A program made the position numbers and the translations under genes. DNA of 64,000 bases. Origin: Anaerolineae bacterium (lineage in GTDB: Bacteria > Chloroflexota > Anaerolineae > Aggregatilineales > Phototrophicaceae). The stretch covers positions 62,001 to 126,000 of the forward strand of contig JAFLCG010000004.1 of the NCBI GenBank assembly GCA_017303635.1, read 5' to 3'. This document shows positions 1 through 64,000 of the stretch, piece after piece. Each line of letters starts with the position of its first letter. Position 1 is the stretch's first letter. A model generated the notes under the pieces. The model saw only the letters and a list, made by a program, of their open reading frames with translations, had not been told where the DNA came from and ran no database searches.

Positions 1-2
1 TG

Positions 3-1832
3 CCCACCGGAACGACGCCCATCCCCAGCCCACCGGACAGCGGCGTGATCGTGCTGATCGACAGCACCACCGGCGAAATCCGGGCGATGGTCGGCGCGGC
101 GACGACGGTCGATCGGCAGCCGGGGGTGACGCTGCAACCGTTCGCCTACTTCAACGCGTTCATCAATGATCCGCGGGAGAACCCGGCGACGATGGTGCTG
201 GACTTGCCCGGTCAGCGTTTCCCCGGTGCCGCCGAGGGACTCATCTACCAGCCGAACAATCCCGATGGGCAGTATCGCGGCCCGATCAACCTGCGCGATG
301 CGGTCAGCGCGTGGCTGCTGCCGCCTGCCGTGCAGATCACGCACGAGTGGGGCATGGATAACGTGCTGCGCCGGGCACACCGCATCGGCCTGAACAGCCT
401 GGGCGACAGCAGCGACTATGACCTGAGCCTGCTGGAACGCGGTGGCGCGGTCTCCGCGCTGGATATGACCTATGCCTATTCGGTGTTCGCGGCGCTGGGT
501 GATACGCACGGCGTGGCGGTGCGGGCGGTGGCTCCCGGTTACCGGCAGCGTGATCCGGTGGCGGTGGTGAAGATCACCGACCCGGCAGGTACAGTGCTCT
601 GGGATTACACGTCTGAGCAAGCTGCCCTGAGCCGCCTTTCGATCTTCCCGGCGGAGGTGGGCTGGCTCATCAACGACATGCTGGCGGATACCCGCAGCCG
701 GTCGCGTTCGCTGGGTGAAATGCCGATGCTGGAGACCGGTCGACCGGCGGCGGTGGTCAACGGGCTGGTGGGCGACGGCAGCCTCAACTGGACGCTGGGT
801 TATACGCCGCAGTTGACCCTCGGCGTGCTGCTCCACCGGGCGGACGATGCGCCGATGGGATTGGACGAGCGTGGCCTATCTGGCGCGGCTCCACTGTGGT
901 CGACGCTGCTGCGGTTTGCCCATGATCGGGCGGGCCTGACGCCGACGGGCTGGACGCGACCGGTCAACCTGTTTGAAGAAGCGGTGTGCGAGCGTTCCGG
1001 GCTGCTGCCCAACGGAGTCTGTCCGACGCGGACGGAGACCTTTGTGGTGGGACGTGCGCCGACCGAGATCGACACCTACTGGCAGAGCAAGGAACTCAAC
1101 CGGCAGACGCGGCTGCTGGCGACGGCCAATACGCCGCTGGAACTGCGGCAGGCGACCACCTACTTCATTCCGCCGACGGATGCGCTGGACTGGTGGAAGG
1201 CAAACAATCAACCGTTGCCGCCGGAAACCTACGACACGGCAGCCCGACCGGAAATCTTCAGTTCGGTGCAGATCTTGCAGCCGCTGCGGTTGGCGTATGT
1301 GGGCGGGGTGGTCGATGTGCGCGGCAGCCTCGATCCGGCCAACATGCAGTTCTTCCAACTGAGCTATGGGCAGGGACTGAATCCCAACGAATGGCTCTCG
1401 ATTGGTGAGCAGCAGACCACGTTCGAGCCGGGGCAGTTGCTGGGCACCTGGGACACCAGCAATCTGCCGGGCGGGCTGTATGCGCTGCTGCTGACGGTGC
1501 AGCGGCTGGATAACACGGCGGAGACGGCCACGATCCAGGTGACGGTGGATAACCAGGCTCCGACGGTGAGCCTGACGGCGGGGACGGCGGGGCAAGTGTT
1601 CCGGTTCCCGGGGGATCGGGTCATTCCGCTGGTGGCCGAGGCGGTGGACGATTATGCGCTGGACCGAGTGGAGTTCTACCGGGATGGGCAGTTCGTGGGC
1701 GCGGATACCGAGTATCCGTATGGCTTCGAGTGGCGTATCACGGGGGCGGGGACGGAGCGGTTCAGCGCGGTGGCCTTCGACCGGGTGGGCAATCAGGCGA
1801 ATACGGAGGTGGTGGTGGAGGTGGTCAGATAG
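3..1832 (+). CDS. Penicillin-binding protein, transpeptidase part plus Ig-like C-terminus (5' partial, catalytically degenerate)
   Basis: The frame is open from the first bases, so the gene is cut by the window edge; the GTG at 45 is internal. The order matches the transpeptidase half of a class A PBP followed by a PBP1C-like C-terminus: a penicillin-binding fold to about nt 1100, a Cys-containing linker (CERSGLLPNGVCP), then a beta-rich Ig-like pair with PVDNQAPTVSL-type sequence. The three catalytic signatures are all altered. The S-x-x-K site reads PGVTLQPF (Val at 126-128, Gln at 135-137). The S-x-N site reads WLL (312-320). KTG reads ETG (732-740). This looks like a non-catalytic paralogue, perhaps a scaffold for wall synthesis. 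The fold assignment is firm; loss of activity is inferred. The missing N-terminus may hold a glycosyltransferase domain. Confidence 0.8.
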   Translation, partial: PTGTTPIPSPPDSGVIVLIDSTTGEIRAMVGAATTVDRQPGVTLQPFAYFNAFINDPRENPATMVLDLPGQRFPGAAEGLIYQPNNPDGQYRGPINLRDAVSAWLLPPAVQITHEWGMDNVLRRAHRIGLNSLGDSSDYDLSLLERGGAVSALDMTYAYSVFAALGDTHGVAVRAVAPGYRQRDPVAVVKITDPAGTVLWDYTSEQAALSRLSIFPAEVGWLINDMLADTRSRSRSLGEMPMLETGRPAAVVNGLVGDGSLNWTLGYTPQLTLGVLLHRADDAPMGLDERGLSGAAPLWSTLLRFAHDRAGLTPTGWTRPVNLFEEAVCERSGLLPNGVCPTRTETFVVGRAPTEIDTYWQSKELNRQTRLLATANTPLELRQATTYFIPPTDALDWWKANNQPLPPETYDTAARPEIFSSVQILQPLRLAYVGGVVDVRGSLDPANMQFFQLSYGQGLNPNEWLSIGEQQTTFEPGQLLGTWDTSNLPGGLYALLLTVQRLDNTAETATIQVTVDNQAPTVSLTAGTAGQVFRFPGDRVIPLVAEAVDDYALDRVEFYRDGQFVGADTEYPYGFEWRITGAGTERFSAVAFDRVGNQANTEVVVEVVR

Positions 1833-2168
1833 GGGAAGGGAAGGGAAGTTCACAGTACACAGTTCACAGTCACAGTGAAGAGGGGAAGAAGTGCTCAGTA
1901 CTGAGGGAAGACAGTGCAGAGGGGAGAAGTGAGAGAGTGCGGGGGGCGGAGGGGGACGGCGTGACGATGATTATTACCTGTTATGCAGGGACGGAACAGG
2001 TAATGATTACTTAATATTACGATTTAGAGTAGAGATGTGGATTAAGTCACCCACACTCTGCACTCGTCTATCCCCCGCCGATTCAGGGACTTGCCAGACT
2101 GAACACTGACCGCTGTATCCGTTACTGTTGCAAGGAATACATCGTCAACCTTTTGGAGATCGCACATC
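1833..2168. other. Intergenic region with purine-rich and ACAG-type low-complexity sequence and one hairpin
   Basis: 336 bases without a convincing gene. The first ~130 bases are GGGGAAGG/CACAGT-type low-complexity DNA, including repeated CACAGT and AGTTCACAGT words around 1849-1878. A 10-bp perfect inverted repeat lies at 1973-2004. The DUF433 Shine-Dalgarno (TTTTGGAG) sits at the right end. Confidence 0.6.
1973..2004. repeat. Inverted repeat, possible transcription terminator
   Basis: ATTACCTGTT (1973-1982) and its exact complement AACAGGTAAT (1995-2004) flank a 12-nt loop. It lies 140 bases past the PBP stop and lacks a clean T-tract, so it could be a terminator stem or an operator for the downstream antitoxin gene. 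Confidence 0.45.
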
Positions 2169-2363
2169 ATGCAATCCCATCCTCGCATTTCGATTAATCC
2201 GCAGGTGATGGTGGGCAAGCCTTGCATCGCCGGCACGCGCATCACGGTGGAGTTAATCCTAGAAAAACTTGCGGCGGACATGAGCATTGAGACGATCCTG
2301 AGCGAACATCCCCGGCTGCAACGCGAGGATATTCTGGCGGCTATCAGCTTCGCCCATAGCTAG
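2169..2363 (+). CDS. DUF433 family antitoxin-like protein
   Basis: A 64-residue protein with the DUF433 signature: HPRISINPQVMVGKPCIAGTR, then a helix-turn-helix-like C-terminal half (VELILEKLAADMSIETIL, RLQREDILAAISFA). DUF433 proteins are small winged-helix antitoxins, usually followed by a DUF5615 PIN-like toxin. A GGAG 10 bases upstream of the ATG supports the start. No toxin follows: only an 8-codon reading frame at 2381-2407, preceded by a strong GGAGG, before the convergent SUKH gene. The unit therefore looks like an orphan or decayed toxin-antitoxin module. Family assignment is confident; antitoxin activity is inferred. Confidence 0.8.
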   Translation: MQSHPRISINPQVMVGKPCIAGTRITVELILEKLAADMSIETILSEHPRLQREDILAAISFAHS

Positions 2364-2380
2364 TATCGGAGGTCAAGATC

Positions 2381-2407
2381 ATGACCGCACTCATGGGAAA
2401 GCACTAG
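2381..2407 (+). other. 8-codon reading frame behind a strong Shine-Dalgarno (possible truncated toxin start)
   Basis: GGAGG at 2369-2373 is well spaced before an ATG at 2381, but the frame stops after eight codons. Its place immediately after the DUF433 gene is where a DUF5615 toxin gene would normally begin. Whether it is a true remnant cannot be decided from the sequence. Confidence 0.25.
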
Positions 2408-2440
2408 AAGCCATTAATCAACTTCCATCATCGACTCATG

Positions 2441-2902
2441 CTATTCGTCATAGCCCAAAAGCGATAATGGATTGTGTATGCGATACTTTTGGAGAAACTC
2501 ACTGAAATTATTTGCAATCTGTGTGGCTTTCTCGTAAATGACCACAATTGGAGTTTCGTTATCAGGGTTTGAATCAAGCTTGATTAGCCAATCCCACACC
2601 AGAATGTCATAACTTCCAAATCGAAAATACGTATGCGCCTCTGGAAGCTTCCAACGGATGTTCTCTGGATTAGCATATTCATATTCAAGTATCAAACACC
2701 ATTCGCTCAATGGCTCTAGAGTAATATATCCACCTGACTCATATGCACCGTTGATCTTCAGCAGATATTCTCTGACGTCAGTGGGTAGCTTAACGCCATA
2801 GCGTGCTTCAAACTCGGCTATTTCCTCTTCGCTGGCTGGTTCGCCCAGAGTCATGTCCTCTTGCGTGCTGGCATATTCGCGGAAGATGTCGATTTCACTC
2901 AT
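2441..2902 (-). CDS. SMI1/KNR4 (SUKH) family protein
   Basis: About 153 residues with the SUKH pattern: an N-terminal LGEPASEEEIAEFEARYGVKLP helix-loop, then LPTDVREYLLKINGAY and a conserved WDWLIKLD strand near the C-terminus. SUKH proteins are commonly immunity proteins against polymorphic or contact-dependent toxins, though some are housekeeping. The ATG at 2902 is preferred over a TTG at 2914. The gene follows a two-TM protein on the same strand with a gap of about 16 bases, so the two are probably co-transcribed. No polymorphic toxin is visible in the window. Its base composition is more AT-rich than its neighbours, consistent with accessory or transferred DNA. Confidence 0.75.
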   Translation of the reverse strand: MSEIDIFREYASTQEDMTLGEPASEEEIAEFEARYGVKLPTDVREYLLKINGAYESGGYITLEPLSEWCLILEYEYANPENIRWKLPEAHTYFRFGSYDILVWDWLIKLDSNPDNETPIVVIYEKATQIANNFSEFLQKYRIHNPLSLLGYDE

Positions 2903-2918
2903 CAGAGTATCCAAAATC

Positions 2919-3440
2919 TCATTCCGTCTTCTTCACGCGGTAGCTGGCTTGCAGGGATTTTTCCAGCAACCTGATTGCATTCTGACGGTCGTTCCAGGCT
3001 TTCAGGGCAACTTTACCTGTCCAGAAGGGAATGAATAGGCCCAGCAAAGGCAGCCAACTTTCAGTTCGAAAGTCGGTCAGCACAACGAAGATAATCGCAA
3101 TCGAGATGATCGTAAGGGCAGTATAGATGACCAGCGTTGGGCCAGAATATAAACTGCCGAACACCAGGCTGCTCCCAGCGGCATCATTGCGGTCAATGTT
3201 GCCAACAATCGTAACGCGACTGACCTTACTTATTTGACCAAACCGCGAGACAATTTCGCGTTGAAACTCAAGGCTGAATTGGTAGCGGTATTCCTCAAGG
3301 CTCAGGACTTTATTGGCCTGCCCAATCCACTGCCCCTCAACCACGCGCAAGTTATTCAGTTCCTGAATGCGCCTGGCACATTCTGCCGGATTCATGTCCG
3401 AGACAAATTTGAAGTCGTAGACTTTCAATCGCTCCTCCAT
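2919..3440 (-). CDS. Small two-TM membrane protein paired with SUKH
   Basis: Family not recognised. The frame extends upstream to a GTG at 3560, but the ATG at 3440 (MEERLKVYDF) begins the likely folded part: ~100 cytoplasmic residues with KFVSDMNPAECARRIQELN, then two hydrophobic helices (VIYTALTIISIAIIFVVL and LPLLGLFIPFWTGKVAL) and a basic C-terminal helix (LLEKSLQASYRVKKTE). It is transcribed just ahead of the SUKH gene, so it could be an immunity or effector-linked membrane protein. No function can be assigned. It shares the lower GC of the SUKH gene. Confidence 0.6.
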   Translation of the reverse strand: MEERLKVYDFKFVSDMNPAECARRIQELNNLRVVEGQWIGQANKVLSLEEYRYQFSLEFQREIVSRFGQISKVSRVTIVGNIDRNDAAGSSLVFGSLYSGPTLVIYTALTIISIAIIFVVLTDFRTESWLPLLGLFIPFWTGKVALKAWNDRQNAIRLLEKSLQASYRVKKTE

Positions 3441-3609
3441 ACCGTTCTCTTCATTGGAGTATGGATGGTTGCCAGACGACCTTTCCTGACCATCCGTCAT
3501 TTCCCAACCCTGAATTTGTTCAGCTATTCCCGTTAAGTGATCGCATTTACTTTCTTGCACGATATACTAAATGCCACAATACTGTTTGAGCCCGATTATA
3601 CAGGGATGT

Positions 3610-4908
3610 ATGCGCGTGCCAAGCACACAACGGCGGCTCGCCGCCCTACTCATCATGTTGAACCTGCTCGCCAGCAGCGGCTTCACAGTGGCACAGGACT
3701 CGACGGCTACATTCACACCGACCTCGACCGTGACTGCCACCCAATTTCCCACCCTGAACCTGCAACTGTTCATCTCACGGGGGAGCCTGACGCTCTATAC
3801 CCCGGAGACAGTCTCACTAGCGGGCTTGACACTGGTCGCAGTCGAGCAACGCCCCTTCATCTATATCGAAGCCTTCGATGGACTATCATTAACGGGCGGC
3901 ATTGCAGCGGCAGAGAGTTGCTTCGTCCTGCGCGATCCTGCCGGAGCGGATGATCCATTGGCGGGTGCATGCCGGGAGGCTGCCACAGCCGGGCGTGTCT
4001 TTTTATTGAATATCTCCGCTGCCGACAACTTCTGGTTCGATCCCATCACCAATCAACTAAGTGCATTGGCGATCCAGCGTAGGGATAGCTTACTCCTGAC
4101 TGCAAGTGGTGTACCTGCCATCTGCCCCGGCGGTCAACCCGCCTGCGAGTTTGAGTGGCCCGTAGAAATTTTCCCGATACCAACCAGCACTCCGACTAGC
4201 GTGGTTTCTACCCCTATACCAGTCAAGCCATGTCCCAATAGCGCCCCAACACGATTGAAGATTGGCATTCATGGTCGTGTATTTACCTCGATTGCAATCA
4301 ATTTGCGAGATACACCTGTGGGTGACGTCGTTGGACAAATGCGACCAGGTGGCAACTTTGTCGTGTTAGAGGGGCCAATCTGCGGAATAGATAATATGAC
4401 TTTCTGGCTTGTGCAATACGATGACATTGTTGGATGGACTGCCGAAGGAGAAGCTGATGACTATTGGCTTGAACCTCTTTTCTTATCTGATGTAGGCCAG
4501 CCTTGCCCCAATAGTCCGCCAACCCGACTGGCAGTTGGTATGCAGGGAATTGTCTCAGATGGTGAACCTAATAGTTTGCGAGATGTGCCATCAGGAACCA
4601 TTTTTGGACAGATACCATCGGGCGGGGAATTTACGGTGATAAGCGGGCCGGAGTGTGGACGCACTGGACTTACTTTCTGGCTAGTCGAGTATAGTAGCAA
4701 TGTTGGCTGGACTGCCGAGGGTTACGGAAATACTTATTGGCTCGAACCGCTGGAAAGGGGACGTGGCTGCGGCCAACAATCGGAACAGAGGGAAACGGGA
4801 GGATATACGGCGCAGACGCCTAATCCTCCCCTACAGCTCGCTCCGGTAGGGATACTATTTTTGGCAGCGCGGCGGGTAGGGGCGACCCGCCGCGCATGGC
4901 GATGCTGA
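3610..4908 (+). CDS. Secreted protein with two SH3-like (SH3b) repeats
   Basis: The start at 3610 gives a good signal peptide (RRLAALLIMLNLLASSGFTVAQ), followed by a Thr-rich linker, a ~110-residue N-terminal beta region, a second linker (PIPTSTPTSVVSTPIP), and two ~85-residue repeats each beginning PCPNS-PTRL and containing LRDxP, G-QM/QI, FWLVxY and GWTAEG-YWLEPL. These look like bacterial SH3 modules that bind cell wall or glycans. The paired Cys in each repeat could form a disulfide. After the second repeat the frame runs into a dispersed palindromic repeat at 4797-4834, so the last ~40 residues are repeat-encoded and the natural stop was probably lost or displaced. Exported; ligand unknown. 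Confidence 0.75.
   Translation: MRVPSTQRRLAALLIMLNLLASSGFTVAQDSTATFTPTSTVTATQFPTLNLQLFISRGSLTLYTPETVSLAGLTLVAVEQRPFIYIEAFDGLSLTGGIAAAESCFVLRDPAGADDPLAGACREAATAGRVFLLNISAADNFWFDPITNQLSALAIQRRDSLLLTASGVPAICPGGQPACEFEWPVEIFPIPTSTPTSVVSTPIPVKPCPNSAPTRLKIGIHGRVFTSIAINLRDTPVGDVVGQMRPGGNFVVLEGPICGIDNMTFWLVQYDDIVGWTAEGEADDYWLEPLFLSDVGQPCPNSPPTRLAVGMQGIVSDGEPNSLRDVPSGTIFGQIPSGGEFTVISGPECGRTGLTFWLVEYSSNVGWTAEGYGNTYWLEPLERGRGCGQQSEQRETGGYTAQTPNPPLQLAPVGILFLAARRVGATRRAWRC
4797..4834 (+). repeat. Dispersed palindrome, ATATACGG-type, inside the 3' end of the SH3 gene
   Basis: Copy of the element starting GGGAGGATATACGG and ending AATCCTCCCCTAC, with related copies at 11671-11710, 21813-21852, 59669-59710 and 62299-62340. 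This is the only copy within an open reading frame. Confidence 0.75.
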
Positions 4909-4942
4909 CAATCCTGGGGACTCCGGGTAATATGGAGTCATT

Positions 4943-5974
4943 ATGATTGCAACACTGGACAACTCCCGCATTACCCGTCTGCTGCTGGTCAGTGCCTCGC
5001 TGGTGGTGGTCATCGCGGGGCTGCGCGCCTTCGCTGAACCGCTCAGCGCCTTCTTCCTGGCGGTCCTGATCGCCATCTGCGTCGCGCCGCTGCGGGCCAC
5101 CCTGCTCAAGCGGGGCGTGTCACGCGGGGTGGCGCTGGCCATCGTCCTGGTGGTCGTCATCGGGGTCGGTGCGGCGCTGGTGACCTTCATCGGCGTCTCC
5201 GCCAACCAGCTCATCCGCAAGCTGCCGGACTACGAGCAGCAAATCCAGGGCTTACAAGCCAACGTGCTGGGGCAGATCGAGCGCTATGGACTATCGGAGC
5301 AAGCCACCGAGGCCATCGAAACCTTCGACTTCCGCTCGCTCATCCCGCTGGCGGGGAATATCCTGCGTACCATCGGGGATTCACTGGGCAACGTCCTGCT
5401 GATCTTCCTGTTCCTGCTGTATATGCTGATGGACGCGCCGAATATCCCGGGTCGCTTACGCGCCGTGCTGCCCAGCGACAGCCGCTGGCTGGAGAAAGCC
5501 ACCGACTTCATCTTCAGCGTGCAGCGCTACATGATCCTGCGAACCGTCTTCGGCGTCATCATCGCTGGCTTCCAGACGGTCGTCATGCTGCTGATGGGCG
5601 TGGATTTCGCGGTGCAGTGGGGGGTGCTGGCGGTCATCACCAACTACATCCCGAATGTCGGTTTCGTGCTGGGGCTGATCCCGCCGCTGGTTGTCACGCT
5701 GCTGGAGCATGGCCCACTTGCGGCTGTGGCCCTGCTGGTGATCTACAGCCTCATCAACACCATTTTTGAGAACTTTGTCGCGCCACGCTTCATGGCGGAA
5801 GACCTGGGCATCACCAGCCTCTTCATCTTCCTATCGCTGATCTTCTGGACGTGGGTGCTGGGGGCCTCCGGCGCGCTGCTGGCCGTCCCGCTCACCCTGC
5901 TGGTGCAGATCATGCTGCTCAAGGGCGAAGATGGGGTCAAGGTCCTCAACGCCCTCATCAGCGAGAAGGATTAA
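4943..5974 (+). CDS. AI-2E family transporter (PerM/YhhT-like permease)
   Basis: A 343-residue integral membrane protein with the UPF0118/AI-2E exporter layout: two N-terminal helices (VVIAGLRAFAEPLSAFFLAVLIAI), a hydrophilic helical stretch of ~80 residues, then five or six more helices. The C-terminal half carries family-typical sequence such as ITNYIPNVGFVLGLIPP and VAPRFMAEDLGI. The family covers TqsA-type autoinducer-2 exporters and PerM-type transporters, so the true substrate is uncertain. GGAG six bases before the ATG supports the start. Monocistronic, followed by 450 bases of repeat-rich spacer. Confidence 0.85.
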   Translation: MIATLDNSRITRLLLVSASLVVVIAGLRAFAEPLSAFFLAVLIAICVAPLRATLLKRGVSRGVALAIVLVVVIGVGAALVTFIGVSANQLIRKLPDYEQQIQGLQANVLGQIERYGLSEQATEAIETFDFRSLIPLAGNILRTIGDSLGNVLLIFLFLLYMLMDAPNIPGRLRAVLPSDSRWLEKATDFIFSVQRYMILRTVFGVIIAGFQTVVMLLMGVDFAVQWGVLAVITNYIPNVGFVLGLIPPLVVTLLEHGPLAAVALLVIYSLINTIFENFVAPRFMAEDLGITSLFIFLSLIFWTWVLGASGALLAVPLTLLVQIMLLKGEDGVKVLNALISEKD

Positions 5975-5984
5975 TCGGGCGCGG

Positions 5985-6205
5985 CCCTCACCCCTCCCTA
6001 AAGGGACTTTCTTCGGTCGCAGCCCCTTCTCCCGATGGGTAGGTTTTTTGCAGAAGCAGGGTTTTATGCGGGAGCACCGCACTGCCGCCTCACCCTCCCT
6101 AAAGGGACTTCCTTCGGTCGCAACCCCTCTCCCGCGCACCCCTTACTCGTTGGGAAAGGCAGGTTATGCGGGAGTCGGGGTGCTGGAGAGGGGCTTTAGG
6201 AGCGA
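5985..6205. repeat. Tandem degenerate copies of the CCCTCACCC/CTCCC intergenic element
   Basis: CCTCACCCCTCCCTAAAGGG at about 5987 recurs as CTCACCCTCCCTAAAGGG near 6090, each followed by a GGTCGCA(G/A)CCCC phrase and a CTCCCG run; the complementary GAGAGGGG closes the second copy. Related elements: 7741-7796, 16155-16177, 24626-24722, 58136-58255. Confidence 0.6.
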
Positions 6206-6228
6206 TTTCACCGGGTTTGAGATGTATC

Positions 6229-6254
6229 GGACGCCATCAATGGCGTCCCTACGA
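6229..6254. repeat. GGACGCC-type palindromic repeat
   Basis: Perfect 9-bp arms GGACGCCAT/ATGGCGTCC with a 2-nt loop, then CCTAC. Same family as 20709-20733, 21898-21945, 26682-26701 and 58079-58103. Confidence 0.75.
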
Positions 6255-6336
6255 ATGTCAAAACTCATCAGGACTTCTATTGGTCACGGGTCGCCCTCAT
6301 CGTGTCTAAGTGCTCTATCCGGTAAATGATCAAAGC

Positions 6337-6381
6337 GGGCGCACAGCCGTCCCACCGGGAGGCTACGCTCTGCGCCCCTAC
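6337..6381. repeat. GGGCGCACAGCCGT-type repeat, long variant
   Basis: Begins GGGCGCACAGCCGTCCC and ends CTCTGCGCCCCTAC; nearly identical to the copy at 17225-17270. The shorter variant forms the core of the MITE-like elements at 11496 and 17319. Confidence 0.75.
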
Positions 6382-6424
6382 AGGAATCACTGATTTCGAT
6401 TAGATTAATTACCGGTTGAAGCAC

Positions 6425-7663
6425 TTAGAAAGCCCACTCACCGCCGCGCATGACGGGTTCAGTGGTGCCATCGAACAGGATGCCATCCACATCCATCTGA
6501 TCCGAGCCGATCATAAAGTCCACATGGATCAGGCTAGTGTTCCCGCCCTCGGCCTTGAAGGCCTCTTCATCCAGCGACTGCCCGCCTTCCAACGACAACC
6601 GATAGGCTCGGCCCAGCGCCAGATGGTTGGCGGCGTTCTCATCGTAGAGCGTGTCATAGAACAGGCCGAATTGGCCGATGGGCGAGCTGTTCGCCACCAG
6701 CGCCACTTCGCCCAAGCGCCGCGCGCCCTCGTCCATACCCAGCATGTTATCGACCAACGCCTGGTTGCGGTCGGCATGTGCCTCGACCACCGCGCCATCC
6801 TTGAAGGTCAGTTGCAGGCCTTCGATCACATCGGTGGTGATGAGCGGCATGGAGGCGCGGACGGTGCCCTCCACCTTGAGGCGGTGCGGCAGGGTGAAGA
6901 TCTCTTCGGTCGGCAGGTTCGGCACAAAGGTGATGCCGTTCTGCGCCTGAGCGCTGCCGCCCTGCCAGATATGCCCACCCGGCAACCCGATCCGCAGGTC
7001 AGTCCCGGGTGCGCGGTAGTGCAGCGCGCTGTATTGTTTGGCGGTCAGGTAGGCCGAACGGCGCATCAGCCCATGGACATGGGTCTGCCAGGCGGCGACC
7101 GGGTCCGGCTCGTTCACACGGCAGACGGCGAAGATGGCCTGCCACAAGGCTGCCAGCGCATCACTATCGGACAGGTGCGGGAAGACGCGCCGCGCCCAGC
7201 CGGTGACCGGCATCCCCACCACCAGCCAGTTGATGGCGGAGCCGGAAATCGCCTCATTGACCGGCCTGCTGATCCCCACTATTTTGACCTGGTAGTCCCG
7301 CATCCGTTCGGGCGGCACCGCGGTCAGCAGGTCGGGATTGGTGGCGCGGATGGACAAGTAGGCATCGCCCTGGTTGATATAGCTCATCGCGCCGTCGATC
7401 TCCCAGGTGGGGAAGTGTTCGAGAGCCGGGGCGTGCAGCAGCTGCGCCAGCAGACTCGATTGGTCACGCCATTGGACGTGGACGTTGGCCGCGCCATGCG
7501 CGTAGGCTCGCTCGATCAGCGTATAGACCAACCGCAGCGATTCCGGCGGCGCTTCCGGCAGGTTCACATCCACCCGAATCCACAAGCGCTGCCCGGCCCG
7601 CAGATTCAAGCCACACTGGATGATCACATCGGCGTAGCGCACAAGTTGTTCGTTAAAGTCCAT
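6425..7663 (-). CDS. M29 family aminopeptidase (thermophilic metalloprotease type)
   Basis: A 412-residue cytoplasmic protein matching peptidase family M29 (aminopeptidase T/AmpS). Metal-site segments are seen in the expected order near the C-terminus: EGTVRAS, LGEVALV (metal Glu), the FYDTLYDENAANHLALG block with Asp/Glu/His, and HVDFMIGSDQMDVDG. M29 enzymes are dimeric, two-metal (Co/Zn/Mn) aminopeptidases of broad specificity for peptide turnover. The ATG at 7663 follows AGAGGG. It stands alone on the minus strand; a strong palindrome lies 186 bases upstream of its start. Confidence 0.9.
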   Translation of the reverse strand: MDFNEQLVRYADVIIQCGLNLRAGQRLWIRVDVNLPEAPPESLRLVYTLIERAYAHGAANVHVQWRDQSSLLAQLLHAPALEHFPTWEIDGAMSYINQGDAYLSIRATNPDLLTAVPPERMRDYQVKIVGISRPVNEAISGSAINWLVVGMPVTGWARRVFPHLSDSDALAALWQAIFAVCRVNEPDPVAAWQTHVHGLMRRSAYLTAKQYSALHYRAPGTDLRIGLPGGHIWQGGSAQAQNGITFVPNLPTEEIFTLPHRLKVEGTVRASMPLITTDVIEGLQLTFKDGAVVEAHADRNQALVDNMLGMDEGARRLGEVALVANSSPIGQFGLFYDTLYDENAANHLALGRAYRLSLEGGQSLDEEAFKAEGGNTSLIHVDFMIGSDQMDVDGILFDGTTEPVMRGGEWAF

Positions 7664-7740
7664 GGTACCCTCTGGTGTGTACGGACCCAGGCTGTCCCGG
7701 TGCCGTGATGGATTGAAAGAGGTGAGCTAGCGTGTGTCTG

Positions 7741-7796
7741 CACCCTACCCTCATCCCCCTGTCCCCCTTCTCCCTCAGGGCGAAGGGGGTTTATCA
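7741..7796. repeat. CCCTCATCCCC/CTCCC intergenic element
   Basis: CACCCTACCCTCATCCCC followed by CCCCCTTCTCCCT and GGGCGAAGGGGG, forming a GC-rich imperfect hairpin of the same family as 24626-24722. Confidence 0.55.
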
Positions 7797-7848
7797 GAGT
7801 CGGTTTAAGCCCTCTTCATAAGAACGAGGGGTTACAGCCAGACCCTAG

Positions 7849-7865
7849 TTCGTACATTGTACGAA
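7849..7865. promoter_or_regulatory. Palindrome TTCGTACA-T-TGTACGAA, candidate operator
   Basis: Perfect 8-bp arms around a single T, the shape of a dimeric-regulator site (TetR/MarR or a LexA-like box). It lies between the end of the 7896-8882 membrane gene and the start of the M29 gene, both on the minus strand. It does not belong to the intergenic repeat families. The regulator is unknown. Confidence 0.45.
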
Positions 7866-7895
7866 ACAACCATGATCCTCGGCAGGGGTGGTCTC

Positions 7896-8882
7896 TCACA
7901 GGCGGCGTTCGCTGACCTGCCGCATGAAGGCGCGTCCGCCGAGCACCAGCGAGACAGTCGGCAACCAGGCCAGCCCATAGGCGGTGAAGCCCACCCCAAT
8001 GAAGCGCAGTTGATCGACCTCACCAAAGCCGAGGCGCGGGGCCTGGAAAGCCATCATGCTGATGACCAGAAAGAGGATCGCCGCCGCCACGAGCACCGTG
8101 AGCCGGGGGGTGCGGTGAGCGGGGTCTGAGAACGAGCGATCCAAGACGGTCGCGCCTTTCTCCCGCCCCCGGAACCAGAGGATGGCCCAGCAGAGCAGCA
8201 GGAGGAGCGCCGTCACCAGCAGTGCGCCGGGATCGACCACGCCCTGGAGGAGCCGCACGCCCAACATGAGCAGCAGCCCGATCACCACCCCGCCGAGTTC
8301 CCCGCGCGACAGGCGGAGCGAGTCGACCGGGGTGGCCTGAGTCAGACGGGCATTGAGGAGGGTCAGCGCCAGGATGCCGAGCAGTCCGCCGATGCCGATG
8401 GTCAGCAGCAGGGACAACTCAACCGGGGGCAGGCCCTGATCGGGCGGCCACCAGCGCAGCCACGATCCCCAAGCCAGGCCGACCACCACTGCCCCAGCAA
8501 ACAAGACACGGGTCAACGTGCGACCGCCGCCGGTCAGCGCCAGCAGCAGCCCACCCATCTCCAACGCGATGAGGGCCTGAGCGCCCATGACGCGGGTCAT
8601 GAGGCTGGTGGGCAGATCGGCATAGCTGTACTGCGGGTGGATGAGCAGCGCCGCCAGCAGTGCGTAAAACCCGGCCTGCGCCATCAAGCCGAAGAGATCA
8701 CGCACGCGGTAGCGGATGGTGAGGTCGAGCCAGAGGGCTGCCAGCAGGCCGTAACCGACCAGCGCCAGCACTGCATCGAGCAGGCTGCGTCCACCGATGT
8801 GCGGCCAGACGAGCGCCTCCCCCCCGAACAGAAGCAGGGCGGCGAAGAGCAAGCGAAAACTCAGGGGGCCAGAGCGAAACAT
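7896..8882 (-). CDS. Multi-pass membrane protein of unknown function
   Basis: A 328-residue, strongly hydrophobic protein with about nine or ten predicted helices, from FRLLFAALLLFGGEALVW near the N-terminus to LAWLPTVSLVLGGRAFM at the end. I do not recognise a family. It has no conserved catalytic motif and no nucleotide-binding site. The charged loops are short, apart from a basic loop (FRGREKGATVLDRSFSDPAHR) in the second half. Monocistronic, with an ATG at 8882 and a convergent neighbour downstream beyond 230 bases of spacer. Confidence 0.6.
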   Translation of the reverse strand: MFRSGPLSFRLLFAALLLFGGEALVWPHIGGRSLLDAVLALVGYGLLAALWLDLTIRYRVRDLFGLMAQAGFYALLAALLIHPQYSYADLPTSLMTRVMGAQALIALEMGGLLLALTGGGRTLTRVLFAGAVVVGLAWGSWLRWWPPDQGLPPVELSLLLTIGIGGLLGILALTLLNARLTQATPVDSLRLSRGELGGVVIGLLLMLGVRLLQGVVDPGALLVTALLLLLCWAILWFRGREKGATVLDRSFSDPAHRTPRLTVLVAAAILFLVISMMAFQAPRLGFGEVDQLRFIGVGFTAYGLAWLPTVSLVLGGRAFMRQVSERRL

Positions 8883-9023
8883 TGTGGATTTATCTTTCAG
8901 GTTTACACTGGTTTATGTCATGACCCGGGATGATTTTGCTGAATCGTAACATAAGCAGCCGATTTTGGGCGGCTCTTTGAGGCGAGGTCATGCTTAATGG
9001 CACCAAGCGGAGATGATTTCACC

Positions 9024-9479
9024 ATGACGACCTGGAACACATTCGCACAACAGGCTCCGGAAATCGCAGCCTTTGGCGCAGCCCGCTTTCAAAAAGGCGT
9101 TGCTTACCTCGGCACGATACGGGCTGACGGCAGCCCGCGCGTTCACCCCGTGACCCCGATCATCGGTGAGCAGTTGTTCCTGTTCATGGAACCCACTTCG
9201 CCCAAAGGGAAGGACCTCCAGCGTGACGCCCGATTTGCACTGCACTGCGCGGTTGAGGATTCAAGCGGCGGCAGCGGTGAATTCTATGTGATGGGACGGG
9301 CGACCTTAAGCCATGATCCGCACCTGCGGGAAGCAGCGGTGAAAGCCGCCTCGTATGCTCCGGCGGATCGCTACATTCTCTTTGTTCTCAGCATCGAGTC
9401 CGCTTTCATGAACATATATGTGGAAGGCCAGTCCACTCCACAGCGGTGGCAGGCCGCGCAATCCGATGGATCACTATAG
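9024..9479 (+). CDS. Pyridoxamine 5'-phosphate oxidase-fold (PPOX) protein
   Basis: About 151 residues with a split-barrel flavin-binding fold: YLGTIRADGSPRVHPVTPII is the typical first two strands (G-T-I-x-x-D-G-x-P-x-V-x-P), followed by LFLFMEPTSPKGKDLQRDARFALHC. Members reduce or oxidise with FMN or F420, or bind heme. The ATG at 9024 (MTTWNTF) has GGAG at suitable spacing and is preferred over the in-frame ATG at 8997. The 3' end converges with the glycosidase-like gene with only 8 bases between them. Substrate unknown. Confidence 0.75.
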   Translation: MTTWNTFAQQAPEIAAFGAARFQKGVAYLGTIRADGSPRVHPVTPIIGEQLFLFMEPTSPKGKDLQRDARFALHCAVEDSSGGSGEFYVMGRATLSHDPHLREAAVKAASYAPADRYILFVLSIESAFMNIYVEGQSTPQRWQAAQSDGSL

Positions 9480-9487
9480 CGGCTGCA

Positions 9488-10933
9488 CTAGCCTAGCCTT
9501 CTCCCCGCGAAGACGCGCTGGTTGAGCGTATCGGCAATTTGAGTCAGGTCGCCGCGAGCCAGCAGGATATCGGTGACGATGTGGATGTAGCGCTGCTTGA
9601 GCGCCTTCTGAATCGACTCGGCGACATCCGGCGGCGCGATGATGGTGGCGGCCAGGCTGCGGTCGTTCGGGACAAAGTCGATGAAGTCCCAACGGGTCGT
9701 CACCGAGGGGCGGAAGGTGTTCCAATAAGGCTGGGCCGCGCTGAAGAACCATTCGGGCGACAGCCCCGGTGCCAAAATCACGATGTGATAATCCGGCGTG
9801 CCCTCCATGGGGCCGGGGCCAACGAACGCTACGCTGCTACTGACTCCGCCGCGTAAGGGAATGCCATCCGGCCCGACCTGCGGCACCTCGATCAGGCGCT
9901 GGACGGCGGGCAACTGGTTGTTGTAGTACTCGTCCTCTTTCCACAGGGCACAACCGAGGAACCAGCGCGGCGCGGTGGTGGCGATCCAGTTGAACATGGC
10001 TGCGGTGGCTTCGGCATGGGCGCGACGGTCGTAGGGGGGATAGCGCGGGTCGGTCTGCTGCGTCTCGTTGATCGGCAGCGGGTAGATGCCACCCTCACTG
10101 CCGACGGCAGGCAGCGGCCCCAGCCCGAACCATTCCAGCAACAGTTGATTGCTGGCCTGGCCCATGGCGATCAGGCCATTGGGGTCGCCCCAGGGGTTGG
10201 CGGGACTGCCGCCCAGTGGGGTGCGACCGGGGTCGGAAAGCTGGGTGTAGGGGTCGAGGGGGTATTCGAAGTGCCAGCCGCCTTCCAGCGCGTTGTACTG
10301 CGCCGGGTCGCGCGGTTGGGCCGGGTTGCCCGGGACTTCCTGATAAAAGTGGTTGAGCGTGTAGGGATGCACCGACCACCACAGCCCACGCTGGGCCACC
10401 TGCATAAAACGCTCGCGGTGGGTATCCCGCAGGTAACCGAGCATGGAGCGTAGCCAGGCCATCGAACCGCCGGGACCACCGACCTCGCTGAGCGAGGGGA
10501 AGCCGGGGTAGGCTCCCAGACTGATGATGTATTCGGCAAAGGCCAGCCAGTTATCCATCATCGGGCGGATGACCCCATCGAGGTTGTCATGGCTGATGTT
10601 GACGGCACCGCCCGGCCATTCGACATCCGGTAGATTGGGTTCATTGTAGAACTCGAACCAGAGCGCCCCGGCCCCACGATAGGCCGCCCACTGGCTTTGC
10701 AGGCTCTGGGTCATCGCCATGGCCCCGGGTCGCTCGATGTAGATGCGGATCATCGGCGTGATGTTGTTTCGCAGCGCCCAGGCGACATCTGCGAGGTATT
10801 CTTCGCCACCGCAGATGAGCTTGAGCCAGCCGAGCTGGAGTTCGGTGTAGCGCCCGTGATTGAGGGGACGGTAGGCGGCTTCGGTATGCATCCCACGCGG
10901 GTTGCCCGACCACTGGTATTCGGAAAGCTGCAT
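9488..10933 (-). CDS. GH-A clan glycoside hydrolase-like protein
   Basis: A 481-residue protein with no signal peptide when started at the ATG at 10933, which follows GAGG; the frame runs further upstream but unsupported. It resembles a TIM-barrel glycosidase: WFEFYNEP (residues 92-99) carries the Asn-Glu-Pro acid/base signature of clan GH-A with E98. GSEGG (E280) is at the right distance for the catalytic nucleophile, and SVHPYTLNHFY fits the His/Tyr strand before it. I cannot place it in a numbered family. The last 150 residues include a non-barrel region ending DILLARGDLTQIADTLNQRVF. It is divergent from 11003-11464. Confidence 0.6.
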   Translation of the reverse strand: MQLSEYQWSGNPRGMHTEAAYRPLNHGRYTELQLGWLKLICGGEEYLADVAWALRNNITPMIRIYIERPGAMAMTQSLQSQWAAYRGAGALWFEFYNEPNLPDVEWPGGAVNISHDNLDGVIRPMMDNWLAFAEYIISLGAYPGFPSLSEVGGPGGSMAWLRSMLGYLRDTHRERFMQVAQRGLWWSVHPYTLNHFYQEVPGNPAQPRDPAQYNALEGGWHFEYPLDPYTQLSDPGRTPLGGSPANPWGDPNGLIAMGQASNQLLLEWFGLGPLPAVGSEGGIYPLPINETQQTDPRYPPYDRRAHAEATAAMFNWIATTAPRWFLGCALWKEDEYYNNQLPAVQRLIEVPQVGPDGIPLRGGVSSSVAFVGPGPMEGTPDYHIVILAPGLSPEWFFSAAQPYWNTFRPSVTTRWDFIDFVPNDRSLAATIIAPPDVAESIQKALKQRYIHIVTDILLARGDLTQIADTLNQRVFAGRRLG

Positions 10934-11002
10934 AGTGCCTCGTGTTTCCAACCAACGGCGTCCAGTGTAACATGGATAGCAGCAGGGCAAGAGGAGGCAA
11001 TC

Positions 11003-11464
11003 ATGACCTTTACGATCCCCATATCCGACCGATTGTATGAGAAGGCCCAGCGGATTGCCGCGCAAACTGCCCAGTCGGTTGACCATGTTATTGAAATGGG
11101 TCTGGCCGACGCATTCGATCAACCGCTGATTGATCTACCCGCGGACGAACGCGCTGAACTGCGCGCCCTGGAATACCTCTCGGATGATGCGCTGTGGACG
11201 ATGGCGCGTGAGCAATTACAGGCGGTCAAGCAGGCGCGGCTTTCAACCTTGATGGACAAGCATTCCGGCGGCACGATCTCCGCTACAGAGTTGGAAGAAC
11301 TGACTCAACTGGTGGAGGATGGCGACCGGCTCACACTTCGCAAAGCCACTGCTATGAAGCTCTTGATGAAGCGCGGTCATCGGATTGCACTCGCGGACGA
11401 AACTCAAATCGAGTTTCGCCTCGATTTAGCGGTAAAAGTTATCTTAGGGAACAAGATCGTCTAA
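11003..11464 (+). CDS. Small antitoxin-like protein
   Basis: A 153-residue soluble protein with a strong GAGGAGG ahead of the ATG at 11003. An N-terminal ribbon-helix-like segment (TIPISDRLYEKAQRIAAQTAQSVDHVIEMGL) is followed by DLPADERAELRALEYLSDDALWTMAREQL and a helical LMDKHSGGTISATELEELTQLVEDGDRLTLRKATAMKLLMKRG segment. Similar proteins in cyanobacteria and Chloroflexota often precede an HNH or PIN nuclease gene (from memory). Here no partner follows: the next ATG (11477) reads straight into a MITE-like element. Function as an antitoxin is inference. Confidence 0.55.
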   Translation: MTFTIPISDRLYEKAQRIAAQTAQSVDHVIEMGLADAFDQPLIDLPADERAELRALEYLSDDALWTMAREQLQAVKQARLSTLMDKHSGGTISATELEELTQLVEDGDRLTLRKATAMKLLMKRGHRIALADETQIEFRLDLAVKVILGNKIV

Positions 11465-11495
11465 GGAAACTGTCGTATGGCACTTAAAGATTTTT

Positions 11496-11575
11496 GGACT
11501 TACGCAGATGTGCCGGTTTTCAGGCGGGCGCACAGCCGTGCGCCCCTACAAAAAGGCGCTGTTTTGCGTAAGTCC
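11496..11575. mobile_element. MITE-like element, copy 1
   Basis: An 80-bp element bounded by perfect 11-bp terminal inverted repeats GGACTTACGCA (11496-11506) and TGCGTAAGTCC (11565-11575). Inside is an 8-bp hairpin, GGGCGCAC-agcc-GTGCGCCC (11526-11545), followed by CTACA. A second copy with the same ends and core lies at 17319-17395. It carries no coding sequence; such elements are moved in trans by a transposase not seen in this window. Confidence 0.65.
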
Positions 11576-11670
11576 TGGATTTTTGGTTTGTAACCGAGTA
11601 TAAGAGCCTGCCCCAACTTACGTAAAAACGAACCTATTATCTCGCCAATCGTCATTGTGGGGTTTCTGGC

Positions 11671-11710
11671 GGGAGGATATACGGGCGCAGACGCCCTAAT
11701 CCTCCCCTAC
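11671..11710 (+). repeat. Dispersed palindrome, ATATACGG type
   Basis: A 40-bp copy: GGGAGGATATACGGGCG...CGCCCTAATCCTCCCCTAC, in which the outer GGGAGGAT/ATCCTCCC and inner GGGCG/CGCCC segments pair. Best-preserved member of the family. Confidence 0.75.
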
Positions 11711-11729
11711 ATTCACACTTGGCAAGATA

Positions 11730-12233
11730 CTACAGTGCAAGTTCCATAAATAATTCATATGGCTTAAAAGCGTTAGGGATTTCACGATAAGCGACAATGT
11801 CCTTGAAGCCAACCGAGTGATAAAGGGCATGAGCCTCTTTCATGAAAGAAGCGGTATTGAGGCGCAGCGAGGTATACCCGATCTGTCGCGCGTTTGAGAT
11901 CAAGGTATCCACCAATGTCCGACCAATATCTTTTCCCCGAAACGCTGGTCGCACATATATGCGGTTGATTTCGCCAGTCGTCGATGTGAGCATACGTAGT
12001 CCACCACAACCAGCCGATTGTCTGTCGTAACTAGCTAATAGTAGAGATCCTGTAGGCGGGGAGAATTCTACCGGAATTTCATTTCCTGGTGGCTGTTTGC
12101 TGAGGGGGAATAAATCATTTATGTCTAATCCAAACTCCCATAACATTTCACTATACCAGGCCCTTAGTTCCGCGACCATATCCCGATAATCTTGGAGCTG
12201 TTCAGAGCTTTCAATTTGAACGACCTGAAGCAT
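11730..12233 (-). CDS. GNAT family N-acetyltransferase
   Basis: About 167 residues from the ATG at 12233 (MLQVVQIES), which has AGGA eight bases upstream; an in-frame ATG at 12260 is less well supported. The GNAT core is clear: SYDRQSAGCGGLRML (strand 4 region), EINRIYVRPAFRGKDIGRTLVDTLI (motif A, acetyl-CoA pyrophosphate loop R-x-x-x-I-G), and TASFMKEAHALYHSVGF (motif B). The acceptor substrate cannot be told. Single gene on the minus strand with AT-richer composition than its neighbours. Confidence 0.85.
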   Translation of the reverse strand: MLQVVQIESSEQLQDYRDMVAELRAWYSEMLWEFGLDINDLFPLSKQPPGNEIPVEFSPPTGSLLLASYDRQSAGCGGLRMLTSTTGEINRIYVRPAFRGKDIGRTLVDTLISNARQIGYTSLRLNTASFMKEAHALYHSVGFKDIVAYREIPNAFKPYELFMELAL

Positions 12234-12386
12234 TTTGAAGTTCCTATTCGATGGTAACATTGAAAGTATATCTCACCATGACGAAAGAATGGCTTTAATC
12301 GCCTTTCAACAGATGGATTACTCGTACTCGTTTTTCAACAGGCTGAGAGCCATGTGTGATCTGCCATCGGCGACAAGGTATCGACC

Positions 12387-13007
12387 ATGCAATTCGACCT
12401 GAATACATTTCTCATTGGGATGGCGCTGTGCTGTGTGGTGCCGACGGTGATCCTGATCGGGCTGAGCCTGTGGTTCATCCAACGGGGGGCGGCCTGGCTG
12501 ACACCGGATGAAGAGAAACTGCGGGCCGAGTTCGACCGCATCCGGGCCAAGCAGCCTACGACTCCGCCGGAGAAGCTGGTGCAGCAATTGATTCACGCCC
12601 AGGCGATCAAGGCGGGCATCGCTGGAGCCATCACCAGTGTGGGTGGGCTGCCCTTCCTGCCTATCGGCCTGGTGGTGGACCTGATCGCGTCTTCCCGGAT
12701 TCAGAGTTCGATGCTGCATTTCATCGGGTGGAGCTATGCCAGCGGAGTGACACCGCGTGCCGGTCAAGTGCTGGCGCTGCCGGAGGCGATCCGTTTACGG
12801 GGGGAAGGCGTGGGCCGCAATCTGCTGCTGGAAGGCAGTCAGGCGGCGGCACAGGCAGCCCAACGGCGGATCATGCTGATGGTGGCAGAGAAGGCAGCGG
12901 CCAAGCTGGTGCCGATCCTGGGGTTGGTGGTGGGCTTTGCGGTCAACTACCTGACAACCCGGGCGATTGGGCAGGCGGCAGCGATCTGGTATCGGCGGAC
13001 GGGGTGA
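12387..13007 (+). CDS. EcsC/DUF697-like membrane-associated protein
   Basis: 206 residues. An N-terminal TM helix (LIGMALCCVVPTVILIGLSLWFI) is followed by a charged helical region (DEEKLRAEFDRIRAKQPTTP), then glycine-rich hydrophobic segments GAITSVGGLPFLPIGLVVDLI and KLVPILGLVVGFAVNYLTT. These resemble EcsC or DUF697 families, which insert hairpins in membranes. The similarity is by pattern only. It is divergent from the GNAT gene and monocistronic, with CACAGAG repeats downstream. Confidence 0.5.
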   Translation: MQFDLNTFLIGMALCCVVPTVILIGLSLWFIQRGAAWLTPDEEKLRAEFDRIRAKQPTTPPEKLVQQLIHAQAIKAGIAGAITSVGGLPFLPIGLVVDLIASSRIQSSMLHFIGWSYASGVTPRAGQVLALPEAIRLRGEGVGRNLLLEGSQAAAQAAQRRIMLMVAEKAAAKLVPILGLVVGFAVNYLTTRAIGQAAAIWYRRTG

Positions 13008-13020
13008 TGAAAGCAGATTT

Positions 13021-13062
13021 CAACACAGAGGCACAGAGATCACACAGAGATTCACAGAGGGA
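13021..13062 (+). repeat. CACAGAG tandem repeat
   Basis: Four near-identical units (CACAGAG/CACAGAG/CACAGAG/CACAGAG) spaced 7-14 bases apart downstream of the EcsC-like gene. The related but looser CACAGT run near 1849-1878 suggests a dispersed low-complexity family. Confidence 0.6.
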
Positions 13063-13108
13063 TATCGAACCGCCTGACGGGAAAAGGATAGGCGTTAGGC
13101 GAATCAGA

Positions 13109-13131
13109 TGGGCGACCCGGCGGGTCGCCCA
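13109..13131. repeat. GGGCGACCC palindrome
   Basis: TGGGCGACCC-ggc-GGGTCGCCCA hairpin with 10-bp arms. A second copy of this sequence type is at 46833-46853. It lies between two convergent genes and could also serve as a terminator stem, though no T-tract follows. Confidence 0.7.
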
Positions 13132-13173
13132 TCAGCATGTGGACAGGATTGGTTTCAGGCAGATGCGCCGACC

Positions 13174-13761
13174 CTACTCGGCGGCGTTGGTGCGGACGAA
13201 CTTGACGCGCAGGACCAACTGCGCCAGACGGAGATCATCGCCATCGCGCAGGATGCGAGGCTGGCGGGGGACGAGGCGCTGTCCATTCAGGAAGGTGCCG
13301 TTGTGGCTGCCGTGATCGCTGACGTAGAGCAAGCCCTCCTGCCGGATGATGCTGGCATGGCGACGGGAAACGCCGCGTTCCATGCCGCCAGCCGCTTCCA
13401 GATCCACGGGCGGGCTGGTGTTGGTATCCGGGTCAAAGCGACCGATGATGAGTTCATCAATGGTGGCGGCGTCGAAGACAAACTGCTGCCCGTTATCGCG
13501 TGCGATCAGAATCAGCTCGGTGCGGGAGCCAAAATGGGCGGTACCCCACTTGGGTTCTGATTCTTCGTCTGCAATGGAAACATGGCGCGTGCCCATATAA
13601 CGCGGCGGCGGTGCCGTGGGAAGGGTTGGCGCGGCAGGTGTGTTTTCCGTTTCGTGCTCCGGTTGGTTGGCCGCGCTGCGGCGGTCACTGGTGGCCGTAC
13701 CCATGGGCTGATCCTCTGCGCTCTCTTCTGGGGACGGTGTGTTTGGCTCAAACTCGTGCAT
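13174..13761 (-). CDS. FHA domain-containing protein
   Basis: About 195 residues from the ATG at 13761 (MHEFEPNTP). A ~90-residue low-complexity N-terminus rich in Pro, Glu and Ala precedes a C-terminal FHA domain: IGRFDPDTN (GR), GVSRRHASI (S-R-x-H phosphothreonine-binding signature), DHGSHNGTFLNGQRL (S-x-N-G) and LRDGDDLRLAQLVLRV. FHA domains dock phosphothreonine peptides, typically from Ser/Thr kinases, but no kinase gene is near. Cytoplasmic, single gene. Confidence 0.9.
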   Translation of the reverse strand: MHEFEPNTPSPEESAEDQPMGTATSDRRSAANQPEHETENTPAAPTLPTAPPPRYMGTRHVSIADEESEPKWGTAHFGSRTELILIARDNGQQFVFDAATIDELIIGRFDPDTNTSPPVDLEAAGGMERGVSRRHASIIRQEGLLYVSDHGSHNGTFLNGQRLVPRQPRILRDGDDLRLAQLVLRVKFVRTNAAE

Positions 13762-13803
13762 CGCATTCTCGCTCTGCCTGTTAGGCGGTAACCAAACGCA
13801 CAC

Positions 13804-14139
13804 CCAGCATATTCACATCATGTAACAATTCTAACACCAGAAGGGTATGAATGAAGCATTTAGATATTGGTGATCGCTGACGTGAATCTAATGCAATACC
13901 CTTTACACTGATGAACACTGGCCGGGATATGCCCTTTAGAACTCTAATCGGCTATGCATAAGACATTCGGCCTGATAGGCTGTATAATGTTGAATGAAGT
14001 CCCCGCACGAATTGTATACAAGGTACGACTCAATTGCACTTTGCTATGGATTTCCCCGTTTTCCCTTGTCCACGTACTAGCAGAAAGGAGAAAGGCGCGC
14101 TGATCGCTGCTCTCACTGAGCCAGAACGCGCCGATTCCG
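13804..14139. other. ftsH upstream region
   Basis: 336 bases without a gene track. It holds a -10-like TATAAT (13983-13988), a TTGTATACAA palindrome (14012-14021), and an AGAAAGGAG Shine-Dalgarno (14082-14090) located ~50 bases before the ftsH GTG. Confidence 0.5.
13983..13988 (+). promoter_or_regulatory. Candidate -10 element for ftsH
   Basis: TATAAT in the spacer about 150 bases upstream of ftsH. The -35 position is weak, so this is only a possible promoter. Confidence 0.3.
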
Positions 14140-16146
<2,007 letters not shown>

Positions 16147-16154
16147 CCCTCTAG

Positions 16155-16177
16155 CCCTTCTCCCGCTGGGAGAAGGG
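16155..16177. repeat. CCCTTCTCCC hairpin (core of the CTCCC element)
   Basis: CCCTTCTCCC-gct-GGGAGAAGGG, perfect 10-bp arms, matching the core at 24634-24658. It lies just past the ftsH stop. Confidence 0.7.
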
Positions 16178-16196
16178 AACCTGACAGAATAGAAGA

Positions 16197-16225
16197 GGCG
16201 ATCCAATGGATCGCCCCTTTTATTT
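16197..16225 (+). terminator. Rho-independent terminator after ftsH
   Basis: GGCGATCC-aat-GGATCGCC stem followed by CCTTTTATTT. It separates ftsH from the peroxiredoxin gene. Confidence 0.85.
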
Positions 16226-16324
16226 CCCCTGAACTTAAAGCCTCACTCAGGCGGCTCTCATGTAGGGATTACGCGCTTCGACTACTCTAAGCAATGGATC
16301 ATTACCACTGAGGGAGTAGATATA

Positions 16325-16786
16325 ATGCCCGCTGCTGGCGAACACGCCCCTGATTTTGCCCTGCCCAACCAAGACGGCAAGACGATTAAACTGAGCGATT
16401 ACCGGGGCAAGAAGGTCATCCTTTTTGCCTACCCGAAGGCCGACACCCCCGGCTGCACCACCCAGGCCTGCGGCTTTGCCGACAACATGCCGAAAATCGA
16501 GGCGGGTAACGCCGTCGTGCTGGGAATCAGCCCGGACGACGGAAAGGCGTTGAGCAAGTGGAAGGCCAAGCGCAGCCTGCCCTACGACCTGCTTTCGGAT
16601 ACTGAACACAGCGTGCTGGAACAGTGGGGCGCATGGGGCGAGAAATCCATGTACGGCAAGAAGTACATGGGAGTCATCCGTTCCCACTGGGTGATTGATG
16701 AAAACGGCGTGGTACTGGAAGAGTCGATCAAGGTCAGCCCGGAAGACAGTGTCGAAAACGCCACCAAATGGGTCGTGAAAGCATGA
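16325..16786 (+). CDS. bcp: Thioredoxin-dependent peroxiredoxin (BCP/PrxQ type)
   Basis: 153 residues. The peroxidatic motif DTPGCTTQACGF places C44 (peroxidatic) and C49 (resolving) five residues apart, the atypical two-cysteine PrxQ/BCP arrangement. It reduces H2O2 and organic hydroperoxides with electrons from thioredoxin. The thioredoxin-fold strands KKVILFAYPKA and VVLGISPDD are clear. The stop overlaps the next gene's ATG (ATGA at 16783-16786), so the two are translated together and may act in the same oxidative-stress response. Cytoplasmic. Confidence 0.93.
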   Translation: MPAAGEHAPDFALPNQDGKTIKLSDYRGKKVILFAYPKADTPGCTTQACGFADNMPKIEAGNAVVLGISPDDGKALSKWKAKRSLPYDLLSDTEHSVLEQWGAWGEKSMYGKKYMGVIRSHWVIDENGVVLEESIKVSPEDSVENATKWVVKA

Positions 16787-17190
16787 TCGACGGTCTGACG
16801 CCCGCATTTGAAGCGCGCTTGAAGGATGCCTACGTGATCTGGTTCACGACCGTGCGTGAAGATGGGATGCCGCTCCCGACGCCGGTGTGGTTCATCTGGG
16901 AGAACGACTCGTTCCTGATCTACTCGTCACCGAACGCGCAGAAGGTCAAGAACGCACAGAAGAATCCGCACGTAGCGCTGAATTTGAACAGCACCCCGGA
17001 TGGGGGTGAGTACACGGTCTTCCACGCGGAAGCCCACATCGACCCCAGCACCCCGCCGCCTTCGAAGCATCCGGCCTACTTCGCCAAATACGAAAGCGGC
17101 ATCGGGGACATCGGCATGACACCGGACTCCTTTGATGCAACTTACAGCGTGGGGCTGCGCGTCAAACCGATCAAGGTGCGCGGCGAGTAA
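16783..17190 (+). CDS. PPOX-class F420-dependent oxidoreductase-like protein
   Basis: 135 residues with a split-barrel fold of the Rv3369/F420-type family: AYVIWFTTVREDGMPLPTPVWFIWENDSFLIYSSPNAQKVKN (strands 1-3 with the P-x-P-V-W-F motif), then NPHVALNLN. Members bind F420 or FMN for hydride transfer; the C-terminal VGLRVKPIKVRGE strand is typical. Start chosen at the ATGA overlap with the peroxiredoxin (16783) rather than the in-frame ATG 15 bases upstream. Cofactor preference cannot be read from the sequence. Confidence 0.8.
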   Translation: MIDGLTPAFEARLKDAYVIWFTTVREDGMPLPTPVWFIWENDSFLIYSSPNAQKVKNAQKNPHVALNLNSTPDGGEYTVFHAEAHIDPSTPPPSKHPAYFAKYESGIGDIGMTPDSFDATYSVGLRVKPIKVRGE

Positions 17191-17224
17191 GCGATAAACC
17201 AACACGAAAACACCTAATCCAGAC

Positions 17225-17270
17225 GGGCGCACAGCCGTCCCAAAGGGAGGCTTCGCTCTGCGCCCCTACA
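17225..17270. repeat. GGGCGCACAGCCGT-type repeat, long variant
   Basis: GGGCGCACAGCCGTCCC...CTCTGCGCCCCTAC, nearly the same as 6337-6381, lying just upstream of the second MITE-like element. Confidence 0.75.
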
Positions 17271-17318
17271 TCCAATTCGGCGGTTTCCGATTCGGTTATG
17301 CATAAGGTATTGATATAA

Positions 17319-17395
17319 GACTTACGCAATTGAGGGAGAAATCGGACGGGCGCACAGCCGTGCGCCCCTACAAGAAAACCCTTTTTGCGTAAGTC
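17319..17395. mobile_element. MITE-like element, copy 2
   Basis: A 77-bp element with ends GACTTACGCA (17319-17328) and TGCGTAAGTC (17386-17395) and the same GGGCGCAC-agcc-GTGCGCCC core hairpin (17348-17367) as copy 1. The internal flanks have diverged, so the two copies are not recent duplicates of the whole segment. Confidence 0.65.
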
Positions 17396-17425
17396 CAGTG
17401 ATAGATAAATGAGCAGGGGCAGGCG

Positions 17426-18043
17426 TTACTGCCCCTGCTTATCCCCTTTTTCCCGCGCCAGTTCGTTAGCACCGCCCAGCGGATGAGTCTGGGCGAGCGT
17501 CGCCAGATTGAACCCCCGCAAATTCTTGGCGAGCAGAGTCAGGGCATCCCCGTAAGCACCGGCTGCCAGCGTACTACCAAAGGGCAGCAGCGCATCCCCT
17601 TCGGCTTCAGCATGGGTGGGAATCACATTGACGACATGGCTCAGGCTGGCGAGTTCGCTTTCGGCGTTGGCGGTCCAGCCGATGACGGTTGCGCCACGCT
17701 CACGGGCGATGCGTGCCAGGGTGTTGATGTCATTGCTTTTGCCTGCCTTGGACATCAGTAGCACGACATCCCCCGGCCCTGGAATAGCGGATTCACCATG
17801 GAGGGCATCGCTCACGGGGATGTGAAACGCCTTCATGCCGCAGGTGCCCAGCAGATGCGCCAACCGCTTCGCCATGGCCCCGGACGTCCCGGCGCCGGTC
17901 ACGATGATGCAGCCGGTACAGGCCGCTACCAGGTTCACAGTCTGCACGAAACTGGCGTCCAGTGTATCCGCCAGCAGGCGCAGGGCTTCGGCTTCGGCCC
18001 GGATGAGCACCCGGCCTTGTTCCAGTAAATTCTGATCGTCCAT
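17426..18043 (-). CDS. SIS-domain sugar isomerase-like protein
   Basis: 205 residues forming one SIS domain: CIIVTGAGTSGAMAKRLAHLL (phosphosugar loop G-x-G-x-S), DVVLLMSKAGKSNDINTLA (S/T-rich second loop) and ATVIGWTANAESELA. Best matches in layout are arabinose-5-phosphate isomerase (KdsD, lacking CBS domains) or 6-phospho-3-hexuloisomerase. No LPS or RuMP pathway genes are near, so substrate is open. The ATG at 18043 has AGGAG nine bases upstream. Monocistronic, minus strand. Confidence 0.8.
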   Translation of the reverse strand: MDDQNLLEQGRVLIRAEAEALRLLADTLDASFVQTVNLVAACTGCIIVTGAGTSGAMAKRLAHLLGTCGMKAFHIPVSDALHGESAIPGPGDVVLLMSKAGKSNDINTLARIARERGATVIGWTANAESELASLSHVVNVIPTHAEAEGDALLPFGSTLAAGAYGDALTLLAKNLRGFNLATLAQTHPLGGANELAREKGDKQGQ

Positions 18044-18160
18044 AGCAAGTGGCTCCTGATGGGTAGCATAACAGCGTGCGGCGCCGAAGCGGCCTACAGC
18101 CTATGCGGATATTGTAACGCGCCAGGAGATCGAAGACGGGGAGATGGACGGATGGTGGTA

Positions 18161-18232
18161 TGGGCCTACTAGGATTCGAACCTAGAACCAACCCGTTATG
18201 AGCAGGCAGCTCTGCCGTTGAGCTATAGGCCC
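18161..18232 (-). tRNA. tRNA with CAT anticodon (elongator Met or Ile2)
   Basis: The minus strand folds into a 72-nt cloverleaf: acceptor GGGCCTA/TAGGCCC, D-arm GCTC-aacggca-GAGC, anticodon arm GCCTG-CTCATAA-CGGGT (two G-T pairs), variable loop TGGTT, T-arm CTAGG-TTCGAAT-CCTAG, discriminator A. CCA is not encoded. The CAT anticodon with a fully paired acceptor excludes initiator Met; elongator Met and lysidine-modified Ile2 cannot be told apart here. Confidence 0.9.
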
Positions 18233-18382
18233 CTGAGGACTTCATTGTATTTTTCGGGATGGCAACCGTCAAGCGGGGATGCGCGCCGGATTCAGATCAA
18301 CAAACGTCAGGCGGCGGGGGTGATCTTTGGCCTGAATTGCGTTCCTCATCTAGTCTGAAGGCAGCAGGACGCAGTACGATGA

Positions 18383-18388
18383 TATAAT
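18383..18388 (+). promoter_or_regulatory. Candidate -10 element upstream of the FprA-like gene
   Basis: TATAAT about 52 bases before the ATG at 18440. No good -35 hexamer at 17 bp. Confidence 0.35.
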
Positions 18389-18439
18389 CGCAGTATGTGA
18401 AATGTTGCACGATTTCATTCCGGAGAGGTAACTGCATTC

Positions 18440-19849
18440 ATGACCTCATCTATCGGAACTTCCACCCACCCCCTGCGGGTCGCTATCGTCGGTTCCGGCC
18501 CGGCGGGCTTCTACGCCGCCGACCATCTGGAAAAACAACCCGATCTCACCGTCCACATTGATATGTTCGACCGCCTGCCCACGCCTTTTGGCCTGGTACG
18601 CGGCGGTGTGGCCCCGGATCACCCGAAGATCAAGTCTGTCACCCGTGCCTATGACAAAATGGCAAGCGATGATCGCTTCCATTTTTACGGCAACGTAGAG
18701 TTTGGTCGTGACCTGACCTATGATGACCTGCTACGCCATTACCACGCGATCATCTTCTGCGTGGGTGCCCAGGGCGACCGGCACATGAATGTGCCGGGCG
18801 AAGACCTGCCGGGCAGCCATCCGGCGACAGAGTTTGTCGCCTGGTATAACTCGCATCCCGATTTTCGTGAATTCAACTTCGACCTTTCGGCGGAAAGTGT
18901 GGCGGTCATCGGCCTGGGGAATGTCGCCATGGATGTCATCCGCATCCTGGCGAAAACCCCGGAAGAACTGATCACCACCGATATTGCTGACCACGCGCTG
19001 GAAGCGCTCCGCGAAAGCCGCGTCAAGACTATCCATGTGCTCGGTCGGCGTGGCCCGGCGCAATCCGCCTTCACCAACCCGGAAATCAAGGAACTGGGTG
19101 AACTGCTGGATGCCGAGGTGATCGTCTCACCAGAAGACCTGGAACTCGATCCGATCAGCGCGGCGCTGGTCGAATCCGATAAAGCGGTTGCCAAGAATGT
19201 CGAGACACTGCGCGGGTATGCCGCGGCTGGCCCACAAGGGAAGCGCCGTCAGGTCATCATGCACTTCTGTGTTTCCCCAACCGGCCTGATGGGTGATGAC
19301 CATGTCGAGGGCATCACGATTGTGAAGAACCGGCTAGTGGACGACGGCAAAGGCAGCGTCAAAGCTGTTCCCACTGGGGAAGTCCACAACCTGCCAGTGC
19401 AGTTGGTGTTCCGGTCGGTGGGTTACTATGGCCGACCGCTGCCGGGCCTGCCCTTCGATGACAAACGCGGTGTGCTGCCGAATGACAAAGGTCGCATCTT
19501 GACTGCTGAAGCGCCCCTGCAGGGCAGCTACTGCGCGGGGTGGATCAAGCGCGGGCCGAGCGGCGTCATCGGCACCAATAAGCCGGACTCGGTGGAGACG
19601 GTGGACTCGCTGCTAGCAGACCTGCGCGCCGGCGCGCTCAACACCCCGGCAGAGCCGGACTCTAGCGCGGTGGAAGCCCGCCTGGCAGCGCGGGGCGTCC
19701 GCGTGGTCACCTGGGCGGATTGGCAACAGCTTGATCGGCTGGAGCAGGAACGCGGCAAGGAACGCGGTGCGCCCCGGCTGAAGTTCAGCAGCGTGGCCGA
19801 GATGCTGGCTGCGCTCGATTCGCTGGCTGAAGGTCATCCGACCAGTTAG
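18440..19849 (+). CDS. Ferredoxin/adrenodoxin-type NADP+ reductase (FprA-like)
   Basis: 469 residues. An N-terminal FAD-binding Rossmann motif (VAIVGSGPAGFYAADHL), the adrenodoxin-reductase signature FGLVRGGVAPDHPKIK, an NADP-binding second Rossmann (AVIGLGNVAMDVIRIL), and the C-terminal GWIKRGPSGVIGTNKPDS that closes over the flavin define the FprA/FdxR family. It shuttles electrons between NADPH and a ferredoxin or a P450-type partner; none lies nearby. The start has GGAGAGG upstream. The next gene starts 2 bases after the stop, so it is the first gene of a small operon. Cytoplasmic. Confidence 0.93.
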   Translation: MTSSIGTSTHPLRVAIVGSGPAGFYAADHLEKQPDLTVHIDMFDRLPTPFGLVRGGVAPDHPKIKSVTRAYDKMASDDRFHFYGNVEFGRDLTYDDLLRHYHAIIFCVGAQGDRHMNVPGEDLPGSHPATEFVAWYNSHPDFREFNFDLSAESVAVIGLGNVAMDVIRILAKTPEELITTDIADHALEALRESRVKTIHVLGRRGPAQSAFTNPEIKELGELLDAEVIVSPEDLELDPISAALVESDKAVAKNVETLRGYAAAGPQGKRRQVIMHFCVSPTGLMGDDHVEGITIVKNRLVDDGKGSVKAVPTGEVHNLPVQLVFRSVGYYGRPLPGLPFDDKRGVLPNDKGRILTAEAPLQGSYCAGWIKRGPSGVIGTNKPDSVETVDSLLADLRAGALNTPAEPDSSAVEARLAARGVRVVTWADWQQLDRLEQERGKERGAPRLKFSSVAEMLAALDSLAEGHPTS

Positions 19850-19851
19850 CC

Positions 19852-20700
19852 ATGCCCTGGCTTGTGAACCAGCCCGTCCGTCTGGCCGCCCTCCTCGGTT
19901 TCATGATGGTCGGGCTGGTGTTTTCTTCCCTGGCTCTGCGGCAATTCACCCCGCCGCGTGACTGGCTGCTCTACTGGGCCTATCAACCGCAGTCCTCCAC
20001 CTGGTATCTGCTCGATCTGGAACGGCGCTTCCGCACGCCTATGCCGACGATGCATGATATCTATCGGGTGGCCTTCAGCCCGCAGCACCACATCGCATAT
20101 GCCCAGATCAGCGCCGCTGACCGCGATGATATTCTGCTGCGGGATGTGCTGGCGGGTGGTCAGCCGCCGGTATCGATTGTCACCGGGATCGCCAACATCC
20201 GTTACGACGGACTCCAGTGGAGCCCTGATGGGCGCTACCTGGCCTTTGAGGCCGGACGACGAAGCCGATTCACCAATCTGCATATCTGGGATGGGCAGGC
20301 TGTCCAGATGATCCTGCCGCCGGAACTGGCGAACCGCGCCCAGTTGGAGGGGGTGGCCTGGACAACGGACAATCAGTTGGTCTTTATTGCGCGGCGGCGG
20401 GGTTTTGAGGATGGGCGGCCTTATCCCTCTGACCTGTACCGCTGGGATGGCGTCGAGACCCTCAACCTGAGCCAGACACCCGATCAGGACGAGACGTGGG
20501 CGGCGCTGCCCGATGGGACCACACGATTGGTCACGGCAACAGCGGCTGACGAAGCGGTTCTCCCCCTCTATTGCGAGGCTCTGGCCCCCGGTTGGGCACT
20601 CATGCAGCGTCAGGGTGAGCGTGTGATCCAACTGGTGGAGGGCGGGGTGATCTACGCGCTGCGCCCCGGTGCCACCCCCCTCTACTGCGCGACGAACTGA
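19852..20700 (+). CDS. Membrane-anchored beta-propeller-like protein 1
   Basis: 282 residues. An N-terminal TM helix (LAALLGFMMVGLVFSSLAL) anchors a TolB/WD40-like repeat domain: LQWSPDGRYLAFEAG and NLHIWDGQAVQMI are typical W-S-P-D-G blade sequences, repeated with variation (VAWTTDNQLVFIAR, LYRWDGVETLNL). Exact function unknown. It begins 2 bases after the FprA-like stop, so it is co-transcribed, and resembles 20851-21699, which suggests a duplicated pair. Confidence 0.65.
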   Translation: MPWLVNQPVRLAALLGFMMVGLVFSSLALRQFTPPRDWLLYWAYQPQSSTWYLLDLERRFRTPMPTMHDIYRVAFSPQHHIAYAQISAADRDDILLRDVLAGGQPPVSIVTGIANIRYDGLQWSPDGRYLAFEAGRRSRFTNLHIWDGQAVQMILPPELANRAQLEGVAWTTDNQLVFIARRRGFEDGRPYPSDLYRWDGVETLNLSQTPDQDETWAALPDGTTRLVTATAADEAVLPLYCEALAPGWALMQRQGERVIQLVEGGVIYALRPGATPLYCATN

Positions 20701-20708
20701 TGGATAGC

Positions 20709-20733
20709 GGACGCGCCGTTGCGCGTCCCTACC
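20709..20733. repeat. GGACGCG-type palindrome
   Basis: GGACGCG-ccgttg-CGCGTCC followed by CTACC, located between the two propeller genes. Confidence 0.7.
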
Positions 20734-20850
20734 TGAGGTTATCGCCCTGATGCGTTGGGGCTGACCGCTGCGGATTTCGCGGGTGCCATCTCGAAAGCCA
20801 TTCGGTACACTCTGGCGCGAGCGACCGCTGTGGATGGAGGCGACCTGCTG

Positions 20851-21699
20851 ATGCTCCTGGTACTCCTGCGACCCCTGCCCATGATGGCTGTGCTGACCGG
20901 CCTGCTGCTGGCGCTGGTGACCGTCGCCTCGGTCGCGGGGCAAGGGCTGCCCATCGACGCGGTCATGGTCTACGGCATCTATGACACGCCCCCGGCCTTC
21001 AGTGCGCGGGAAATCTTCAACGGCACCGATCAACTGGATGAATACCGGCAGCACTTCCTTTACACGTTCCGGCGCGGCCTGAGCGTGCCGTACTTCGTCG
21101 ATACCATCGTCTTCAACCCGCGCCCGGCCCAGGACGGTCGCATCGCCTATCGCGTCGGCACGCCGGACGGTCTGGAACTGGATGTGATCGACTGGCGCTC
21201 GTCAACTGCACCGATTCGAATCGCCGGGGCAGCCACCAGCACCTATCTGTGGAGCCCGGATGGGGCGCTGCTGTTCTACAGCACCACGGCAACCAGCGGC
21301 GGGGTACGGCTCTACCTGTGGGATGGACAGCGCTCGACCGACATTACCCCGCCGGAGACACCCGCGCTGGATGCGGTGGACGCGCTGCACTGGCTGCCGG
21401 CGAACCAGTTGGTTTATCAGGTCCGGTGGGGTGTACTAGCAGGCACCACCGCGGCGGCGGGATGGTACCAGTGGGATGGGCAGTCGGTCACAGCCATCGA
21501 AGCGGTTCCGGCGGCTGACCGGGTGCTGACGGCGACTGTCACCTGCTCGCGGGAGCCAGCGGCGGATGGGGCCTACAGCCGCACCGTGAGCCACTGGAAC
21601 GGGCCGCGCCGGGTGCAGATCGCGCAGGCGGAGCGCATTTTCGCGTGGCTGCCGAACAGCGACTCGGCGGCGATGGCGGATGTGCAGTGTGTGGGATAG
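20851..21699 (+). CDS. Secreted beta-propeller-like protein 2
   Basis: About 282 residues from the ATG at 20851, which has GGAGG ten bases upstream; the TTG at 20755 is not needed. The signal segment is LPMMAVLTGLLLALVTVASVAG. The body has blade-like repeats: YLWSPDGALLFYSTT, VRLYLWDGQRSTDI, ALHWLPANQLVYQVRW, WYQWDGQSVTAI. It shares motif style and length with 19852-20700, so it is likely its paralogue. Ligand unknown. Confidence 0.6.
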   Translation: MLLVLLRPLPMMAVLTGLLLALVTVASVAGQGLPIDAVMVYGIYDTPPAFSAREIFNGTDQLDEYRQHFLYTFRRGLSVPYFVDTIVFNPRPAQDGRIAYRVGTPDGLELDVIDWRSSTAPIRIAGAATSTYLWSPDGALLFYSTTATSGGVRLYLWDGQRSTDITPPETPALDAVDALHWLPANQLVYQVRWGVLAGTTAAAGWYQWDGQSVTAIEAVPAADRVLTATVTCSREPAADGAYSRTVSHWNGPRRVQIAQAERIFAWLPNSDSAAMADVQCVG

Positions 21700-21812
21700 T
21701 GGGGTGATAGGGCCGGGCAAGGTCAGAACTATCACATCAAATCTTCGTCAGGACAAATAAGGGGCACTGTAGGTCTGATGAGATTTGACAGGCAAAATCG
21801 GTAATGGTAAGT

Positions 21813-21852
21813 GGGCGGATATACGGGCGAAGACGCCCTAATCCGCCCCTAC
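21813..21852 (+). repeat. Dispersed palindrome, ATATACGG type
   Basis: GGGCGGATATACGGGCG...CGCCCTAATCCGCCCCTAC. It differs from 11671-11710 by compensating changes (GGCGG/CCGCC for GGAGG/CCTCC), which keeps the stem paired. Confidence 0.75.
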
Positions 21853-21897
21853 GAGCCGGAACAGTCATTACTGAACATGGTCGTCACAACTCATTAG

Positions 21898-21945
21898 GGA
21901 CGCGAAAAATCGCGTCCGAATGCAAGGACGGCAAAAATGCCGTCC
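21898..21945. repeat. Two tandem GGACG hairpins
   Basis: GGACGCGAAAAATCGCGTCC (21898-21917) and GGACGGCAAAAATGCCGTCC (21926-21945) share an A-rich loop but have different, still complementary, stems. Confidence 0.75.
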
Positions 21946-22089
21946 ATACGGTACGTTCTGACCCTTTCTGATCGCATATCTGGTTTTGATGTGATCGTCC
22001 TGAGGAGGTGGTAGTTTGAGGGCGAAATCCAGGCCACACTGCGGTTACAATAGGACAGTCTGTTGGTTCAGCAATTTCGGAAAGTCATC

Positions 22090-23007
22090 ATGCCTACCCT
22101 CCTCCACTGCGGCCTGTACTTCACGCCTGACCATATCAAAGAGACGCTCAAGCACCGAGAACGTGAACCCCTGAAAGCAGCCTGGGACGCACTCCATACC
22201 CCGGTGGAAAATCCCTGGGCGGCGGCGCTGCTGAACGCCCTGCGCTGGCGGATCGCCCAGGATCAGACGGCGGGTGACGTGACGGTTCATGCGCTGGCGC
22301 GGGATTTATTCGCCGGGGACGTCGTCAGCACCGGCAGCGAACGGGTCGCCATGCTGCTCACGCTGGCGCACATCGCTGAACTGGTGCGGGATCATCCACA
22401 TATGGGGCCATCCCAGTGGGCGGATTGGTCGAGGGCGTTCGCCGCCCAGGTGGAAGCCGCCCAGGCAGAGACCCCCACGGAGATTAATGAGCGGCTGGAG
22501 CTGGCGCGGCTGACCCTGGTCAGCGGGATTGTGCTGGAGCACGGCGACTGGTTCGAGACCGGGGCGGAGATCTTCCGGCAGACCATTCGGGATGAAGTGC
22601 GACCGGCGGGCTATCTGGAAAGCGCAGTCGCCATCAAGGATGGCGGCACGTTCGGCCGTCAGTTCCGGGCGACGCGTTCACTCGTCCTAATGGCGGAAGC
22701 GGCGGCCAGCAGCGGCGTGGATTTGTGGAGTTCCGAAGCGCGGGGGATTTCGGTCACTACGGCGGCGACCTACCTGATTTATTACTACTACTACCCGGAA
22801 AAATGGAAGTGGGAAGCCCTGACGCCGGAGGTCAGCCAGCCGCTGTATACCAGCGAGGGCGGCTTCCTGGAGATGTTCTATCGCCGGAGCCGCCACAAGG
22901 ATATGAAGCTGATGCTGGATGACCTGCGCCCGGTCTTCGACCTGAGCGGCGGCGGCCTGACCACCGCAACCCATGCAGTGGGCATCCGGCGCGGCCTGTT
23001 CGGTTGA
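22090..23007 (+). CDS. Alginate lyase-like (alpha/alpha)6-fold protein
   Basis: About 305 residues from the ATG at 22090; an upstream TTG at 22063 is in frame. The N-terminal ~220 residues are helical (DHIKETLKHREREPLKAAWDAL, RLELARLTLVSGIVLEHGDWFE), and the central LESAVAIKDGGTFGRQFRATRSLVLMAEAAASSGVDLW resembles the alginate_lyase/heparinase II superfamily core, which cleaves uronic polysaccharides by beta-elimination. No signal peptide is seen, so it may act inside the cell on oligosaccharides, or not be a lyase at all. Catalytic residues are not confidently placed. Monocistronic, convergent with the next gene. Confidence 0.5.
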   Translation: MPTLLHCGLYFTPDHIKETLKHREREPLKAAWDALHTPVENPWAAALLNALRWRIAQDQTAGDVTVHALARDLFAGDVVSTGSERVAMLLTLAHIAELVRDHPHMGPSQWADWSRAFAAQVEAAQAETPTEINERLELARLTLVSGIVLEHGDWFETGAEIFRQTIRDEVRPAGYLESAVAIKDGGTFGRQFRATRSLVLMAEAAASSGVDLWSSEARGISVTTAATYLIYYYYYPEKWKWEALTPEVSQPLYTSEGGFLEMFYRRSRHKDMKLMLDDLRPVFDLSGGGLTTATHAVGIRRGLFG

Positions 23008-23011
23008 GGCT

Positions 23012-24034
23012 TTACTCCAGCGCGAAGGTGAAGATCTGGCCGTCAATATCGACCGTCAGCGCCAGCCCGGCCGCTTCCGGCGGGAGCGCGACCGCCGCAT
23101 ACCCATAGGTCTGGTTATTGGCGAAGCCTTCCGGCCCAAAGCGTGGATCAACCCGGAACACTTCCGGAGCAGCCAGCAGATAGATCGCCCCGACGGTATC
23201 AATCACTGCCATGGACTCTAACGGCGGGGTGCAATCGCCATCCCCATTGCAGATGAGCTGCAATTCCAGCAGCGCCCACTCGGTGCCGGGTGGTGGCGCG
23301 TCAATGGTCGCGCCGATTTCGTTGATAAAGACTTCGGCGGCACGGTAGAAGCTCCGCACCGTGAACTGCCCCACGCTCACATCGCCGGTGCTGCCCAGCG
23401 GCGCGGGCGGCGGCAGCGCCTCGAAGAAGGGCACCGCCGTCGGACCGACAAAAGGCGTCAGGGAGGGCGTCGGCGTCAACAACACGATTGGAGTCGTCGT
23501 GGGGGCGGGTGTGGAGGTTGGAACCGGCGTCTGGGTCGCCGTATCGGTCGGCTCAAGCGTAGCGGTCGGGCTGGGTGGCAGCGGAGTCTCGGTGGCGGTC
23601 GGCGGCGGTTCAGTGGATTCCGGCGTCGCCGTCGGCTCGATGACAATCGCCGTCGGCAGTACGACCGATGGCCCGCCCAACGCCGCAGGCAACTGATCCC
23701 GGAAAGTCACCCACAGGCCGACCAGCAGCGCGCCGAGGGCCAGCAGCATGACTAACAGCAAAGGCAGCAAACTCCAGGCACTGCGCCGGGGCTTATCCCG
23801 TCCACTTTCCAGTTTGCGGAAGCGGGCGGTTATGCGTTCGTTCTCCGGTGCCAGTTTACGCGCTCGGCGGATGGCAGCCAGGCGTTCGCGGGGTAAGTCA
23901 CAGGCATAGGAGAGCAGATAGAAGGCCTGCGGGCTTTGCGGATTCTGTTTGACATAGGCGCGCAGATCCGCCTCGGCCTGGGCAAAGGCTTTTTCACGGA
24001 TAAGCTGGCTGATGCGCTGCAGTTCGGAGTCCAT
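23012..24034 (-). CDS. TPR-like, TM-anchored protein with Thr/Pro linker and DUF4352-like C-terminus
   Basis: 340 residues with three parts. First, a cytoplasmic N-terminus of two TPR-like helical pairs (REKAFAQAEADLRAYVKQNPQ, RLAAIRRARKLAPEN). Second, a TM helix (LLPLLLVMLLALGALLVGLWV). Third, a ~90-residue TPT-repeat linker leading to an extracytoplasmic beta domain (EVFINEIGATIDAPP, EWALLELQLICNGDGD, GLALTVDIDGQIFTFALE) like DUF4352. The TPT linker is characteristic of Chloroflexota surface proteins. Role unknown; perhaps a sensor of envelope state. It is convergent with the lyase-like gene, only 4 bases away. Confidence 0.6.
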   Translation of the reverse strand: MDSELQRISQLIREKAFAQAEADLRAYVKQNPQSPQAFYLLSYACDLPRERLAAIRRARKLAPENERITARFRKLESGRDKPRRSAWSLLPLLLVMLLALGALLVGLWVTFRDQLPAALGGPSVVLPTAIVIEPTATPESTEPPPTATETPLPPSPTATLEPTDTATQTPVPTSTPAPTTTPIVLLTPTPSLTPFVGPTAVPFFEALPPPAPLGSTGDVSVGQFTVRSFYRAAEVFINEIGATIDAPPPGTEWALLELQLICNGDGDCTPPLESMAVIDTVGAIYLLAAPEVFRVDPRFGPEGFANNQTYGYAAVALPPEAAGLALTVDIDGQIFTFALE

Positions 24035-24191
24035 GCGGTACGATCCAGGCTGATAAGACGAGATAGACTCCCATTGTACCCGGCTTCGCCCGCCCGCCCT
24101 ACTCAGATCTTAAGTCTGCGACTGCAAGAAGGCGCGAATCTCGTGCTAGACTACTTTATGAAAAACGTACAGTAGCGAGGGAGGTTAACAC

Positions 24192-24617
24192 ATGGGTCTG
24201 ATTACCATCGTCTATGTGAGTGTGAGCCAACACACTATGACGGATGACGAACTCAAGTCCCTGCTGGATGAATGCCGGGCCTTTAACAGCCCCAATGACA
24301 TCACCGGGATGCTGCTCTACCGGGATGGCTTCTTCATCCAGGCACTGGAAGGGGAAGCCAGTGTGGTCGAACCGCTGTATGAAGGCATTCGGAAAGATCC
24401 ACGTCACGTCAGCGTGCTGACCGTCTACAAGAATCCGATTGAAACACGCTCCTTCACCAACTGGGCGATGGGCTTCAACAAGTTCACCGCCGAGGATGGC
24501 AAAGGAATTGAGGGCTTCACCGATTTTCTGGACAAGCCGGACGTGGATTTCTTCGTCCAGCATCCGGGGCGGGCAGCGGTGCTGCTCAATTCCTTCCGCG
24601 AGCGGACGTATTTCTAA
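24192..24617 (+). CDS. Stand-alone BLUF photoreceptor
   Basis: 141 residues. A complete BLUF (blue-light using FAD) domain: Y8, N32 and Q50 have exactly the spacing of AppA's Tyr21, Asn45 and Gln63. DITGMLLYRDGFFIQALEGE is the flavin-binding/Gln strand, DPRHVSVLTV follows, and W90/M92 match the conserved Trp/Met of strand 5. No output domain is fused, so it must act through a partner protein, as small BLUF proteins do. The start has GGGAGG nine bases upstream. No light-related gene is nearby, so its partner is unknown. Cytoplasmic. Confidence 0.92.
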   Translation: MGLITIVYVSVSQHTMTDDELKSLLDECRAFNSPNDITGMLLYRDGFFIQALEGEASVVEPLYEGIRKDPRHVSVLTVYKNPIETRSFTNWAMGFNKFTAEDGKGIEGFTDFLDKPDVDFFVQHPGRAAVLLNSFRERTYF

Positions 24618-24625
24618 GGTGAGCA

Positions 24626-24722
24626 GCCCTCATCCCCTTCTCCCGGTGGGAGAAGGGGAGTCTCGTTCAAAAGTTCCTCTCCCTGAGGAACCGCCGAAAA
24701 CGGATTTAGGGTGAGGGCATCA
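24626..24722. repeat. CCCTCATCCCC/CTCCC intergenic element
   Basis: CCCTCAT then CCCCTTCTCCC-ggt-GGGAGAAGGGG (24634-24658, perfect 11-bp arms), then TTAGGGTGAGGG, which pairs with the first segment. The tail phrase GGATTTAGGGTGAGG also occurs near 58222. Confidence 0.7.
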
Positions 24723-24738
24723 CAGTACAGCACAACCC

Positions 24739-25782
24739 CTAGGTCACGGCGGATTCGAGGATGGTAAAGCGCTGATTCAGCGGGTCAATCTCGGCCAGCG
24801 CCCCATAGGGCAGCACGAAGTATGGATCGGTATGCCCGAAATCCATGCGGGTGATGATCGGCAGGTCATGCAGGCCGAGTTCTTCCCGCACCACGCGCTC
24901 GATCGCCGCATCATACTCCGCAAACTGCGTCACCGGCATCGCGCCGCCCGGCCTGCCCACCAGCATTCCAGACAAGCGTTGGAGCACCCCCATCGCGCCC
25001 AGCACCCGCACCATTCGCTCGACATACTGGGGCGGCGGCGCTTCCTCCGAGGTTTCGATAAAGAGGATGGCATCCTGCCAGTCGGTCAGAGGCGGCCAGT
25101 AATCGGTGCCACGCAGCCAGTCCAACACCTCCAGGCAACCACCGAGCAGCCGTCCACGCCGGGCGGCAGCCCCGCCTGACCAGCGCCAACCATCCGAGGG
25201 CGTTAACCGGCGTTTGATCGACTGGTTGGCGGGTTCTGCCCATTCCAGCCGTTCGACCGTCCACCCGTCGGTGTTGGGGTGGATCACACCAAGCGGCTCG
25301 GCACTGAACAAAGTCCGCCGCACAGCCTCTGCGAGATAAGGGAACAACCCCCCGTTTTCCCCAAAGCCCGCCATCATAGAGGGGCCGTAGAAACTGCCGA
25401 GGCCGGCTTTCCAGCAGGCCAGATGGGTGATGGTCGTATCCGAGAAGCCCATGAACACCTTGGGGTTCTGCCGGATGATTTCCAAATCGAGATACGGGAG
25501 CGTGCGGATAGAGTCGTCCCCGCCGATGGTGGCGATGATGCCCCGGATGGAGGGATCTGCGAAGGCTTCCATCAGGTCATCGGCGCGTGCCTGCGGATTG
25601 GCTGCAATCCAGTCGGCATCCCGCAGGGCGTGGGGTGTTTCAATGACGGTCACGCCAAAGGCCGCTTCCAGTTGTTGTTTACCGGCCTGATAGCGATATG
25701 GAAAGGTGCCTGGCCCACCCCAGGAGAGGGTCACTGCGGCCACTTTATCCCCAGCCTGCAAACGCAGTGGTTTAATCCGCAT
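24739..25782 (-). CDS. LD-carboxypeptidase (S66 family, LdcA/MccF-like)
   Basis: 347 residues from the ATG at 25782, which has AAAGGA upstream. The S66 fold is clear: IRGIIATIGGDDS, the nucleophile in MGFSDTTITHL (S114), LLGGCLEVLDWLRGTDYW, a catalytic Glu in LFIETSEEAP, and His in MDFGHTDPYFVLPYGA. Family members cleave the LD bond of muropeptides in wall recycling, or inactivate microcin C (MccF). No microcin genes are near; the assignment between the two is open. It is divergent from the TetR gene, with a large inverted repeat between them. Confidence 0.88.
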   Translation of the reverse strand: MRIKPLRLQAGDKVAAVTLSWGGPGTFPYRYQAGKQQLEAAFGVTVIETPHALRDADWIAANPQARADDLMEAFADPSIRGIIATIGGDDSIRTLPYLDLEIIRQNPKVFMGFSDTTITHLACWKAGLGSFYGPSMMAGFGENGGLFPYLAEAVRRTLFSAEPLGVIHPNTDGWTVERLEWAEPANQSIKRRLTPSDGWRWSGGAAARRGRLLGGCLEVLDWLRGTDYWPPLTDWQDAILFIETSEEAPPPQYVERMVRVLGAMGVLQRLSGMLVGRPGGAMPVTQFAEYDAAIERVVREELGLHDLPIITRMDFGHTDPYFVLPYGALAEIDPLNQRFTILESAVT

Positions 25783-25897
25783 AGGGGTTCCTTTCTTTAG
25801 CGAACGGTAAGGACTCTGCACGCGTGGTTCACTTTACTCTATGATGAAGTGATGCAGTCTGCAATCAGGGAGCTTAGGCAGCGTGCATTTTGGTTAA

Positions 25898-25960
25898 ATC
25901 GCGGATGGCATGGTGATACGCCGCGTCCGTTAAACCACATCCAATGCCATCATCCGCGAT
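25898..25960. promoter_or_regulatory. Large imperfect inverted repeat between LdcA-like and TetR genes
   Basis: ATCGCGGATGGCAT (25898-25911) pairs with ATGCCATCATCCGCGAT (25944-25960), with a 3-nt bulge. GGTTAA and TTAAACC add a second inner pairing. It ends 20 bases before the TetR GTG and lies upstream of the divergent LD-carboxypeptidase, consistent with an autoregulatory operator region. Confidence 0.45.
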
Positions 25961-25980
25961 ATAGCCGTTAGGATATAACC

Positions 25981-26655
25981 GTGACCCGCCTTCAAGCCGA
26001 ACTCCGCCTGCGTATCCTCGAGCAAGCCCGCGAGTCCTTCGCCGGGGAGGGTTATGAGTCGGCCACGCTGGAGGGGTTGGCGAACGGTGCGGGCTGCTCC
26101 GTCCGGACGCTCAAGACTCACTTCCCCACCAAAGTCGCGGTCGCGGTGGCCCTGCTCGATCATCTGGCGTCGGAAACGGTAGAGGCAATGACCGCTTTAC
26201 AGGAAGGCAGCATCGCCAGCCGGTATCAGCAGGTGCTGACCGATAAATTAACCCAGTTGAAGCCTTACCGGATGATGGCTGCTGCCGTTTTCAGCGCGGC
26301 GCTGGGCGGAAGCTCAGCCCCGGCGCATACGGCCAGCCCTCCCAATCCGCTAGCTGTGTCCGAGGTGCAAGTGCGGCTGCGAGCCGCCTTCGAGACACTG
26401 GTCAGCACGGCCAGCGATGCGCCGCGCCAGCCCGCACAAGCGACCGAGTTCGCCCATCTGCTGTTCACCGGGCATCTGCTGGTGGTGCTGTTCTGGTTGT
26501 ATGATCGCTCGGCAGATGGCAGCGCCACCCGCCAACTCATCGACCTGATTCGGGACGGGATTGCGCTGGCCCGCCCTGCGCTGGTTCTGCCACCGGTGGC
26601 GAAGGCGCTCACCCGCCTGACCGCGACGCTGGCGGCGGGGTTCGGAACGGGGTAA
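25981..26655 (+). CDS. TetR/AcrR family transcriptional regulator
   Basis: 224 residues. The N-terminal HTH is visible: ARESFAGEGYESATLEGLANGAGCSVRTLKTHFPTKVAVAVALLDHL. The C-terminal part is helical and variable, as expected for the ligand/dimer domain. GTG start with AGGATAT upstream. The adjacent inverted repeat at 25898-25960 suggests it controls itself and the divergent LD-carboxypeptidase. The inducer is unknown. It is convergent with the nitroreductase gene. Confidence 0.88.
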   Translation: MTRLQAELRLRILEQARESFAGEGYESATLEGLANGAGCSVRTLKTHFPTKVAVAVALLDHLASETVEAMTALQEGSIASRYQQVLTDKLTQLKPYRMMAAAVFSAALGGSSAPAHTASPPNPLAVSEVQVRLRAAFETLVSTASDAPRQPAQATEFAHLLFTGHLLVVLFWLYDRSADGSATRQLIDLIRDGIALARPALVLPPVAKALTRLTATLAAGFGTG

Positions 26656-26681
26656 GTCACTACCGGGACATTCCATTACCC

Positions 26682-26701
26682 GGACGCCATTCATGGCGTC
26701 C
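26682..26701. repeat. GGACGCC-type palindrome
   Basis: GGACGCCAT-tc-ATGGCGTCC, the same sequence as 6229-6248 except for the loop, between two convergent genes. Confidence 0.75.
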
Positions 26702-26757
26702 CTCCACCGTCAGCGTGCGACCCCAGGTGGCAATTTAGATTCTGGAACGGGGTCAGT

Positions 26758-27255
26758 CTACCAGCGTTCCCAGCGGACCGTCTCATCGAGGGGGTTACGC
26801 CCACCCATCACCAGTGGTTGATGATCGGCAGATGGATAGCCAAACGAGATCACACAGAAGAAGTTCATCTCCGGCGGTACGCCCAGCAGTTCTTTAGCCG
26901 CTTCCTGATCGTACATGGCGGCGATACACGACCCCACACCCAATTCATGCGCGGCGAGCTGCATCTGGGCCGCCGCCTGCCCGAGGTCGAAGCTGTTCCA
27001 GGTGGCTTGCTCCAGGCCGACATAACATACGGCAAAATCGGCCCCGGCCACATGCCCGGCAAACTTCCCCAGGAGGGAGAGCGCGGTCAAGGTTTCCCTA
27101 TTTCTGACGACGATGAAGCGCCAGGGCTGGGAATTCTTGCTGCTCTGGGCACGACTGCCCGCCCGGAGGATGGTTTCGACTACGTCGGCAGGCACCGGCT
27201 GGTCGCTAAAGCTGCGGACGGCACGCCGCTTCTGGATGGCATCAAGGACATTCAT
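26758..27255 (-). CDS. Nitroreductase family protein
   Basis: About 165 residues from the ATG at 27255 (MNVLDAIQKRRAVRSFSDQPVP). AIQKRRAVRSF and the SRAQSSKNSQPWRFIVV stretch bind FMN; LGQAAAQMQLAAHELGVGSCIA and FFCVISFGYPSADHQPL complete the small nitroreductase fold. These homodimeric FMN enzymes reduce nitro groups, quinones or flavins with NAD(P)H. Size is at the short end of the family. Substrate unknown. It is convergent with TetR and separated from the two-component promoter by 148 bases. Confidence 0.85.
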   Translation of the reverse strand: MNVLDAIQKRRAVRSFSDQPVPADVVETILRAGSRAQSSKNSQPWRFIVVRNRETLTALSLLGKFAGHVAGADFAVCYVGLEQATWNSFDLGQAAAQMQLAAHELGVGSCIAAMYDQEAAKELLGVPPEMNFFCVISFGYPSADHQPLVMGGRNPLDETVRWERW

Positions 27256-27336
27256 GGGGATCGTTCCTCTCCGTATGAGTAGCTGTATGCGGACTGTGAC
27301 TCCGGCCACCTGAATCTGCAACCTGCTGGAAGACAA

Positions 27337-27355
27337 CTTAAATCTGGCTTAAATC
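27337..27355 (+). promoter_or_regulatory. 11-bp-spaced direct repeat (PhoB/OmpR-type box), site 1
   Basis: CTTAAATC-TGG-CTTAAATC: two identical octamers with 11-bp periodicity, the spacing used by PhoB/OmpR-family regulators. It lies ~50 bases upstream of the response regulator gene, so likely autoregulatory. A near-identical site lies at 32797-32815. Confidence 0.55.
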
Positions 27356-27403
27356 GGCTCATTCAGCTTTAGAATCAAGGGGGGAGGCTACGATTTACAG
27401 CCT

Positions 27404-28095
27404 ATGACGCATATTCTCCTGATCGATGATGAACGCAAATTGACTGATCCCCTGCGCGCCTCTTTTGAGCGGGCCGGCTACCAGGTGACGGTTGCCAATG
27501 AGGGTCATAGCGGGCTGAGCCTGGCGCTGGTGGAAAAGCCAGATGTGATCGTCCTGGATGTGATGATGCCCGGTCTGGATGGCTGGCAGGTGTGCCAGGC
27601 CATCCGGGCGCACTGTGCCACGCCGATTATCATGCTGACCGCCCTGGATGACAGCACCGACCGAATCAAGGGTCTGGAACTCGGCGCAGATGATTGGTCA
27701 AACCGTTCAGCTATAAGGAACTGGAAGCCCATGTGCGGGCCATGCTGCGGCGAGTCCGCATTGACCAGGGTGAGCAACTACCCCAGCGCATCAGCATCGG
27801 GGAGATCATGCTCGACTTGCAAGCGCACACGGTCACCCGCAGCGGGCAAGAGTTAGCTTTGCGTCAAAAAGAATACGAAATCCTCTCGCTGCTGATGATC
27901 AATCTGGGGAAAGTGGTCACCCGGGAACAACTCTTTGATGAGGTCTGGGGAACGGACTGGCTGGGCGATACTCGGACGCTGGATGTGCACATGAGCTGGC
28001 TGCGGGCCAAGCTGGAAACCGATCCGACCAATCCAATCTATCTGCAAACGGTTCGTGGGGTGGGTTACCGCTTTCATGACCCGGATCGGGCTTGA
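27404..28095 (+). pseudogene. OmpR/PhoB-type response regulator broken by a frameshift
   Basis: A receiver domain begins at 27404 (ILLIDDERKLTDPLRASFERAG, phosphoacceptor D52 in VIVLDVMMPGLDGW, T in IIMLTAL) and runs to GLELGADD. There the frame shifts near 27692-27697. The output continues in another frame as (V)KPFSYKELEAHVRAMLRR plus a full winged-helix domain ending TVRGVGYRFHDPDRA at 28095. An intact family member would read DDYLVKPF, so about four bases are missing. Both domains are otherwise undamaged, so this is either a recent mutation or a sequence error. The histidine kinase starts 2 bases after the stop. Confidence 0.85.
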
Positions 28096-28097
28096 GC

Positions 28098-29513
28098 ATG
28101 ATGCTGCATCGTCTGACCATTCGTCGCCGTCTGCTGGTGATTTTCATTCTGATCGCCTTTGTTGGCGGCGCAGTCCAGTTCCTGATCGCAGGCCGCCAAC
28201 TGGAAGCCGCTACGCTGGAGTTTCATCAGCACCACCTGGAAACGGATGCCCTGCTGGTTTCGACCACGTTCTCTGAACCGCTCAGTCACTTGTTGGAAGG
28301 CGAAAGCGATGACGGCCTTGGCCGAACCCTGAGCGCCCTGCAACAACAGGTGGGGCATAACTATCTGATTTTGGATATGAACCATCGGGCAATCGGTTAC
28401 ACGGCGAACAGCGGTTATCAGATGGGGGGAAAAGTCACTGTCACCCCGGAACTGACCCGGGCACGTTCGGAGGGGATTGGGGCGGATATTCGCCCGAATA
28501 GCGCCGGGGAAGCGACCCTGTATCTGGCGGTTTCCATCCAGCACGAAAGTGATATGTTGGGCTACCTGGTGCTTTCGGAGCCCATGCAACCGGCTTATGA
28601 CGATGTCAACCGGCGCTATGCGGAACTGGCCGTCGCTACGCTGCCGGTCATCGGACTGGTGATCGCGGCTTCGCTGTGGGTGTCCGGCAGTATTTCCAAA
28701 CCGATCCAACACCTCCGCAATTCCGCGCTGCTGATGGCGAAAGGCCACCTGCAAACGCGCATCCCCATCACCTCCCAGGATGAAATCGGCCAACTGGCCG
28801 AGTCGTTCAATTACATGGCCAGCCAGATCGACGCCCTGATGAAAACCCAGCGGAGCTTTGTGAGCAATGCGGCTCATGAACTGCGCACGCCTCTGATGAC
28901 GCTGAAACTGCGGGCGGAGGCGCTGGCAGAGGAGAACCTGACCAGCACGGAACGGGATACGTACTTGAACGAGATCCAGCAGGAAGTCGACCATATGGCG
29001 CGGTTGGTCTCGTCGCTGCTGATCCTGGCGCGCATTGATGAAGGTCGGCATCCGCCCGAAAAGACGACGACCGACACCGTCTCCACCCTGCATGACATCA
29101 TCCGCAACTGGCGGATTGAAGCTCAGGCCAAATGGCTGACCTTTCAGGCCGACATTGACACGAACTTACCGGAACTGCCGATGAGTCCGAATGACCTGCG
29201 GCTGGTTCTGGATAACCTGCTCTCCAACGCCATCAAATATACGCCGCAGGGCCGGGTCAGCCTCAAGGTGAGGCATCAGCACAAGACATTCAGCTTTGAA
29301 ATCAGCGATACGGGTCATGGCTTCCCCGCAGAACAGGGGCCGCGCTTGTTCGAGCGCTTTTATCGCTCGGAAACGGTACGGGCGCAGATCACAGGGTATG
29401 GACTGGGGTTATCCATCGTCAAGGCGATTGTGGATCACTACGGTGGGCGGATTGAGGCTACCAGCGAGGGAACCGGGAAAGGTGCTGTGTTCACAGTGCA
29501 CCTCCCCGGTTGA
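28098..29513 (+). CDS. Sensor histidine kinase
   Basis: 471 residues. Two TM helices (about 12-30 and VATLPVIGLVIAASLWVSGSI) flank a ~150-residue extracytoplasmic sensor. Then HAMP (PIQHLRNSALLMAKGHLQTRI), HisKA with phospho-H260 (SNAAHELRTPL), HATPase N-box LVLDNLLSNAIKYTP, G1 ISDTGHGFP, F-box FERFYRSE, G2 YGLGLSIVKAIVDHYGG. The architecture is EnvZ/PhoR-like. It follows the frameshifted regulator with 2 bases between, as a two-component operon. The signal is unknown; the matched direct repeat upstream of the ApbE operon suggests a redox or metal cue. Confidence 0.93.
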   Translation: MMLHRLTIRRRLLVIFILIAFVGGAVQFLIAGRQLEAATLEFHQHHLETDALLVSTTFSEPLSHLLEGESDDGLGRTLSALQQQVGHNYLILDMNHRAIGYTANSGYQMGGKVTVTPELTRARSEGIGADIRPNSAGEATLYLAVSIQHESDMLGYLVLSEPMQPAYDDVNRRYAELAVATLPVIGLVIAASLWVSGSISKPIQHLRNSALLMAKGHLQTRIPITSQDEIGQLAESFNYMASQIDALMKTQRSFVSNAAHELRTPLMTLKLRAEALAEENLTSTERDTYLNEIQQEVDHMARLVSSLLILARIDEGRHPPEKTTTDTVSTLHDIIRNWRIEAQAKWLTFQADIDTNLPELPMSPNDLRLVLDNLLSNAIKYTPQGRVSLKVRHQHKTFSFEISDTGHGFPAEQGPRLFERFYRSETVRAQITGYGLGLSIVKAIVDHYGGRIEATSEGTGKGAVFTVHLPG

Positions 29514-29523
29514 AGCTGTACAC

Positions 29524-30195
29524 TCAGGTTCTCGCCACGCGGGCGGGCGACTTGGTTGACCGCACGACCCGAATGCCCAGCAGCACGAGCGTGGCAGCCA
29601 TGCCCATGCCGAGCAGGATCTGAAACCCAGGCTGGGTGCCTTCGGTACCGGCAAACAGGCCATGCGCAGACACCAGAACAAAGGTGAGGTAGCTGACGTA
29701 GTGCAGCCACTTCCAGGCCTTATGCCCCATCTGTTTCTTGAACCAGAAGCTCACGGTAATGATGAGGATCCCCCAGAAGGCCAGGGTGCCCAAGCCGACC
29801 GCTTCTGGCCGATAAGGGCCAGTGAACGGCACGAACAGATCCCCCAGGGTATAGGTGAAGTAGTCATCCAGCAACAACAGCAGGGCATGCACGAGGGAGA
29901 GCAGCAGGGCCAGCCAGGAGATGGTGCTGTGCATGGTCAGGGAGACCGGCCCGGGCGACCAATCCTTGACGACCTGCGCGCTCATGAATACGCCCCAGAC
30001 CGTCGAACCCAGCAGCATCATATAGGCCACAATGCCGGATGAACGTACCAGATGCCAGGAGAGTTTGGTATCGGCCCCCAGATTGACATTGAGCGTGCCG
30101 CCCTGAACCATCATGATGACCGATACGACGATCAGCATGAGGCTGGCGATCAACACCAGCAGATCAAAGCGTGTGAGGGATTTCTCTTTGTTCAT
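29524..30195 (-). CDS. Ferric-reductase-like di-heme transmembrane protein
   Basis: 223 residues with six predicted helices. Two His pairs lie within helices, H89/H103 (SLTMHSTISWLALLLSLVH) and H165/H178 (KWLHYVSYLTFVLVSAH), at 14 and 13 residues. That is the bis-His heme spacing of ferric reductase, NOX and MsrQ/YedZ proteins, which move electrons across the membrane. It lacks the FAD/NAD domain of full ferric reductases, so electrons must come from a partner. It is the last gene of the ApbE/SH3 operon (63-bp gap). Whether iron, quinone or sulfoxide chemistry is served is not decidable. Confidence 0.82.
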   Translation of the reverse strand: MNKEKSLTRFDLLVLIASLMLIVVSVIMMVQGGTLNVNLGADTKLSWHLVRSSGIVAYMMLLGSTVWGVFMSAQVVKDWSPGPVSLTMHSTISWLALLLSLVHALLLLLDDYFTYTLGDLFVPFTGPYRPEAVGLGTLAFWGILIITVSFWFKKQMGHKAWKWLHYVSYLTFVLVSAHGLFAGTEGTQPGFQILLGMGMAATLVLLGIRVVRSTKSPARVART

Positions 30196-30258
30196 GAGGA
30201 TGCAATTCCTTGAAGGAGGCTGCCCGGCCAGAATTTGGCCGGGCAGTCAATGGATGGC

Positions 30259-31383
30259 TTAATCGTCGTCGTCGTTCTCATGTTCACTTTCTTCATGGGA
30301 TTCACCGTGATCGTCATCATCGTCGTCATGGTAGCTACCCGATTGAGCGGATTGCCCCGGTGAGGTAATGATGATCGAGGCCGGTTGGGCATCCCGCAGA
30401 GGGATATTGAAGGTCGGCAATTGATCGCACGCGCCATCCATCTGCACATTGCCACTGGCAACCCAAGCAGAGGCACCCTCACCCGTGGCGACCACCACCC
30501 AGTTGTTTTCCGGATTGTGCCCACCGACCACAAAATTCTGATCACGGTAGCCGTAGCCGAGGACGGTATAGCCGGTACCGGGGCCGCTGCGCAGATTCAC
30601 CGAACTGACGCTGATTCTGGCGTTACACGCCGCAGCCGTGCTGGTGTTCGCGACCGTCGTGACGGGACTTTCGGGCATTTGCATGAGGCTGATGCCAGCA
30701 TCGTTGGCCGAAACCAAGCGTACCCCGACGATGGCATCCTGCTGGACGTTCGTCCCCAGGAGTGTGAGTTGGTAGAGACCCGGATCGACCAACAGGTTCA
30801 TCCCATCGACAATCCCGCCAACCGATTCCGCCATGACGAAGCCAGATGTATCGACCAGTTGAGCCGTCGCCCCGACGCCGGGGAAAGTGGCGGTGATCAG
30901 CCCGGGCGAGGCCGCCGGAACCAATAAATTGATGGTATCGCCCGGGTGGTCGGTATTCAGGGAGAGGAGGACTTCCTGGCTGGTTTCCAGCGATAGACCG
31001 GAAATCAGATTTGTGCTTCCGGGCAACGCCAGTTCCGGTAAGGAGATCACACGCACCGAAGCCATTGTCACCCCCGGAAGGCGTTCAACGGTTAAGGTAT
31101 GGGAACCGCTGTTCGGCGCGATATTCAAGGCCAACCCGTGCAGGCGGGCATCCGCCGCTTCAAATACGATGTTGCCGCTGGCATCCGCCAGGCGGACGGC
31201 TGCCCCGCTGAAATCCAGCGCCACCGTCCCGGTGGTATCCGCAGGCAGGGTGATGGCGACGTCAATCGCCGGGGTGGAGTCATTCAGGGTGATGACATCA
31301 GCGGTATTCTGAGCCAGGGTGGGCAGTACCGTCGCGAGGCTGAGTATGATGAGCGCAGCTATTGTGAGAGACAGGCGTTTCAT
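30259..31383 (-). CDS. Secreted SH3 protein with acidic His-containing tail
   Basis: 374 residues. Signal peptide MKRLSLTIAALIILSLATVLPTLAQ, two beta-rich regions of about 100 residues, an SH3 module (VSSVNLRSGPGTGYTVLGYGYRD to VASGNVQMDG), and a C-terminal tail of Asp, Glu and His (YHDDDDDDHGESHEESE and onward). The tail is a plausible divalent or ferric ion binder. Its ATG overlaps the ApbE stop (ATGA at 31380-31383), so expression is coupled. A DFSGAA sequence resembles, but does not match, the D-x-x-S/T-G-A-T flavinylation site. Extracytoplasmic. Role in metal capture for the di-heme reductase is inferred. Confidence 0.65.
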   Translation of the reverse strand: MKRLSLTIAALIILSLATVLPTLAQNTADVITLNDSTPAIDVAITLPADTTGTVALDFSGAAVRLADASGNIVFEAADARLHGLALNIAPNSGSHTLTVERLPGVTMASVRVISLPELALPGSTNLISGLSLETSQEVLLSLNTDHPGDTINLLVPAASPGLITATFPGVGATAQLVDTSGFVMAESVGGIVDGMNLLVDPGLYQLTLLGTNVQQDAIVGVRLVSANDAGISLMQMPESPVTTVANTSTAAACNARISVSSVNLRSGPGTGYTVLGYGYRDQNFVVGGHNPENNWVVVATGEGASAWVASGNVQMDGACDQLPTFNIPLRDAQPASIIITSPGQSAQSGSYHDDDDDDHGESHEESEHENDDDD

Positions 31384-32306
31384 GCAAGGTTCCTTTCTGA
31401 AACACGTGCTAAAAATTGTGGACTGGTGAGCACCGCTCCATCGCGGCGGACCACCAGCCCGGAGGCATCCCAGCGCGTTTGCAGCCAGTTGAGACCTGCA
31501 TCCGCGCCGCGCAGCAAGACGGCTTTGGCGTAAGCTTCGGCGGTGGTCGCCGTGGGATGATGGATGGTCACCGTCAAGACATCGGTATTCGCCGATTTCC
31601 CGGTGAAGGGATCCATAATGTGATGGTGCGGACGGCCATCCCGCCCCTGCCAACGGCGGAAGTCCACGCCGCTGGTCACCAGACTGGCATCCCGCAACCA
31701 CAACGTAGCCAGCGGCGAGTCCCCAAAAGGATCGGCCACCTGCACTTCCCAACCCGGTAAATCAGCGGGCGCACCCCGCCCAACCAGGTCGCCGCCGATA
31801 TTGACCAGGCAGGCTCCGTAGGGTGCCAGATCATTCGCCAGGTTTTCGGCAGTCCAGCCTTTGGCGATCCCGCCCAGATCCAGGGCGCTCCCCGCTGGGA
31901 TGCGTACCTCCCGCGTAGCAAGCCGAATTTCAATCGCTCGCCAGTCCATCGCGGGAACGGGTTCGGTGGTGGGTGGTTGGCTGACCGCCTCAAAGGAACG
32001 GTCATAACCACTGGCCAGGAGCGCTGGCAGGATCAACGGGTTAAACGCGCCATCGGTCAGGCGAGCCGCGTGCTTGGCCGCCTGAATATTGGCAAAGAGC
32101 ACCTCACCAAGCGCGACCCATTCGCCCGCCTGTGCATTCAAGTGCATCAGTTCGCTGGCGGGGCGGAAACGGGACAAGCGCGCTTCGACCGCTTCCATCC
32201 AGTCCGGCAGGGCCTTGAGCAGCGTGTGACCATCGGCTGCGGTTTCTAGTTGAACGGAAACGGCACACCCCATGGCCCGCCAGGCGAGATGAAACAGGGA
32301 TTTCAT
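31380..32306 (-). CDS. apbE: FAD:protein FMN transferase
   Basis: 308 residues. ApbE family signatures: MEAVEARLSRFRPASELMHLNA, the ALDLGGIAKGWTAENLA core, LVNIGGDLVGRG, and HHHIMDPFTGKSANTDVLTVTIHH with the metal-binding Asp/Thr. It transfers FMN from FAD to a Thr/Ser in exported proteins. No obvious lipobox or signal segment is seen at the start (MKSLFHLAWRAMGCAVSV), so location is uncertain. It is the second gene of a unit bound by ATGA overlaps on both sides. No canonical FMN-binding (FMN_bind) partner gene is in the operon; its target may be elsewhere or in an atypical protein here. Confidence 0.92.
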   Translation of the reverse strand: MKSLFHLAWRAMGCAVSVQLETAADGHTLLKALPDWMEAVEARLSRFRPASELMHLNAQAGEWVALGEVLFANIQAAKHAARLTDGAFNPLILPALLASGYDRSFEAVSQPPTTEPVPAMDWRAIEIRLATREVRIPAGSALDLGGIAKGWTAENLANDLAPYGACLVNIGGDLVGRGAPADLPGWEVQVADPFGDSPLATLWLRDASLVTSGVDFRRWQGRDGRPHHHIMDPFTGKSANTDVLTVTIHHPTATTAEAYAKAVLLRGADAGLNWLQTRWDASGLVVRRDGAVLTSPQFLARVSERNLA

Positions 32307-32710
32307 CGGCTGGAATTGCTCGATTGGGTCACTGGCTGCTGCACAATGATGGGTGCAGGCGCGCTGATCTGCGACGGGGCGGGCGGTTGAATAGCTGCCG
32401 GGGCAGCGGCCTGCGGCGCGGTGTTCACCACTGGCTGAGGCTGCTGACCGCCGTGCCGCAGGATGATGATGCTGGGGGCAGCCTGCTGAATGACCAGATT
32501 GGGCGCCGCCTGCTGGATCTGTGCGGCGGTCGCTTCAACCGCAACGGGATTTTCGGCTACGGCTTGCGGCGAAGGCGTGAGCAATTGCTGCAGGCGGGTC
32601 GCATCCAGCATCGCCAGGTTTTGCGCGCCCACGAACGTCGCAATCGTGGCGCTGGTGACGAGCGCGCTTCTGACCAGCAGTTTACGCGTACGGTCATTGT
32701 TGTTTGCCAT
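32303..32710 (-). CDS. Small membrane-anchored Gln/Ala/Pro-rich protein
   Basis: 135 residues from the ATG at 32710 (MANNNDRTRK), which has AGAGGA upstream; the frame reaches an upstream ATG at 32749. A single N-terminal TM/signal segment (LLVRSALVTSATIATFVGAQ) is followed by a low-complexity extracytoplasmic part rich in Gln, Ala, Pro and Val (QQAAPNLVIQQAAPSIIIL and PVVNTAPQAAAPAAIQP). It opens the ApbE operon and overlaps apbE by ATGA. Not a recognised family. It could be an exported scaffold, but no flavinylation motif (D-x-x-S/T-G-A-T) is visible in it. Confidence 0.6.
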   Translation of the reverse strand: MANNNDRTRKLLVRSALVTSATIATFVGAQNLAMLDATRLQQLLTPSPQAVAENPVAVEATAAQIQQAAPNLVIQQAAPSIIILRHGGQQPQPVVNTAPQAAAPAAIQPPAPSQISAPAPIIVQQPVTQSSNSSR

Positions 32711-32796
32711 TCCAGGGTTCCTCTGCTGTGTTACCGTATCCAGCCTCACGATAAGGCAGGATGGCTTCCGGTGTTTAAACGCCCGCTCAACTTCAC

Positions 32797-32815
32797 CTTA
32801 AATCTGACTTAAATG
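32797..32815 (+). promoter_or_regulatory. 11-bp-spaced direct repeat (PhoB/OmpR-type box), site 2
   Basis: CTTAAATC-TGA-CTTAAATG, matching site 1 (27337-27355) in 17 of 19 positions. It lies 87-105 bases upstream of the minus-strand ApbE operon and ~150 bases upstream of the divergent P-type ATPase, so it could serve either. Confidence 0.55.
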
Positions 32816-32963
32816 GGAGCGTACTGAGTTTCCGGTGGGCGATTGCAACCGGTGGAGCGAGTCTGCGTATCATGTTCTGTATTCGTAATGTGTCCGCAGC
32901 ATCAGCCGGCAGGTATAATGAATTGGATTCACTGTATAACTGTCATTGTGTAAGGATTATCGT

Positions 32964-35354
32964 TTGCCATCGCCATCACACCTCACCGGGTTGAACGCCG
33001 CCGAAGTGGCCGAGCGCATCCGCCGGGGGGAAACCAACGCCTTCAAAGCCCGCGTGGGCCGTTCCTACTGGGACATCATCCGCGACAACGTTTTCAATCT
33101 GTTCAATATCGTGTTGTTCACCTTGCTGATTATCGTGGTCATCATGGGGGATTACGCCCCGGCGATCTTCGCCGGGTTAAGCGTGGTCAGCAACAGTATT
33201 CTGGGCAGCTTTCAGGAGATCAGCGCCAAGCGCAAGCTCGACCGACTGGCAGCGCTCAACGCCTCGACCGTCAAGGTCATCCGGGAGGGTGTGCGGCAGG
33301 AAGTGGCGATCAGCGCGGTGGTCAAGGACGACCTGATTCCGATTGAGCCGGGTGACCGGCTGGTGGTGGATGGGCGCATCCTGCAGGCCGACGCGCTGGA
33401 GATGGACGAATCCCAACTCACGGGCGAATCCGACGCCGTGCTGAAAGAGATTGACTCGGCAGTATCCTCCGGCTCGTTCTGTATTGCCGGAACAGGTGTA
33501 ATGGTTGCGACTCAGGTCGGCAAGAACAGCACCATCAACCAGCTTTCCAGCATTGCCAAAGCCTACCGTAACGTCAAAACCCCCACGCAGAAACGCATCG
33601 ACTCGATTGTCGAAATCACCGTCATCATCATGATTATCCTCGTGCCGATGCTGTTCATCGCCGGGTGGTTGAGCCAGCAGCCGTTCCTCGAAATCGTGAA
33701 AAATCTGGTGGTGTTTGTCTCCAGCATTGTCCCGCAGGGGTTGGTGCTGGTGGCTGTCCTCTCGCTGACCATCGGCGCGATCAGCATCAGCCGCCATCAG
33801 ACGCTCATCCAGCGCGTGAACGCCGTCGAGTCGATGGCGAATGTGACGGTGCTGTGCTTCGACAAGACGGGCACACTGACCCAGAACCAACTGAAAGTGA
33901 TCGACCTCAAGCCGCTGAATGGGGTCAGTGAGAAAAGCATCCGCGAGCAGTTGAAGCTCTACACCGAGGCGCTGGCGCACCGCAATAAAACCGCCCACGC
34001 CGTCGCGGATTACTGTGCGACCACGCCGTCGCTCAACGGCTCTACGCCGCCCAAGTTGAAAGAGATTCCATTTAGCTCTGCCCGTAAGTGGGGCGCGGTC
34101 GTCTTCGAGCAGGAGACGTTCATCATGGGTGCGCCGGAGCGCGTGCTGCGCTCTGCCGGTGCCAGCGCAGCGATTGCGGAAGCCGAGCAGCTTTCGACCC
34201 AGGGGCTGCGCGTGCTGGCCTTCGCCCGAACTGCTGCGGCACCCATCGATGGGATTATTCAGGATGCCGAACCGCTGGCGCTGGTCATTTTGAGCGATCA
34301 GGTGCGCCCGGATATTCAGGCCACGCTGCAATCGTTCCGCGATCAGGACGTGCGGCTGAAGGTCATCTCCGGGGATAACCTGGAAACCGTCAAGGCGATT
34401 GCCCTGCAAGCCGGGATGCCCATCGAGCGCGCTTACACCGGTGAGCAGCTCGAAGCCATGAATGAAGCTGATTTTGTCTCGGCGGTGCAGCAGGGTGATC
34501 TGTTCGCCCGCATCGAGCCGGATACCAAGCGGCGCATCATCGCCTCGCTCAAGGGGGCGGGCGAGTATGTGGCGATGGTCGGCGACGGAGTCAACGATGT
34601 CCCTGCGCTGAAAGAGGCGCATCTGGCAGTGGTCATGAATGACGGCGCACAGATCAGCAAGGATGTGGGCGATATTGTGCTGCTGAACAATGCCATGTCC
34701 ACGCTGCCGCTAGCCTTCGCCGAAGGGCGCGAAATCACCCAGACGATCTTCGCCACGACCAAGCTGTTCCTGGCCAAGAACTTCTACAACATCGCCCTGA
34801 TCTTCTTCATCGGCTTTATGCTGCTGCCCTTCCCGACCACGCCGGTGCAGATTAGCTGGATCACCTTCGGCACCGTCAATATCCCGGCGACGCTGATCGC
34901 CTTCAAAATCCTGCGCCCGTCGTATATGAAACAGTTCCGGCGGGACGTGATGGATTACGTGCTGATCGCAGGCATGTCCGGCGCGACCATGCTGGCCGTG
35001 CTGTTCGTCATCGCCTACTTCGGCACCAACAGCGATTTCTATGCGGCCCGGAGCGCCGTCACCATGTACATCGCGCTCTACGGCATCCTCATCTTCTGGC
35101 ACATCCACGATATTGATATTCTGGATACGCGCAGCATGATCCGGGGCTGGAAGCTGGTGACCCTGGGCGTGATCCTGACTGGGCTGACCATGATCGTGCC
35201 GTTCATCGTGCCGGAGCCGTTCCAGTTTGTGCCGCCTGCGCCGATGATCTGGGTCGCGATTATGGCGACCTTCCTCATCACGGCCATTCTGGTCACGACA
35301 CAGGTGCGTTCACGCCATCTGACCAAGCAGTTGTGGCAGATCTTTGATCCGTAA
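32964..35354 (+). CDS. Cation-transporting P-type ATPase (CtpE-like)
   Basis: About 796 residues from a TTG at 32964, which has AAGGA seven bases upstream; the in-frame TTG at 32946 is less well supported. Features: actuator TGES (LTGESDA), catalytic D300 in DKTGTLT, VGDGVNDVPALK hinge, six or more C-terminal TM helices (FYNIALIFFIGFMLLP onward). The M4 motif is VPQGL (near 257) rather than PEGL; PQGL-type pumps include actinobacterial CtpE, a Ca2+ ATPase. No N-terminal metal-binding domain. Substrate (Ca2+, Mg2+ or other) is uncertain. It is divergent from the ApbE operon. Confidence 0.85.
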   Translation: MPSPSHLTGLNAAEVAERIRRGETNAFKARVGRSYWDIIRDNVFNLFNIVLFTLLIIVVIMGDYAPAIFAGLSVVSNSILGSFQEISAKRKLDRLAALNASTVKVIREGVRQEVAISAVVKDDLIPIEPGDRLVVDGRILQADALEMDESQLTGESDAVLKEIDSAVSSGSFCIAGTGVMVATQVGKNSTINQLSSIAKAYRNVKTPTQKRIDSIVEITVIIMIILVPMLFIAGWLSQQPFLEIVKNLVVFVSSIVPQGLVLVAVLSLTIGAISISRHQTLIQRVNAVESMANVTVLCFDKTGTLTQNQLKVIDLKPLNGVSEKSIREQLKLYTEALAHRNKTAHAVADYCATTPSLNGSTPPKLKEIPFSSARKWGAVVFEQETFIMGAPERVLRSAGASAAIAEAEQLSTQGLRVLAFARTAAAPIDGIIQDAEPLALVILSDQVRPDIQATLQSFRDQDVRLKVISGDNLETVKAIALQAGMPIERAYTGEQLEAMNEADFVSAVQQGDLFARIEPDTKRRIIASLKGAGEYVAMVGDGVNDVPALKEAHLAVVMNDGAQISKDVGDIVLLNNAMSTLPLAFAEGREITQTIFATTKLFLAKNFYNIALIFFIGFMLLPFPTTPVQISWITFGTVNIPATLIAFKILRPSYMKQFRRDVMDYVLIAGMSGATMLAVLFVIAYFGTNSDFYAARSAVTMYIALYGILIFWHIHDIDILDTRSMIRGWKLVTLGVILTGLTMIVPFIVPEPFQFVPPAPMIWVAIMATFLITAILVTTQVRSRHLTKQLWQIFDP

Positions 35355-35467
35355 TGCAGGATCGATTGGCTGCGTTCAAGGGATGTTTATCCGCAGTTCA
35401 AGCGATACTCAGATGATTCGCATAGCCTGAAAAAATCGTTATGCTGATTCATTGAGTATCGCTGTTC

Positions 35468-36079
35468 ATGACTACCCCTTTGCCGGTGTCACTTACACCG
35501 TCCGATTTGGATGCATCAGTCCGTATTCAGTCCGCCGCTTTTCAGGACGACCCCTTATGGGTTTATTTACTGCCTGATCCGCAGCGCCGGGCTGCTGCCT
35601 TACGGCGCTGCTTCACCCCGGTCTTTGCCACCTCGATCCGGGCAGGGCAAGTCTACGGCGCGGGAACCCCGCTGGAAGGAGTCGCCATCTGGAGCGTACC
35701 CGGCTCGACCACCCCACTCAGCGCCGCGCTGCCATCCATACCGGGCTTTCTGAAGATAGCCCTGAGTCCGTTTGTCATCCGGTTTCGGCTGGCGTTCCCG
35801 ATCTTCGCCAAGTTTGATGAGTTCAAGCAGCGATACGTCCATGGGCCGCATTACTATCTGAACACCATCTCGGTTGCGCCCGAAGCCCAGGGGAAAGGGC
35901 TGGCAAGCAAGCTGATACGCCCCTTCCTGGCGGAAGCGGATCAACGCAGGTTGCCAGCCTATACTGAAACCATGACTCCCTCGAATGTGGGCCTGTACAC
36001 GCATTACGGCTTCAAAGTCATGGAGGAATACCGGTTCCCCGGCACCGATTTAACCTTATGGAGCTTCCTGCGCGCCTGA
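35468..36079 (+). CDS. GNAT family N-acetyltransferase
   Basis: 203 residues. Central HYYLNTISVAPEAQGKGLASKLIRPFLAEAD contains motif A with the Q-G-K-G-L acetyl-CoA loop; the Y-T-H-Y-G-F segment (NVGLYTHYGFKVMEEY) is motif B. The N-terminal ~100 residues (AAFQDDPLWVYLLPDPQRR) fit the longer GNAT subfamily that acetylates small molecules. Single gene; acceptor unknown. Confidence 0.85.
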   Translation: MTTPLPVSLTPSDLDASVRIQSAAFQDDPLWVYLLPDPQRRAAALRRCFTPVFATSIRAGQVYGAGTPLEGVAIWSVPGSTTPLSAALPSIPGFLKIALSPFVIRFRLAFPIFAKFDEFKQRYVHGPHYYLNTISVAPEAQGKGLASKLIRPFLAEADQRRLPAYTETMTPSNVGLYTHYGFKVMEEYRFPGTDLTLWSFLRA

Positions 36080-36159
36080 GACCGCGCCGGTAAACTGAGC
36101 AAAAAGTGAGCAGTCGTTGGACTGTTACCTGAACCGGCTTCCGCCGGATACTGAGGTGC

Positions 36160-36810
36160 ATGACACACACACTCAGCTTTCATGGTATGCTTATGCCTGT
36201 ATCCGCTCAGCCAGACCTTGTGCGACCGACGGACATGACCCCACTCACGGACATGCAGCTCTTACAGCGAATCAGCCAGCGGGATGAAGAAGCCCTGCTG
36301 AAGCTGCATGAACGCTATGCCAACCTGGTCTTTTCCATCGCGCTGCGGGTGGTCAATGACCAGCAGACTGCCGAGGAAGTCACCCAGGACACGTTCATGC
36401 GGATCTGGAACCGGGCGTTGAATTTTGACCCGCAAAAGGGCAAGTTCATCACCTGGCTGCTGACCATGACCCGGCATATCGCCATCGACGCCATCCGCAG
36501 CCGCCAGCGCCGCGAACCCCGCGCCGGGATGCTCTACATGGATGAAGACCCGGCCCTATGGGAAAATATGCTGAGTGATGGCAGCAATGACCTGCGCCGG
36601 ACGCTGGAAGGGGTGCTGCGGAGCCTGCCCATCGAACAACGTGATCTGATCGAGCTGGCCTACTTTGGCGGCCTGAGCCATTCGGACATCGCCGAAGAAC
36701 AGAATATCCCGCTGGGCACCGTCAAAACGCGCATCCGGCTGGGGATGCAGAAGCTGCGAGAGGCCTGGCTCGGGGCTGGCGGCAATCCATCCGATCAGGA
36801 TTCGACGTAA
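36160..36810 (+). CDS. ECF sigma factor (SigK-like)
   Basis: 216 residues. Sigma-70 region 2 is LHERYANLVFSIALRVVNDQQTAEEVTQDTFMRIW and region 4 is LRSLPIEQRDLIELAYFGGLSHSDIAEEQNIPLGTVKTRI. The N-terminus carries a ~30-residue extension before DMQLLQRISQRDEEAL. The start follows GAGG, five bases before the ATG. The RskA-type anti-sigma gene lies 46 bases downstream, so this is an ECF/anti-sigma pair that probably responds to envelope or redox stress. Target promoters are not identified. Confidence 0.93.
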   Translation: MTHTLSFHGMLMPVSAQPDLVRPTDMTPLTDMQLLQRISQRDEEALLKLHERYANLVFSIALRVVNDQQTAEEVTQDTFMRIWNRALNFDPQKGKFITWLLTMTRHIAIDAIRSRQRREPRAGMLYMDEDPALWENMLSDGSNDLRRTLEGVLRSLPIEQRDLIELAYFGGLSHSDIAEEQNIPLGTVKTRIRLGMQKLREAWLGAGGNPSDQDST

Positions 36811-36856
36811 TTCGGTTAACATGAACGCGCAACGACGCAGAGTGACGATGTAACGC

Positions 36857-37603
36857 ATGGATCGCAACGACCTGTTAGACCTGATACCCGCCTACGCTCT
36901 CGGCGCGCTCGACGCAGAGGAGCGTGCTGCGGTCGATTCCCTGCTGGCGACCGATGCGGAAGCCCAACAGCTTCTGGCGGAGTACCAGGGTGTGGCGGAG
37001 ACGCTGATGCTGACTGCCCCGGCGCGGCCTGCCCCGGCGCATCTCCAGGCCGATCTCAAAGCGCGGTTGGCGGCCCAACGCGAAAGCACCACCGGAAAAA
37101 CAGGCGCTCGTGAAGCCGCACCAACGGCGCGGCCCACCCTGCAAAAACGGAGCATCCCGCTGTGGATGCCACTGGTCGCGGCTGCGGCAGCGCTAGTGGT
37201 GATCGTAGCCGGCATCCTGTTGTTCCGCCCGGCAGGCGACCCCAGTCAACAGCAGTATGAGCAGATTGTGGCGATGGTTGGTTATCAGACCTTCCCGGTG
37301 GCGAGCGGCGCAACCGGCGAAGCGGTCATCGCACCCGATGGACGGACGGCCCTGCGCCTGACGGATCTCCCCGCTGTAACGGACGACCGTGTCCTGCAAT
37401 TGTGGCTGGTCAAGGCAGATGGCAGCGTGACCGCCGGGGCGCTCTATCCCTGGCGCGATCCACAGGGCGTGTACTATACGACCCTCACGACAACGCCAGA
37501 AGTACAAGCGCTGGCCTTCTCCATCGAAGCGCCAGAGGGGCGCACCAGCGAACAGGGTCCCAGCGCCGCCCCGGTCATCCTGGTGCCGGTCGTGAACGCT
37601 TAG
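36857..37603 (+). CDS. RskA-type anti-sigma factor
   Basis: 248 residues. Cytoplasmic N-terminal domain DLLDLIPAYALGALDAEERAAVDSLLATD is the anti-sigma helix bundle; it has no Cys, so it is not of the zinc-binding (ZAS, HxxxCxxC) type. A single TM helix (LWMPLVAAAAALVVIVAGILLF) follows, then an extracytoplasmic RskA domain (LQLWLVKADGSVTAGAL, ALAFSIEAPEG). It should hold the ECF sigma factor at the membrane and release it after proteolysis. Co-transcribed with the sigma gene. Confidence 0.88.
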   Translation: MDRNDLLDLIPAYALGALDAEERAAVDSLLATDAEAQQLLAEYQGVAETLMLTAPARPAPAHLQADLKARLAAQRESTTGKTGAREAAPTARPTLQKRSIPLWMPLVAAAAALVVIVAGILLFRPAGDPSQQQYEQIVAMVGYQTFPVASGATGEAVIAPDGRTALRLTDLPAVTDDRVLQLWLVKADGSVTAGALYPWRDPQGVYYTTLTTTPEVQALAFSIEAPEGRTSEQGPSAAPVILVPVVNA

Positions 37604-37621
37604 ATAAACATCCCCGATACG

Positions 37622-37647
37622 AACCGGCCCCATCACTGGGGCCGGTT
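37622..37647. terminator. Bidirectional hairpin between convergent genes
   Basis: AACCGGCCCC-atcact-GGGGCCGGTT, perfect 10-bp arms, between the rskA stop and the minus-strand gene at 37661. The T-tract is weak on both sides, so efficiency is uncertain. Confidence 0.6.
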
Positions 37648-37660
37648 GATTTCAGCGCAG

Positions 37661-38401
37661 TTATTCAACATCGGTCAGCTTGTAGGTGCTGACTTCGGGA
37701 TACTGGTTCGGGAAATTCTCAAAGCGGAAGACGAAGTACTTGCCTTCGTAATCCGGCCCACCGATGAATTGCAGTTCACCAGAAGGCAGTTTATACAGGC
37801 GGGCAAAGCCATCGTCGGACTCGGCGACCAGGATTGGCACTTCCGGGTGATCTGGCAGCGCGTTCAGTTCCGCCGAAGAGACAAAGAAGCCAAAGCGACC
37901 AGCCCCCTGATCTTCAGTTTCGACAATCCACACCTGCACACCATAGCGGCCTTCGTCCATGACCGGGTAGATCGCCAGCGGTTCGCAGTCGTAGAAGTTC
38001 AGGCGGCCATCCGCGCAGCGCGGCGGAAGTAGATCGCCCCCATCCGCACCCTCGAGCCCACCGATACACCCTTCCGGGGGCGTAGAAGCCAGCCTAAAAG
38101 TCATCACGCTTATCATCAGCACCGAGCCAACCGGCTGCGGCTTGAACGTGAGGGTGACGGTCGCACCAAAGGGCGAGTCAGTCGCGCTGGCGAGCACTTC
38201 ACTGGTCGTCAGGTTCTCGACCGTAATATCGGCAAAATCGGCTCCACCGCTGGCAGTGGCTTCATAGGTGACGGTCGCGCTGCTACAGGTGATCGTGTAG
38301 CTGGTAATCGTCAGGACTGGATCGCCTGCCAGCACCGCCCCTACGCCGCCTGCCAACACCAGCAGGAGGGCGAAAATCAAGCCGAGTCGTTTGAAAGACA
38401 T
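37661..38401 (-). CDS. Secreted protein of unknown function
   Basis: 246 residues with a clear signal peptide (LIFALLLVLAGGVGAVLAGD) and a two-part mature region. The first is a beta-sandwich-like stretch (LTITSYTITCSSATVTYEATASG, ADITVENLTTSEVL). The second contains four Cys-associated positions (EGCIGG, PPRCADG, FYDCEPL) and a GRYGVQVWIVETEDQGAGRFGF segment. I do not recognise a family. AGAAGG upstream of the ATG. Single gene. Confidence 0.6.
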   Translation of the reverse strand: MSFKRLGLIFALLLVLAGGVGAVLAGDPVLTITSYTITCSSATVTYEATASGGADFADITVENLTTSEVLASATDSPFGATVTLTFKPQPVGSVLMISVMTFRLASTPPEGCIGGLEGADGGDLLPPRCADGRLNFYDCEPLAIYPVMDEGRYGVQVWIVETEDQGAGRFGFFVSSAELNALPDHPEVPILVAESDDGFARLYKLPSGELQFIGGPDYEGKYFVFRFENFPNQYPEVSTYKLTDVE

Positions 38402-38741
38402 GGAAGAACCTTCTCTGAACAGGGAGGCTGATCTCGCGTTCCCATACCAGCCCGGAAGCGCTGACCGTACCCGTTAAAGTACAACACTATTTCAGGTTAG
38501 CATGAGACGAATAACACAAACCTAAAGAAATATTTCAACAGGCCAGGAACAACAGTGCCGCTCGATAAGTTGCCCGCAAGGTGAGCCTGCTGTACTATCG
38601 GCATTCGTTTATCCGCAAATTGGCACTTCGGCGCTATGCTGTAAAGAGGCCACACTACACCCTCGCGCGGGGAGAACCACGCCGAGCGGTGTCGAATTTG
38701 TCAGCAATTTATTCGGAACGCTTGCCCTGGAGGGAAACTGC
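38402..38741. other. Intergenic region, no feature recognised
   Basis: 340 bases. No open frame with coding character, no repeat of the families found elsewhere and no tRNA. The right end carries GGAGGG before the GTG at 38742. It presumably holds the divergent promoters of the two flanking genes. Confidence 0.5.
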
Positions 38742-39815
38742 GTGAAAGCTATTATCCTGGCCGCCGGTAAAGCCACCCGCCTGCGCCCGGTCACACTGAC
38801 CATGCCAAAGGCGTTGGTGCCAGTCGCTAATCAGACCCTGATCGGCTACGCCTTTGATATTCTCAAACGCTCCGGCATCACGGAGATCGGCATCGTCGTC
38901 CATGACCTGGACTCGGCCATCCCGCAGGCGCTGGGGGATGGGGCTGAACTGGGTGTGAAGCTGGAATACATCGTGCAGGAACAACAGTTAGGGCTGGCCC
39001 ATGCCGCCAGCGTCTGCCGCCCCTTCCTGGGCGATGAGCCCTTCTGCATGTTCCTGGGGGATAACGTCTTTCAGGACAAGATGGAAGGCATGTTCTCGCA
39101 GTTCCTCAATTCGGATGCAGATGCCACCATCGCCCTGGGCGAAGTGCCAGACCCCACCCGCTTCGGCATTGTGGAACTGGATGGCGACCGCATCACCCGC
39201 CTGATTGAAAAGCCCAAGGAACCGCCGACCAATCTGGCGATCAGCGGCGTCTACCTGTTCCGGCCCTCGATCTGGGATGCCATCGCCCGCCTGAAGCCGT
39301 CGGCGCGGGGCGAGTACGAAATCACCGACGCCATCCAGATTCTGGTCAGCGATGGCAAGCCGGTCACGGGCTACCGCCTCAAGGGCTGGTGGATTGACGC
39401 GGGCAAGCCGGACTCGATCATTCTGGCGAATCAACTGGTGCTGGAAGAACTGCCCTATACACCTGCGCCAGAAGGCAACGGCCTCATCACCGGCAATTCA
39501 CAGGTCAGCCACCGCGTCATCCTGGGGGAAGGCAGCCAGGTCATCGACAGCGTCATTCGCGGGCCGGTCATCATCGGCAAGAACACGGTCATCAAGAACA
39601 GCTATATCGGCCCCTACACCGCCATTGGCGATAACGTAGTCATCGAAGGCAGCGAGATCGAAGCCAGCATCCTGATGAAGGGCTGCGCCATCCGCAACAT
39701 TCCGGGCCGCATCGACAGCAGCCTGCTGGCGGACGGTGCCCAGGTCAACGCCGCGCAGACTCGCCCCGGCTCCCACCGCTTTGTGCTGGCAGAAAACAGC
39801 CTGGTGCAGATGTAG
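38742..39815 (+). CDS. NDP-sugar pyrophosphorylase (long-form glucose-1-phosphate thymidylyltransferase-like)
   Basis: 357 residues. A nucleotidyltransferase domain (MKAIILAAGKATRLRPVT, PKALVPVANQTLI, MFLGDNVF with catalytic Asp, and IEKPKEPP) runs to ~230. A left-handed beta-helix follows (hexapeptides such as VIIGKNTVIKNSYIGPYTAIG), as in long RmlA and GlmU-type proteins. It couples a sugar-1-phosphate to NTP for polysaccharide or glycoprotein synthesis. GTG start after GGAGGG. No other dTDP-rhamnose gene is adjacent. A hairpin terminator follows. Confidence 0.9.
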   Translation: MKAIILAAGKATRLRPVTLTMPKALVPVANQTLIGYAFDILKRSGITEIGIVVHDLDSAIPQALGDGAELGVKLEYIVQEQQLGLAHAASVCRPFLGDEPFCMFLGDNVFQDKMEGMFSQFLNSDADATIALGEVPDPTRFGIVELDGDRITRLIEKPKEPPTNLAISGVYLFRPSIWDAIARLKPSARGEYEITDAIQILVSDGKPVTGYRLKGWWIDAGKPDSIILANQLVLEELPYTPAPEGNGLITGNSQVSHRVILGEGSQVIDSVIRGPVIIGKNTVIKNSYIGPYTAIGDNVVIEGSEIEASILMKGCAIRNIPGRIDSSLLADGAQVNAAQTRPGSHRFVLAENSLVQM

Positions 39816-39842
39816 CGGGAAAGCGCTCAGTCAAGCGATCCG

Positions 39843-39870
39843 TGGGCGAGGGAAATCCTCGCCCATTTTG
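39843..39870 (+). terminator. Rho-independent terminator after the pyrophosphorylase
   Basis: TGGGCGAGG-gaaat-CCTCGCCCA followed by TTTTG; also positioned to terminate the convergent WD40 gene on the other strand. Confidence 0.75.
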
Positions 39871-40773
39871 TTACACCGCCCACAGGCGCAGGGTATTATC
39901 CCCGCTGCCGGTCGCGAGCAGCGTCCCATCGGGGCTGAAGGCCAGCGTCAGCACCGGCTTGGTATGATCCTCAAACGTGTGCAGCGGCTCGCCACCCGGC
40001 AGCGACCAGAACTGAATCCGCAGGTCGCGCCCGGCAGTCGCCAGCAGCGTCCCATCCGGGCTGAAGGCAACCGCATCCGCCCCGCCGGGATGGGCGTTCA
40101 GGCGCTGGATCAAAGCCCCGCTCGCCCCATCCCACAGCCGCACGCTAGTATCCCGGCTGGCGGAGGCCAGCAGACTCCCATCGGCGCTGGCGCGTAAATC
40201 CCGCACCCAGTCGTCATGCTGGAGCAGCGCCCGCAGTTGGCCGGTCGCCACATCCCATAAGCGGATCGTCTTATCCCAGCCGCCTGATGCTACGACCTCC
40301 CCACCACTGAGGAAGCAGACCGACGTGATCTCGTCAGTATGACCGGCGTAGACTGCGATCGATTCGCCGCGCTCCAGATCCCAAAGCTGCACACGCTGGT
40401 CGGCTCCGGCAGTTGCCAGCCGAGTCCCGGCCGAGTTCAGCGCCACACCATCAACCGCATCCGTATGTCCGTTGAGGATGCGCACTGCCGCGTTCGCCTG
40501 TAAATCCCACAGGCGCACTGTCGTATCCGCGCCGCCGCTGGCAATCAACCACCCACCACGCCCGACAGCCAGACTTTTGACCGGACCGTGATGCCCGGTC
40601 AGGACGGCGCGGGGATTCAGCGCGGTATCAAACAGGGTGATCCCCTCCGCGCTGGCGAGCGCCAGCGCAGCGCTGGTGGGTGACCAGGCAAGGTCAGCGA
40701 TCCAGCCCCGGCGGACGCGGGCAATTTCCTTCAGTTGGGTGATGTTCTGGGCAGTGATGCGGGAGTGGGGCAT
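39871..40773 (-). CDS. WD40 repeat protein
   Basis: About 300 residues from the ATG at 40773 (MPHSRITAQN); an upstream ATG at 40794 is in frame. Seven blades are seen, each ending in a WD-type dipeptide or equivalent (TVRLWDL, RVQLWDLERG, TIRLWDVATG, SVRLWDGASG, RIQFWSLPGG, TLRLWAV), so one complete seven-bladed propeller with no extra domain. WD40 propellers are binding platforms; no enzymatic motif is present. Cytoplasmic, single gene. Confidence 0.92.
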   Translation of the reverse strand: MPHSRITAQNITQLKEIARVRRGWIADLAWSPTSAALALASAEGITLFDTALNPRAVLTGHHGPVKSLAVGRGGWLIASGGADTTVRLWDLQANAAVRILNGHTDAVDGVALNSAGTRLATAGADQRVQLWDLERGESIAVYAGHTDEITSVCFLSGGEVVASGGWDKTIRLWDVATGQLRALLQHDDWVRDLRASADGSLLASASRDTSVRLWDGASGALIQRLNAHPGGADAVAFSPDGTLLATAGRDLRIQFWSLPGGEPLHTFEDHTKPVLTLAFSPDGTLLATGSGDNTLRLWAV

Positions 40774-40822
40774 GGTATCCTCGGCGTATCGCATTTAATG
40801 GAACCGATGATACCGCGCAAAA

Positions 40823-40850
40823 CAAAAAGGTGGCTTAAGCCACCTTTTTG
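40823..40850. terminator. Perfect palindrome terminator (A-tract/T-tract both sides)
   Basis: AAAAAGGTGG-CTTAAG-CCACCTTTTT, a 28-bp symmetrical hairpin that ends in T-tracts on both strands. It lies just past the Flp pilin stop. Confidence 0.88.
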
Positions 40851-40870
40851 TCAGATGAAGACGGATCGAT

Positions 40871-41029
40871 TTAGAGCGTACTGACGATGTTAGAGAAGAT
40901 ATTGCCGATGCCACCACCGATCAGGCTCAGCATAATGATGACGACAATCGCTACCAGCACCAGGATGAGCGCATACTCAACCAGGCCCTGCCCCTGGGTT
41001 TTCCGCAAGTGTTGCAACCACTGCATCAT
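40871..41029 (-). CDS. flp: Flp/Fap-type type IVb pilin
   Basis: 52 residues from the ATG at 41029 (MMQWLQHLRKTQGQG), with GGAG nine bases upstream. It shows the class IVb pattern: a short basic leader, a TadV-type cleavage site G13 followed by QGLVEY (E18 at +5, Y19), then a single hydrophobic helix (ALILVLVAIVVIIMLSLIG) and a short GNIFSNI tail. Flp pilins build Tad/Flp adhesion pili. None of the assembly genes (tadA, B, C, Z, rcpA) are in the window, so it is an orphan here. A degenerate PhoB-like box lies upstream. Confidence 0.9.
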   Translation of the reverse strand: MMQWLQHLRKTQGQGLVEYALILVLVAIVVIIMLSLIGGGIGNIFSNIVSTL

Positions 41030-41097
41030 GATAACCACTCCCGAATAGATAGATGAACAGATGAAATCGGCAACATAAACATTGCCCATACTTACAG

Positions 41098-41116
41098 GGT
41101 AAATCCATCTTAAATG
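41098..41116 (+). promoter_or_regulatory. Degenerate 11-bp-spaced direct repeat, site 3
   Basis: GGTAAATC-CAT-CTTAAATG, with the same 11-bp period as sites 1 and 2 but a weaker left half. It lies 69-87 bases upstream of the Flp pilin start. Confidence 0.35.
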
Positions 41117-41191
41117 CAAGTCAATGAATTCTGAAAAGCGTGCAGATATTCGAACCATTACATATCATTAAGCACGCTATACCGCGTTCGA

Positions 41192-42382
41192 CTAATCGGA
41201 GAGCTGTTCAGCCAACCCCGGCACCGCGGCCTGCCGGACGATCACCTGTGGCGTCTGGTGCCAGGCAGCGCAGTCCTGCAAAGCCTGTTTCAACGCAGCG
41301 ACCATCTCATCATCGACCACGACGCCGGGTTCGAGATGCAGCGACTTGACCTCAAACAGCCCCTCTTTCCGGTGGGCTTTGGGGTCCAGCCGCCCGATCA
41401 ACTGATTCTTATAGAGAATCGGCAGGGTGAAGTAGCCGTATTTGCGTTTGGGTTCTGGGGTATAAATCTCGATTTTGTAGTCGAAGCCGAACAGCTCCAG
41501 CGCCCGGCGGCGATCCCACACCAACGGATCAAATGGGGAGAGAAAGGTGGTTTTGGACTGCGGGATCTTCCCCTTCGCGGCGGCCTCAATCTGCTTGCGG
41601 TTAGCAGGGTCGATATAGGCCGGAGTTTTCCAGCCTTCAACCTCGATCGTCATCAGCCGATCCTGTTTTTCCAGGCGTTTGATTGCCGCAGTCACTTCTT
41701 TCTTTCCCAGGCGGAAGTAATCACCAATCCATTCCGGTTTGGTCACACCCAGCGCCTGGATGGTGTTGAGTACAAACTGGTCGTGAGCCTGCTCGATCGA
41801 CAGCGGCGGCAGTGTATCGGCCTCCGGGTAAACACGCTCGCGCAGGTCATAAATCCGCTGGAAGTTGTGGCGCTTGCGAACCATCAGCTCGCCGGAGAAA
41901 AACAGATACTCCAGTGCGATCTTTTCCTCTTTCCAGTTGAACCACCCACTCTTTTGACCATCGGTGCGCTCGAAGTCTGCCGACCGTGTGCCACCATTGG
42001 CCCGGATGTAATCCAGCACCCGCTCGACAACTGCCGTGTGATCTTTTAACCACTGATGGGCACGGTCGCTGATCCAGGTACCGGGTCGGTAGAGGGGATA
42101 ATCCTCAATGGGCAGGAAACAGGCCGCGTGCGACCAGCCTTCAAATAAGGCCGCCTGCTCCAACAAGTCATCAAGCCAGCGCGGCTCATAACTCCCCAGA
42201 CGGCTCCACAGCACCAGATACGGGCTGCGCGCAATCACGCTGATGGTGTCGATCTGCAGGACATGCATCTGGCGGATGATGTCCCGCACGGATTTTTTGG
42301 TAGGGACGCTGCGGAGTTGATCAGTCAGGCCTTGTGCAGCGATCATCAGGCCGCGCACCGCCTCCAGCGAGAGAGTTATCAT
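41192..42382 (-). CDS. Winged-helix DNA glycosylase (AlkZ/YcaQ family)
   Basis: 396 residues. The HTH_42/YcaQ signature is seen: LQIDTISVIARSPYLVLWSRLGSY near the N-terminus, carrying the QxD-type motif (QID) of the AlkX/YcaQ subgroup; VEGWKTPAYID, TTFLSPFDPLVWDRRRALELFGFDYKIEIYTPEPKRKYGYF and LPILYKNQLIGRLDPKAHR complete the fold. Members unhook interstrand crosslinks or excise bulky alkylated bases. Subgroup and damage specificity are inferred from the motif. Single gene. GC content matches its neighbours. Confidence 0.85.
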   Translation of the reverse strand: MITLSLEAVRGLMIAAQGLTDQLRSVPTKKSVRDIIRQMHVLQIDTISVIARSPYLVLWSRLGSYEPRWLDDLLEQAALFEGWSHAACFLPIEDYPLYRPGTWISDRAHQWLKDHTAVVERVLDYIRANGGTRSADFERTDGQKSGWFNWKEEKIALEYLFFSGELMVRKRHNFQRIYDLRERVYPEADTLPPLSIEQAHDQFVLNTIQALGVTKPEWIGDYFRLGKKEVTAAIKRLEKQDRLMTIEVEGWKTPAYIDPANRKQIEAAAKGKIPQSKTTFLSPFDPLVWDRRRALELFGFDYKIEIYTPEPKRKYGYFTLPILYKNQLIGRLDPKAHRKEGLFEVKSLHLEPGVVVDDEMVAALKQALQDCAAWHQTPQVIVRQAAVPGLAEQLSD

Positions 42383-42530
42383 GGGTATAGCCCGGTTGAT
42401 GCGGCAGAAATATACACATGCCGATTATAATCAACCGAACTTATGTTCGCCACCAGCAGATTACAGCCAACGCGAAGTAAGCCTGTGTGCCGTCATCAAA
42501 TAGGGAGTTTTACGCCCGACAAGGGAAACA

Positions 42531-42556
42531 GCGGGACGCGATTCACTGCGTCCCGC
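42531..42556. repeat. GCGGGACGCG hairpin, possible terminator of the GH3 operon
   Basis: GCGGGACGC-GATTCACT-GCGTCCCGC, 9-bp arms. It lies immediately past the GH3 stop on the minus strand and is followed there by TGTTTCCCTTG, so it may double as a terminator. Confidence 0.5.
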
Positions 42557-42572
42557 TAAGATTCACCCTCAA

Positions 42573-44918
42573 TTACTGAACCTGTGCCGTTGCAACGAAA
42601 GCGCGCTCCACGGGCGTCACGTCCCCCTCAATCAGGAGGGTACCCTGCAGAGGCAGATCCGCCGAAGAAGTGCCGACCATCACCGTGACTGGCCCCGGCG
42701 CGACCACACATTGATCAGCGGCATTGATGAAGGCCAGCAGCCGCACCGGCAGCGTAAAGGTCACGGTGCGGGTCTGCCCCGGCGGGACAGTCACGCGCTG
42801 GAAGGCCTTGAGTTCCTTCAGCGGGCGGGTGATTCCCGTCACCAATTGGTGCGTATACACTTGAACGACCTCATCACCTTCGCGTGCGCCCGTATTGGTC
42901 ACATCCACCTGAACCGTAAACGAGTCCTGAGCCTGGGCGCGCTCGCTGACACGCAGGTTGGAGACTTCGAAGGTGGTATAGCTCAGACCAAAACCAAAGG
43001 GATACAGCGGCTTGACCGAGGTTTCGACATAGTCAGTCTTCCAGTGCGAACGTCCGCCGGAAGGCCGATGGCTGTAAAAGACCGGAATCTGTCCAACATG
43101 CCGGGGGAAGCTGATCGGCAGCTTGCCGCCGGGGTTGGCATCCCCGAACAGGACATCCTTGATGGCGGCGGCCCCTTCTTCCGAGGGGAACCAGCATTCG
43201 AGGATGGCCGGGATTTGTTCCGCCATCCAGCCCAGGGTGATGGGGCGACCGTTCACCAACAGCAGCACCACCGGCGTCCCGGTGTCATAAATCGCCTTGA
43301 CCAGATCGGCCTGGACACCGGGCAGATCCAGCACCGCCCGGTCGCGGGCTTCGCCCGAGGTGCAATCATCCGTCAATCCGGCTTTATCCCCGACGACGAC
43401 GATAGCCACTTCGGCCTTCTTCGCCGCTTCAACTGCCTCGGCAAAACCGGCCTTGGATTCATCGCGCACGTCACAACCCCGGGCGTAATGAATTTCCATA
43501 TCCAGGTCATCCGCCGATTTGAAAGCCGTCAGAATGCTTTGGGTGACGATGAAATCCTCCACCGTGACGACACTCCCGGTCGCGGACATGCCGAAGGGGT
43601 TATTGCCGTGGGTCATTTCGACCAGGGTTTCCAGATGGGCAGGATAGGCATAGTCGCCAAACAGGTTGCGAATGCTATCCGCGTTCGGGCCGATGACGGC
43701 AACCGAGCGCAGCGTCTTAGGCAGCGGCAGCAGCCCACCCTCATTCCTCAGCAGTACCATTGAGTTTGTCGCCAACTGACGCGCCAGCTTCCGCTGATCC
43801 GGTGTGTCAAAGACGACGGTGCTTTCCTCGACATACGGGTTCTCAAACAAGCCCAGGCTGAACTTCTGTTTGAGCAGGCGCAATACCGATTGGTCGATGA
43901 GTTCCAGCGGCACCTGCCCGGCTTCGACCGCCTTGACCAAATCGGCGTTATACGCGCGGGTCGAAGGCAGTTCGACGTCCAGTCCCGCGGCCAGCGCCAG
44001 GTGCGCCGCTCCGACGTTATCCGCCGTGATGTGGTGGTAATCCGCCAACTGATTGATGGCAAAGTAATCCGCAACCACCGTGCCGTCGAAGCCCCATTCC
44101 CCGCGCAGCAGGTCGGTCAACAGCCACTTATTCGCCCCGCAGGGAATCCCATCAATCTCATGATAGCCGTTCATGATCGAAGCCAATCCAGCTTCGCGGA
44201 CGGCTGCTTCAAAGGGATAGAGATAAATTTCGCGCAGTTCACGCGGCATGATGTGCGGCGGTGCCCAGTTCATCCCGCCTTCGGACATGCTGTAGCCGAC
44301 GAAGTGCTTCCCCGTCGCCACCACGCCGTTCGCCAGATTCGGCCCCTGGATACCGCGCACATAGGCCATGCCCATCTGGGCGATCAGGTACGGGTCTTCC
44401 CCGAAAGTTTCCTCAACGCGCCCCCAGCGGGCATCGCGGGCCACATCCAGCACCGGGGCCAGCGCGTGATGCCCACCGACCGAGCGCATCTGCTGGCGGA
44501 TGACATCCCCCATCGCTTCCACCAGTTCGGGTTGCCAGGTGCTGGCGACGCCAATCGCCTGCGGGAAGACCGTTGCCCCCCGCGCCATATACCCGGAGCA
44601 GCATTCCTCATGCACTACCGCCGGGATGCCCAACCGGGTATTCTCCTGCAACCACTTCTGGATACTGTTGGCGAGCGCCGCGCTCTCGGTCGGGGTGACA
44701 TTGCTGGCCCCGCCGATGCGGGTGATATGCCCGACGCCATCCGGCATGAGAGTCTTGGCCTTCGCGCTGTCAAGTTTGACGCCATCGAGCAGGGTGTATA
44801 CCCACCAACTGCCGAGCTGGGCCACTTTTTCCACCAGCGTCATCCGTCCCAGCAAATCCGCCGCGCGCTCATCCACCGGACGGGTGGCATCTTGAAACAG
44901 CAATGCATCACGAACCAT
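42573..44918 (-). CDS. Glycoside hydrolase family 3 beta-glucosidase
   Basis: 781 residues from the ATG at 44918 (MVRDALLFQDATRP), which has AAAGGA eight bases upstream; the start at 44942 would overlap the permease gene. GH3 elements: GRMTLVEKVAQLGS, ATGKHFVGYS, GFDGTVVADYFAINQL with the likely nucleophile Asp, RDRAVLDLPGVQADLVKAIYD and the C-terminal fibronectin-III-like domain (YETSVKPLYPFGFGLSYTTF). No signal peptide, so cytoplasmic: it should split imported beta-glucosides or beta-xylosides. Last gene of the LacI-controlled sugar operon. Confidence 0.93.
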   Translation of the reverse strand: MVRDALLFQDATRPVDERAADLLGRMTLVEKVAQLGSWWVYTLLDGVKLDSAKAKTLMPDGVGHITRIGGASNVTPTESAALANSIQKWLQENTRLGIPAVVHEECCSGYMARGATVFPQAIGVASTWQPELVEAMGDVIRQQMRSVGGHHALAPVLDVARDARWGRVEETFGEDPYLIAQMGMAYVRGIQGPNLANGVVATGKHFVGYSMSEGGMNWAPPHIMPRELREIYLYPFEAAVREAGLASIMNGYHEIDGIPCGANKWLLTDLLRGEWGFDGTVVADYFAINQLADYHHITADNVGAAHLALAAGLDVELPSTRAYNADLVKAVEAGQVPLELIDQSVLRLLKQKFSLGLFENPYVEESTVVFDTPDQRKLARQLATNSMVLLRNEGGLLPLPKTLRSVAVIGPNADSIRNLFGDYAYPAHLETLVEMTHGNNPFGMSATGSVVTVEDFIVTQSILTAFKSADDLDMEIHYARGCDVRDESKAGFAEAVEAAKKAEVAIVVVGDKAGLTDDCTSGEARDRAVLDLPGVQADLVKAIYDTGTPVVLLLVNGRPITLGWMAEQIPAILECWFPSEEGAAAIKDVLFGDANPGGKLPISFPRHVGQIPVFYSHRPSGGRSHWKTDYVETSVKPLYPFGFGLSYTTFEVSNLRVSERAQAQDSFTVQVDVTNTGAREGDEVVQVYTHQLVTGITRPLKELKAFQRVTVPPGQTRTVTFTLPVRLLAFINAADQCVVAPGPVTVMVGTSSADLPLQGTLLIEGDVTPVERAFVATAQVQ

Positions 44919-44922
44919 GAGC

Positions 44923-45810
44923 TTATCCTTTGAGTTCGCCACCTGTCAGCCCGGTGACAATGTACTTCTGGGTAAAGATGTAGAACAAAACTGCCGGGAT
45001 CATCAGGATCGAGACAAAGGCCATCACCCGGCCCCAATCCGTGCCGTATTGCCCCTGAAACTGCATGATACCCAGCGGCAGCGGCCATTTCGAGTCATCA
45101 GTCAGGATGAGCAGCGGCAGGAAGTACTCGTTCCACGAAACGATGGTCTGTAAGACCACAATCGCACCCAGCGCCGGACGGGCCAGCGGCAGCAGCACAT
45201 ACCAGAAAAAGCCAAGTGTACCGCAACCATCGATATATGACGCATCTTCCAATTCTGCTGGTATGGCGCGGAAGAAGCCGCGCAAAATCAGGGTGCTGCC
45301 GGGGATGCCAAAGGCCACCAGCGGCAGGATGATCCCCAGATGATTGTCGATCAGCCCTAGGTTACGAACCTGGATGAACACGGGCAAAAAGGCCACCGTC
45401 AGCGGAAAGAGCAGCCCCAGCGTGAAGTAATTGAACAGCAGATCCCGACCGGGGAAATCCAGGCGGGCGAAGACGAAGGCCAGCAGGCTGGAGAAGAACA
45501 CCGTCCCCAGCGTCGTACCGCCGACGATCAACAGGCTGTTGCCCAGTTGCCGCCAGAACAACTCACTGACCAGGATACCGCCGTAGTTTTCCCAGCGGGC
45601 CACCGCGGGCAGCCCGAACGGCTCGGCAAAAATCTCGCCGGTGGTTTTCAGGCCGCCCAGCACGGCTACCGTGATTGGCCCGATAATCAGGAAAGCCAGT
45701 GCCGAGAGGATCGTATATTGGAAAATGCGGCGCAGGATCAACTCGCGTGTAATCGCCTGCTTATTGACGCGGGCAGGCGCCCGGACGGCGCTGGTAGCCA
45801 TGGCACTCAT
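44923..45810 (-). CDS. Carbohydrate ABC transporter permease, MalG type
   Basis: 295 residues, six TM helices. The EAA loop is ELEDASYIDGCGTLGFFWYVLLPLARPALG, the ATPase-contact site. Layout and length match MalG-type CUT1 permeases. Start ATG with GAGG upstream. It follows the MalF-type gene with a 15-base gap and is followed by the GH3 gene 4 bases past its stop. Confidence 0.93.
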   Translation of the reverse strand: MSAMATSAVRAPARVNKQAITRELILRRIFQYTILSALAFLIIGPITVAVLGGLKTTGEIFAEPFGLPAVARWENYGGILVSELFWRQLGNSLLIVGGTTLGTVFFSSLLAFVFARLDFPGRDLLFNYFTLGLLFPLTVAFLPVFIQVRNLGLIDNHLGIILPLVAFGIPGSTLILRGFFRAIPAELEDASYIDGCGTLGFFWYVLLPLARPALGAIVVLQTIVSWNEYFLPLLILTDDSKWPLPLGIMQFQGQYGTDWGRVMAFVSILMIPAVLFYIFTQKYIVTGLTGGELKG

Positions 45811-45825
45811 ATCAAAAGCCTCGCT

Positions 45826-46782
45826 TTATTCCACGGCACCCGCGTAGTCGCGGTGCATAATCGTGCGTTGGTAACCGACAGAGAAGATCAGGCAGACTGC
45901 AAAAATGATGACCGCGATGGCGCTGCCATAGCCCAGGTTGAAGCTCTTGATGCCAAAGCGATACATATAGGTCGCCAGGACGTGAGTGGCATTGGCTGGC
46001 CCGCCCGCTGTCAGCACCCAGATCAGCACAAACTGGTTGAGCGACCCCAGCACTGATAGATAAATGGTCAGGCGGATGGTGGGGGCCATCATCGGGAAGG
46101 TGATGAAGCGCAGCACCTGCCACTCGCTCGCGCCATCAATCCGGGCAGCTTCCTCAATCTCGCTGGAAACCTGTTGCAAACTCGCCATGTACAGGATCAT
46201 GTGCAGGCCGAAGTACTTCCACGTAATCACGGCGAAGACGGCATAGAGCGCCAGATTACGGTCAGCCAACCAGGTGATCGGCTCATAGCCGGGGATGATC
46301 GTGCCAAAGATGGTATTGAACATGCCATTCTGGTGATAGACGAACCCCCAGATGATGGCGGTAATCACTTCTGAAAAAACATAAGGTAGAAAGAAAATAC
46401 TGCGAAAGATCATCCGGCCCGGCAGTTTACGCCCAATCGTCACCGAGAGGATCAGCGCCAGCGGCAGTTGAACGACCAGCGACAGCACCGTGATGATCAG
46501 GCTGTGGGTGATCGCCTGCTGAAAGACATCGTGGTTAAAGGCCTGCACATAATTTTCAAGCCCGCGGAAATCCGTCGGCACGCCCAGGCCATTCCACTTA
46601 AACAGGCTGAAGTAACCGGCCTGGAAAATGGGCCAGATCAAAAAGAGGGTATAGATGATGGCACCGGGGATGACGAACAGGCCAATCGTCAGCAGTTGCT
46701 CCCGGGTGGTCCGGGGTCGATTTCTGCCCGCTGGGCGCTGCGGCGGCAACACACGGAAGCGCTGACCGGCAATACTGGACAT
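45826..46782 (-). CDS. Carbohydrate ABC transporter permease, MalF type
   Basis: 318 residues, six TM helices. EAA loop EIEEAARIDGASEWQVLRFITFPMM. A basic N-terminus (RVLPPQRPAGRNRPRTTREQ) precedes the first TM. CUT1-type partner of the MalG-type subunit. The gap to the binding-protein stop holds two short palindromes (46833-46884). Confidence 0.93.
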   Translation of the reverse strand: MSSIAGQRFRVLPPQRPAGRNRPRTTREQLLTIGLFVIPGAIIYTLFLIWPIFQAGYFSLFKWNGLGVPTDFRGLENYVQAFNHDVFQQAITHSLIITVLSLVVQLPLALILSVTIGRKLPGRMIFRSIFFLPYVFSEVITAIIWGFVYHQNGMFNTIFGTIIPGYEPITWLADRNLALYAVFAVITWKYFGLHMILYMASLQQVSSEIEEAARIDGASEWQVLRFITFPMMAPTIRLTIYLSVLGSLNQFVLIWVLTAGGPANATHVLATYMYRFGIKSFNLGYGSAIAVIIFAVCLIFSVGYQRTIMHRDYAGAVE

Positions 46783-46832
46783 GGCACTTTCCTCAATTCA
46801 AAACACACAGTCGTGCGGCAGTCTGAGCACAG

Positions 46833-46884
46833 GGCGACCCGCTGGGTCGCCCAATTTGTAAGGGCGCACCGTTGTGCGCCCCTA
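46833..46884. repeat. Two short palindromes (GGGCGACCC and GGGCGCAC types)
   Basis: GGGCGACCC-gct-GGGTCGCCC (46833-46853) and AGGGCGCAC-cgtt-GTGCGCCCCTA (46861-46884), between the binding-protein gene and the MalF-type gene. They may lower downstream expression or act as repeats only. Confidence 0.7.
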
Positions 46885-46895
46885 TGAACGAACCG

Positions 46896-48170
46896 CTACA
46901 GCTCCATCGAGGCAACGTCTTCGATAGACTGCGCTGCTTCTTCCGGAGTCAGAACACCGTTGAACAAACCATCGACCGCATCCAGAACCGCCTGGGCCAC
47001 AGCGGGCGGCAGGAATTGGTCGTAGTAGGATTGATAGTAGCTGGCGTTGTTACGGAAGCCCAAGATCGTCTGCATCAGCGGATCCGTCACGCCGGCTTCA
47101 GCCTCAGCCACCGTCGGCAGCGTCCCCATCACTTCGACATGGGTCGCCTGAACTTCGGCGCTGGTGAAGTACTTCAGGAAATCAATGGCTGCATCCGGAG
47201 CATTGACGCCCACGGCGATGCCATCACCACCACCCAGAACATCCGAGGGGGTACCCAGACCACCTTCGACTGCCGGGAAGGGGAACCAGGCCAGCTTGTC
47301 GCCAATGCCTTCGCCGCTGGTGCTGTTACCGCGCTGGACTCCCGGTGCCCACTGGCCCATCAGTTCCATGGCAGCGGTGCCATTACCGACGGCAGCAGCT
47401 TCATCACCATAAGTCTGGCCGAGGAAACCTTCCTGGAAGGGTTCGAGGGCGATCAGTTGGTTGAGCAGTTCACCAGCCTGGACGAACGGTGCATCAGCGA
47501 AGGAACCCTGACGGGTATAAGCTGCTTCAAAGGTTGCCTGACCGCCGGTGCGGATCGCCAGGTAGACCCACCAGAAGTGACCCGGCCATTTGTCTTTCTG
47601 ACCCAGCGCGATGGGGGTGATGCCCGCATCCTTCAACTGCTGGACGACGCCCAGGAATTCGTCCCAGGTAGCCGGCAGTTCAGTGATGCCAGCCTGTTCG
47701 AACAGTTCAGTGTTGTACCAGAAGCCGACCGCGCCGAAGTTCCACGGTGCGCCGTAGTAACCATCCTCATACTTGAACAGGTTGAGGGCCGCCTGGGCGC
47801 TGAAGGAATTCTGCCAGGCACCGCCATCCGCCGTCAGTTCCGGGGTAATGTCACGGAGCAGGCCCGCCGAAGCATAGTTCCACAGCACACCACCACCCCA
47901 GCTCTGGAACAGATCCGGCGGATCGCCAGCCTGCATCACCGTCGCCAGGCGTTCCTTGAAGGCTTCATTTTCCAGGCTGGTGATTTCGATGGTCACGTTC
48001 GGGTTAGCTGCCATGAAGTCATTGGCAACCTGTTCCATGTGGACGGGGAATTCGGCGGGGGTAGTAACGATGTGCCACCAGCGCACCACAACATTTTCCT
48101 GAGCAGCGGCAGCGCTGACCGACAGCAGAGCAATCAAAAGCGTTAGCATGAGCCATTTACGGGCGTTCAT
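46896..48170 (-). CDS. Extracellular sugar-binding protein (ABC, CUT1 type)
   Basis: 424 residues. Signal peptide WLMLTLLIALLSVSAAAAQ, no lipobox Cys. Binding-protein pattern: VVRWWHIVTTPAEFPVHMEQVANDFMAANPNVTIEI, FQSWGGGVLWNYASAGLLRDIT, and AAVGNGTAAMELMGQWAPG typical of solute-binding family 1. First gene of the operon, with GAGGAG upstream of the ATG, and a LacI-type operator 36 bases before the start. Substrate likely a beta-linked oligosaccharide given the GH3 enzyme. Confidence 0.92.
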   Translation of the reverse strand: MNARKWLMLTLLIALLSVSAAAAQENVVVRWWHIVTTPAEFPVHMEQVANDFMAANPNVTIEITSLENEAFKERLATVMQAGDPPDLFQSWGGGVLWNYASAGLLRDITPELTADGGAWQNSFSAQAALNLFKYEDGYYGAPWNFGAVGFWYNTELFEQAGITELPATWDEFLGVVQQLKDAGITPIALGQKDKWPGHFWWVYLAIRTGGQATFEAAYTRQGSFADAPFVQAGELLNQLIALEPFQEGFLGQTYGDEAAAVGNGTAAMELMGQWAPGVQRGNSTSGEGIGDKLAWFPFPAVEGGLGTPSDVLGGGDGIAVGVNAPDAAIDFLKYFTSAEVQATHVEVMGTLPTVAEAEAGVTDPLMQTILGFRNNASYYQSYYDQFLPPAVAQAVLDAVDGLFNGVLTPEEAAQSIEDVASMEL

Positions 48171-48205
48171 TGAACTACTCCTCTAATACAGACTGATATT
48201 CAATC

Positions 48206-48221
48206 TTGCAAGCGTTTGCAA
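48206..48221. promoter_or_regulatory. LacI-family operator 1, upstream of the sugar-binding protein gene
   Basis: TTGCAAGCGTTTGCAA, a near-perfect palindrome with the central CG typical of LacI-family sites, 36 bases before the ATG at 48170. Confidence 0.85.
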
Positions 48222-48265
48222 ATCAGACATGAATAAATCGTCCAGCAGTCATCTCCTTTCCCGGT

Positions 48266-49309
48266 TTAGCCTGCGGGCGGCGCGCAGGACTCGCGGATAA
48301 CCAGTTCGGTCGAAAGCGTGACCCGCCGTGCATCTTTTTCCGGTGTATCAATCCGTTCCAGCAGCAGTCGCACTGCCACCTGCCCAATCTGGACCAGCGG
48401 TTGTCGCACGGTCGTGAGCCGGGGATACACCAGGGACGCCTGGGGAATATCATCAAAACCAATGATCGAAATATCGCCGGGAATACGCAGGCCCCGTTGA
48501 TGGGCCGCGTTCATCACCCCAATCGCCTCCAGATCATTGGAGGCAAAGATGGCGCTGGGCCGCTCGGCCAGGTTGAGCAGCTTCTGCGCCCCGGCATAAC
48601 CGCCGGTGGTGAGATAGTCGCCCATGACCGTCAGGTTTTCATCCAGCGGTATACGGTGATGTTGCAGGGCCGCCCGGTAGCCATCCAGGCGCTCGGTGGC
48701 GCTGCTCAACTCCAGATAGCCGGTGATGAACCCGATGCGCCGGTGCCCTAGCTTGATCAGATAGGTAGTGGCGTCATACGCCCCTTGCCAGTTGGTCGCA
48801 TCCACGCTGGGGCTGTTCGATGTGCTGTTGGTCTGGTCGATCAACACATAAGGGAAATCCTGGCGTGGCAGCGCCTGGATGTAGTTGGTCGTCACCAGCG
48901 GCACCAACAGGATCAGCCCGTCCACCAGGCCATTGGCAATCGTCTTGACGTAGAAGGCTTCTTTGCCGGGGTAACGGTGGGTGGTGTACAGCATCAGGTC
49001 CAGGCCGTGCTGTGCCAGTTCCTGGTCAATCCCGCTGACGATCTCGGTGATATAACCGTTATCAAGGCCGGGGGCCAGCAATCCGACGATATTGGAGCGT
49101 CCACCCGCCAGGCTGCGAGCCTGCAAATTCACCACATAGCCGAGCTTGTTAGCCGCTTCAACCACCCGCTCGCGCGTTTCCTCATTGACGAATTCGTAAC
49201 CGGAGAACACCCGAGACACTGTCGAATAGGAAACGCCCGCCGCCTTCGCCACATCCACGATGGTGACACTATTGGATACTTTTCGACGAGAAGGACGGGC
49301 GGTAGCCAT
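48266..49309 (-). CDS. LacI family transcriptional regulator
   Basis: 347 residues from the ATG at 49309 (MATARPSRRK). The headpiece VTIVDVAKAAGVSYSTVSRVFSGYEFVNEETRERVVEAA is the LacI HTH plus hinge; the C-terminal part is the periplasmic-binding-like ligand/dimer domain (VGLLAPGLDNGYITEIVSGI, RLDGYRAALQHHRIP, DISIIGFDDIPQASLVYPRLTTV). Three operators flank it, one upstream of the sugar-binding gene and two at its own promoter, so it represses itself and the sugar operon. Effector is unknown, likely the imported sugar. Confidence 0.93.
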   Translation of the reverse strand: MATARPSRRKVSNSVTIVDVAKAAGVSYSTVSRVFSGYEFVNEETRERVVEAANKLGYVVNLQARSLAGGRSNIVGLLAPGLDNGYITEIVSGIDQELAQHGLDLMLYTTHRYPGKEAFYVKTIANGLVDGLILLVPLVTTNYIQALPRQDFPYVLIDQTNSTSNSPSVDATNWQGAYDATTYLIKLGHRRIGFITGYLELSSATERLDGYRAALQHHRIPLDENLTVMGDYLTTGGYAGAQKLLNLAERPSAIFASNDLEAIGVMNAAHQRGLRIPGDISIIGFDDIPQASLVYPRLTTVRQPLVQIGQVAVRLLLERIDTPEKDARRVTLSTELVIRESCAPPAG

Positions 49310-49317
49310 AAGCAATC

Positions 49318-49333
49318 TTGCAATCGGTTGCAA
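49318..49333. promoter_or_regulatory. LacI-family operator 2, at the lacI-type gene start
   Basis: TTGCAATCGGTTGCAA, matching the other two sites with the central CG; 8 bases upstream of the regulator's ATG. Confidence 0.8.
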
Positions 49334-49403
49334 ATAAATCGGTCAAATAAACACAAGTACGGCCTGTAATTCAGGCGAAGCGTCACAAGTTTTGCAAATA
49401 ATC

Positions 49404-49419
49404 TTGCAAACGCTTTCAA
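49404..49419. promoter_or_regulatory. LacI-family operator 3
   Basis: TTGCAAACGCTTTCAA, with one half-site mismatch; 95-110 bases upstream of the regulator's ATG and between it and the endonuclease-like gene. Confidence 0.7.
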
Positions 49420-49458
49420 TTGGAGATTAACACACGATGAGCGCCTCTGTCAAGAAAC

Positions 49459-50502
49459 TCACGATTCCAGACTAATGACGCTCACCAGACCCAGGTGGTC
49501 AGAACCCAGCGGCGGAGCCTGCCAGGAGCGCAGCGCCCGCAGATCGTCGCTGTGGAAGATGTAGTCGATGCGAATGAGCGGCGGGACCCAGGCGGGCATC
49601 CCCCGCGCTGAACTGACCGGCCAACTCATGCCTGCCCCGCTCCCCGCTTCGCGGAAGCTATCCCGCATGATGGCGGTCAACTGCTGATACGTAGGTGTTT
49701 GATCGCTGGTGTTGAAGTCCCCACCGATGATGAACGGATACGACTCCTCCTGCAGATGATCGAGCAGGTTGGCGATCTGCCGGTTACGCAGTCGGTCATC
49801 GTAAGCCAGCGCCACATGCACGCCGAAGTGATTGGAAAGCCCAAATGGCAGGCTCAGGCGCGGCTGTTTGCGCCCCGGCCAGGCCATATGCACGTTATAG
49901 ACCGCAATCACCTGACCCTCCACGTCGATCAGGGCGCGAACCGGGCTGGGCGTATCAGGAATATCCAGGTCGACATAGGTGGTTTCGATGATGGGGTAGC
50001 GCGACAGGATCAGGTTGCCGCCCCAGCGCGAGTCATCGGACTGGGCCGCCTGATAGGGAAAGACATCCGCCAGGCGCGGCAGGCCATCAGTGGCGTAGGC
50101 TGGTGAAATCTCTTGCAGGAGCAGCACATCTGCGCCGGAACCCCGCAGCCAGTCTTCAAAGGCGGTCAGGTCGTGGTTATTGCCCCACACATTTTGCGTG
50201 AGCACCGTCAGGGTCGGGCCGGTGGAGACGGGCGCGGCCTTCGGTAGATAGGGCGCGAACCACAGTCCGCCCAGCGCCATCACCGGCAGCAGGCGCAGGG
50301 TCGGGCGGGGTTGGCGCATTAGCAACCCGATCAGCAGCAGGGGGATCAAGGGGAGAAAGACGACATAGGCGAAGGTGTTCAACAAGGAGAGCATCCAGAA
50401 CCGATCCCCGATGATGAACCGGACGAGCAGATAGCCCGCGATGGCGATCACGTACAGGTTGATGCCCCAACTGATGAGGCGGCTTCCGAAGGTGCGGCGC
50501 AT
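49459..50502 (-). CDS. Endonuclease/exonuclease/phosphatase-fold membrane protein
   Basis: 347 residues. Two or three N-terminal TM helices (LYVIAIAGYLLVRFIIG, FAYVVFLPLIPLLLIGLLM, LLPVMALGGLWFAPYL) precede an exported EEP domain: VLTQNVWGNNHDLTAF (N), DVLLLQEIS (E), YNVHMAWPGRK, FIIGGDFNTSDQTPTY (D-x-N), and GSDHLGLVSVI (D-H). Members hydrolyse phosphodiesters in nucleic acids, lipids or inositides; the TM anchor puts the domain outside. Substrate unknown. Not part of the sugar operon. Confidence 0.85.
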   Translation of the reverse strand: MRRTFGSRLISWGINLYVIAIAGYLLVRFIIGDRFWMLSLLNTFAYVVFLPLIPLLLIGLLMRQPRPTLRLLPVMALGGLWFAPYLPKAAPVSTGPTLTVLTQNVWGNNHDLTAFEDWLRGSGADVLLLQEISPAYATDGLPRLADVFPYQAAQSDDSRWGGNLILSRYPIIETTYVDLDIPDTPSPVRALIDVEGQVIAVYNVHMAWPGRKQPRLSLPFGLSNHFGVHVALAYDDRLRNRQIANLLDHLQEESYPFIIGGDFNTSDQTPTYQQLTAIMRDSFREAGSGAGMSWPVSSARGMPAWVPPLIRIDYIFHSDDLRALRSWQAPPLGSDHLGLVSVISLES

Positions 50503-50708
50503 GGATGACTCCTTACTCGCTTCAGCCTCCCCTTATACCGGCAGTGCCTTGCGCGGCGCTATCCCCCGGCAGCCCATCGGTGGGCAAGCGGTGGGTTTTT
50601 CTCGCTGCCCGACTACCATGCGCTACAATAGCTGACTGGCACGATGTCTACAGGCATCAACAAAATTCCGCTGATAACATCATCGCTTCGACATATATAG
50701 GGCAATCC

Positions 50709-51236
50709 ATGAACGGCGCACACGACAACATCCTCGCCAGCGGCATCGGCTTTAATGAAGCGGATCTGGCAGCCAACCGTGAAGGTCGCCTGAGCGAAAA
50801 GCAGGCGGAGAGGCTGCTGAAAGCGCGCCGCAATACCGTTCAGGGGATGGTAGGGATAATGGTGCTGCTGACAGTGATCCTGCTGCCTCTGGCGGTTCTG
50901 GGGCAGGCGCAAACCGGCAGCCCCCAGGTGAGCATCGTGATTGGGCTGGTGTGGCTGGGGTTGATGGGCCTGTTCCTGGCGATCATTCGGAGCGGCCAGG
51001 CGGTTCAGGCTGATGCATGGCGCGGGCAGGTAGAGATGGTGCGCGGTCCGGTGCAGTGTTATACCAGCAGCAGAGGTGAGAGCGGGACGCAGTACAATCT
51101 GCGGGTGAGGGATGTGACCTTCCATAAAGTAGATCGCGATGCCTATATCGCCTTCAAGCATTTGGATGCCTATATCATTTATTACACGCCGCAGAGCAAG
51201 CAAATCGTCGCTGCCGAACCGCTGGCGGGCGCGTGA
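50709..51236 (+). CDS. Small two-TM membrane protein of unknown function
   Basis: About 175 residues from the ATG at 50709 (MNGAHDNILAS). A cytoplasmic N-terminal helix (EADLAANREGRLSEKQAERLLKARR), two TM helices (GMVGIMVLLTVILLPLAVLG and IGLVWLGLMGLFLAIIR), and a C-terminal strand-rich part (VQCYTSSRGESGTQYNLRVRDVTF, AYIAFKHLDAYIIYYTPQSKQIV). No family is recognised. Monocistronic. Confidence 0.6.
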   Translation: MNGAHDNILASGIGFNEADLAANREGRLSEKQAERLLKARRNTVQGMVGIMVLLTVILLPLAVLGQAQTGSPQVSIVIGLVWLGLMGLFLAIIRSGQAVQADAWRGQVEMVRGPVQCYTSSRGESGTQYNLRVRDVTFHKVDRDAYIAFKHLDAYIIYYTPQSKQIVAAEPLAGA

Positions 51237-51422
51237 TGAGATTGATCTGCGGATAGAGCTGAAGCAGGTTCAGAGAATATTCGGATAAAGTGCTCAGCTG
51301 CAAGATAAGTTGAGCCAGTAAAATTAATAGGCATGAGCCAAAACGAGAGAGTAAATACATCCGCTTTGCCCGTCTGGCGTATACGGTGGCACAAGCCAGT
51401 GTGGCGCGTTACACACATCCCA

Positions 51423-52844
51423 CTATCCATACAACCGGGCGTAGAGTTCAGCCTGACGCGCGCGGGCCTGCCGCATGATCTGCACTGCCGCTGAATCCGG
51501 AAGGATGCGCGTCGTGGGCAACTGTGCGACCACCGCCTCCGGCCTGACGGCTTCCAGCGCCAGCAGCGCCACACCCCGCGCCGTCGTTTCTGCTTCAGAT
51601 AACAATGCCAGCGGCTGATCGAGCGCATTGGCACAGATCTGCGCCCAGACCGTCGAAGCTTGTAACGCGCCGCCCCCGGCAAAGACCTGCGCGAAATCGT
51701 TCCCCAGGCTTTCCGCGATAGCCGCCAGCCGCAGCGCCACACCTTCCATCGCCGCCTGAAGCACATCGAGCGGGGTGGTCGCCGCCCGTAGGCCATGCAG
51801 GGTGCCGCTGGCCTCCGCCCGGTAGCCGGGGCTGCGTTCGCCCGTCAGGAACGGCAGGAAGGTCAACCCATGCGAGTCCGCTGGTCGCGTCACAAGTTGC
51901 GCCTCCGCATCCTCCGGCACCTTGAAGGTCTCCCGCACCCAGGCGATGGTGCTGCCGCCCTCGTTGGTCGCCCCGCCGATCAGGTGCCGCTTTGCATCCA
52001 CCCGGTAGCTCCAGCAGCCCGCTGGCACAGGCGGCAAGGCCTCGGTGCGGATGATCCGCAGCGCAGCGGTGGTGCCGATGGTCAGCGCCGCCTGCCCCGG
52101 CCCGACCGCCCCTGAACCGATATTCGCCGCCGCGCCATCCCCGACCGCCAGCAAAAAAGGGACATCTTTCAGCACAGGCCAACGCGCCGCATAGGCCGAC
52201 GCCAGTCCCGTTTGAGCCGTCGTATAGTCCGCCAGCGGAGGCAGATCATCCGGCGTATGACCGAGCAGACTCAGCCATTCCGCGTCCCATGTCAGCGCCT
52301 CCCGGTTGAGCAGACCGCTCCAGGCCGCCACCGAATAACTGCATGGCACCTGCCGCCCGAACCACGCCCGATAGCAATAGCTGCCGATGTCACTCCACTG
52401 CGCCGCCCGGATGCCCTGTTCGGCCAGCCAGCGCAGCTTGGCGGGATGGTAGGCGGTATAGTGCGGGCAGCCGGTGCGCTGGTGAGTATCTTCCAGATCA
52501 ATCTGCTCGCGCAGCGTTTCCAGTACGGCGGCGCAGCGGGTATCGGCATAGGTGTAGACCGGCGTCGCCGCCTGACCTACCGCATCCAACCCCACCAGAT
52601 TGCCGACGAAGGTCGCCATGCCCACCGCTTGAATCGCCCCGGCAGCCGGATGTGCCAGCACCTCATCGATACAGGCTTCAGTCAGCGTGCGGAGGTGAAC
52701 GGCATCGGCTATCGAGGTGCCATCGGCCCAGGTGGTGAAGCTATGCGCCCGCCGGGCGACCGCGCCGGGAATCGGTCGAGCCGACTCATCATAGAGCAGC
52801 GCCCGCACCGAGGAACTGCCGATGTCCAACACCAGCAGGCTCAT
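51423..52844 (-). CDS. FGGY carbohydrate kinase (gluconokinase-like)
   Basis: 473 residues from the ATG at 52844, overlapping the upstream gene's stop by ATGA. FGGY elements: LLVLDIGSSSVRALLYD (phosphate 1), TPVYTYADTRCAAVLETL, FLLAVGDGAAANIGSGAVGPGQAALTIGTTAALRI (the GDGAAANIGSG run as in gluconokinase), THLLGGATNEGGSTI, VFAGGGALQASTVWAQICANAL (adenosine motif). It phosphorylates a sugar or aldonate; context with a LarA homologue favours an aldonate. Last gene of the operon. Confidence 0.85.
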   Translation of the reverse strand: MSLLVLDIGSSSVRALLYDESARPIPGAVARRAHSFTTWADGTSIADAVHLRTLTEACIDEVLAHPAAGAIQAVGMATFVGNLVGLDAVGQAATPVYTYADTRCAAVLETLREQIDLEDTHQRTGCPHYTAYHPAKLRWLAEQGIRAAQWSDIGSYCYRAWFGRQVPCSYSVAAWSGLLNREALTWDAEWLSLLGHTPDDLPPLADYTTAQTGLASAYAARWPVLKDVPFLLAVGDGAAANIGSGAVGPGQAALTIGTTAALRIIRTEALPPVPAGCWSYRVDAKRHLIGGATNEGGSTIAWVRETFKVPEDAEAQLVTRPADSHGLTFLPFLTGERSPGYRAEASGTLHGLRAATTPLDVLQAAMEGVALRLAAIAESLGNDFAQVFAGGGALQASTVWAQICANALDQPLALLSEAETTARGVALLALEAVRPEAVVAQLPTTRILPDSAAVQIMRQARARQAELYARLYG

Positions 52845-54109
52845 CGCGGTTTCACCCGGTAGAGCATCTCCCCAGCTTTTGGCACATAGAGCACCCCTTC
52901 GGCCTCGCGCCCCTGCCACTCCGCGGGATTGATCGAATCGGGATTCAGGTAACCGAGGTTGAGGCGGGCACAGTCAGCGGCGGAGATGCGCGAAGCCAGC
53001 GTCACCTGGATGCGCGGGTACTCCACGCCCTCCCGAAAGGCACCGCTCCCCCGCAGATGCGTGCTGTGGGCGATCACCCCCAGCGGAATGTGGCTGAAGC
53101 GATCCCACTGTTGGAGGAAGTAATCCCGCACATGGTAGCCGATCTGGTCGATATACGAGCCGTGAACATGGCTAACCACTTCCAGATGCGGCGCATACAC
53201 GATAATCTCGCCGCCGTCGACCACCGCCGGATCGAGCTTGTACATGGCCTTCGCGCCCACCCATAACTCATCGTACATCGGCGGCGCATGGGAGAGCACC
53301 CGCTGATACGGCTGATCGACCCAGATGATGTGCCGCTGGCTGGAATGATCCGCTGCCGCTGACCATGCGCTCAGGTGATCGCCGACGAACAGGCCGCTGA
53401 GTTCGCCCTTCTCCACCGTCAGCGCCGCCAGCGAGATCGGCACCGGGATCAGTGCTGCCGCCGCATGGATCACATCGCGTACCGGGGTCTGCTTGAGGCC
53501 GATCATATCCAGCACGGTGATGAGCGCCCCCAGCCAGTGCGTCACGTTAATCATCTCCGGGCCGGAGATGCCGGGGAACAGGTACTTGGCCCCGCCCGAG
53601 ATACCGACCACCTCATGCGGGAAGACTGGCCCCAGAATCAGAATCTGATCGTAATCGAAAATATGCCGGTTGATCCGCACCGGCACATCCCCGCCCAGCG
53701 ACGGATGCCAGCGGTCGCCAGCAATCGTCTGAATCTGTTCGCGGGTCAGCGTGCCGATCTGCTTCAGCGCCGTGGGGTTATCCCACTCGTGGTTGAGCAA
53801 GCCCACGTGCGCGTAGGTCGTCGTTCGTTCCGCCGCCGTGATGCCCACCAACCGGTTGAGCGACTCGTCACTCAAGGGCGGATGTGTCCCCAAGGCCACC
53901 ATGAAATCCAGTTGACGAACATCCCGCAGCACATCCACCAGCAGGCGGAACAGCAGCGGCAGCGGCACCGTCCGCGTGTGATCCGGGATCAGCACGAGCA
54001 ACCGCGCCCCGCTGAATTTGCCCGCCAGCCCGGCGTGCAGCGCCTCCGCGATGACCGCTTCCGTCAGCAGCGCCCCGGCGGGCGCAATCGCCTGTGCATC
54101 CAGTCCCAT
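52841..54109 (-). CDS. LarA-family nickel-pincer racemase/epimerase homologue
   Basis: 422 residues from the ATG at 54109; a TTG at 54115 is in frame. DUF2088/LarA pattern: LIPDHTRTVPL, FMVALGTHPPLSDESLN, and the cofactor site PHEVVGISGGAKYLFPG to VTHWLG. H165, K175 and H191 have the same 10- and 16-residue spacing as LarA His174, Lys184 and His200, which hold the nickel pincer nucleotide. H76 and H107 are candidates for the other catalytic His. LarA-family members racemise lactate or malate, or epimerise D-gluconate. The cofactor genes larB, C and E are not in the window. The ATGA overlap couples it to the kinase. Confidence 0.85.
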   Translation of the reverse strand: MGLDAQAIAPAGALLTEAVIAEALHAGLAGKFSGARLLVLIPDHTRTVPLPLLFRLLVDVLRDVRQLDFMVALGTHPPLSDESLNRLVGITAAERTTTYAHVGLLNHEWDNPTALKQIGTLTREQIQTIAGDRWHPSLGGDVPVRINRHIFDYDQILILGPVFPHEVVGISGGAKYLFPGISGPEMINVTHWLGALITVLDMIGLKQTPVRDVIHAAAALIPVPISLAALTVEKGELSGLFVGDHLSAWSAAADHSSQRHIIWVDQPYQRVLSHAPPMYDELWVGAKAMYKLDPAVVDGGEIIVYAPHLEVVSHVHGSYIDQIGYHVRDYFLQQWDRFSHIPLGVIAHSTHLRGSGAFREGVEYPRIQVTLASRISAADCARLNLGYLNPDSINPAEWQGREAEGVLYVPKAGEMLYRVKPR

Positions 54110-54196
54110 CGTCAAAAATCCCGTGTTGGTCAGCCAAGCCCAACCGGGATTCTAACAGACTGCCGCAGCCTTTTGAGAACCAAATGAACGAATGGC

Positions 54197-55282
54197 TTAC
54201 GCCGGGGGTTTCCGGCGGGCACGCCACCGCTGCCAGGTGCCGATGATGCCAAACGGGAATACGATCACCGTCAGGATGAAGATGATGCCCAGCAGCAGCG
54301 CCCAGATGTTGGCGATGTCGATCACCAGCCCACCCAGGTTGAGTTCCGCATCCCGCAGGAACACATCCAGGAAGTGCAGCCCACCCGCCCCGATGATCGG
54401 CCCGCTGAAGGTGCCGATGCCGCCGATGATGGTCATCAGCAGCGGATCGACCGTGTAGGACACGCCCAGCAGTTCCGGCCCGACCTTCTTGTTCAGGATG
54501 ACCTGCAAGAGTCCGGCAGCCCCCGCCAGCATCCCGGCAATCGTCAGCGAGAGCAGCTTGTAATTGAGCGTATTGAAGCCCATCGACTGCGCCCGGTCTT
54601 CATTCTCGCGGATGGCCTTGAAGACCGCCCCGGTCGGGGAATTGACCAGCCGCCGGATGAACAAAAACGTGATGACCACCGCGATCAGCGTGACGTAGTA
54701 GAAGTTCAGCCGGTTCTGCGATGGATCGAGCCACAGGGGCAGTTCAGTGATGGCAAATCCATCCTCAGCGCGGGTGAGCTGCCAGCGCCCGAAGAAGATA
54801 AACGCCATCTCCGCCACCGCCAGCGTGAAGATGGCGAAGTACACGCCCTTCAGCCGCAGCGTCACCAGCCCGACGACTAACCCCAGCACCCCGCAGATGG
54901 CAATCCCCGCCAGCGCCCCCAGCAGGAGCGCCCACCCCGTTTCGATGGCGGTGAACTCCAGCATGAGGCCGAGGACATACCCCGCCACCCCGAAGAACAG
55001 CGCATGACCGAACGAGATCACTCCCGTGAACCCGAACAGCAGGTTATAGCTCATGGCCAGGATCGCCAGAATATAGACCTCGATCAGCACGGACTGCCAG
55101 CGCACGGACTCGCCGCGCATAATCATGCGGTCGCCCCGCGGCACCCCGAACGGACTCGAGTCGGTCAGCGCACCAACGATGAACGGGAACAGGATCAGCC
55201 CGATCAGCAGGATGAACAGAAAAGCATTACCCCGCAGCCAGTGCCGCCAGGTCGGTTGATTAGGTGCTTGCATCGTTTTCAC
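54197..55282 (-). CDS. Branched-chain amino-acid-type ABC permease, LivM
   Basis: 361 residues with about nine TM helices. LivM signature region: SFGHALFFGVAGYVLGL, KAIRENEDRAQSMGFNTLNYKLLSLTIAGMLAGAAGLLQ and GGIGTFSGPIIGAGGLHFLDVFL. Start at GTG 55282, which overlaps the LivH stop (GTGA), or ATG 55273. An 87-base gap precedes the LarA-family gene. Confidence 0.93.
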   Translation of the reverse strand: MKTMQAPNQPTWRHWLRGNAFLFILLIGLILFPFIVGALTDSSPFGVPRGDRMIMRGESVRWQSVLIEVYILAILAMSYNLLFGFTGVISFGHALFFGVAGYVLGLMLEFTAIETGWALLLGALAGIAICGVLGLVVGLVTLRLKGVYFAIFTLAVAEMAFIFFGRWQLTRAEDGFAITELPLWLDPSQNRLNFYYVTLIAVVITFLFIRRLVNSPTGAVFKAIRENEDRAQSMGFNTLNYKLLSLTIAGMLAGAAGLLQVILNKKVGPELLGVSYTVDPLLMTIIGGIGTFSGPIIGAGGLHFLDVFLRDAELNLGGLVIDIANIWALLLGIIFILTVIVFPFGIIGTWQRWRARRKPPA

Positions 55283-56277
55283 CGTGAATTTCCAAAGAGT
55301 CCACTGGGGCGCAGCAGCAGCACCAGCACCAACAGCAGCATCGGCGTGATGCTCGGCAGCGCGGCGAAATCCGTCCCGATGGCGACATCCTGAGCGACCG
55401 CAATCGCCAGACCCACCAGCACGCTGCCGACCGCTGTGCCGGAATAGCTGCCCATCCCGCCCAGCACCACCACCGCAATCGACTGTAACAGGAAGGCATT
55501 ACCCAGCGTGGTCGAAGCCCCCAGGAACGGCGCGGCAATCGCACCGCCGAAAGCGGCGATGGCGCAGCCCAGCGTGAACACCAGCGTAAAGACCGCCCGG
55601 ACGTTGATCCCCAGCGCCTGCACCATCTCCCGGTCTTCCACCCCGGCCCGGATGATGATGCCAATCCGCGAGCGTTGCAGCAGCAGCGCAATCGTCACGA
55701 TCAGCACGCCGCCCATCCCCACCACAAACAGCCGGTAGGTGCTGAAGCGCTGCCCGAATAACTCAAAGAAGCTCTCCCGCACGCCGAAGAGTTCCGTCCA
55801 GCTATACGGCGTCGTCGTCCAGATGAACTTGACCAGTTCCAGCGCCACCAGCGAGACGCCGAACGTCAGCACCAGTTGGAAGATCGGGCGGCTGTAGAGC
55901 GGCCGCAGCAGGCCGCGCTCCAGCAGATACCCCAGCAGCGCCCCGGCCAGCACCGCCGCGATCACCGCGATGATGAAGCGCAGGTTCGGGTCCGGTATCA
56001 CCGCCGTCAGGTCGATCAGCCCACCTGCGTGCTGGGCGTCATAAGCCACATACGCGCCCACCATGAAGTAACTGCCCTGCGCCAGATTGAGCACATCCAT
56101 CAGCCCAAAGACGATGGAGAGGCCGCTGGCGACCAGAAAGAGCAGCATCCCCTGAAACAGTCCTGAAAGCAGCGTGATGCCGAAGTCGCCGGGGCTGCTG
56201 GAATTGAGGGCAGAGACTCCCACCAATCCCCCCAGGATGACGACGATGGCAATGAGTGACGCCCGTTGTCCGGTCAT
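55279..56277 (-). CDS. Branched-chain amino-acid-type ABC permease, LivH
   Basis: 332 residues, about eight TM helices. LivH-type motifs SGLSIVFGLMDVLNLAQGSYFMVGAYVA and GMGSYSGTAVGSVLVGLAIAVAQDVAIG. Start one base after the LivF stop. Forms the channel with LivM. Confidence 0.93.
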   Translation of the reverse strand: MTGQRASLIAIVVILGGLVGVSALNSSSPGDFGITLLSGLFQGMLLFLVASGLSIVFGLMDVLNLAQGSYFMVGAYVAYDAQHAGGLIDLTAVIPDPNLRFIIAVIAAVLAGALLGYLLERGLLRPLYSRPIFQLVLTFGVSLVALELVKFIWTTTPYSWTELFGVRESFFELFGQRFSTYRLFVVGMGGVLIVTIALLLQRSRIGIIIRAGVEDREMVQALGINVRAVFTLVFTLGCAIAAFGGAIAAPFLGASTTLGNAFLLQSIAVVVLGGMGSYSGTAVGSVLVGLAIAVAQDVAIGTDFAALPSITPMLLLVLVLLLRPSGLFGNSR

Positions 56278-56278
56278 A

Positions 56279-56983
56279 TCAGGCTACCCCCAGGTATCGC
56301 TGGATCAGGCTTTGATCGCCCACCAGCTCGTTCATGGCCCCGTTCACACGGCTGTGACCTTCTTCGATGATGACGTAGGACTGTGCCAGCTTGCTGGCGA
56401 CCCGGAAGTTCTGCTCCACCAGCAGCACCGACACCTGATCCGCCAGCCGTTGAATGGCGGCGATCAACTGCTCGATGATGACCGGCGCTAAGCCCTCGCT
56501 CGGTTCGTCGATCAGCAGCAGGCGGTTATCCGGCACCAGCGCCCGCGCCACCGCCAGCATCTGCTGCTGACCGCCGCTCAGGTTGCCCCCCGGCAGTTCG
56601 ATCAGCCGCTTCAGATCCGGGAACAGCTCAAAGATGAAATCGGCTTTCCGGGCGTAATCCCCGGTCTTGCGCTCCGCCAGGATCAGGTTCTCCCGCACCG
56701 TCAGCCCTTTGAAGATGGCGCGGTGTTCCGGCACGTAGCCGATCCCCATCTGGGCGATGGCGTGGGTGGATTTCCCCTGAATGGGGTTGCCTTCAAACTG
56801 GATGCTGCCCCGTGTCGGCGGCGTCAGCCCCATGATGCTCCGCAGCGTCGTTGTTTTGCCCGCGCCGTTGCGCCCCAGCAGCACCGTGATACCCCCGCTG
56901 GCGACGCTGACCGAAACGCCTTCCAGAATATGGAACTGCCCGATGAACGTGTGAATATCGCGCACCTCAAGGATGGGGGTCAT
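56279..56983 (-). CDS. ABC transporter ATPase, LivF
   Basis: 234 residues. Walker A GRNGAGKTT, signature LSGGQQQM, Walker B LLLIDEPSEGL, and the short LivF C-terminus. ATGA overlap with LivG. Powers the Liv-type importer. Confidence 0.95.
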   Translation of the reverse strand: MTPILEVRDIHTFIGQFHILEGVSVSVASGGITVLLGRNGAGKTTTLRSIMGLTPPTRGSIQFEGNPIQGKSTHAIAQMGIGYVPEHRAIFKGLTVRENLILAERKTGDYARKADFIFELFPDLKRLIELPGGNLSGGQQQMLAVARALVPDNRLLLIDEPSEGLAPVIIEQLIAAIQRLADQVSVLLVEQNFRVASKLAQSYVIIEEGHSRVNGAMNELVGDQSLIQRYLGVA

Positions 56984-57759
56984 GCGCTTTCCCCTTTCGG
57001 CAGGTCATAGAGTTCGCCCAGGTAGACGGCCTGCACCGTTTTATCCGCGGCAATCTGGCGCGGGTCACCTTCTGCCAGCACCCGCCCCTGGTGCATCACC
57101 GTGATCCGGTCGGAACTGCCCATGACCACGTTCATATTGTGTTCCACCATGACAATCGTCTTGCGCCCGTCAGTGCGGATGCGCTCGATGATCTGCATCA
57201 GTTCCGGCACCTGTTCGCTTGCCATGCCCGCCGTCGGCTCATCCAGCAGCAGCAGTTCCGGGTCTGCCGCCAGGATCATCGCCAGTTCCAGTTTGCGCTT
57301 GCCGCCGTGGGGCAGTACATTGGCAGGCAGCCCGACCACCTCGCGCAAACCCGTCATTTCCAGCGCGGCGTAGGCCTGCCGGGTATACACATCAAAGGTC
57401 TCCGCCCGGCGGAACAGACGGAAGTTATCTTTGCCCAGCGCCTGCGCCGCCAGCCGGGTATTTTCCAGCACCGTCAGGTTGGGGAATAAGTTCGTGATCT
57501 GAAACGACCGCCCAATGCCCAGATGAGCGCGTTGATGCACCGGCAGCCGCGTGATCTCCCGCCCTTTGTACAGGACTGACCCGGCGCTGGGCCGGTATCG
57601 CCCGGTCAGCAGATTGAAGAACGTCGTTTTGCCCGCCCCATTCGGCCCGATGATCGAATGCAGGCTGCCGCTGTTGATGTCCAGCGAGACCTCATCCACC
57701 GCGACCAGTCCGCCAAAGGTCTTGCGGAGGTTGCGCGCACTCAACAGAGCATCCGTCAT
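56980..57759 (-). CDS. ABC transporter ATPase, LivG
   Basis: 259 residues. Walker A GPNGAGKTT, Walker B LLLLDEPTAGM, and the LivG-specific N-terminal and C-terminal extensions. The signature motif is LPHGGKRKLE, with HGG in place of the common SGG, as in many LivG proteins. First gene of the LivGFHM-LarA-kinase run. Confidence 0.94.
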   Translation of the reverse strand: MTDALLSARNLRKTFGGLVAVDEVSLDINSGSLHSIIGPNGAGKTTFFNLLTGRYRPSAGSVLYKGREITRLPVHQRAHLGIGRSFQITNLFPNLTVLENTRLAAQALGKDNFRLFRRAETFDVYTRQAYAALEMTGLREVVGLPANVLPHGGKRKLELAMILAADPELLLLDEPTAGMASEQVPELMQIIERIRTDGRKTIVMVEHNMNVVMGSSDRITVMHQGRVLAEGDPRQIAADKTVQAVYLGELYDLPKGESA

Positions 57760-57786
57760 GTAATAAATCCTCTATTCAACTTCAAA

Positions 57787-57813
57787 ATCGAAACATATGT
57801 TCCGTTTTTCGAT
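57787..57813. promoter_or_regulatory. Nested palindrome upstream of livG, candidate operator
   Basis: AACATATGTT (57792-57801) lies inside ATCGAAA...TTTCGAT (57787-57793 and 57807-57813), 28-54 bases upstream of the livG start. Shape fits a dimeric regulator site. Confidence 0.4.
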
Positions 57814-57820
57814 CTGATCT

Positions 57821-58000
57821 GTGCTACGATCTCACCAAGCGTGAAAGGAGGGGTAATGAATTCCCTGCACCGGCTGGCGACACGCTGGACTCCCCTACCT
57901 TCGGCACCAATTGGAGCTTGCCGACTTCGCCAACACCATCAACGCAACCAAGCTCCCTCAAACCTTTGCATCCTTGGTGCTACGATCTCACCAAGCGAGG
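57821..58000. repeat. 21-bp direct repeat
   Basis: GTGCTACGATCTCACCAAGCG occurs at 57821-57841 and, exactly, at about 57980-58000, with ~140 bases between. The second copy reads CYDLTKRGLTPAEL in one frame, the first sits just ahead of a Shine-Dalgarno. Confidence 0.65.
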
Positions 58001-58080
58001 ACTGACGCCCGCCGAACTGAAATTGCAGCAACCGCTGCAACAGTCCCCCCTGTCACTGCCGCCCTCAAACCGTCATCCGT
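57856..58080 (+). pseudogene. Possible relic of a CGNR/ABATE-type regulator
   Basis: A strong AAAGGAGGGG precedes an ATG at 57856, but no single frame is long. Split frames give MNSLHRLA, then GDTLD, LELADFANTINATK (near 57908) and CYDLTKRGLTPAEL (near 57982). The LADFANT word is reminiscent of the ABATE domain at the start of CGNR zinc-finger regulators, and the position, divergent from the transporter operon, is where a regulator would sit. Identity is weak and several frameshifts would be needed. Confidence 0.3.
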
Positions 58081-58103
58081 AGGGACGCCATTCTTGGCGT
58101 CCG
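58079..58103. repeat. GGACGCC-type palindrome
   Basis: GTAGGGACGCCA-ttct-TGGCGTCC, matching 6229-6254 and 26682-26701. Confidence 0.75.
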
Positions 58104-58135
58104 CCTGTGTCTAGGGGCACACGGTTATGCGCCCG

Positions 58136-58255
58136 TCCAAAAGTCCCTCTCCAGCACCCTGGCTCCTGTGTGACCTCCCTCTCCCAACGCTTAAGGGGTG
58201 CGCGGGAGAGGGATTTAGGGTGAGGCGACAGTGCCTCACCCCCACATGAATCTTC
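58136..58255. repeat. CTCCC element with TTTAGGGTGAGG tail
   Basis: AAAAGTCCCTCTCC...CCTCCCTCTCCCAACGC...GCGGGAGAGGGATTTAGGGTGAGG; the arms CCCTCTCCC/GGGAGAGGG pair and the tail recurs at 24626-24722. Confidence 0.65.
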
Positions 58256-58298
58256 GTTCGTGCGAAAACCTACCCTTGTGAAGGGCCAGGGGTGAAGA

Positions 58299-59600
58299 CT
58301 ACGAACCCATCTCCGCAATCATCGCGTTGAAGGCCTCATCCAGCGGCAGGCGCTCGGCGGCCACCGCTTCCGGCAGCAGCACCGGCGGGATGATCTGGTT
58401 GGCCGGGACAGTCGCCAGCAGTTCATAGAATTGCTGATCGGCGTTGTCCAGGTTCGCCAGCCGGGCGATGTACATCGGCACCAGCGCCTGATGATCCGAC
58501 GGGCGGATAGCATAGGTGCCCTTCGGCCCTTCAAAAGTCATGCCTTCCAGAACCGGGATCATGGAGGTCGGCAGCGTGTCGCCGCTGGTCGCGGTCACAG
58601 CCTGGGCCAGCGCCTGCGCCGTCGCGAAGCTGCATTCGCTGAACAGATCGGGCACGTCGTTATATACCGCGCGGTAGCCATCCACCATGAAGGTGTTGAT
58701 GTCGTTATCGGGGAAGGAGTAGTGGTACACAATCCAGGAGATGTTGCCGATGGTGCTGGGGTCGCTCACCGCCACGATGTCGTTGGAGTTGAAGGCCGCC
58801 ACCACAGCCATCTGATCCTGCACGCCCAGTTCGGCGATCTGCTGGAACAGGGTCACGGAACCGTCACCCGCCCAGATCGGCAGGACGGCATCGGCACCGC
58901 TGTCCAGTACCTGCTGCAGGTACGGGGTGAAGTCGGTGGTTTCCAGCGGCGCGTAGATCGGCTCGCTGACGAAGGTGATCCCGGCGCTAGCCAGTACACC
59001 GGCTGCGCCCGCCGAGGCACGCCCGAAGTCGTTATCAATCGCCAGGATGACGAAATTGCTGCCCAGTTCCGCCGTCGCATACGGGGCAAACGCCAGGAAG
59101 TCCTGGAAGGTGTTGCGGCACACGCGGAAGGTGTTGACGTTGAAGTTCGCGCCGGTGATGGCCGGGGAGGCTGCCGGAGCCGCGAACAACACCACGTCCG
59201 AGTCCAACGCGACCTGCTGGACGCCGGTCATGACGCCGCTGCTAGGCGCGCCGACCAGAATTTCAGCGCCTTCCTGTTCGATCAGTTCACGCGCCTGGCT
59301 GGCCGCGGTATCGGCATTGCTGCCGTTATCCCGCACGATCACTTCGACCGGTCGACCACCGATAGAAGCCGCTGCCAGCGCTTCATCCATATTGTTGTTG
59401 TGATCCGCCGGGTTGACACCCGCCGCATACAACAGGCCGAGCTTGAAACCGTATTCCAGTTCATAACCGTAGATTGTCAGCGGGCCGGATTGATCGACCA
59501 GCAGACCGATGACCAGTGGCTCCCCATCCTGGGCTGCCACCGCGCCAAAACCGATGACCATCAGGACGAGTGTGAGTACCAAAACCCATTTCCGAAACAT
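58299..59600 (-). CDS. ABC substrate-binding protein, Liv/urea type (type 1 periplasmic-binding fold)
   Basis: 433 residues from the ATG at 59600, with GGAGGG upstream. Signal peptide WVLVLTLVLMVIGFGAVAAQ. Domain: PLVIGLLVDQSGPLTIYGYELEYG, ARELIEQEGAEILVGAPSSGV, ADAVLPIWAGDGSVTLFQQIAELG. It belongs to the LivK-type family that feeds Liv transporters, which may carry amino acids, amides or other small acids. It lies 540 bases upstream of livG and is on the same strand. Ligand not readable. Confidence 0.9.
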   Translation of the reverse strand: MFRKWVLVLTLVLMVIGFGAVAAQDGEPLVIGLLVDQSGPLTIYGYELEYGFKLGLLYAAGVNPADHNNNMDEALAAASIGGRPVEVIVRDNGSNADTAASQARELIEQEGAEILVGAPSSGVMTGVQQVALDSDVVLFAAPAASPAITGANFNVNTFRVCRNTFQDFLAFAPYATAELGSNFVILAIDNDFGRASAGAAGVLASAGITFVSEPIYAPLETTDFTPYLQQVLDSGADAVLPIWAGDGSVTLFQQIAELGVQDQMAVVAAFNSNDIVAVSDPSTIGNISWIVYHYSFPDNDINTFMVDGYRAVYNDVPDLFSECSFATAQALAQAVTATSGDTLPTSMIPVLEGMTFEGPKGTYAIRPSDHQALVPMYIARLANLDNADQQFYELLATVPANQIIPPVLLPEAVAAERLPLDEAFNAMIAEMGS

Positions 59601-59668
59601 GTCTCTTTCCCTCCAAAAAAAATACGAATACTGCATTCAAGGCTTTCCAGAAAAATAAGAGATCCGTT

Positions 59669-59710
59669 GTAGGGGCGGATTAGGGCAGTCTGCGCCCGTA
59701 TATCCGCCCG
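59669..59710 (-). repeat. Dispersed palindrome, ATATACGG type, reverse orientation
   Basis: GTAGGGGCGGATTAGGGC...GCCCGTATATCCGCCCG, the reverse complement of the 21813-21852 type, between MaoC and the binding-protein gene. Confidence 0.75.
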
Positions 59711-59752
59711 CTTTGGATGAGTTATTTCTCTGCAATAGCCCAAGCAAAACGG

Positions 59753-60157
59753 TCAGGTCGCCGCCGGAGCGATGACCACCGCCTCACCTTCAATAACCAA
59801 CACCCCCGCCTGATTGGTGACGGTGGTGCGAAAGGTGGCAATCCGCTTGTCTTCCCGGTACTGGATGAGTTCAACCGTCGCCGTGATCGTGTCATCGAGG
59901 AACACCGGCGCTTTGAACTTCAACTCCTGCCCCAGGTAGATGGTGCCGGGGCCGGGCAGATCATTGCCCAGCACGGCAGAGATGACGCTGGCGGTCAGCA
60001 TCCCATGAGCGATGCGCCGCCCAAACCGGCTTTGAGCCGCCGCTTCCTCATCCAGATGCACCGAGTTGGTATCCCCGGAGGCCAGCGCGAATGCCCGTAT
60101 ATCGGCATCCGTGATGGTCTTGGTCCGGCTGGCGGTCACGCCGATTTCCAGCTTCAT
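59753..60157 (-). CDS. MaoC-like (R)-specific enoyl-CoA hydratase
   Basis: 134 residues, one hot-dog fold. FALASGDTNSVHLDEEAA carries the catalytic Asp29 and His34 of the R-hydratase motif; IAHGMLTASVISAVLG is the central helix. Hydrates trans-2-enoyl-CoA to (R)-3-hydroxyacyl-CoA. ATGA overlap with the acyl-CoA synthetase upstream, so the two are translated together and probably act in one catabolic route. Confidence 0.9.
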   Translation of the reverse strand: MKLEIGVTASRTKTITDADIRAFALASGDTNSVHLDEEAAAQSRFGRRIAHGMLTASVISAVLGNDLPGPGTIYLGQELKFKAPVFLDDTITATVELIQYREDKRIATFRTTVTNQAGVLVIEGEAVVIAPAAT

Positions 60158-61707
60158 GGTTGTGGCTCCGCTTCTTCGGTGCTTTCGCCCACCAGCACCC
60201 GTTTGAGGATCTTCCCGGCTGCCGAAATGGGAAGCTGATCCCGAAATTCGATGTGTCGCGGGACTTTATAGCCCGCCAGGTGAAAACCAATATGCTGCTT
60301 AAGCGACTCGGCGGTCAGGCTCTGCTCCCGCTTCAGGACAACGAAGGCTTTGCCCACCTCGCCCCACTTGGGATCTGGCACGCCGACCACCGCGCACATC
60401 TCCACCGCCGGGTGCCGGTAGATGACCTGCTCGATCTCAGTCGGGTAGATGTTCTCACCCCCGCTGATGTACATATCCTTCTTACGATCCACAATGTAGA
60501 AGTAATTGCCCTCATCCATCAGCGCCAGGTCGCCGGTATGGAAGTAGCCTTCCGCATCCAGGACGGCGGCGCTGGCTTCCGGGTCATTGAAGTAGCCCGA
60601 AGCGCGGGAAGGCCCCCGCAGGACCAGTTCCCCCACCTGACCAGGCGCCAGGGGCTGATTGTGTTCATCCACCACACGGGCATCGACGAAGAAGTTAGGC
60701 CGCCCGATGCTGCCCGCTTTGCTGATCGCATCTTCCGGGGCCAGCGCGAACACGCCGGGGCCGAACTCGGACATGCCAAACCCCTGCTTGAAGACCACGC
60801 CCTTCTCCCGCCGGAACTGCTCCACCAGCGCCACCGGCAGGGGTGCGCCACCGCTGGTACAAAAGCGCAGGTTGCTCAGGTCTGCGCCGTCCCAGTTGGG
60901 CGCAGTCGTCATCATCTGGTAGGTGGTCGGCACCGCGGCGTAGATGGTCGCGGCGTACTCTTCCAGCAGGTTAAGCACCTGCTCGGCATCGAACTTGCGC
61001 GTGAGCACCACCGTCCCGCCCAGGATGAGCAGGGGCATGGTATAAACCAGCAGCCCGCCCGTATGGAACAACGGAAACGTATTGACCGTAATATCCCCAT
61101 GTTGCAGGTCATGGATGATAGTGTTGAGCGTATTCCAGGCGATCATCCGGTGGCTGATCTGTGCGCCTTTGGGCAATCCAGTCGTGCCACCCGTGAAGAT
61201 CAGGCAGGCGATGTCTTCTTCGGTCAGGTCTTCGGTCGTGACCGGACGCAGCACCGAGTCCATCAGCACCTTTTCAAAATAACGGCTGTTCGGGATGCCC
61301 GTCCCTTCGATATGCAGCCAGTGACCGATGGCATTCTGTTCCCCGGCAATCTGCTCCACCGCGCCCTTGAAGTCATCCGAGTAGATCAGCACCTTCGGCG
61401 TGGTTTTATCCAGCAGTTGTGCCAGTTCGCGCCAGTGCAACCGCCAGTTCAGGCCCACCAGAATCGCCCCCAGCTTGGCGCAGGCGAAGAACGTATCCAG
61501 ATACTCCACCCCGTTATGCGCCAGCATCGCCACCCGGTCGCCCTTCCGCACGCCCGCCCCGTCGTGCAACCAGTTTGCCAACCGGTTGGCACGGGTATTG
61601 AGCTCCCGATAGGTGAAAGACCGATGCGGCACTTTGCCAGCATCCACCAGTGCCAGATGGTCGGGTGTGTAGAGCGCCCTCCGCCCGATGTAATCCCCGA
61701 TGAACAT
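60154..61707 (-). CDS. Acyl-CoA synthetase (AMP-forming, ANL family)
   Basis: 517 residues. The AMP-binding A3 loop is LIFTGGTTGLPKG; A5 YGMSE-like (KQGFGMSEFGPGVF), A7 YFHTGDLALMDEGNYFYIVDRKKDMYISGGENIYP, and the C-terminal AAGKILKRVL with the catalytic Lys. It activates a carboxylic acid to the acyl-CoA. Chain or aromatic preference cannot be told. Overlaps MaoC by ATGA and is 11 bases from the Lrp regulator gene. Confidence 0.92.
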   Translation of the reverse strand: MFIGDYIGRRALYTPDHLALVDAGKVPHRSFTYRELNTRANRLANWLHDGAGVRKGDRVAMLAHNGVEYLDTFFACAKLGAILVGLNWRLHWRELAQLLDKTTPKVLIYSDDFKGAVEQIAGEQNAIGHWLHIEGTGIPNSRYFEKVLMDSVLRPVTTEDLTEEDIACLIFTGGTTGLPKGAQISHRMIAWNTLNTIIHDLQHGDITVNTFPLFHTGGLLVYTMPLLILGGTVVLTRKFDAEQVLNLLEEYAATIYAAVPTTYQMMTTAPNWDGADLSNLRFCTSGGAPLPVALVEQFRREKGVVFKQGFGMSEFGPGVFALAPEDAISKAGSIGRPNFFVDARVVDEHNQPLAPGQVGELVLRGPSRASGYFNDPEASAAVLDAEGYFHTGDLALMDEGNYFYIVDRKKDMYISGGENIYPTEIEQVIYRHPAVEMCAVVGVPDPKWGEVGKAFVVLKREQSLTAESLKQHIGFHLAGYKVPRHIEFRDQLPISAAGKILKRVLVGESTEEAEPQP

Positions 61708-61718
61708 GCGCGAACCCT

Positions 61719-62201
61719 TTACTTCAAGGCCACAGCCGTGGTCACTTTAATCTCATTCAGGACGACACTCGTCTCAATCTTCTCGATGCCGGGCAGTGTC
61801 ATCAGGTGCTCACTGATGAAGCGCTCCAGCGCCTTGTGGTCACTGCTGACCACCTTCAACAGCAGGTCATGCGTCCCGGCTGTGTGATAACACTCCAGCA
61901 CAGCGGGCAGGGGTTCCAGCGCCGCCCGCACTCGCTCGACTTGCTCCCGGCTGTGCTGTTGCAAACTCAGCCGGATGAAGGCCACCAGGTCATAGCCCGC
62001 CATCTCGTAATCCAGCAGCGCCACATACTGGCGGATCATGCCCGCCCGTTCCAGCCGCTTGATGCGTTGGTACACAGCCGGGGGCGAAAGAAAAATCTTC
62101 CGCGCCAGATCCGCCACGCTGATCCGTCCATTGACCTGTAACTCTTCCAGAATGGCGCGGTCGAGTTGGTCAAACGCGCCATCAAATACCGATTTCGCCA
62201 T
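61719..62201 (-). CDS. Lrp/AsnC family transcriptional regulator
   Basis: 160 residues. HTH DRAILEELQVNGRISVADLARKIFLSPPAVYQRIKRLERAGMIRQY, then an AsnC/RAM domain (VAFIRLSLQQHSREQVERVRAAL, LLKVVSSDHKALERFISEHL). It is the first gene of the Lrp/ligase/MaoC run, so it likely controls that run, sensing an amino acid or a degradation product. Confidence 0.93.
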   Translation of the reverse strand: MAKSVFDGAFDQLDRAILEELQVNGRISVADLARKIFLSPPAVYQRIKRLERAGMIRQYVALLDYEMAGYDLVAFIRLSLQQHSREQVERVRAALEPLPAVLECYHTAGTHDLLLKVVSSDHKALERFISEHLMTLPGIEKIETSVVLNEIKVTTAVALK

Positions 62202-62298
62202 ATCCCGCCCTCATGCCGGACTCCACGTCTCCCATCCAGTATGGAGCAGAAACCCAACGCTGACCGGATGCGCCTTGTATCTCAAATCCAGGTAGGCC

Positions 62299-62340
62299 GT
62301 AGGGGCAGACTAAGCGCATCTTCGCTTGCATGTCCGCCCG
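62299..62340 (-). repeat. Dispersed palindrome, diverged ATATACGG type
   Basis: GTAGGGGCAGACTAAGCG...CGCTTGCATGTCCGCCCG, in reverse orientation. The outer ends match but the middle has drifted. Confidence 0.55.
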
Positions 62341-62348
62341 CTCGGACT

Positions 62349-63416
62349 TCACCCATTCGCCTTCAGGTGGGCATGGAACGCCGCGTTGAACTCCGCCGGA
62401 CGTTCGATATAGGGTGTATGACCCGTATCCGGCAGCACGATCTCCTGATAGCTGCCGCCGTGCGCCTGGTAGGCTTCCAGCACCGCCCGGCTCTGGCTGA
62501 CCATCGGCTGCGAGGGATAGACCTCGGCACCCGGCCATCCAGGGATGACGCCATAAGCCCCCAGCGTCCCCATATCGAACAGTGAGGTATCGCTTACGAT
62601 CTGGTCATCAGCACCGCGCACCCACAGCACCGGCGGCTTGGGGCTGATGTGGTTCAACCGGGACACATCCCCGGCATACAATGGCGAAAGCGCGTTCGCC
62701 GGGCCGAACTTGCCGGGAGCCGTCATCGGCCAGTGAGAGGAAGGCACCGAATCGCCGGGGTATTCCTGCGGCCCGACATGCTCGGAAAGCAGGGACGAGA
62801 GCAGTTCTTCTTCACGGGCAGGCTTGAAGGGTGGCTTCCAGTAGAAGCTGTTCATGACGATGCGCGGTGATGCCTGCGGGTTATCGGTACCGCGATCCCC
62901 GGCAGCCATCAATTGGGTGAAGGTCGCGTTGACAATACCGCCGCCGCTGCCTGCACCATCCGGGTTACACATCTGCCCATCAGCGCCTTTACTGCCCCCA
63001 AATCCATAGGGCGAACCCGGCGCGGCCAGTGTCACGCTGATGATCCGCCCCGGTGCATCCATCATCATGCGCCAGATGACCGAGCCGCCCATCGAGTGCC
63101 CGGCGACGTGTGCCTGCTGAATGCCCAGCGTATCCAGCAAGGCGAAGGCATCATCGGCCAGGTCGCCCATGCCCCGCGTGGCATCAATCTTTTGGCTGCG
63201 GTCAGCTTCGCCATAACCCCGTTGATCCGGTGCGATCCCCCGGTAACCTGCCGGGAGCGCCACCATCGTCTCTTCCCAGTAGGTCGCAGACGAAGCGTTG
63301 CCGTGCAGGAACAGCACTGGAATGCCGTCCTCCGGCCCGCTGAACAGGACGCGGGTCGTCAGGCGGGCGCTGCTGATGGTCTTGGCGGTAATACCGGCTA
63401 TAGTCGGAATGGACAT
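62349..63416 (-). CDS. Alpha/beta hydrolase
   Basis: 355 residues from the ATG at 63416, with AAGGAG upstream. Fold markers: LFLHGNASSATYWEE (oxyanion HGN), nucleophile S108 in VAGHSMGGSVIW, Asp in LWVRGADDQIVS, and His in DTGHTPYIERP. Esterases, haloalkane dehalogenases and C-C hydrolases share this triad; substrate unknown. It lies between two acyl-CoA synthetase genes on the same strand. Confidence 0.88.
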   Translation of the reverse strand: MSIPTIAGITAKTISSARLTTRVLFSGPEDGIPVLFLHGNASSATYWEETMVALPAGYRGIAPDQRGYGEADRSQKIDATRGMGDLADDAFALLDTLGIQQAHVAGHSMGGSVIWRMMMDAPGRIISVTLAAPGSPYGFGGSKGADGQMCNPDGAGSGGGIVNATFTQLMAAGDRGTDNPQASPRIVMNSFYWKPPFKPAREEELLSSLLSEHVGPQEYPGDSVPSSHWPMTAPGKFGPANALSPLYAGDVSRLNHISPKPPVLWVRGADDQIVSDTSLFDMGTLGAYGVIPGWPGAEVYPSQPMVSQSRAVLEAYQAHGGSYQEIVLPDTGHTPYIERPAEFNAAFHAHLKANG

Positions 63417-63473
63417 CCAGAAACTCCTTAAAGCAACAAAATTCAATTTCGATCCTGGGGGTGATCCAGCAGA

Positions 63474-64000
63474 TCACCCTTGCGGATGGGTTATAAATCG
63501 TTCCCGCAGTTCGCGTTTGAGCACCTTGCCCGCCGCATTCCGGGGCAGCACTTCGATAAAAGCGACTTCACGCGGCACCTTGAACTTGGCAAGGTTCGCG
63601 CGGCAGTGTGCCAGAACCGCCTGTGAATCGAGGGTGAATCCCGGTTTGGCGACGAGGATTGCCAGACCACATTCCCCCCAGCGTTCATCCGGCACACCGA
63701 TCACCGCCGCTTCCGCCACGCCGTCCACCTGGTACAACACCTGCTCCACTTCAGCCGGATAAACGTTCTCCCCTCCGCTGATATACATATCCTTGTAGCG
63801 ATCCACAATGTAGATGCAGCCTTCTTCATCTACGGTTCCTGCATCACCGGAATGCAGCCAGCGATTGCCGTGTGCATCAGTTGTGAAGCTCTCCGCATTC
63901 GCATCCGGTCGCTTCCAGTACCCGGGCGTGACGTTCGGCCCGCTGATGATCACTTCACCCACTTCGCCGGGTTTCACATCGCTGAAGTCCTCGCGCACCA
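63474..64000 (-). CDS. Acyl-CoA synthetase, C-terminal part (cut by window end)
   Basis: About 175 residues of an AMP-forming synthetase: GEVIISGPNVTPGYWKRPDANAES, HSGDAGTVDEEGCIYIVDRYKDMYISGGENVYPAEVEQVLY (A7/A8), and the C-terminal AAGKVLKREL with the catalytic Lys. The frame is open to the window edge; the N-terminal domain lies beyond it. Similar in the aligned part to 60154-61707, so the two may be paralogues. Downstream by 57 bases is the alpha/beta hydrolase on the same strand. Confidence 0.92.
   Translation of the reverse strand, partial: VREDFSDVKPGEVGEVIISGPNVTPGYWKRPDANAESFTTDAHGNRWLHSGDAGTVDEEGCIYIVDRYKDMYISGGENVYPAEVEQVLYQVDGVAEAAVIGVPDERWGECGLAILVAKPGFTLDSQAVLAHCRANLAKFKVPREVAFIEVLPRNAAGKVLKRELRERFITHPQG

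Follow-up and report, generated by a model that had tools for sequence, protein, structure and literature searches.

An ApbE/ferric-reductase-type operon of Anaerolineae as a variant of the MsrQ-like flavinylation cluster, with a small anchored protein as likely ApbE substrate

The window, a stretch of 64,000 nucleotides from the genome of an Anaerolineae bacterium, contains a four-gene operon that is a variant of the MsrQ-like flavinylation clusters, in which a di-haem protein of ferric-reductase type is accompanied by ApbE. The operon is supported as a conserved apparatus for outward electron transfer across the cell membrane and, judging from sequence, a small anchored protein appears to stand in for the FMN_bind carrier as the likely ApbE substrate. 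The original prediction had proposed a variant of flavin-based extracytoplasmic electron transfer, which is backed by the presence of ApbE together with a four-His reductase-type protein and by the conserved synteny. It did not contain the further point that the system is widespread beyond the operon of the window.

Organization and conservation of the operon

The four genes were found on the minus strand at window positions 29524-32710 and in the predicted order (Table 1). The ATGA overlaps announced for the first two junctions were both seen, between the small protein and ApbE genes (32303-32306) and between the ApbE and SH3 protein genes (31380-31383), and 63 intergenic bases separate the SH3 protein gene from that of the membrane protein. 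The search for the same genes in relatives, which had been put forward as a check, revealed strong synteny: the family of the window keeps the four-gene order at about 24 loci, spread over about 22 genomes and, as a consequence, the arrangement is not due to chance. A convergent response regulator/kinase pair flanks most of the orthologous operons in the family, and its kinase probably regulates the operon. In the window the regulator is covered by two ORFs in different frames; its orthologues in relatives are intact.

Table 1. Features of the operon and of the adjoining regulatory genes (window positions)
Feature	Position	Strand	Remarks
OmpR-type response regulator gene	27404..28095	+	frameshift near 27690 interrupts the gene in the assembly
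Sensor histidine kinase	28092..29513	+	convergent; HAMP, HisKA, HATPase (Pfam)
Ferric-reductase-like membrane protein	29524..30195	-	Ferric_reduct PF01794, 26.7 bits (cut-off 28)
SH3 protein, exported	30259..31383	-	SH3_3 25.8 bits (just below cut-off); SH3_4 match
Acidic tail, disordered	30262..30336	-	last 25 residues SYHDDDDDDHGESHEESEHENDDDD, pLDDT about 45-50
ApbE-family FAD:protein FMN transferase	31380..32306	-	PF02424, E=4e-52, 177.8 bits
Small membrane-anchored protein	32303..32710	-	135 aa; candidate substrate of ApbE, as a tethered carrier of flavin
Tail S-N-S-S-R of the small protein	32306..32320	-	candidate flavinylation site, degenerate [ST]-G-A-[ST]

The ferric-reductase-like membrane protein

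In the genome search the membrane protein reached a PF01794 score of 28.6, above the cut-off. Residues His89, His103, His165 and His178 (two haem b) do not vary within the family or across five phyla. Its AlphaFold model (pLDDT 86) gave SpNOX and STEAP as best folds (Foldseek E about 0.01-0.2, probability about 1). The helical bundle and the two His pairs (H-x13-H and H-x12-H) are shared with the SpNOX/STEAP/MsrQ ferric-reductase superfamily. However, the protein is shorter, lacks a dehydrogenase domain and any flavin or NAD(P) domain, and is linked to ApbE and a tail protein. With two haem sites and a gene clustered with that of ApbE, it corresponds to the six-helix PF01794-type protein of the MsrQ-like clusters. 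A G183-[TS]184-[DE]185 loop after helix 5 is also kept in nearly all aligned reductases across phyla.

ApbE and its active site

The closest solved relative of the window ApbE was Treponema pallidum Ftp (4xdt, E=6e-30). A full-length domain match, the catalytic Ser and His and the DLGGIAKGW and GGD signatures are shared with Ftp, Vibrio cholerae ApbE (6nxi) and Listeria FmnB. Unlike these proteins, the window ApbE has neither signal peptide nor lipobox, and it carries a Glu/Lys pair instead of Asp/Thr. The catalytic triad of the V. cholerae enzyme is Ser241/His257/Asp285 (PMC12052999); in comparison, the window ApbE keeps Ser212 and His229, with Glu257 replacing the Asp and Lys261 occupying the +4 Thr position. 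The D-x3-T pair was found in none of 79 reductase/tail-linked ApbEs (69 E+K, 4 D+K and 6 N+T) versus 19 of 19 FMN_bind-linked ApbEs, which form one clade. This loss could mean that transferase activity is changed or abolished.

No signal peptide was detected in any ApbE orthologue, the start codon coinciding in all of them with the start of the domain, and the FMN_bind-linked MsrQ-like ApbEs of loci L221, L222 and L224 likewise start at the domain and are devoid of signal peptide. The enzyme is predicted to be cytosolic while the tail of the small protein is predicted to lie outside, a point against tail flavinylation. Among the Chloroflexota genomes examined, ApbE was present in all 33 that are reductase-positive versus one of 20 that are reductase-negative.

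Search for canonical substrates

As the original prediction had it, the operon encodes no canonical FMN-binding partner: FMN_bind (PF04205) was not found in it, and the small protein matched no Pfam or NCBIfam family. The genome of the window encodes a single FMN_bind protein, on another contig (C23) and with an adjacent ApbE of its own; throughout the family each FMN_bind gene is paired with a separate adjacent ApbE. FMN_bind was undetected in about 15 operon-bearing genomes of the family and occurred in only 5 of the 33 reductase-positive Chloroflexota genomes, and NqrB/RnfD and DUF2271 were absent from all 16 genomes searched. A substrate of the DUF3570, Flavodoxin_4, FMN_red or divergent FMN_bind type could be encoded elsewhere in the genome.

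The canonical [ST]GA[ST] motif is not conserved in the operon proteins, and only scattered SGAT/SGAS occurrences were seen in four SH3 orthologues and one ApbE. The FMN_bind paralogues of the family have S-R-A-T at the attachment site and, as a consequence, an Arg at position 2, as seen in TRAS, TRGS and TRSS, is natural.

The small anchored protein and its tail

The small protein consists of a basic N-terminus, a single weakly hydrophobic helix SALVTSATIATFVGAQNLAML, an Ala/Pro/Gln linker and the C-terminus SNSSR. Among its orthologues (22 loci) R14, T22, A24, G28, A29, Q30, L32, D36, S133 and R135 are invariant or nearly so. A weak resemblance of the N-terminus to Tat signals was seen in Aggregatilineales but not in other clades, and we therefore do not claim Tat export.

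Next to ApbE or the reductase, about 67 ApbE/ferric-reductase loci of five phyla (Chloroflexota, Actinomycetota, Bacillota, Deinococcota and Pseudomonadota) encode a protein that is anchored at its N-terminus and has a linker of Pro, Ala, Ser, Thr and Gln. These proteins end in [ST]-x-[GAS]-S or S-S-R (for example TRSSR, TRGS, TRAS and SAGS), resembling the ApbE site [ST]-G-A-[ST], although the known motif starts with Asp and has Gly-Ala, neither of which the tails reliably show, that of the window being S-N-S-S-R. The pattern [ST]-x-[GAST]-S, which is loose and was defined post hoc from data already seen, was present in 50 of 75 first-choice ORFs versus 3.6 +/- 1.8 after linker shuffling, and in 225 of 7322 background ORFs. 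We rejected the idea that the SSR ending merely results from the ATGA overlap, since S-[ST]-R is kept at L058, L128 and L136, where no overlap or no ApbE follows. Tail protein and reductase occur without adjacent ApbE at L136, L190, L191, L193, L195 and L202; ApbE was encoded elsewhere in the four whole genomes checked.

C-terminal flavin tags are good ApbE substrates in the laboratory (PMC12052999), where a short C-terminal peptide suffices for FMN attachment, as would be the case here. The laboratory tag is D-x-x-[ST]-G-A-[ST], whereas the natural tails contain basic residues and read [ST]-x-[GAS]-S or SSR.

The SH3/PPC protein and its acidic tail

The SH3 protein, of which 23 sequences were aligned, comprises a Sec-type signal peptide, two PPC/collagen-binding-like beta-sandwiches, an SH3b domain and an Asp/Glu/His tail. 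Its AlphaFold model (pLDDT 82) was matched by Foldseek to the tandem collagen-binding domain s3as3b of ColG and to a PPC domain. Residues D, E and H make up 19 of the 25 positions of the tail (10 Asp, 5 Glu and 4 His). The tail is kept in the family orthologues, recurs in other phyla on unrelated scaffolds (PepSY, Haem_bd and others) and is plausible as a metal-capturing element. Genes for VIT, NRAMP or ZIP metal transporters lie near some relatives. A VIT link within Chloroflexota was rejected, as neither VIT nor NRAMP homologues were found near the family and survey loci of this phylum.

Comparison with the MsrQ-like clusters

The typical substrate encoded in MsrQ-like clusters is an FMN_bind-domain protein (Meheust et al., 2021; PMC8238504). 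The operon of the window resembles such clusters of a Streptomyces goshikiensis plasmid (L221) and of Microbacterium (L222) in having a di-haem Ferric_reduct (PF01794) protein with ApbE, an adjoining two-component regulator and, as presumed flavin carrier, an anchored low-complexity protein; VIT neighbours occur in some cases. In the canonical Streptomyces/Microbacterium clusters (L221, L222 and L224) the FMN_bind protein in the equivalent role is made up of an anchor, a low-complexity linker and a domain with VSGA[ST], and the small anchored protein with its acceptor-like tail occupies the equivalent position. In contrast, the operon of the window lacks FMN_bind, so that its carrier would consist only of anchor, linker and C-terminal acceptor-like peptide; its ApbE belongs to another clade (E/D-x3-K or N-x3-T), its reductase has no fused NAD(P)H reductase, and an additional SH3/PPC protein with a D/E/H tail is encoded.

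Proposed mechanism and alternative explanations

The best explanation is an electron relay that uses FMN tethered on the tail of the small protein, to which we give about an even chance. It builds on gene content, synteny, domains, haem ligands, tail conservation, the co-occurrence of ApbE and reductase and the absence of FMN_bind. Electrons of the quinol pool or of an unlinked cytosolic reductase would enter the four-His di-haem protein at the inner side and be handed on to its outer haem. ApbE, devoid of signal peptide, would move FMN from cytosolic FAD onto a Ser/Thr of the tail ([ST]-x-[GAS]-S or SSR) before or during export of the small protein, giving a flavin tethered to the membrane by a flexible linker that could pick up electrons at the outer haem and deliver them to an acceptor outside the cytoplasm. 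The SH3/PPC protein, whose D/E/H tail would be displayed at the cell wall, would most likely concentrate this acceptor, for which Fe(III) or another metal is plausible. Tail flavinylation, the direction of electron flow and a metal as acceptor are the parts that we infer.

The same relay might operate with ApbE flavinylating the ferric-reductase-like protein, for instance at its G-[TS]-[DE] loop, in which case the small protein would be a subunit for assembly or docking, its basic tail binding the partner with the acidic tail. No partner is more constant than the reductase, its loop is kept in nearly all aligned sequences, some loci pair the reductase with a tail protein in the absence of an adjoining ApbE, and the basic and acidic tails seem complementary. 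However, the loop is unlike the ApbE motif, NOX/STEAP relatives are not known to have a covalent flavin at this place, and the substrate in canonical clusters is the anchored FMN_bind protein whose position the tail protein occupies, so we regard this as rather unlikely. It is likewise unlikely, and a little more doubtful, that the variant ApbE is no protein flavinylator and acts as an FAD pyrophosphatase, a flavin-binding factor or a reductase chaperone, with an unrelated role of the tail. The alteration of the D/T pair in every reductase-linked ApbE and in no FMN_bind-linked one agrees with this, as does Ftp, the closest solved structure, an ApbE homologue to which PMC4767422 ascribes hydrolase activity; against it, the catalytic Ser and His are retained, and the enzyme is kept in all 33 reductase-positive genomes and encoded next to a tail resembling the substrate motif.

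The original prediction gave the metal-capturing role to the acidic-tailed SH3 protein. That this protein itself is the flavinylated or metal-capturing terminal component, with the small protein being incidental, is very unlikely. Family orthologues keep its tail, which is also seen on other scaffolds, but [ST]GA[ST] is not conserved among 25 SH3 orthologues, and the protein was rejected as a flavoprotein because the PPC-like beta-sandwiches and the SH3b fold offer no flavin site; in addition, at loci such as L128 the SH3 protein is missing and the small protein is retained. An ApbE target in an unrelated locus had been named as a refutation. A FMN_bind protein does exist elsewhere in the genome, but service to it by the operon ApbE was rejected because its locus has an ApbE of its own, and the operon-bearing relatives devoid of FMN_bind point the same way. 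The FMN_bind version of this reading is thus largely refuted and, given also the lack of NqrB/RnfD and DUF2271, it is highly improbable that ApbE serves a canonical substrate elsewhere (these, DUF3570 or a flavodoxin-like protein) and shares the operon for co-regulation only.

Significance

If confirmed, the small anchored protein with its short conserved tail would be a new kind of flavin carrier. We tentatively propose, with slightly less than even confidence, a phylogenetically broad class of ApbE substrates devoid of a folded flavin domain, in which the extreme C-terminal Ser/Thr peptide of small anchored proteins would be flavinylated by a cytosolic active-site-variant ApbE, and the flexibly tethered flavin would link di-haem proteins of NOX/STEAP type with external acceptors in the five phyla. 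The 2021 survey, restricted to genes with signal peptides, reported "orphan" ApbE genes without known substrates in 4% of the surveyed genomes (PMC8238504), and the tail-protein family is a concrete substrate candidate for a large ApbE group. If the proposal is true, a terminal peptide alone suffices for ApbE in nature, flavinylation may take place in the cytosol before export and make an FAD exporter unnecessary, unlike in Listeria, and fold-less tethered flavins can act as electron carriers. The recurrent Asp/Glu/His-rich tails tied to a redox system make a metal-reduction role directly testable.

Further redox components accompany related loci, some of which carry FNR/2Fe-2S or NuoF-like and ferredoxin partners; six related loci also encode a c-type cytochrome with a single haem (Haem_bd).

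Organization and conservation of the operon

The four genes were found on the minus strand where the original prediction had placed them, with ATGA overlaps at the first and second junctions. The convergent response-regulator gene is read in two frames with a break near 27690, where the window is apparently four bases short and relatives have an uninterrupted GADDYLVKPF; this may reflect a pseudogene or an assembly error. The divergent ATPase gene is not kept as a neighbour in relatives.

Coordinates of the operon and adjoining genes in the window
Feature	Position	Strand	Remarks
Small Gln/Pro protein	32303-32710	-	
ApbE	31380-32306	-	
SH3 protein with D/E/H tail	30259-31383	-	
Ferric-reductase-like membrane protein	29524-30195	-	
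Histidine kinase	28092-29513	+	Convergent with operon
Response regulator	27404-28095	+	Convergent with operon; frameshifted in this assembly
P-type cation ATPase	32958-35354	+	Divergent from operon

With the SH3 protein as query, about 23 strong orthologues were recovered from 98 genomes of the window's family, and the gene order given in the original prediction (small protein, ApbE, SH3 protein, reductase) was conserved at nearly every one of these loci, most of them also flanked by a convergent regulator/kinase pair. The majority of genomes used were MAGs, the named relatives being Anaerolineae/Aggregatilineales MAGs. In six genomes (loci L042, L045, L046, L047, L057 and L063) a gene for an anchored mono-haem c-type cytochrome (Haem_bd, PF14376; CADCHSNET) lies between those of the SH3 protein and the reductase; two versions end in an acidic tail. 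ACE_CHL12 carries two reduced operons, small protein-ApbE-reductase (L128) and small protein-SH3-reductase (L136).

Four His of the reductase, spaced H-x13-H and H-x12-H, are invariant both within the family and in sequences from five phyla, and the model of this protein resembled SpNOX and STEAP (Foldseek, high probabilities and weak E-values). Besides its SH3b domain, the SH3 protein has two PPC/collagen-binding-like domains and an acidic tail that is disordered. The best match of ApbE was T. pallidum Ftp; the catalytic Ser and His are retained, and Glu257/Lys261 replace the Asp/Thr of canonical enzymes, a pair with a Mg-ligand role in Ftp. Topology and signal peptides were assessed by hydropathy and the positions of starts alone; on this basis ApbE lacks a signal peptide, like those of the canonical MsrQ-like clusters of Streptomyces and Microbacterium; ApbEs of cytosolic location exist. 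The operon very probably encodes an MsrQ-like system for transmembrane electron transfer, a known kind in variant form, with a candidate new substrate class.

The substrate of ApbE

None of the operon proteins carries a conserved [ST]GA[ST] site. A target elsewhere in the genome, which the original prediction named as counting against it, was found insofar as FMN_bind is present, but an ApbE of its own adjoins it. Since this holds for each FMN_bind gene found in the family, and since by HMM thresholds FMN_bind was not found in about 15 family genomes carrying the operon ApbE and NqrB/RnfD and DUF2271 were absent from 16/16 operon-bearing genomes, the operon ApbE is a true orphan by published criteria (PMC8238504), the substrate search having covered FMN_bind, NqrB/RnfD and DUF2271. 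FMN_bind-linked ApbEs have D+T throughout and form a single clade (support 0.97), and all 79 reductase/tail-linked ApbEs differ from D+T (69 E+K, 4 D+K, 6 N+T). The Asp of this pair is named in a review (PMC12052999).

In the window's own genome, L038 (contig C23:335000-346000, about 3364-5954) encodes a His-rich multi-helix membrane protein, FMN_bind and a D-x3-T ApbE; its FMN_bind site is S-R-A-T, not S-G-A-T, also in family relatives. The family also has a third type of ApbE, which bears a hydrophobic segment at its N-terminus; it is found near FMN_bind proteins that carry the canonical D-x-x-S-G-A-T in 430-aa frames (L066-L070, L094-L098).

The small protein may, with about even chances, be what ApbE acts on, its tail being the possible flavinylation site. 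The reductase family occurred in 203/400 sampled Chloroflexota genomes, and among the Chloroflexota genomes tested ApbE was present in 33/33 reductase-positive versus 1/20 reductase-negative ones. At nearly all of 40 loci read with flanks (best-scoring reductase matches), a short protein precedes ApbE or the reductase; it has a single hydrophobic helix at the N-terminus, then a linker of Pro/Ala/Ser/Thr/Val/Gln, and its C-terminus is distinctive (TRSSR, TQSSR, TKSSR, RTRGS, RTRAS, KTGGS, TGSSKP, TQSGK and similar). Plasmid-borne loci of Actinomycetota, Bacillota, Deinococcota and Pseudomonadota repeat the pattern (ARTRGS, ARTRSSQ, RSAGS, HTAAS, TTKGS, SKASGG). When an automatic rule picked, among ORFs that end close to the start of ApbE or the reductase, the one of highest hydrophobicity, [ST]-x-[GAST]-S lay near the C-terminus in 50/75 first-choice ORFs, against 3.6 +/- 1.8 (maximum 10) after linker shuffling and 225/7322 among all ORFs; as the rule was devised after the pattern was noticed, this is a strong description, not a pre-registered test. 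In one Chloroflexota family (L177, L182, L184, L188) the tail is a clade-specific version in which T/S-Q-S-G, a few further residues and then Pro stand in place of S-S-R.

In canonical MsrQ-like clusters the equivalent role belongs to an FMN_bind protein made of anchor, low-complexity linker and a domain ending VSGA[ST], and the small protein looks like this carrier minus its domain. Family FMN_bind paralogues have S-R-A-T in place of S-G-A-T, so Arg is natural at the second position in this family (compare TRAS/TRGS). C-terminal tags are well modified by ApbE (PMC12052999).

Acidic tail and metals

The D/E/H tail of the SH3 protein is kept within the family, and acidic tails also occur on PepSY proteins (Psychrobacter L139; L195) and a Mycolicibacterium protein (L142); several Chloroflexota ones end in DD. 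By a simple rule, acidic-tail proteins were encoded on the same strand at 13/40 loci versus 3/40 on the opposite strand. VIT, NRAMP or ZIP genes lie near loci of Deinococcus, Psychrobacter, Cnuibacter, one Rhodococcus and Peribacillus, in agreement with the published VIT association, and no VIT or NRAMP homologues were found at the loci of the family or at those of the Chloroflexota survey. It is thus reasonable to infer a metal role for the wider group; that the outside electron acceptor is a metal, as the original prediction implied, is suggested only tentatively. On a plasmid of Streptomyces sp. NBC_00637 (L140, 2311-3596) the ApbE/reductase pair adjoins two exported proteins rich in Met, Asp and Gly, with MGMGM repeats, that may bind copper.
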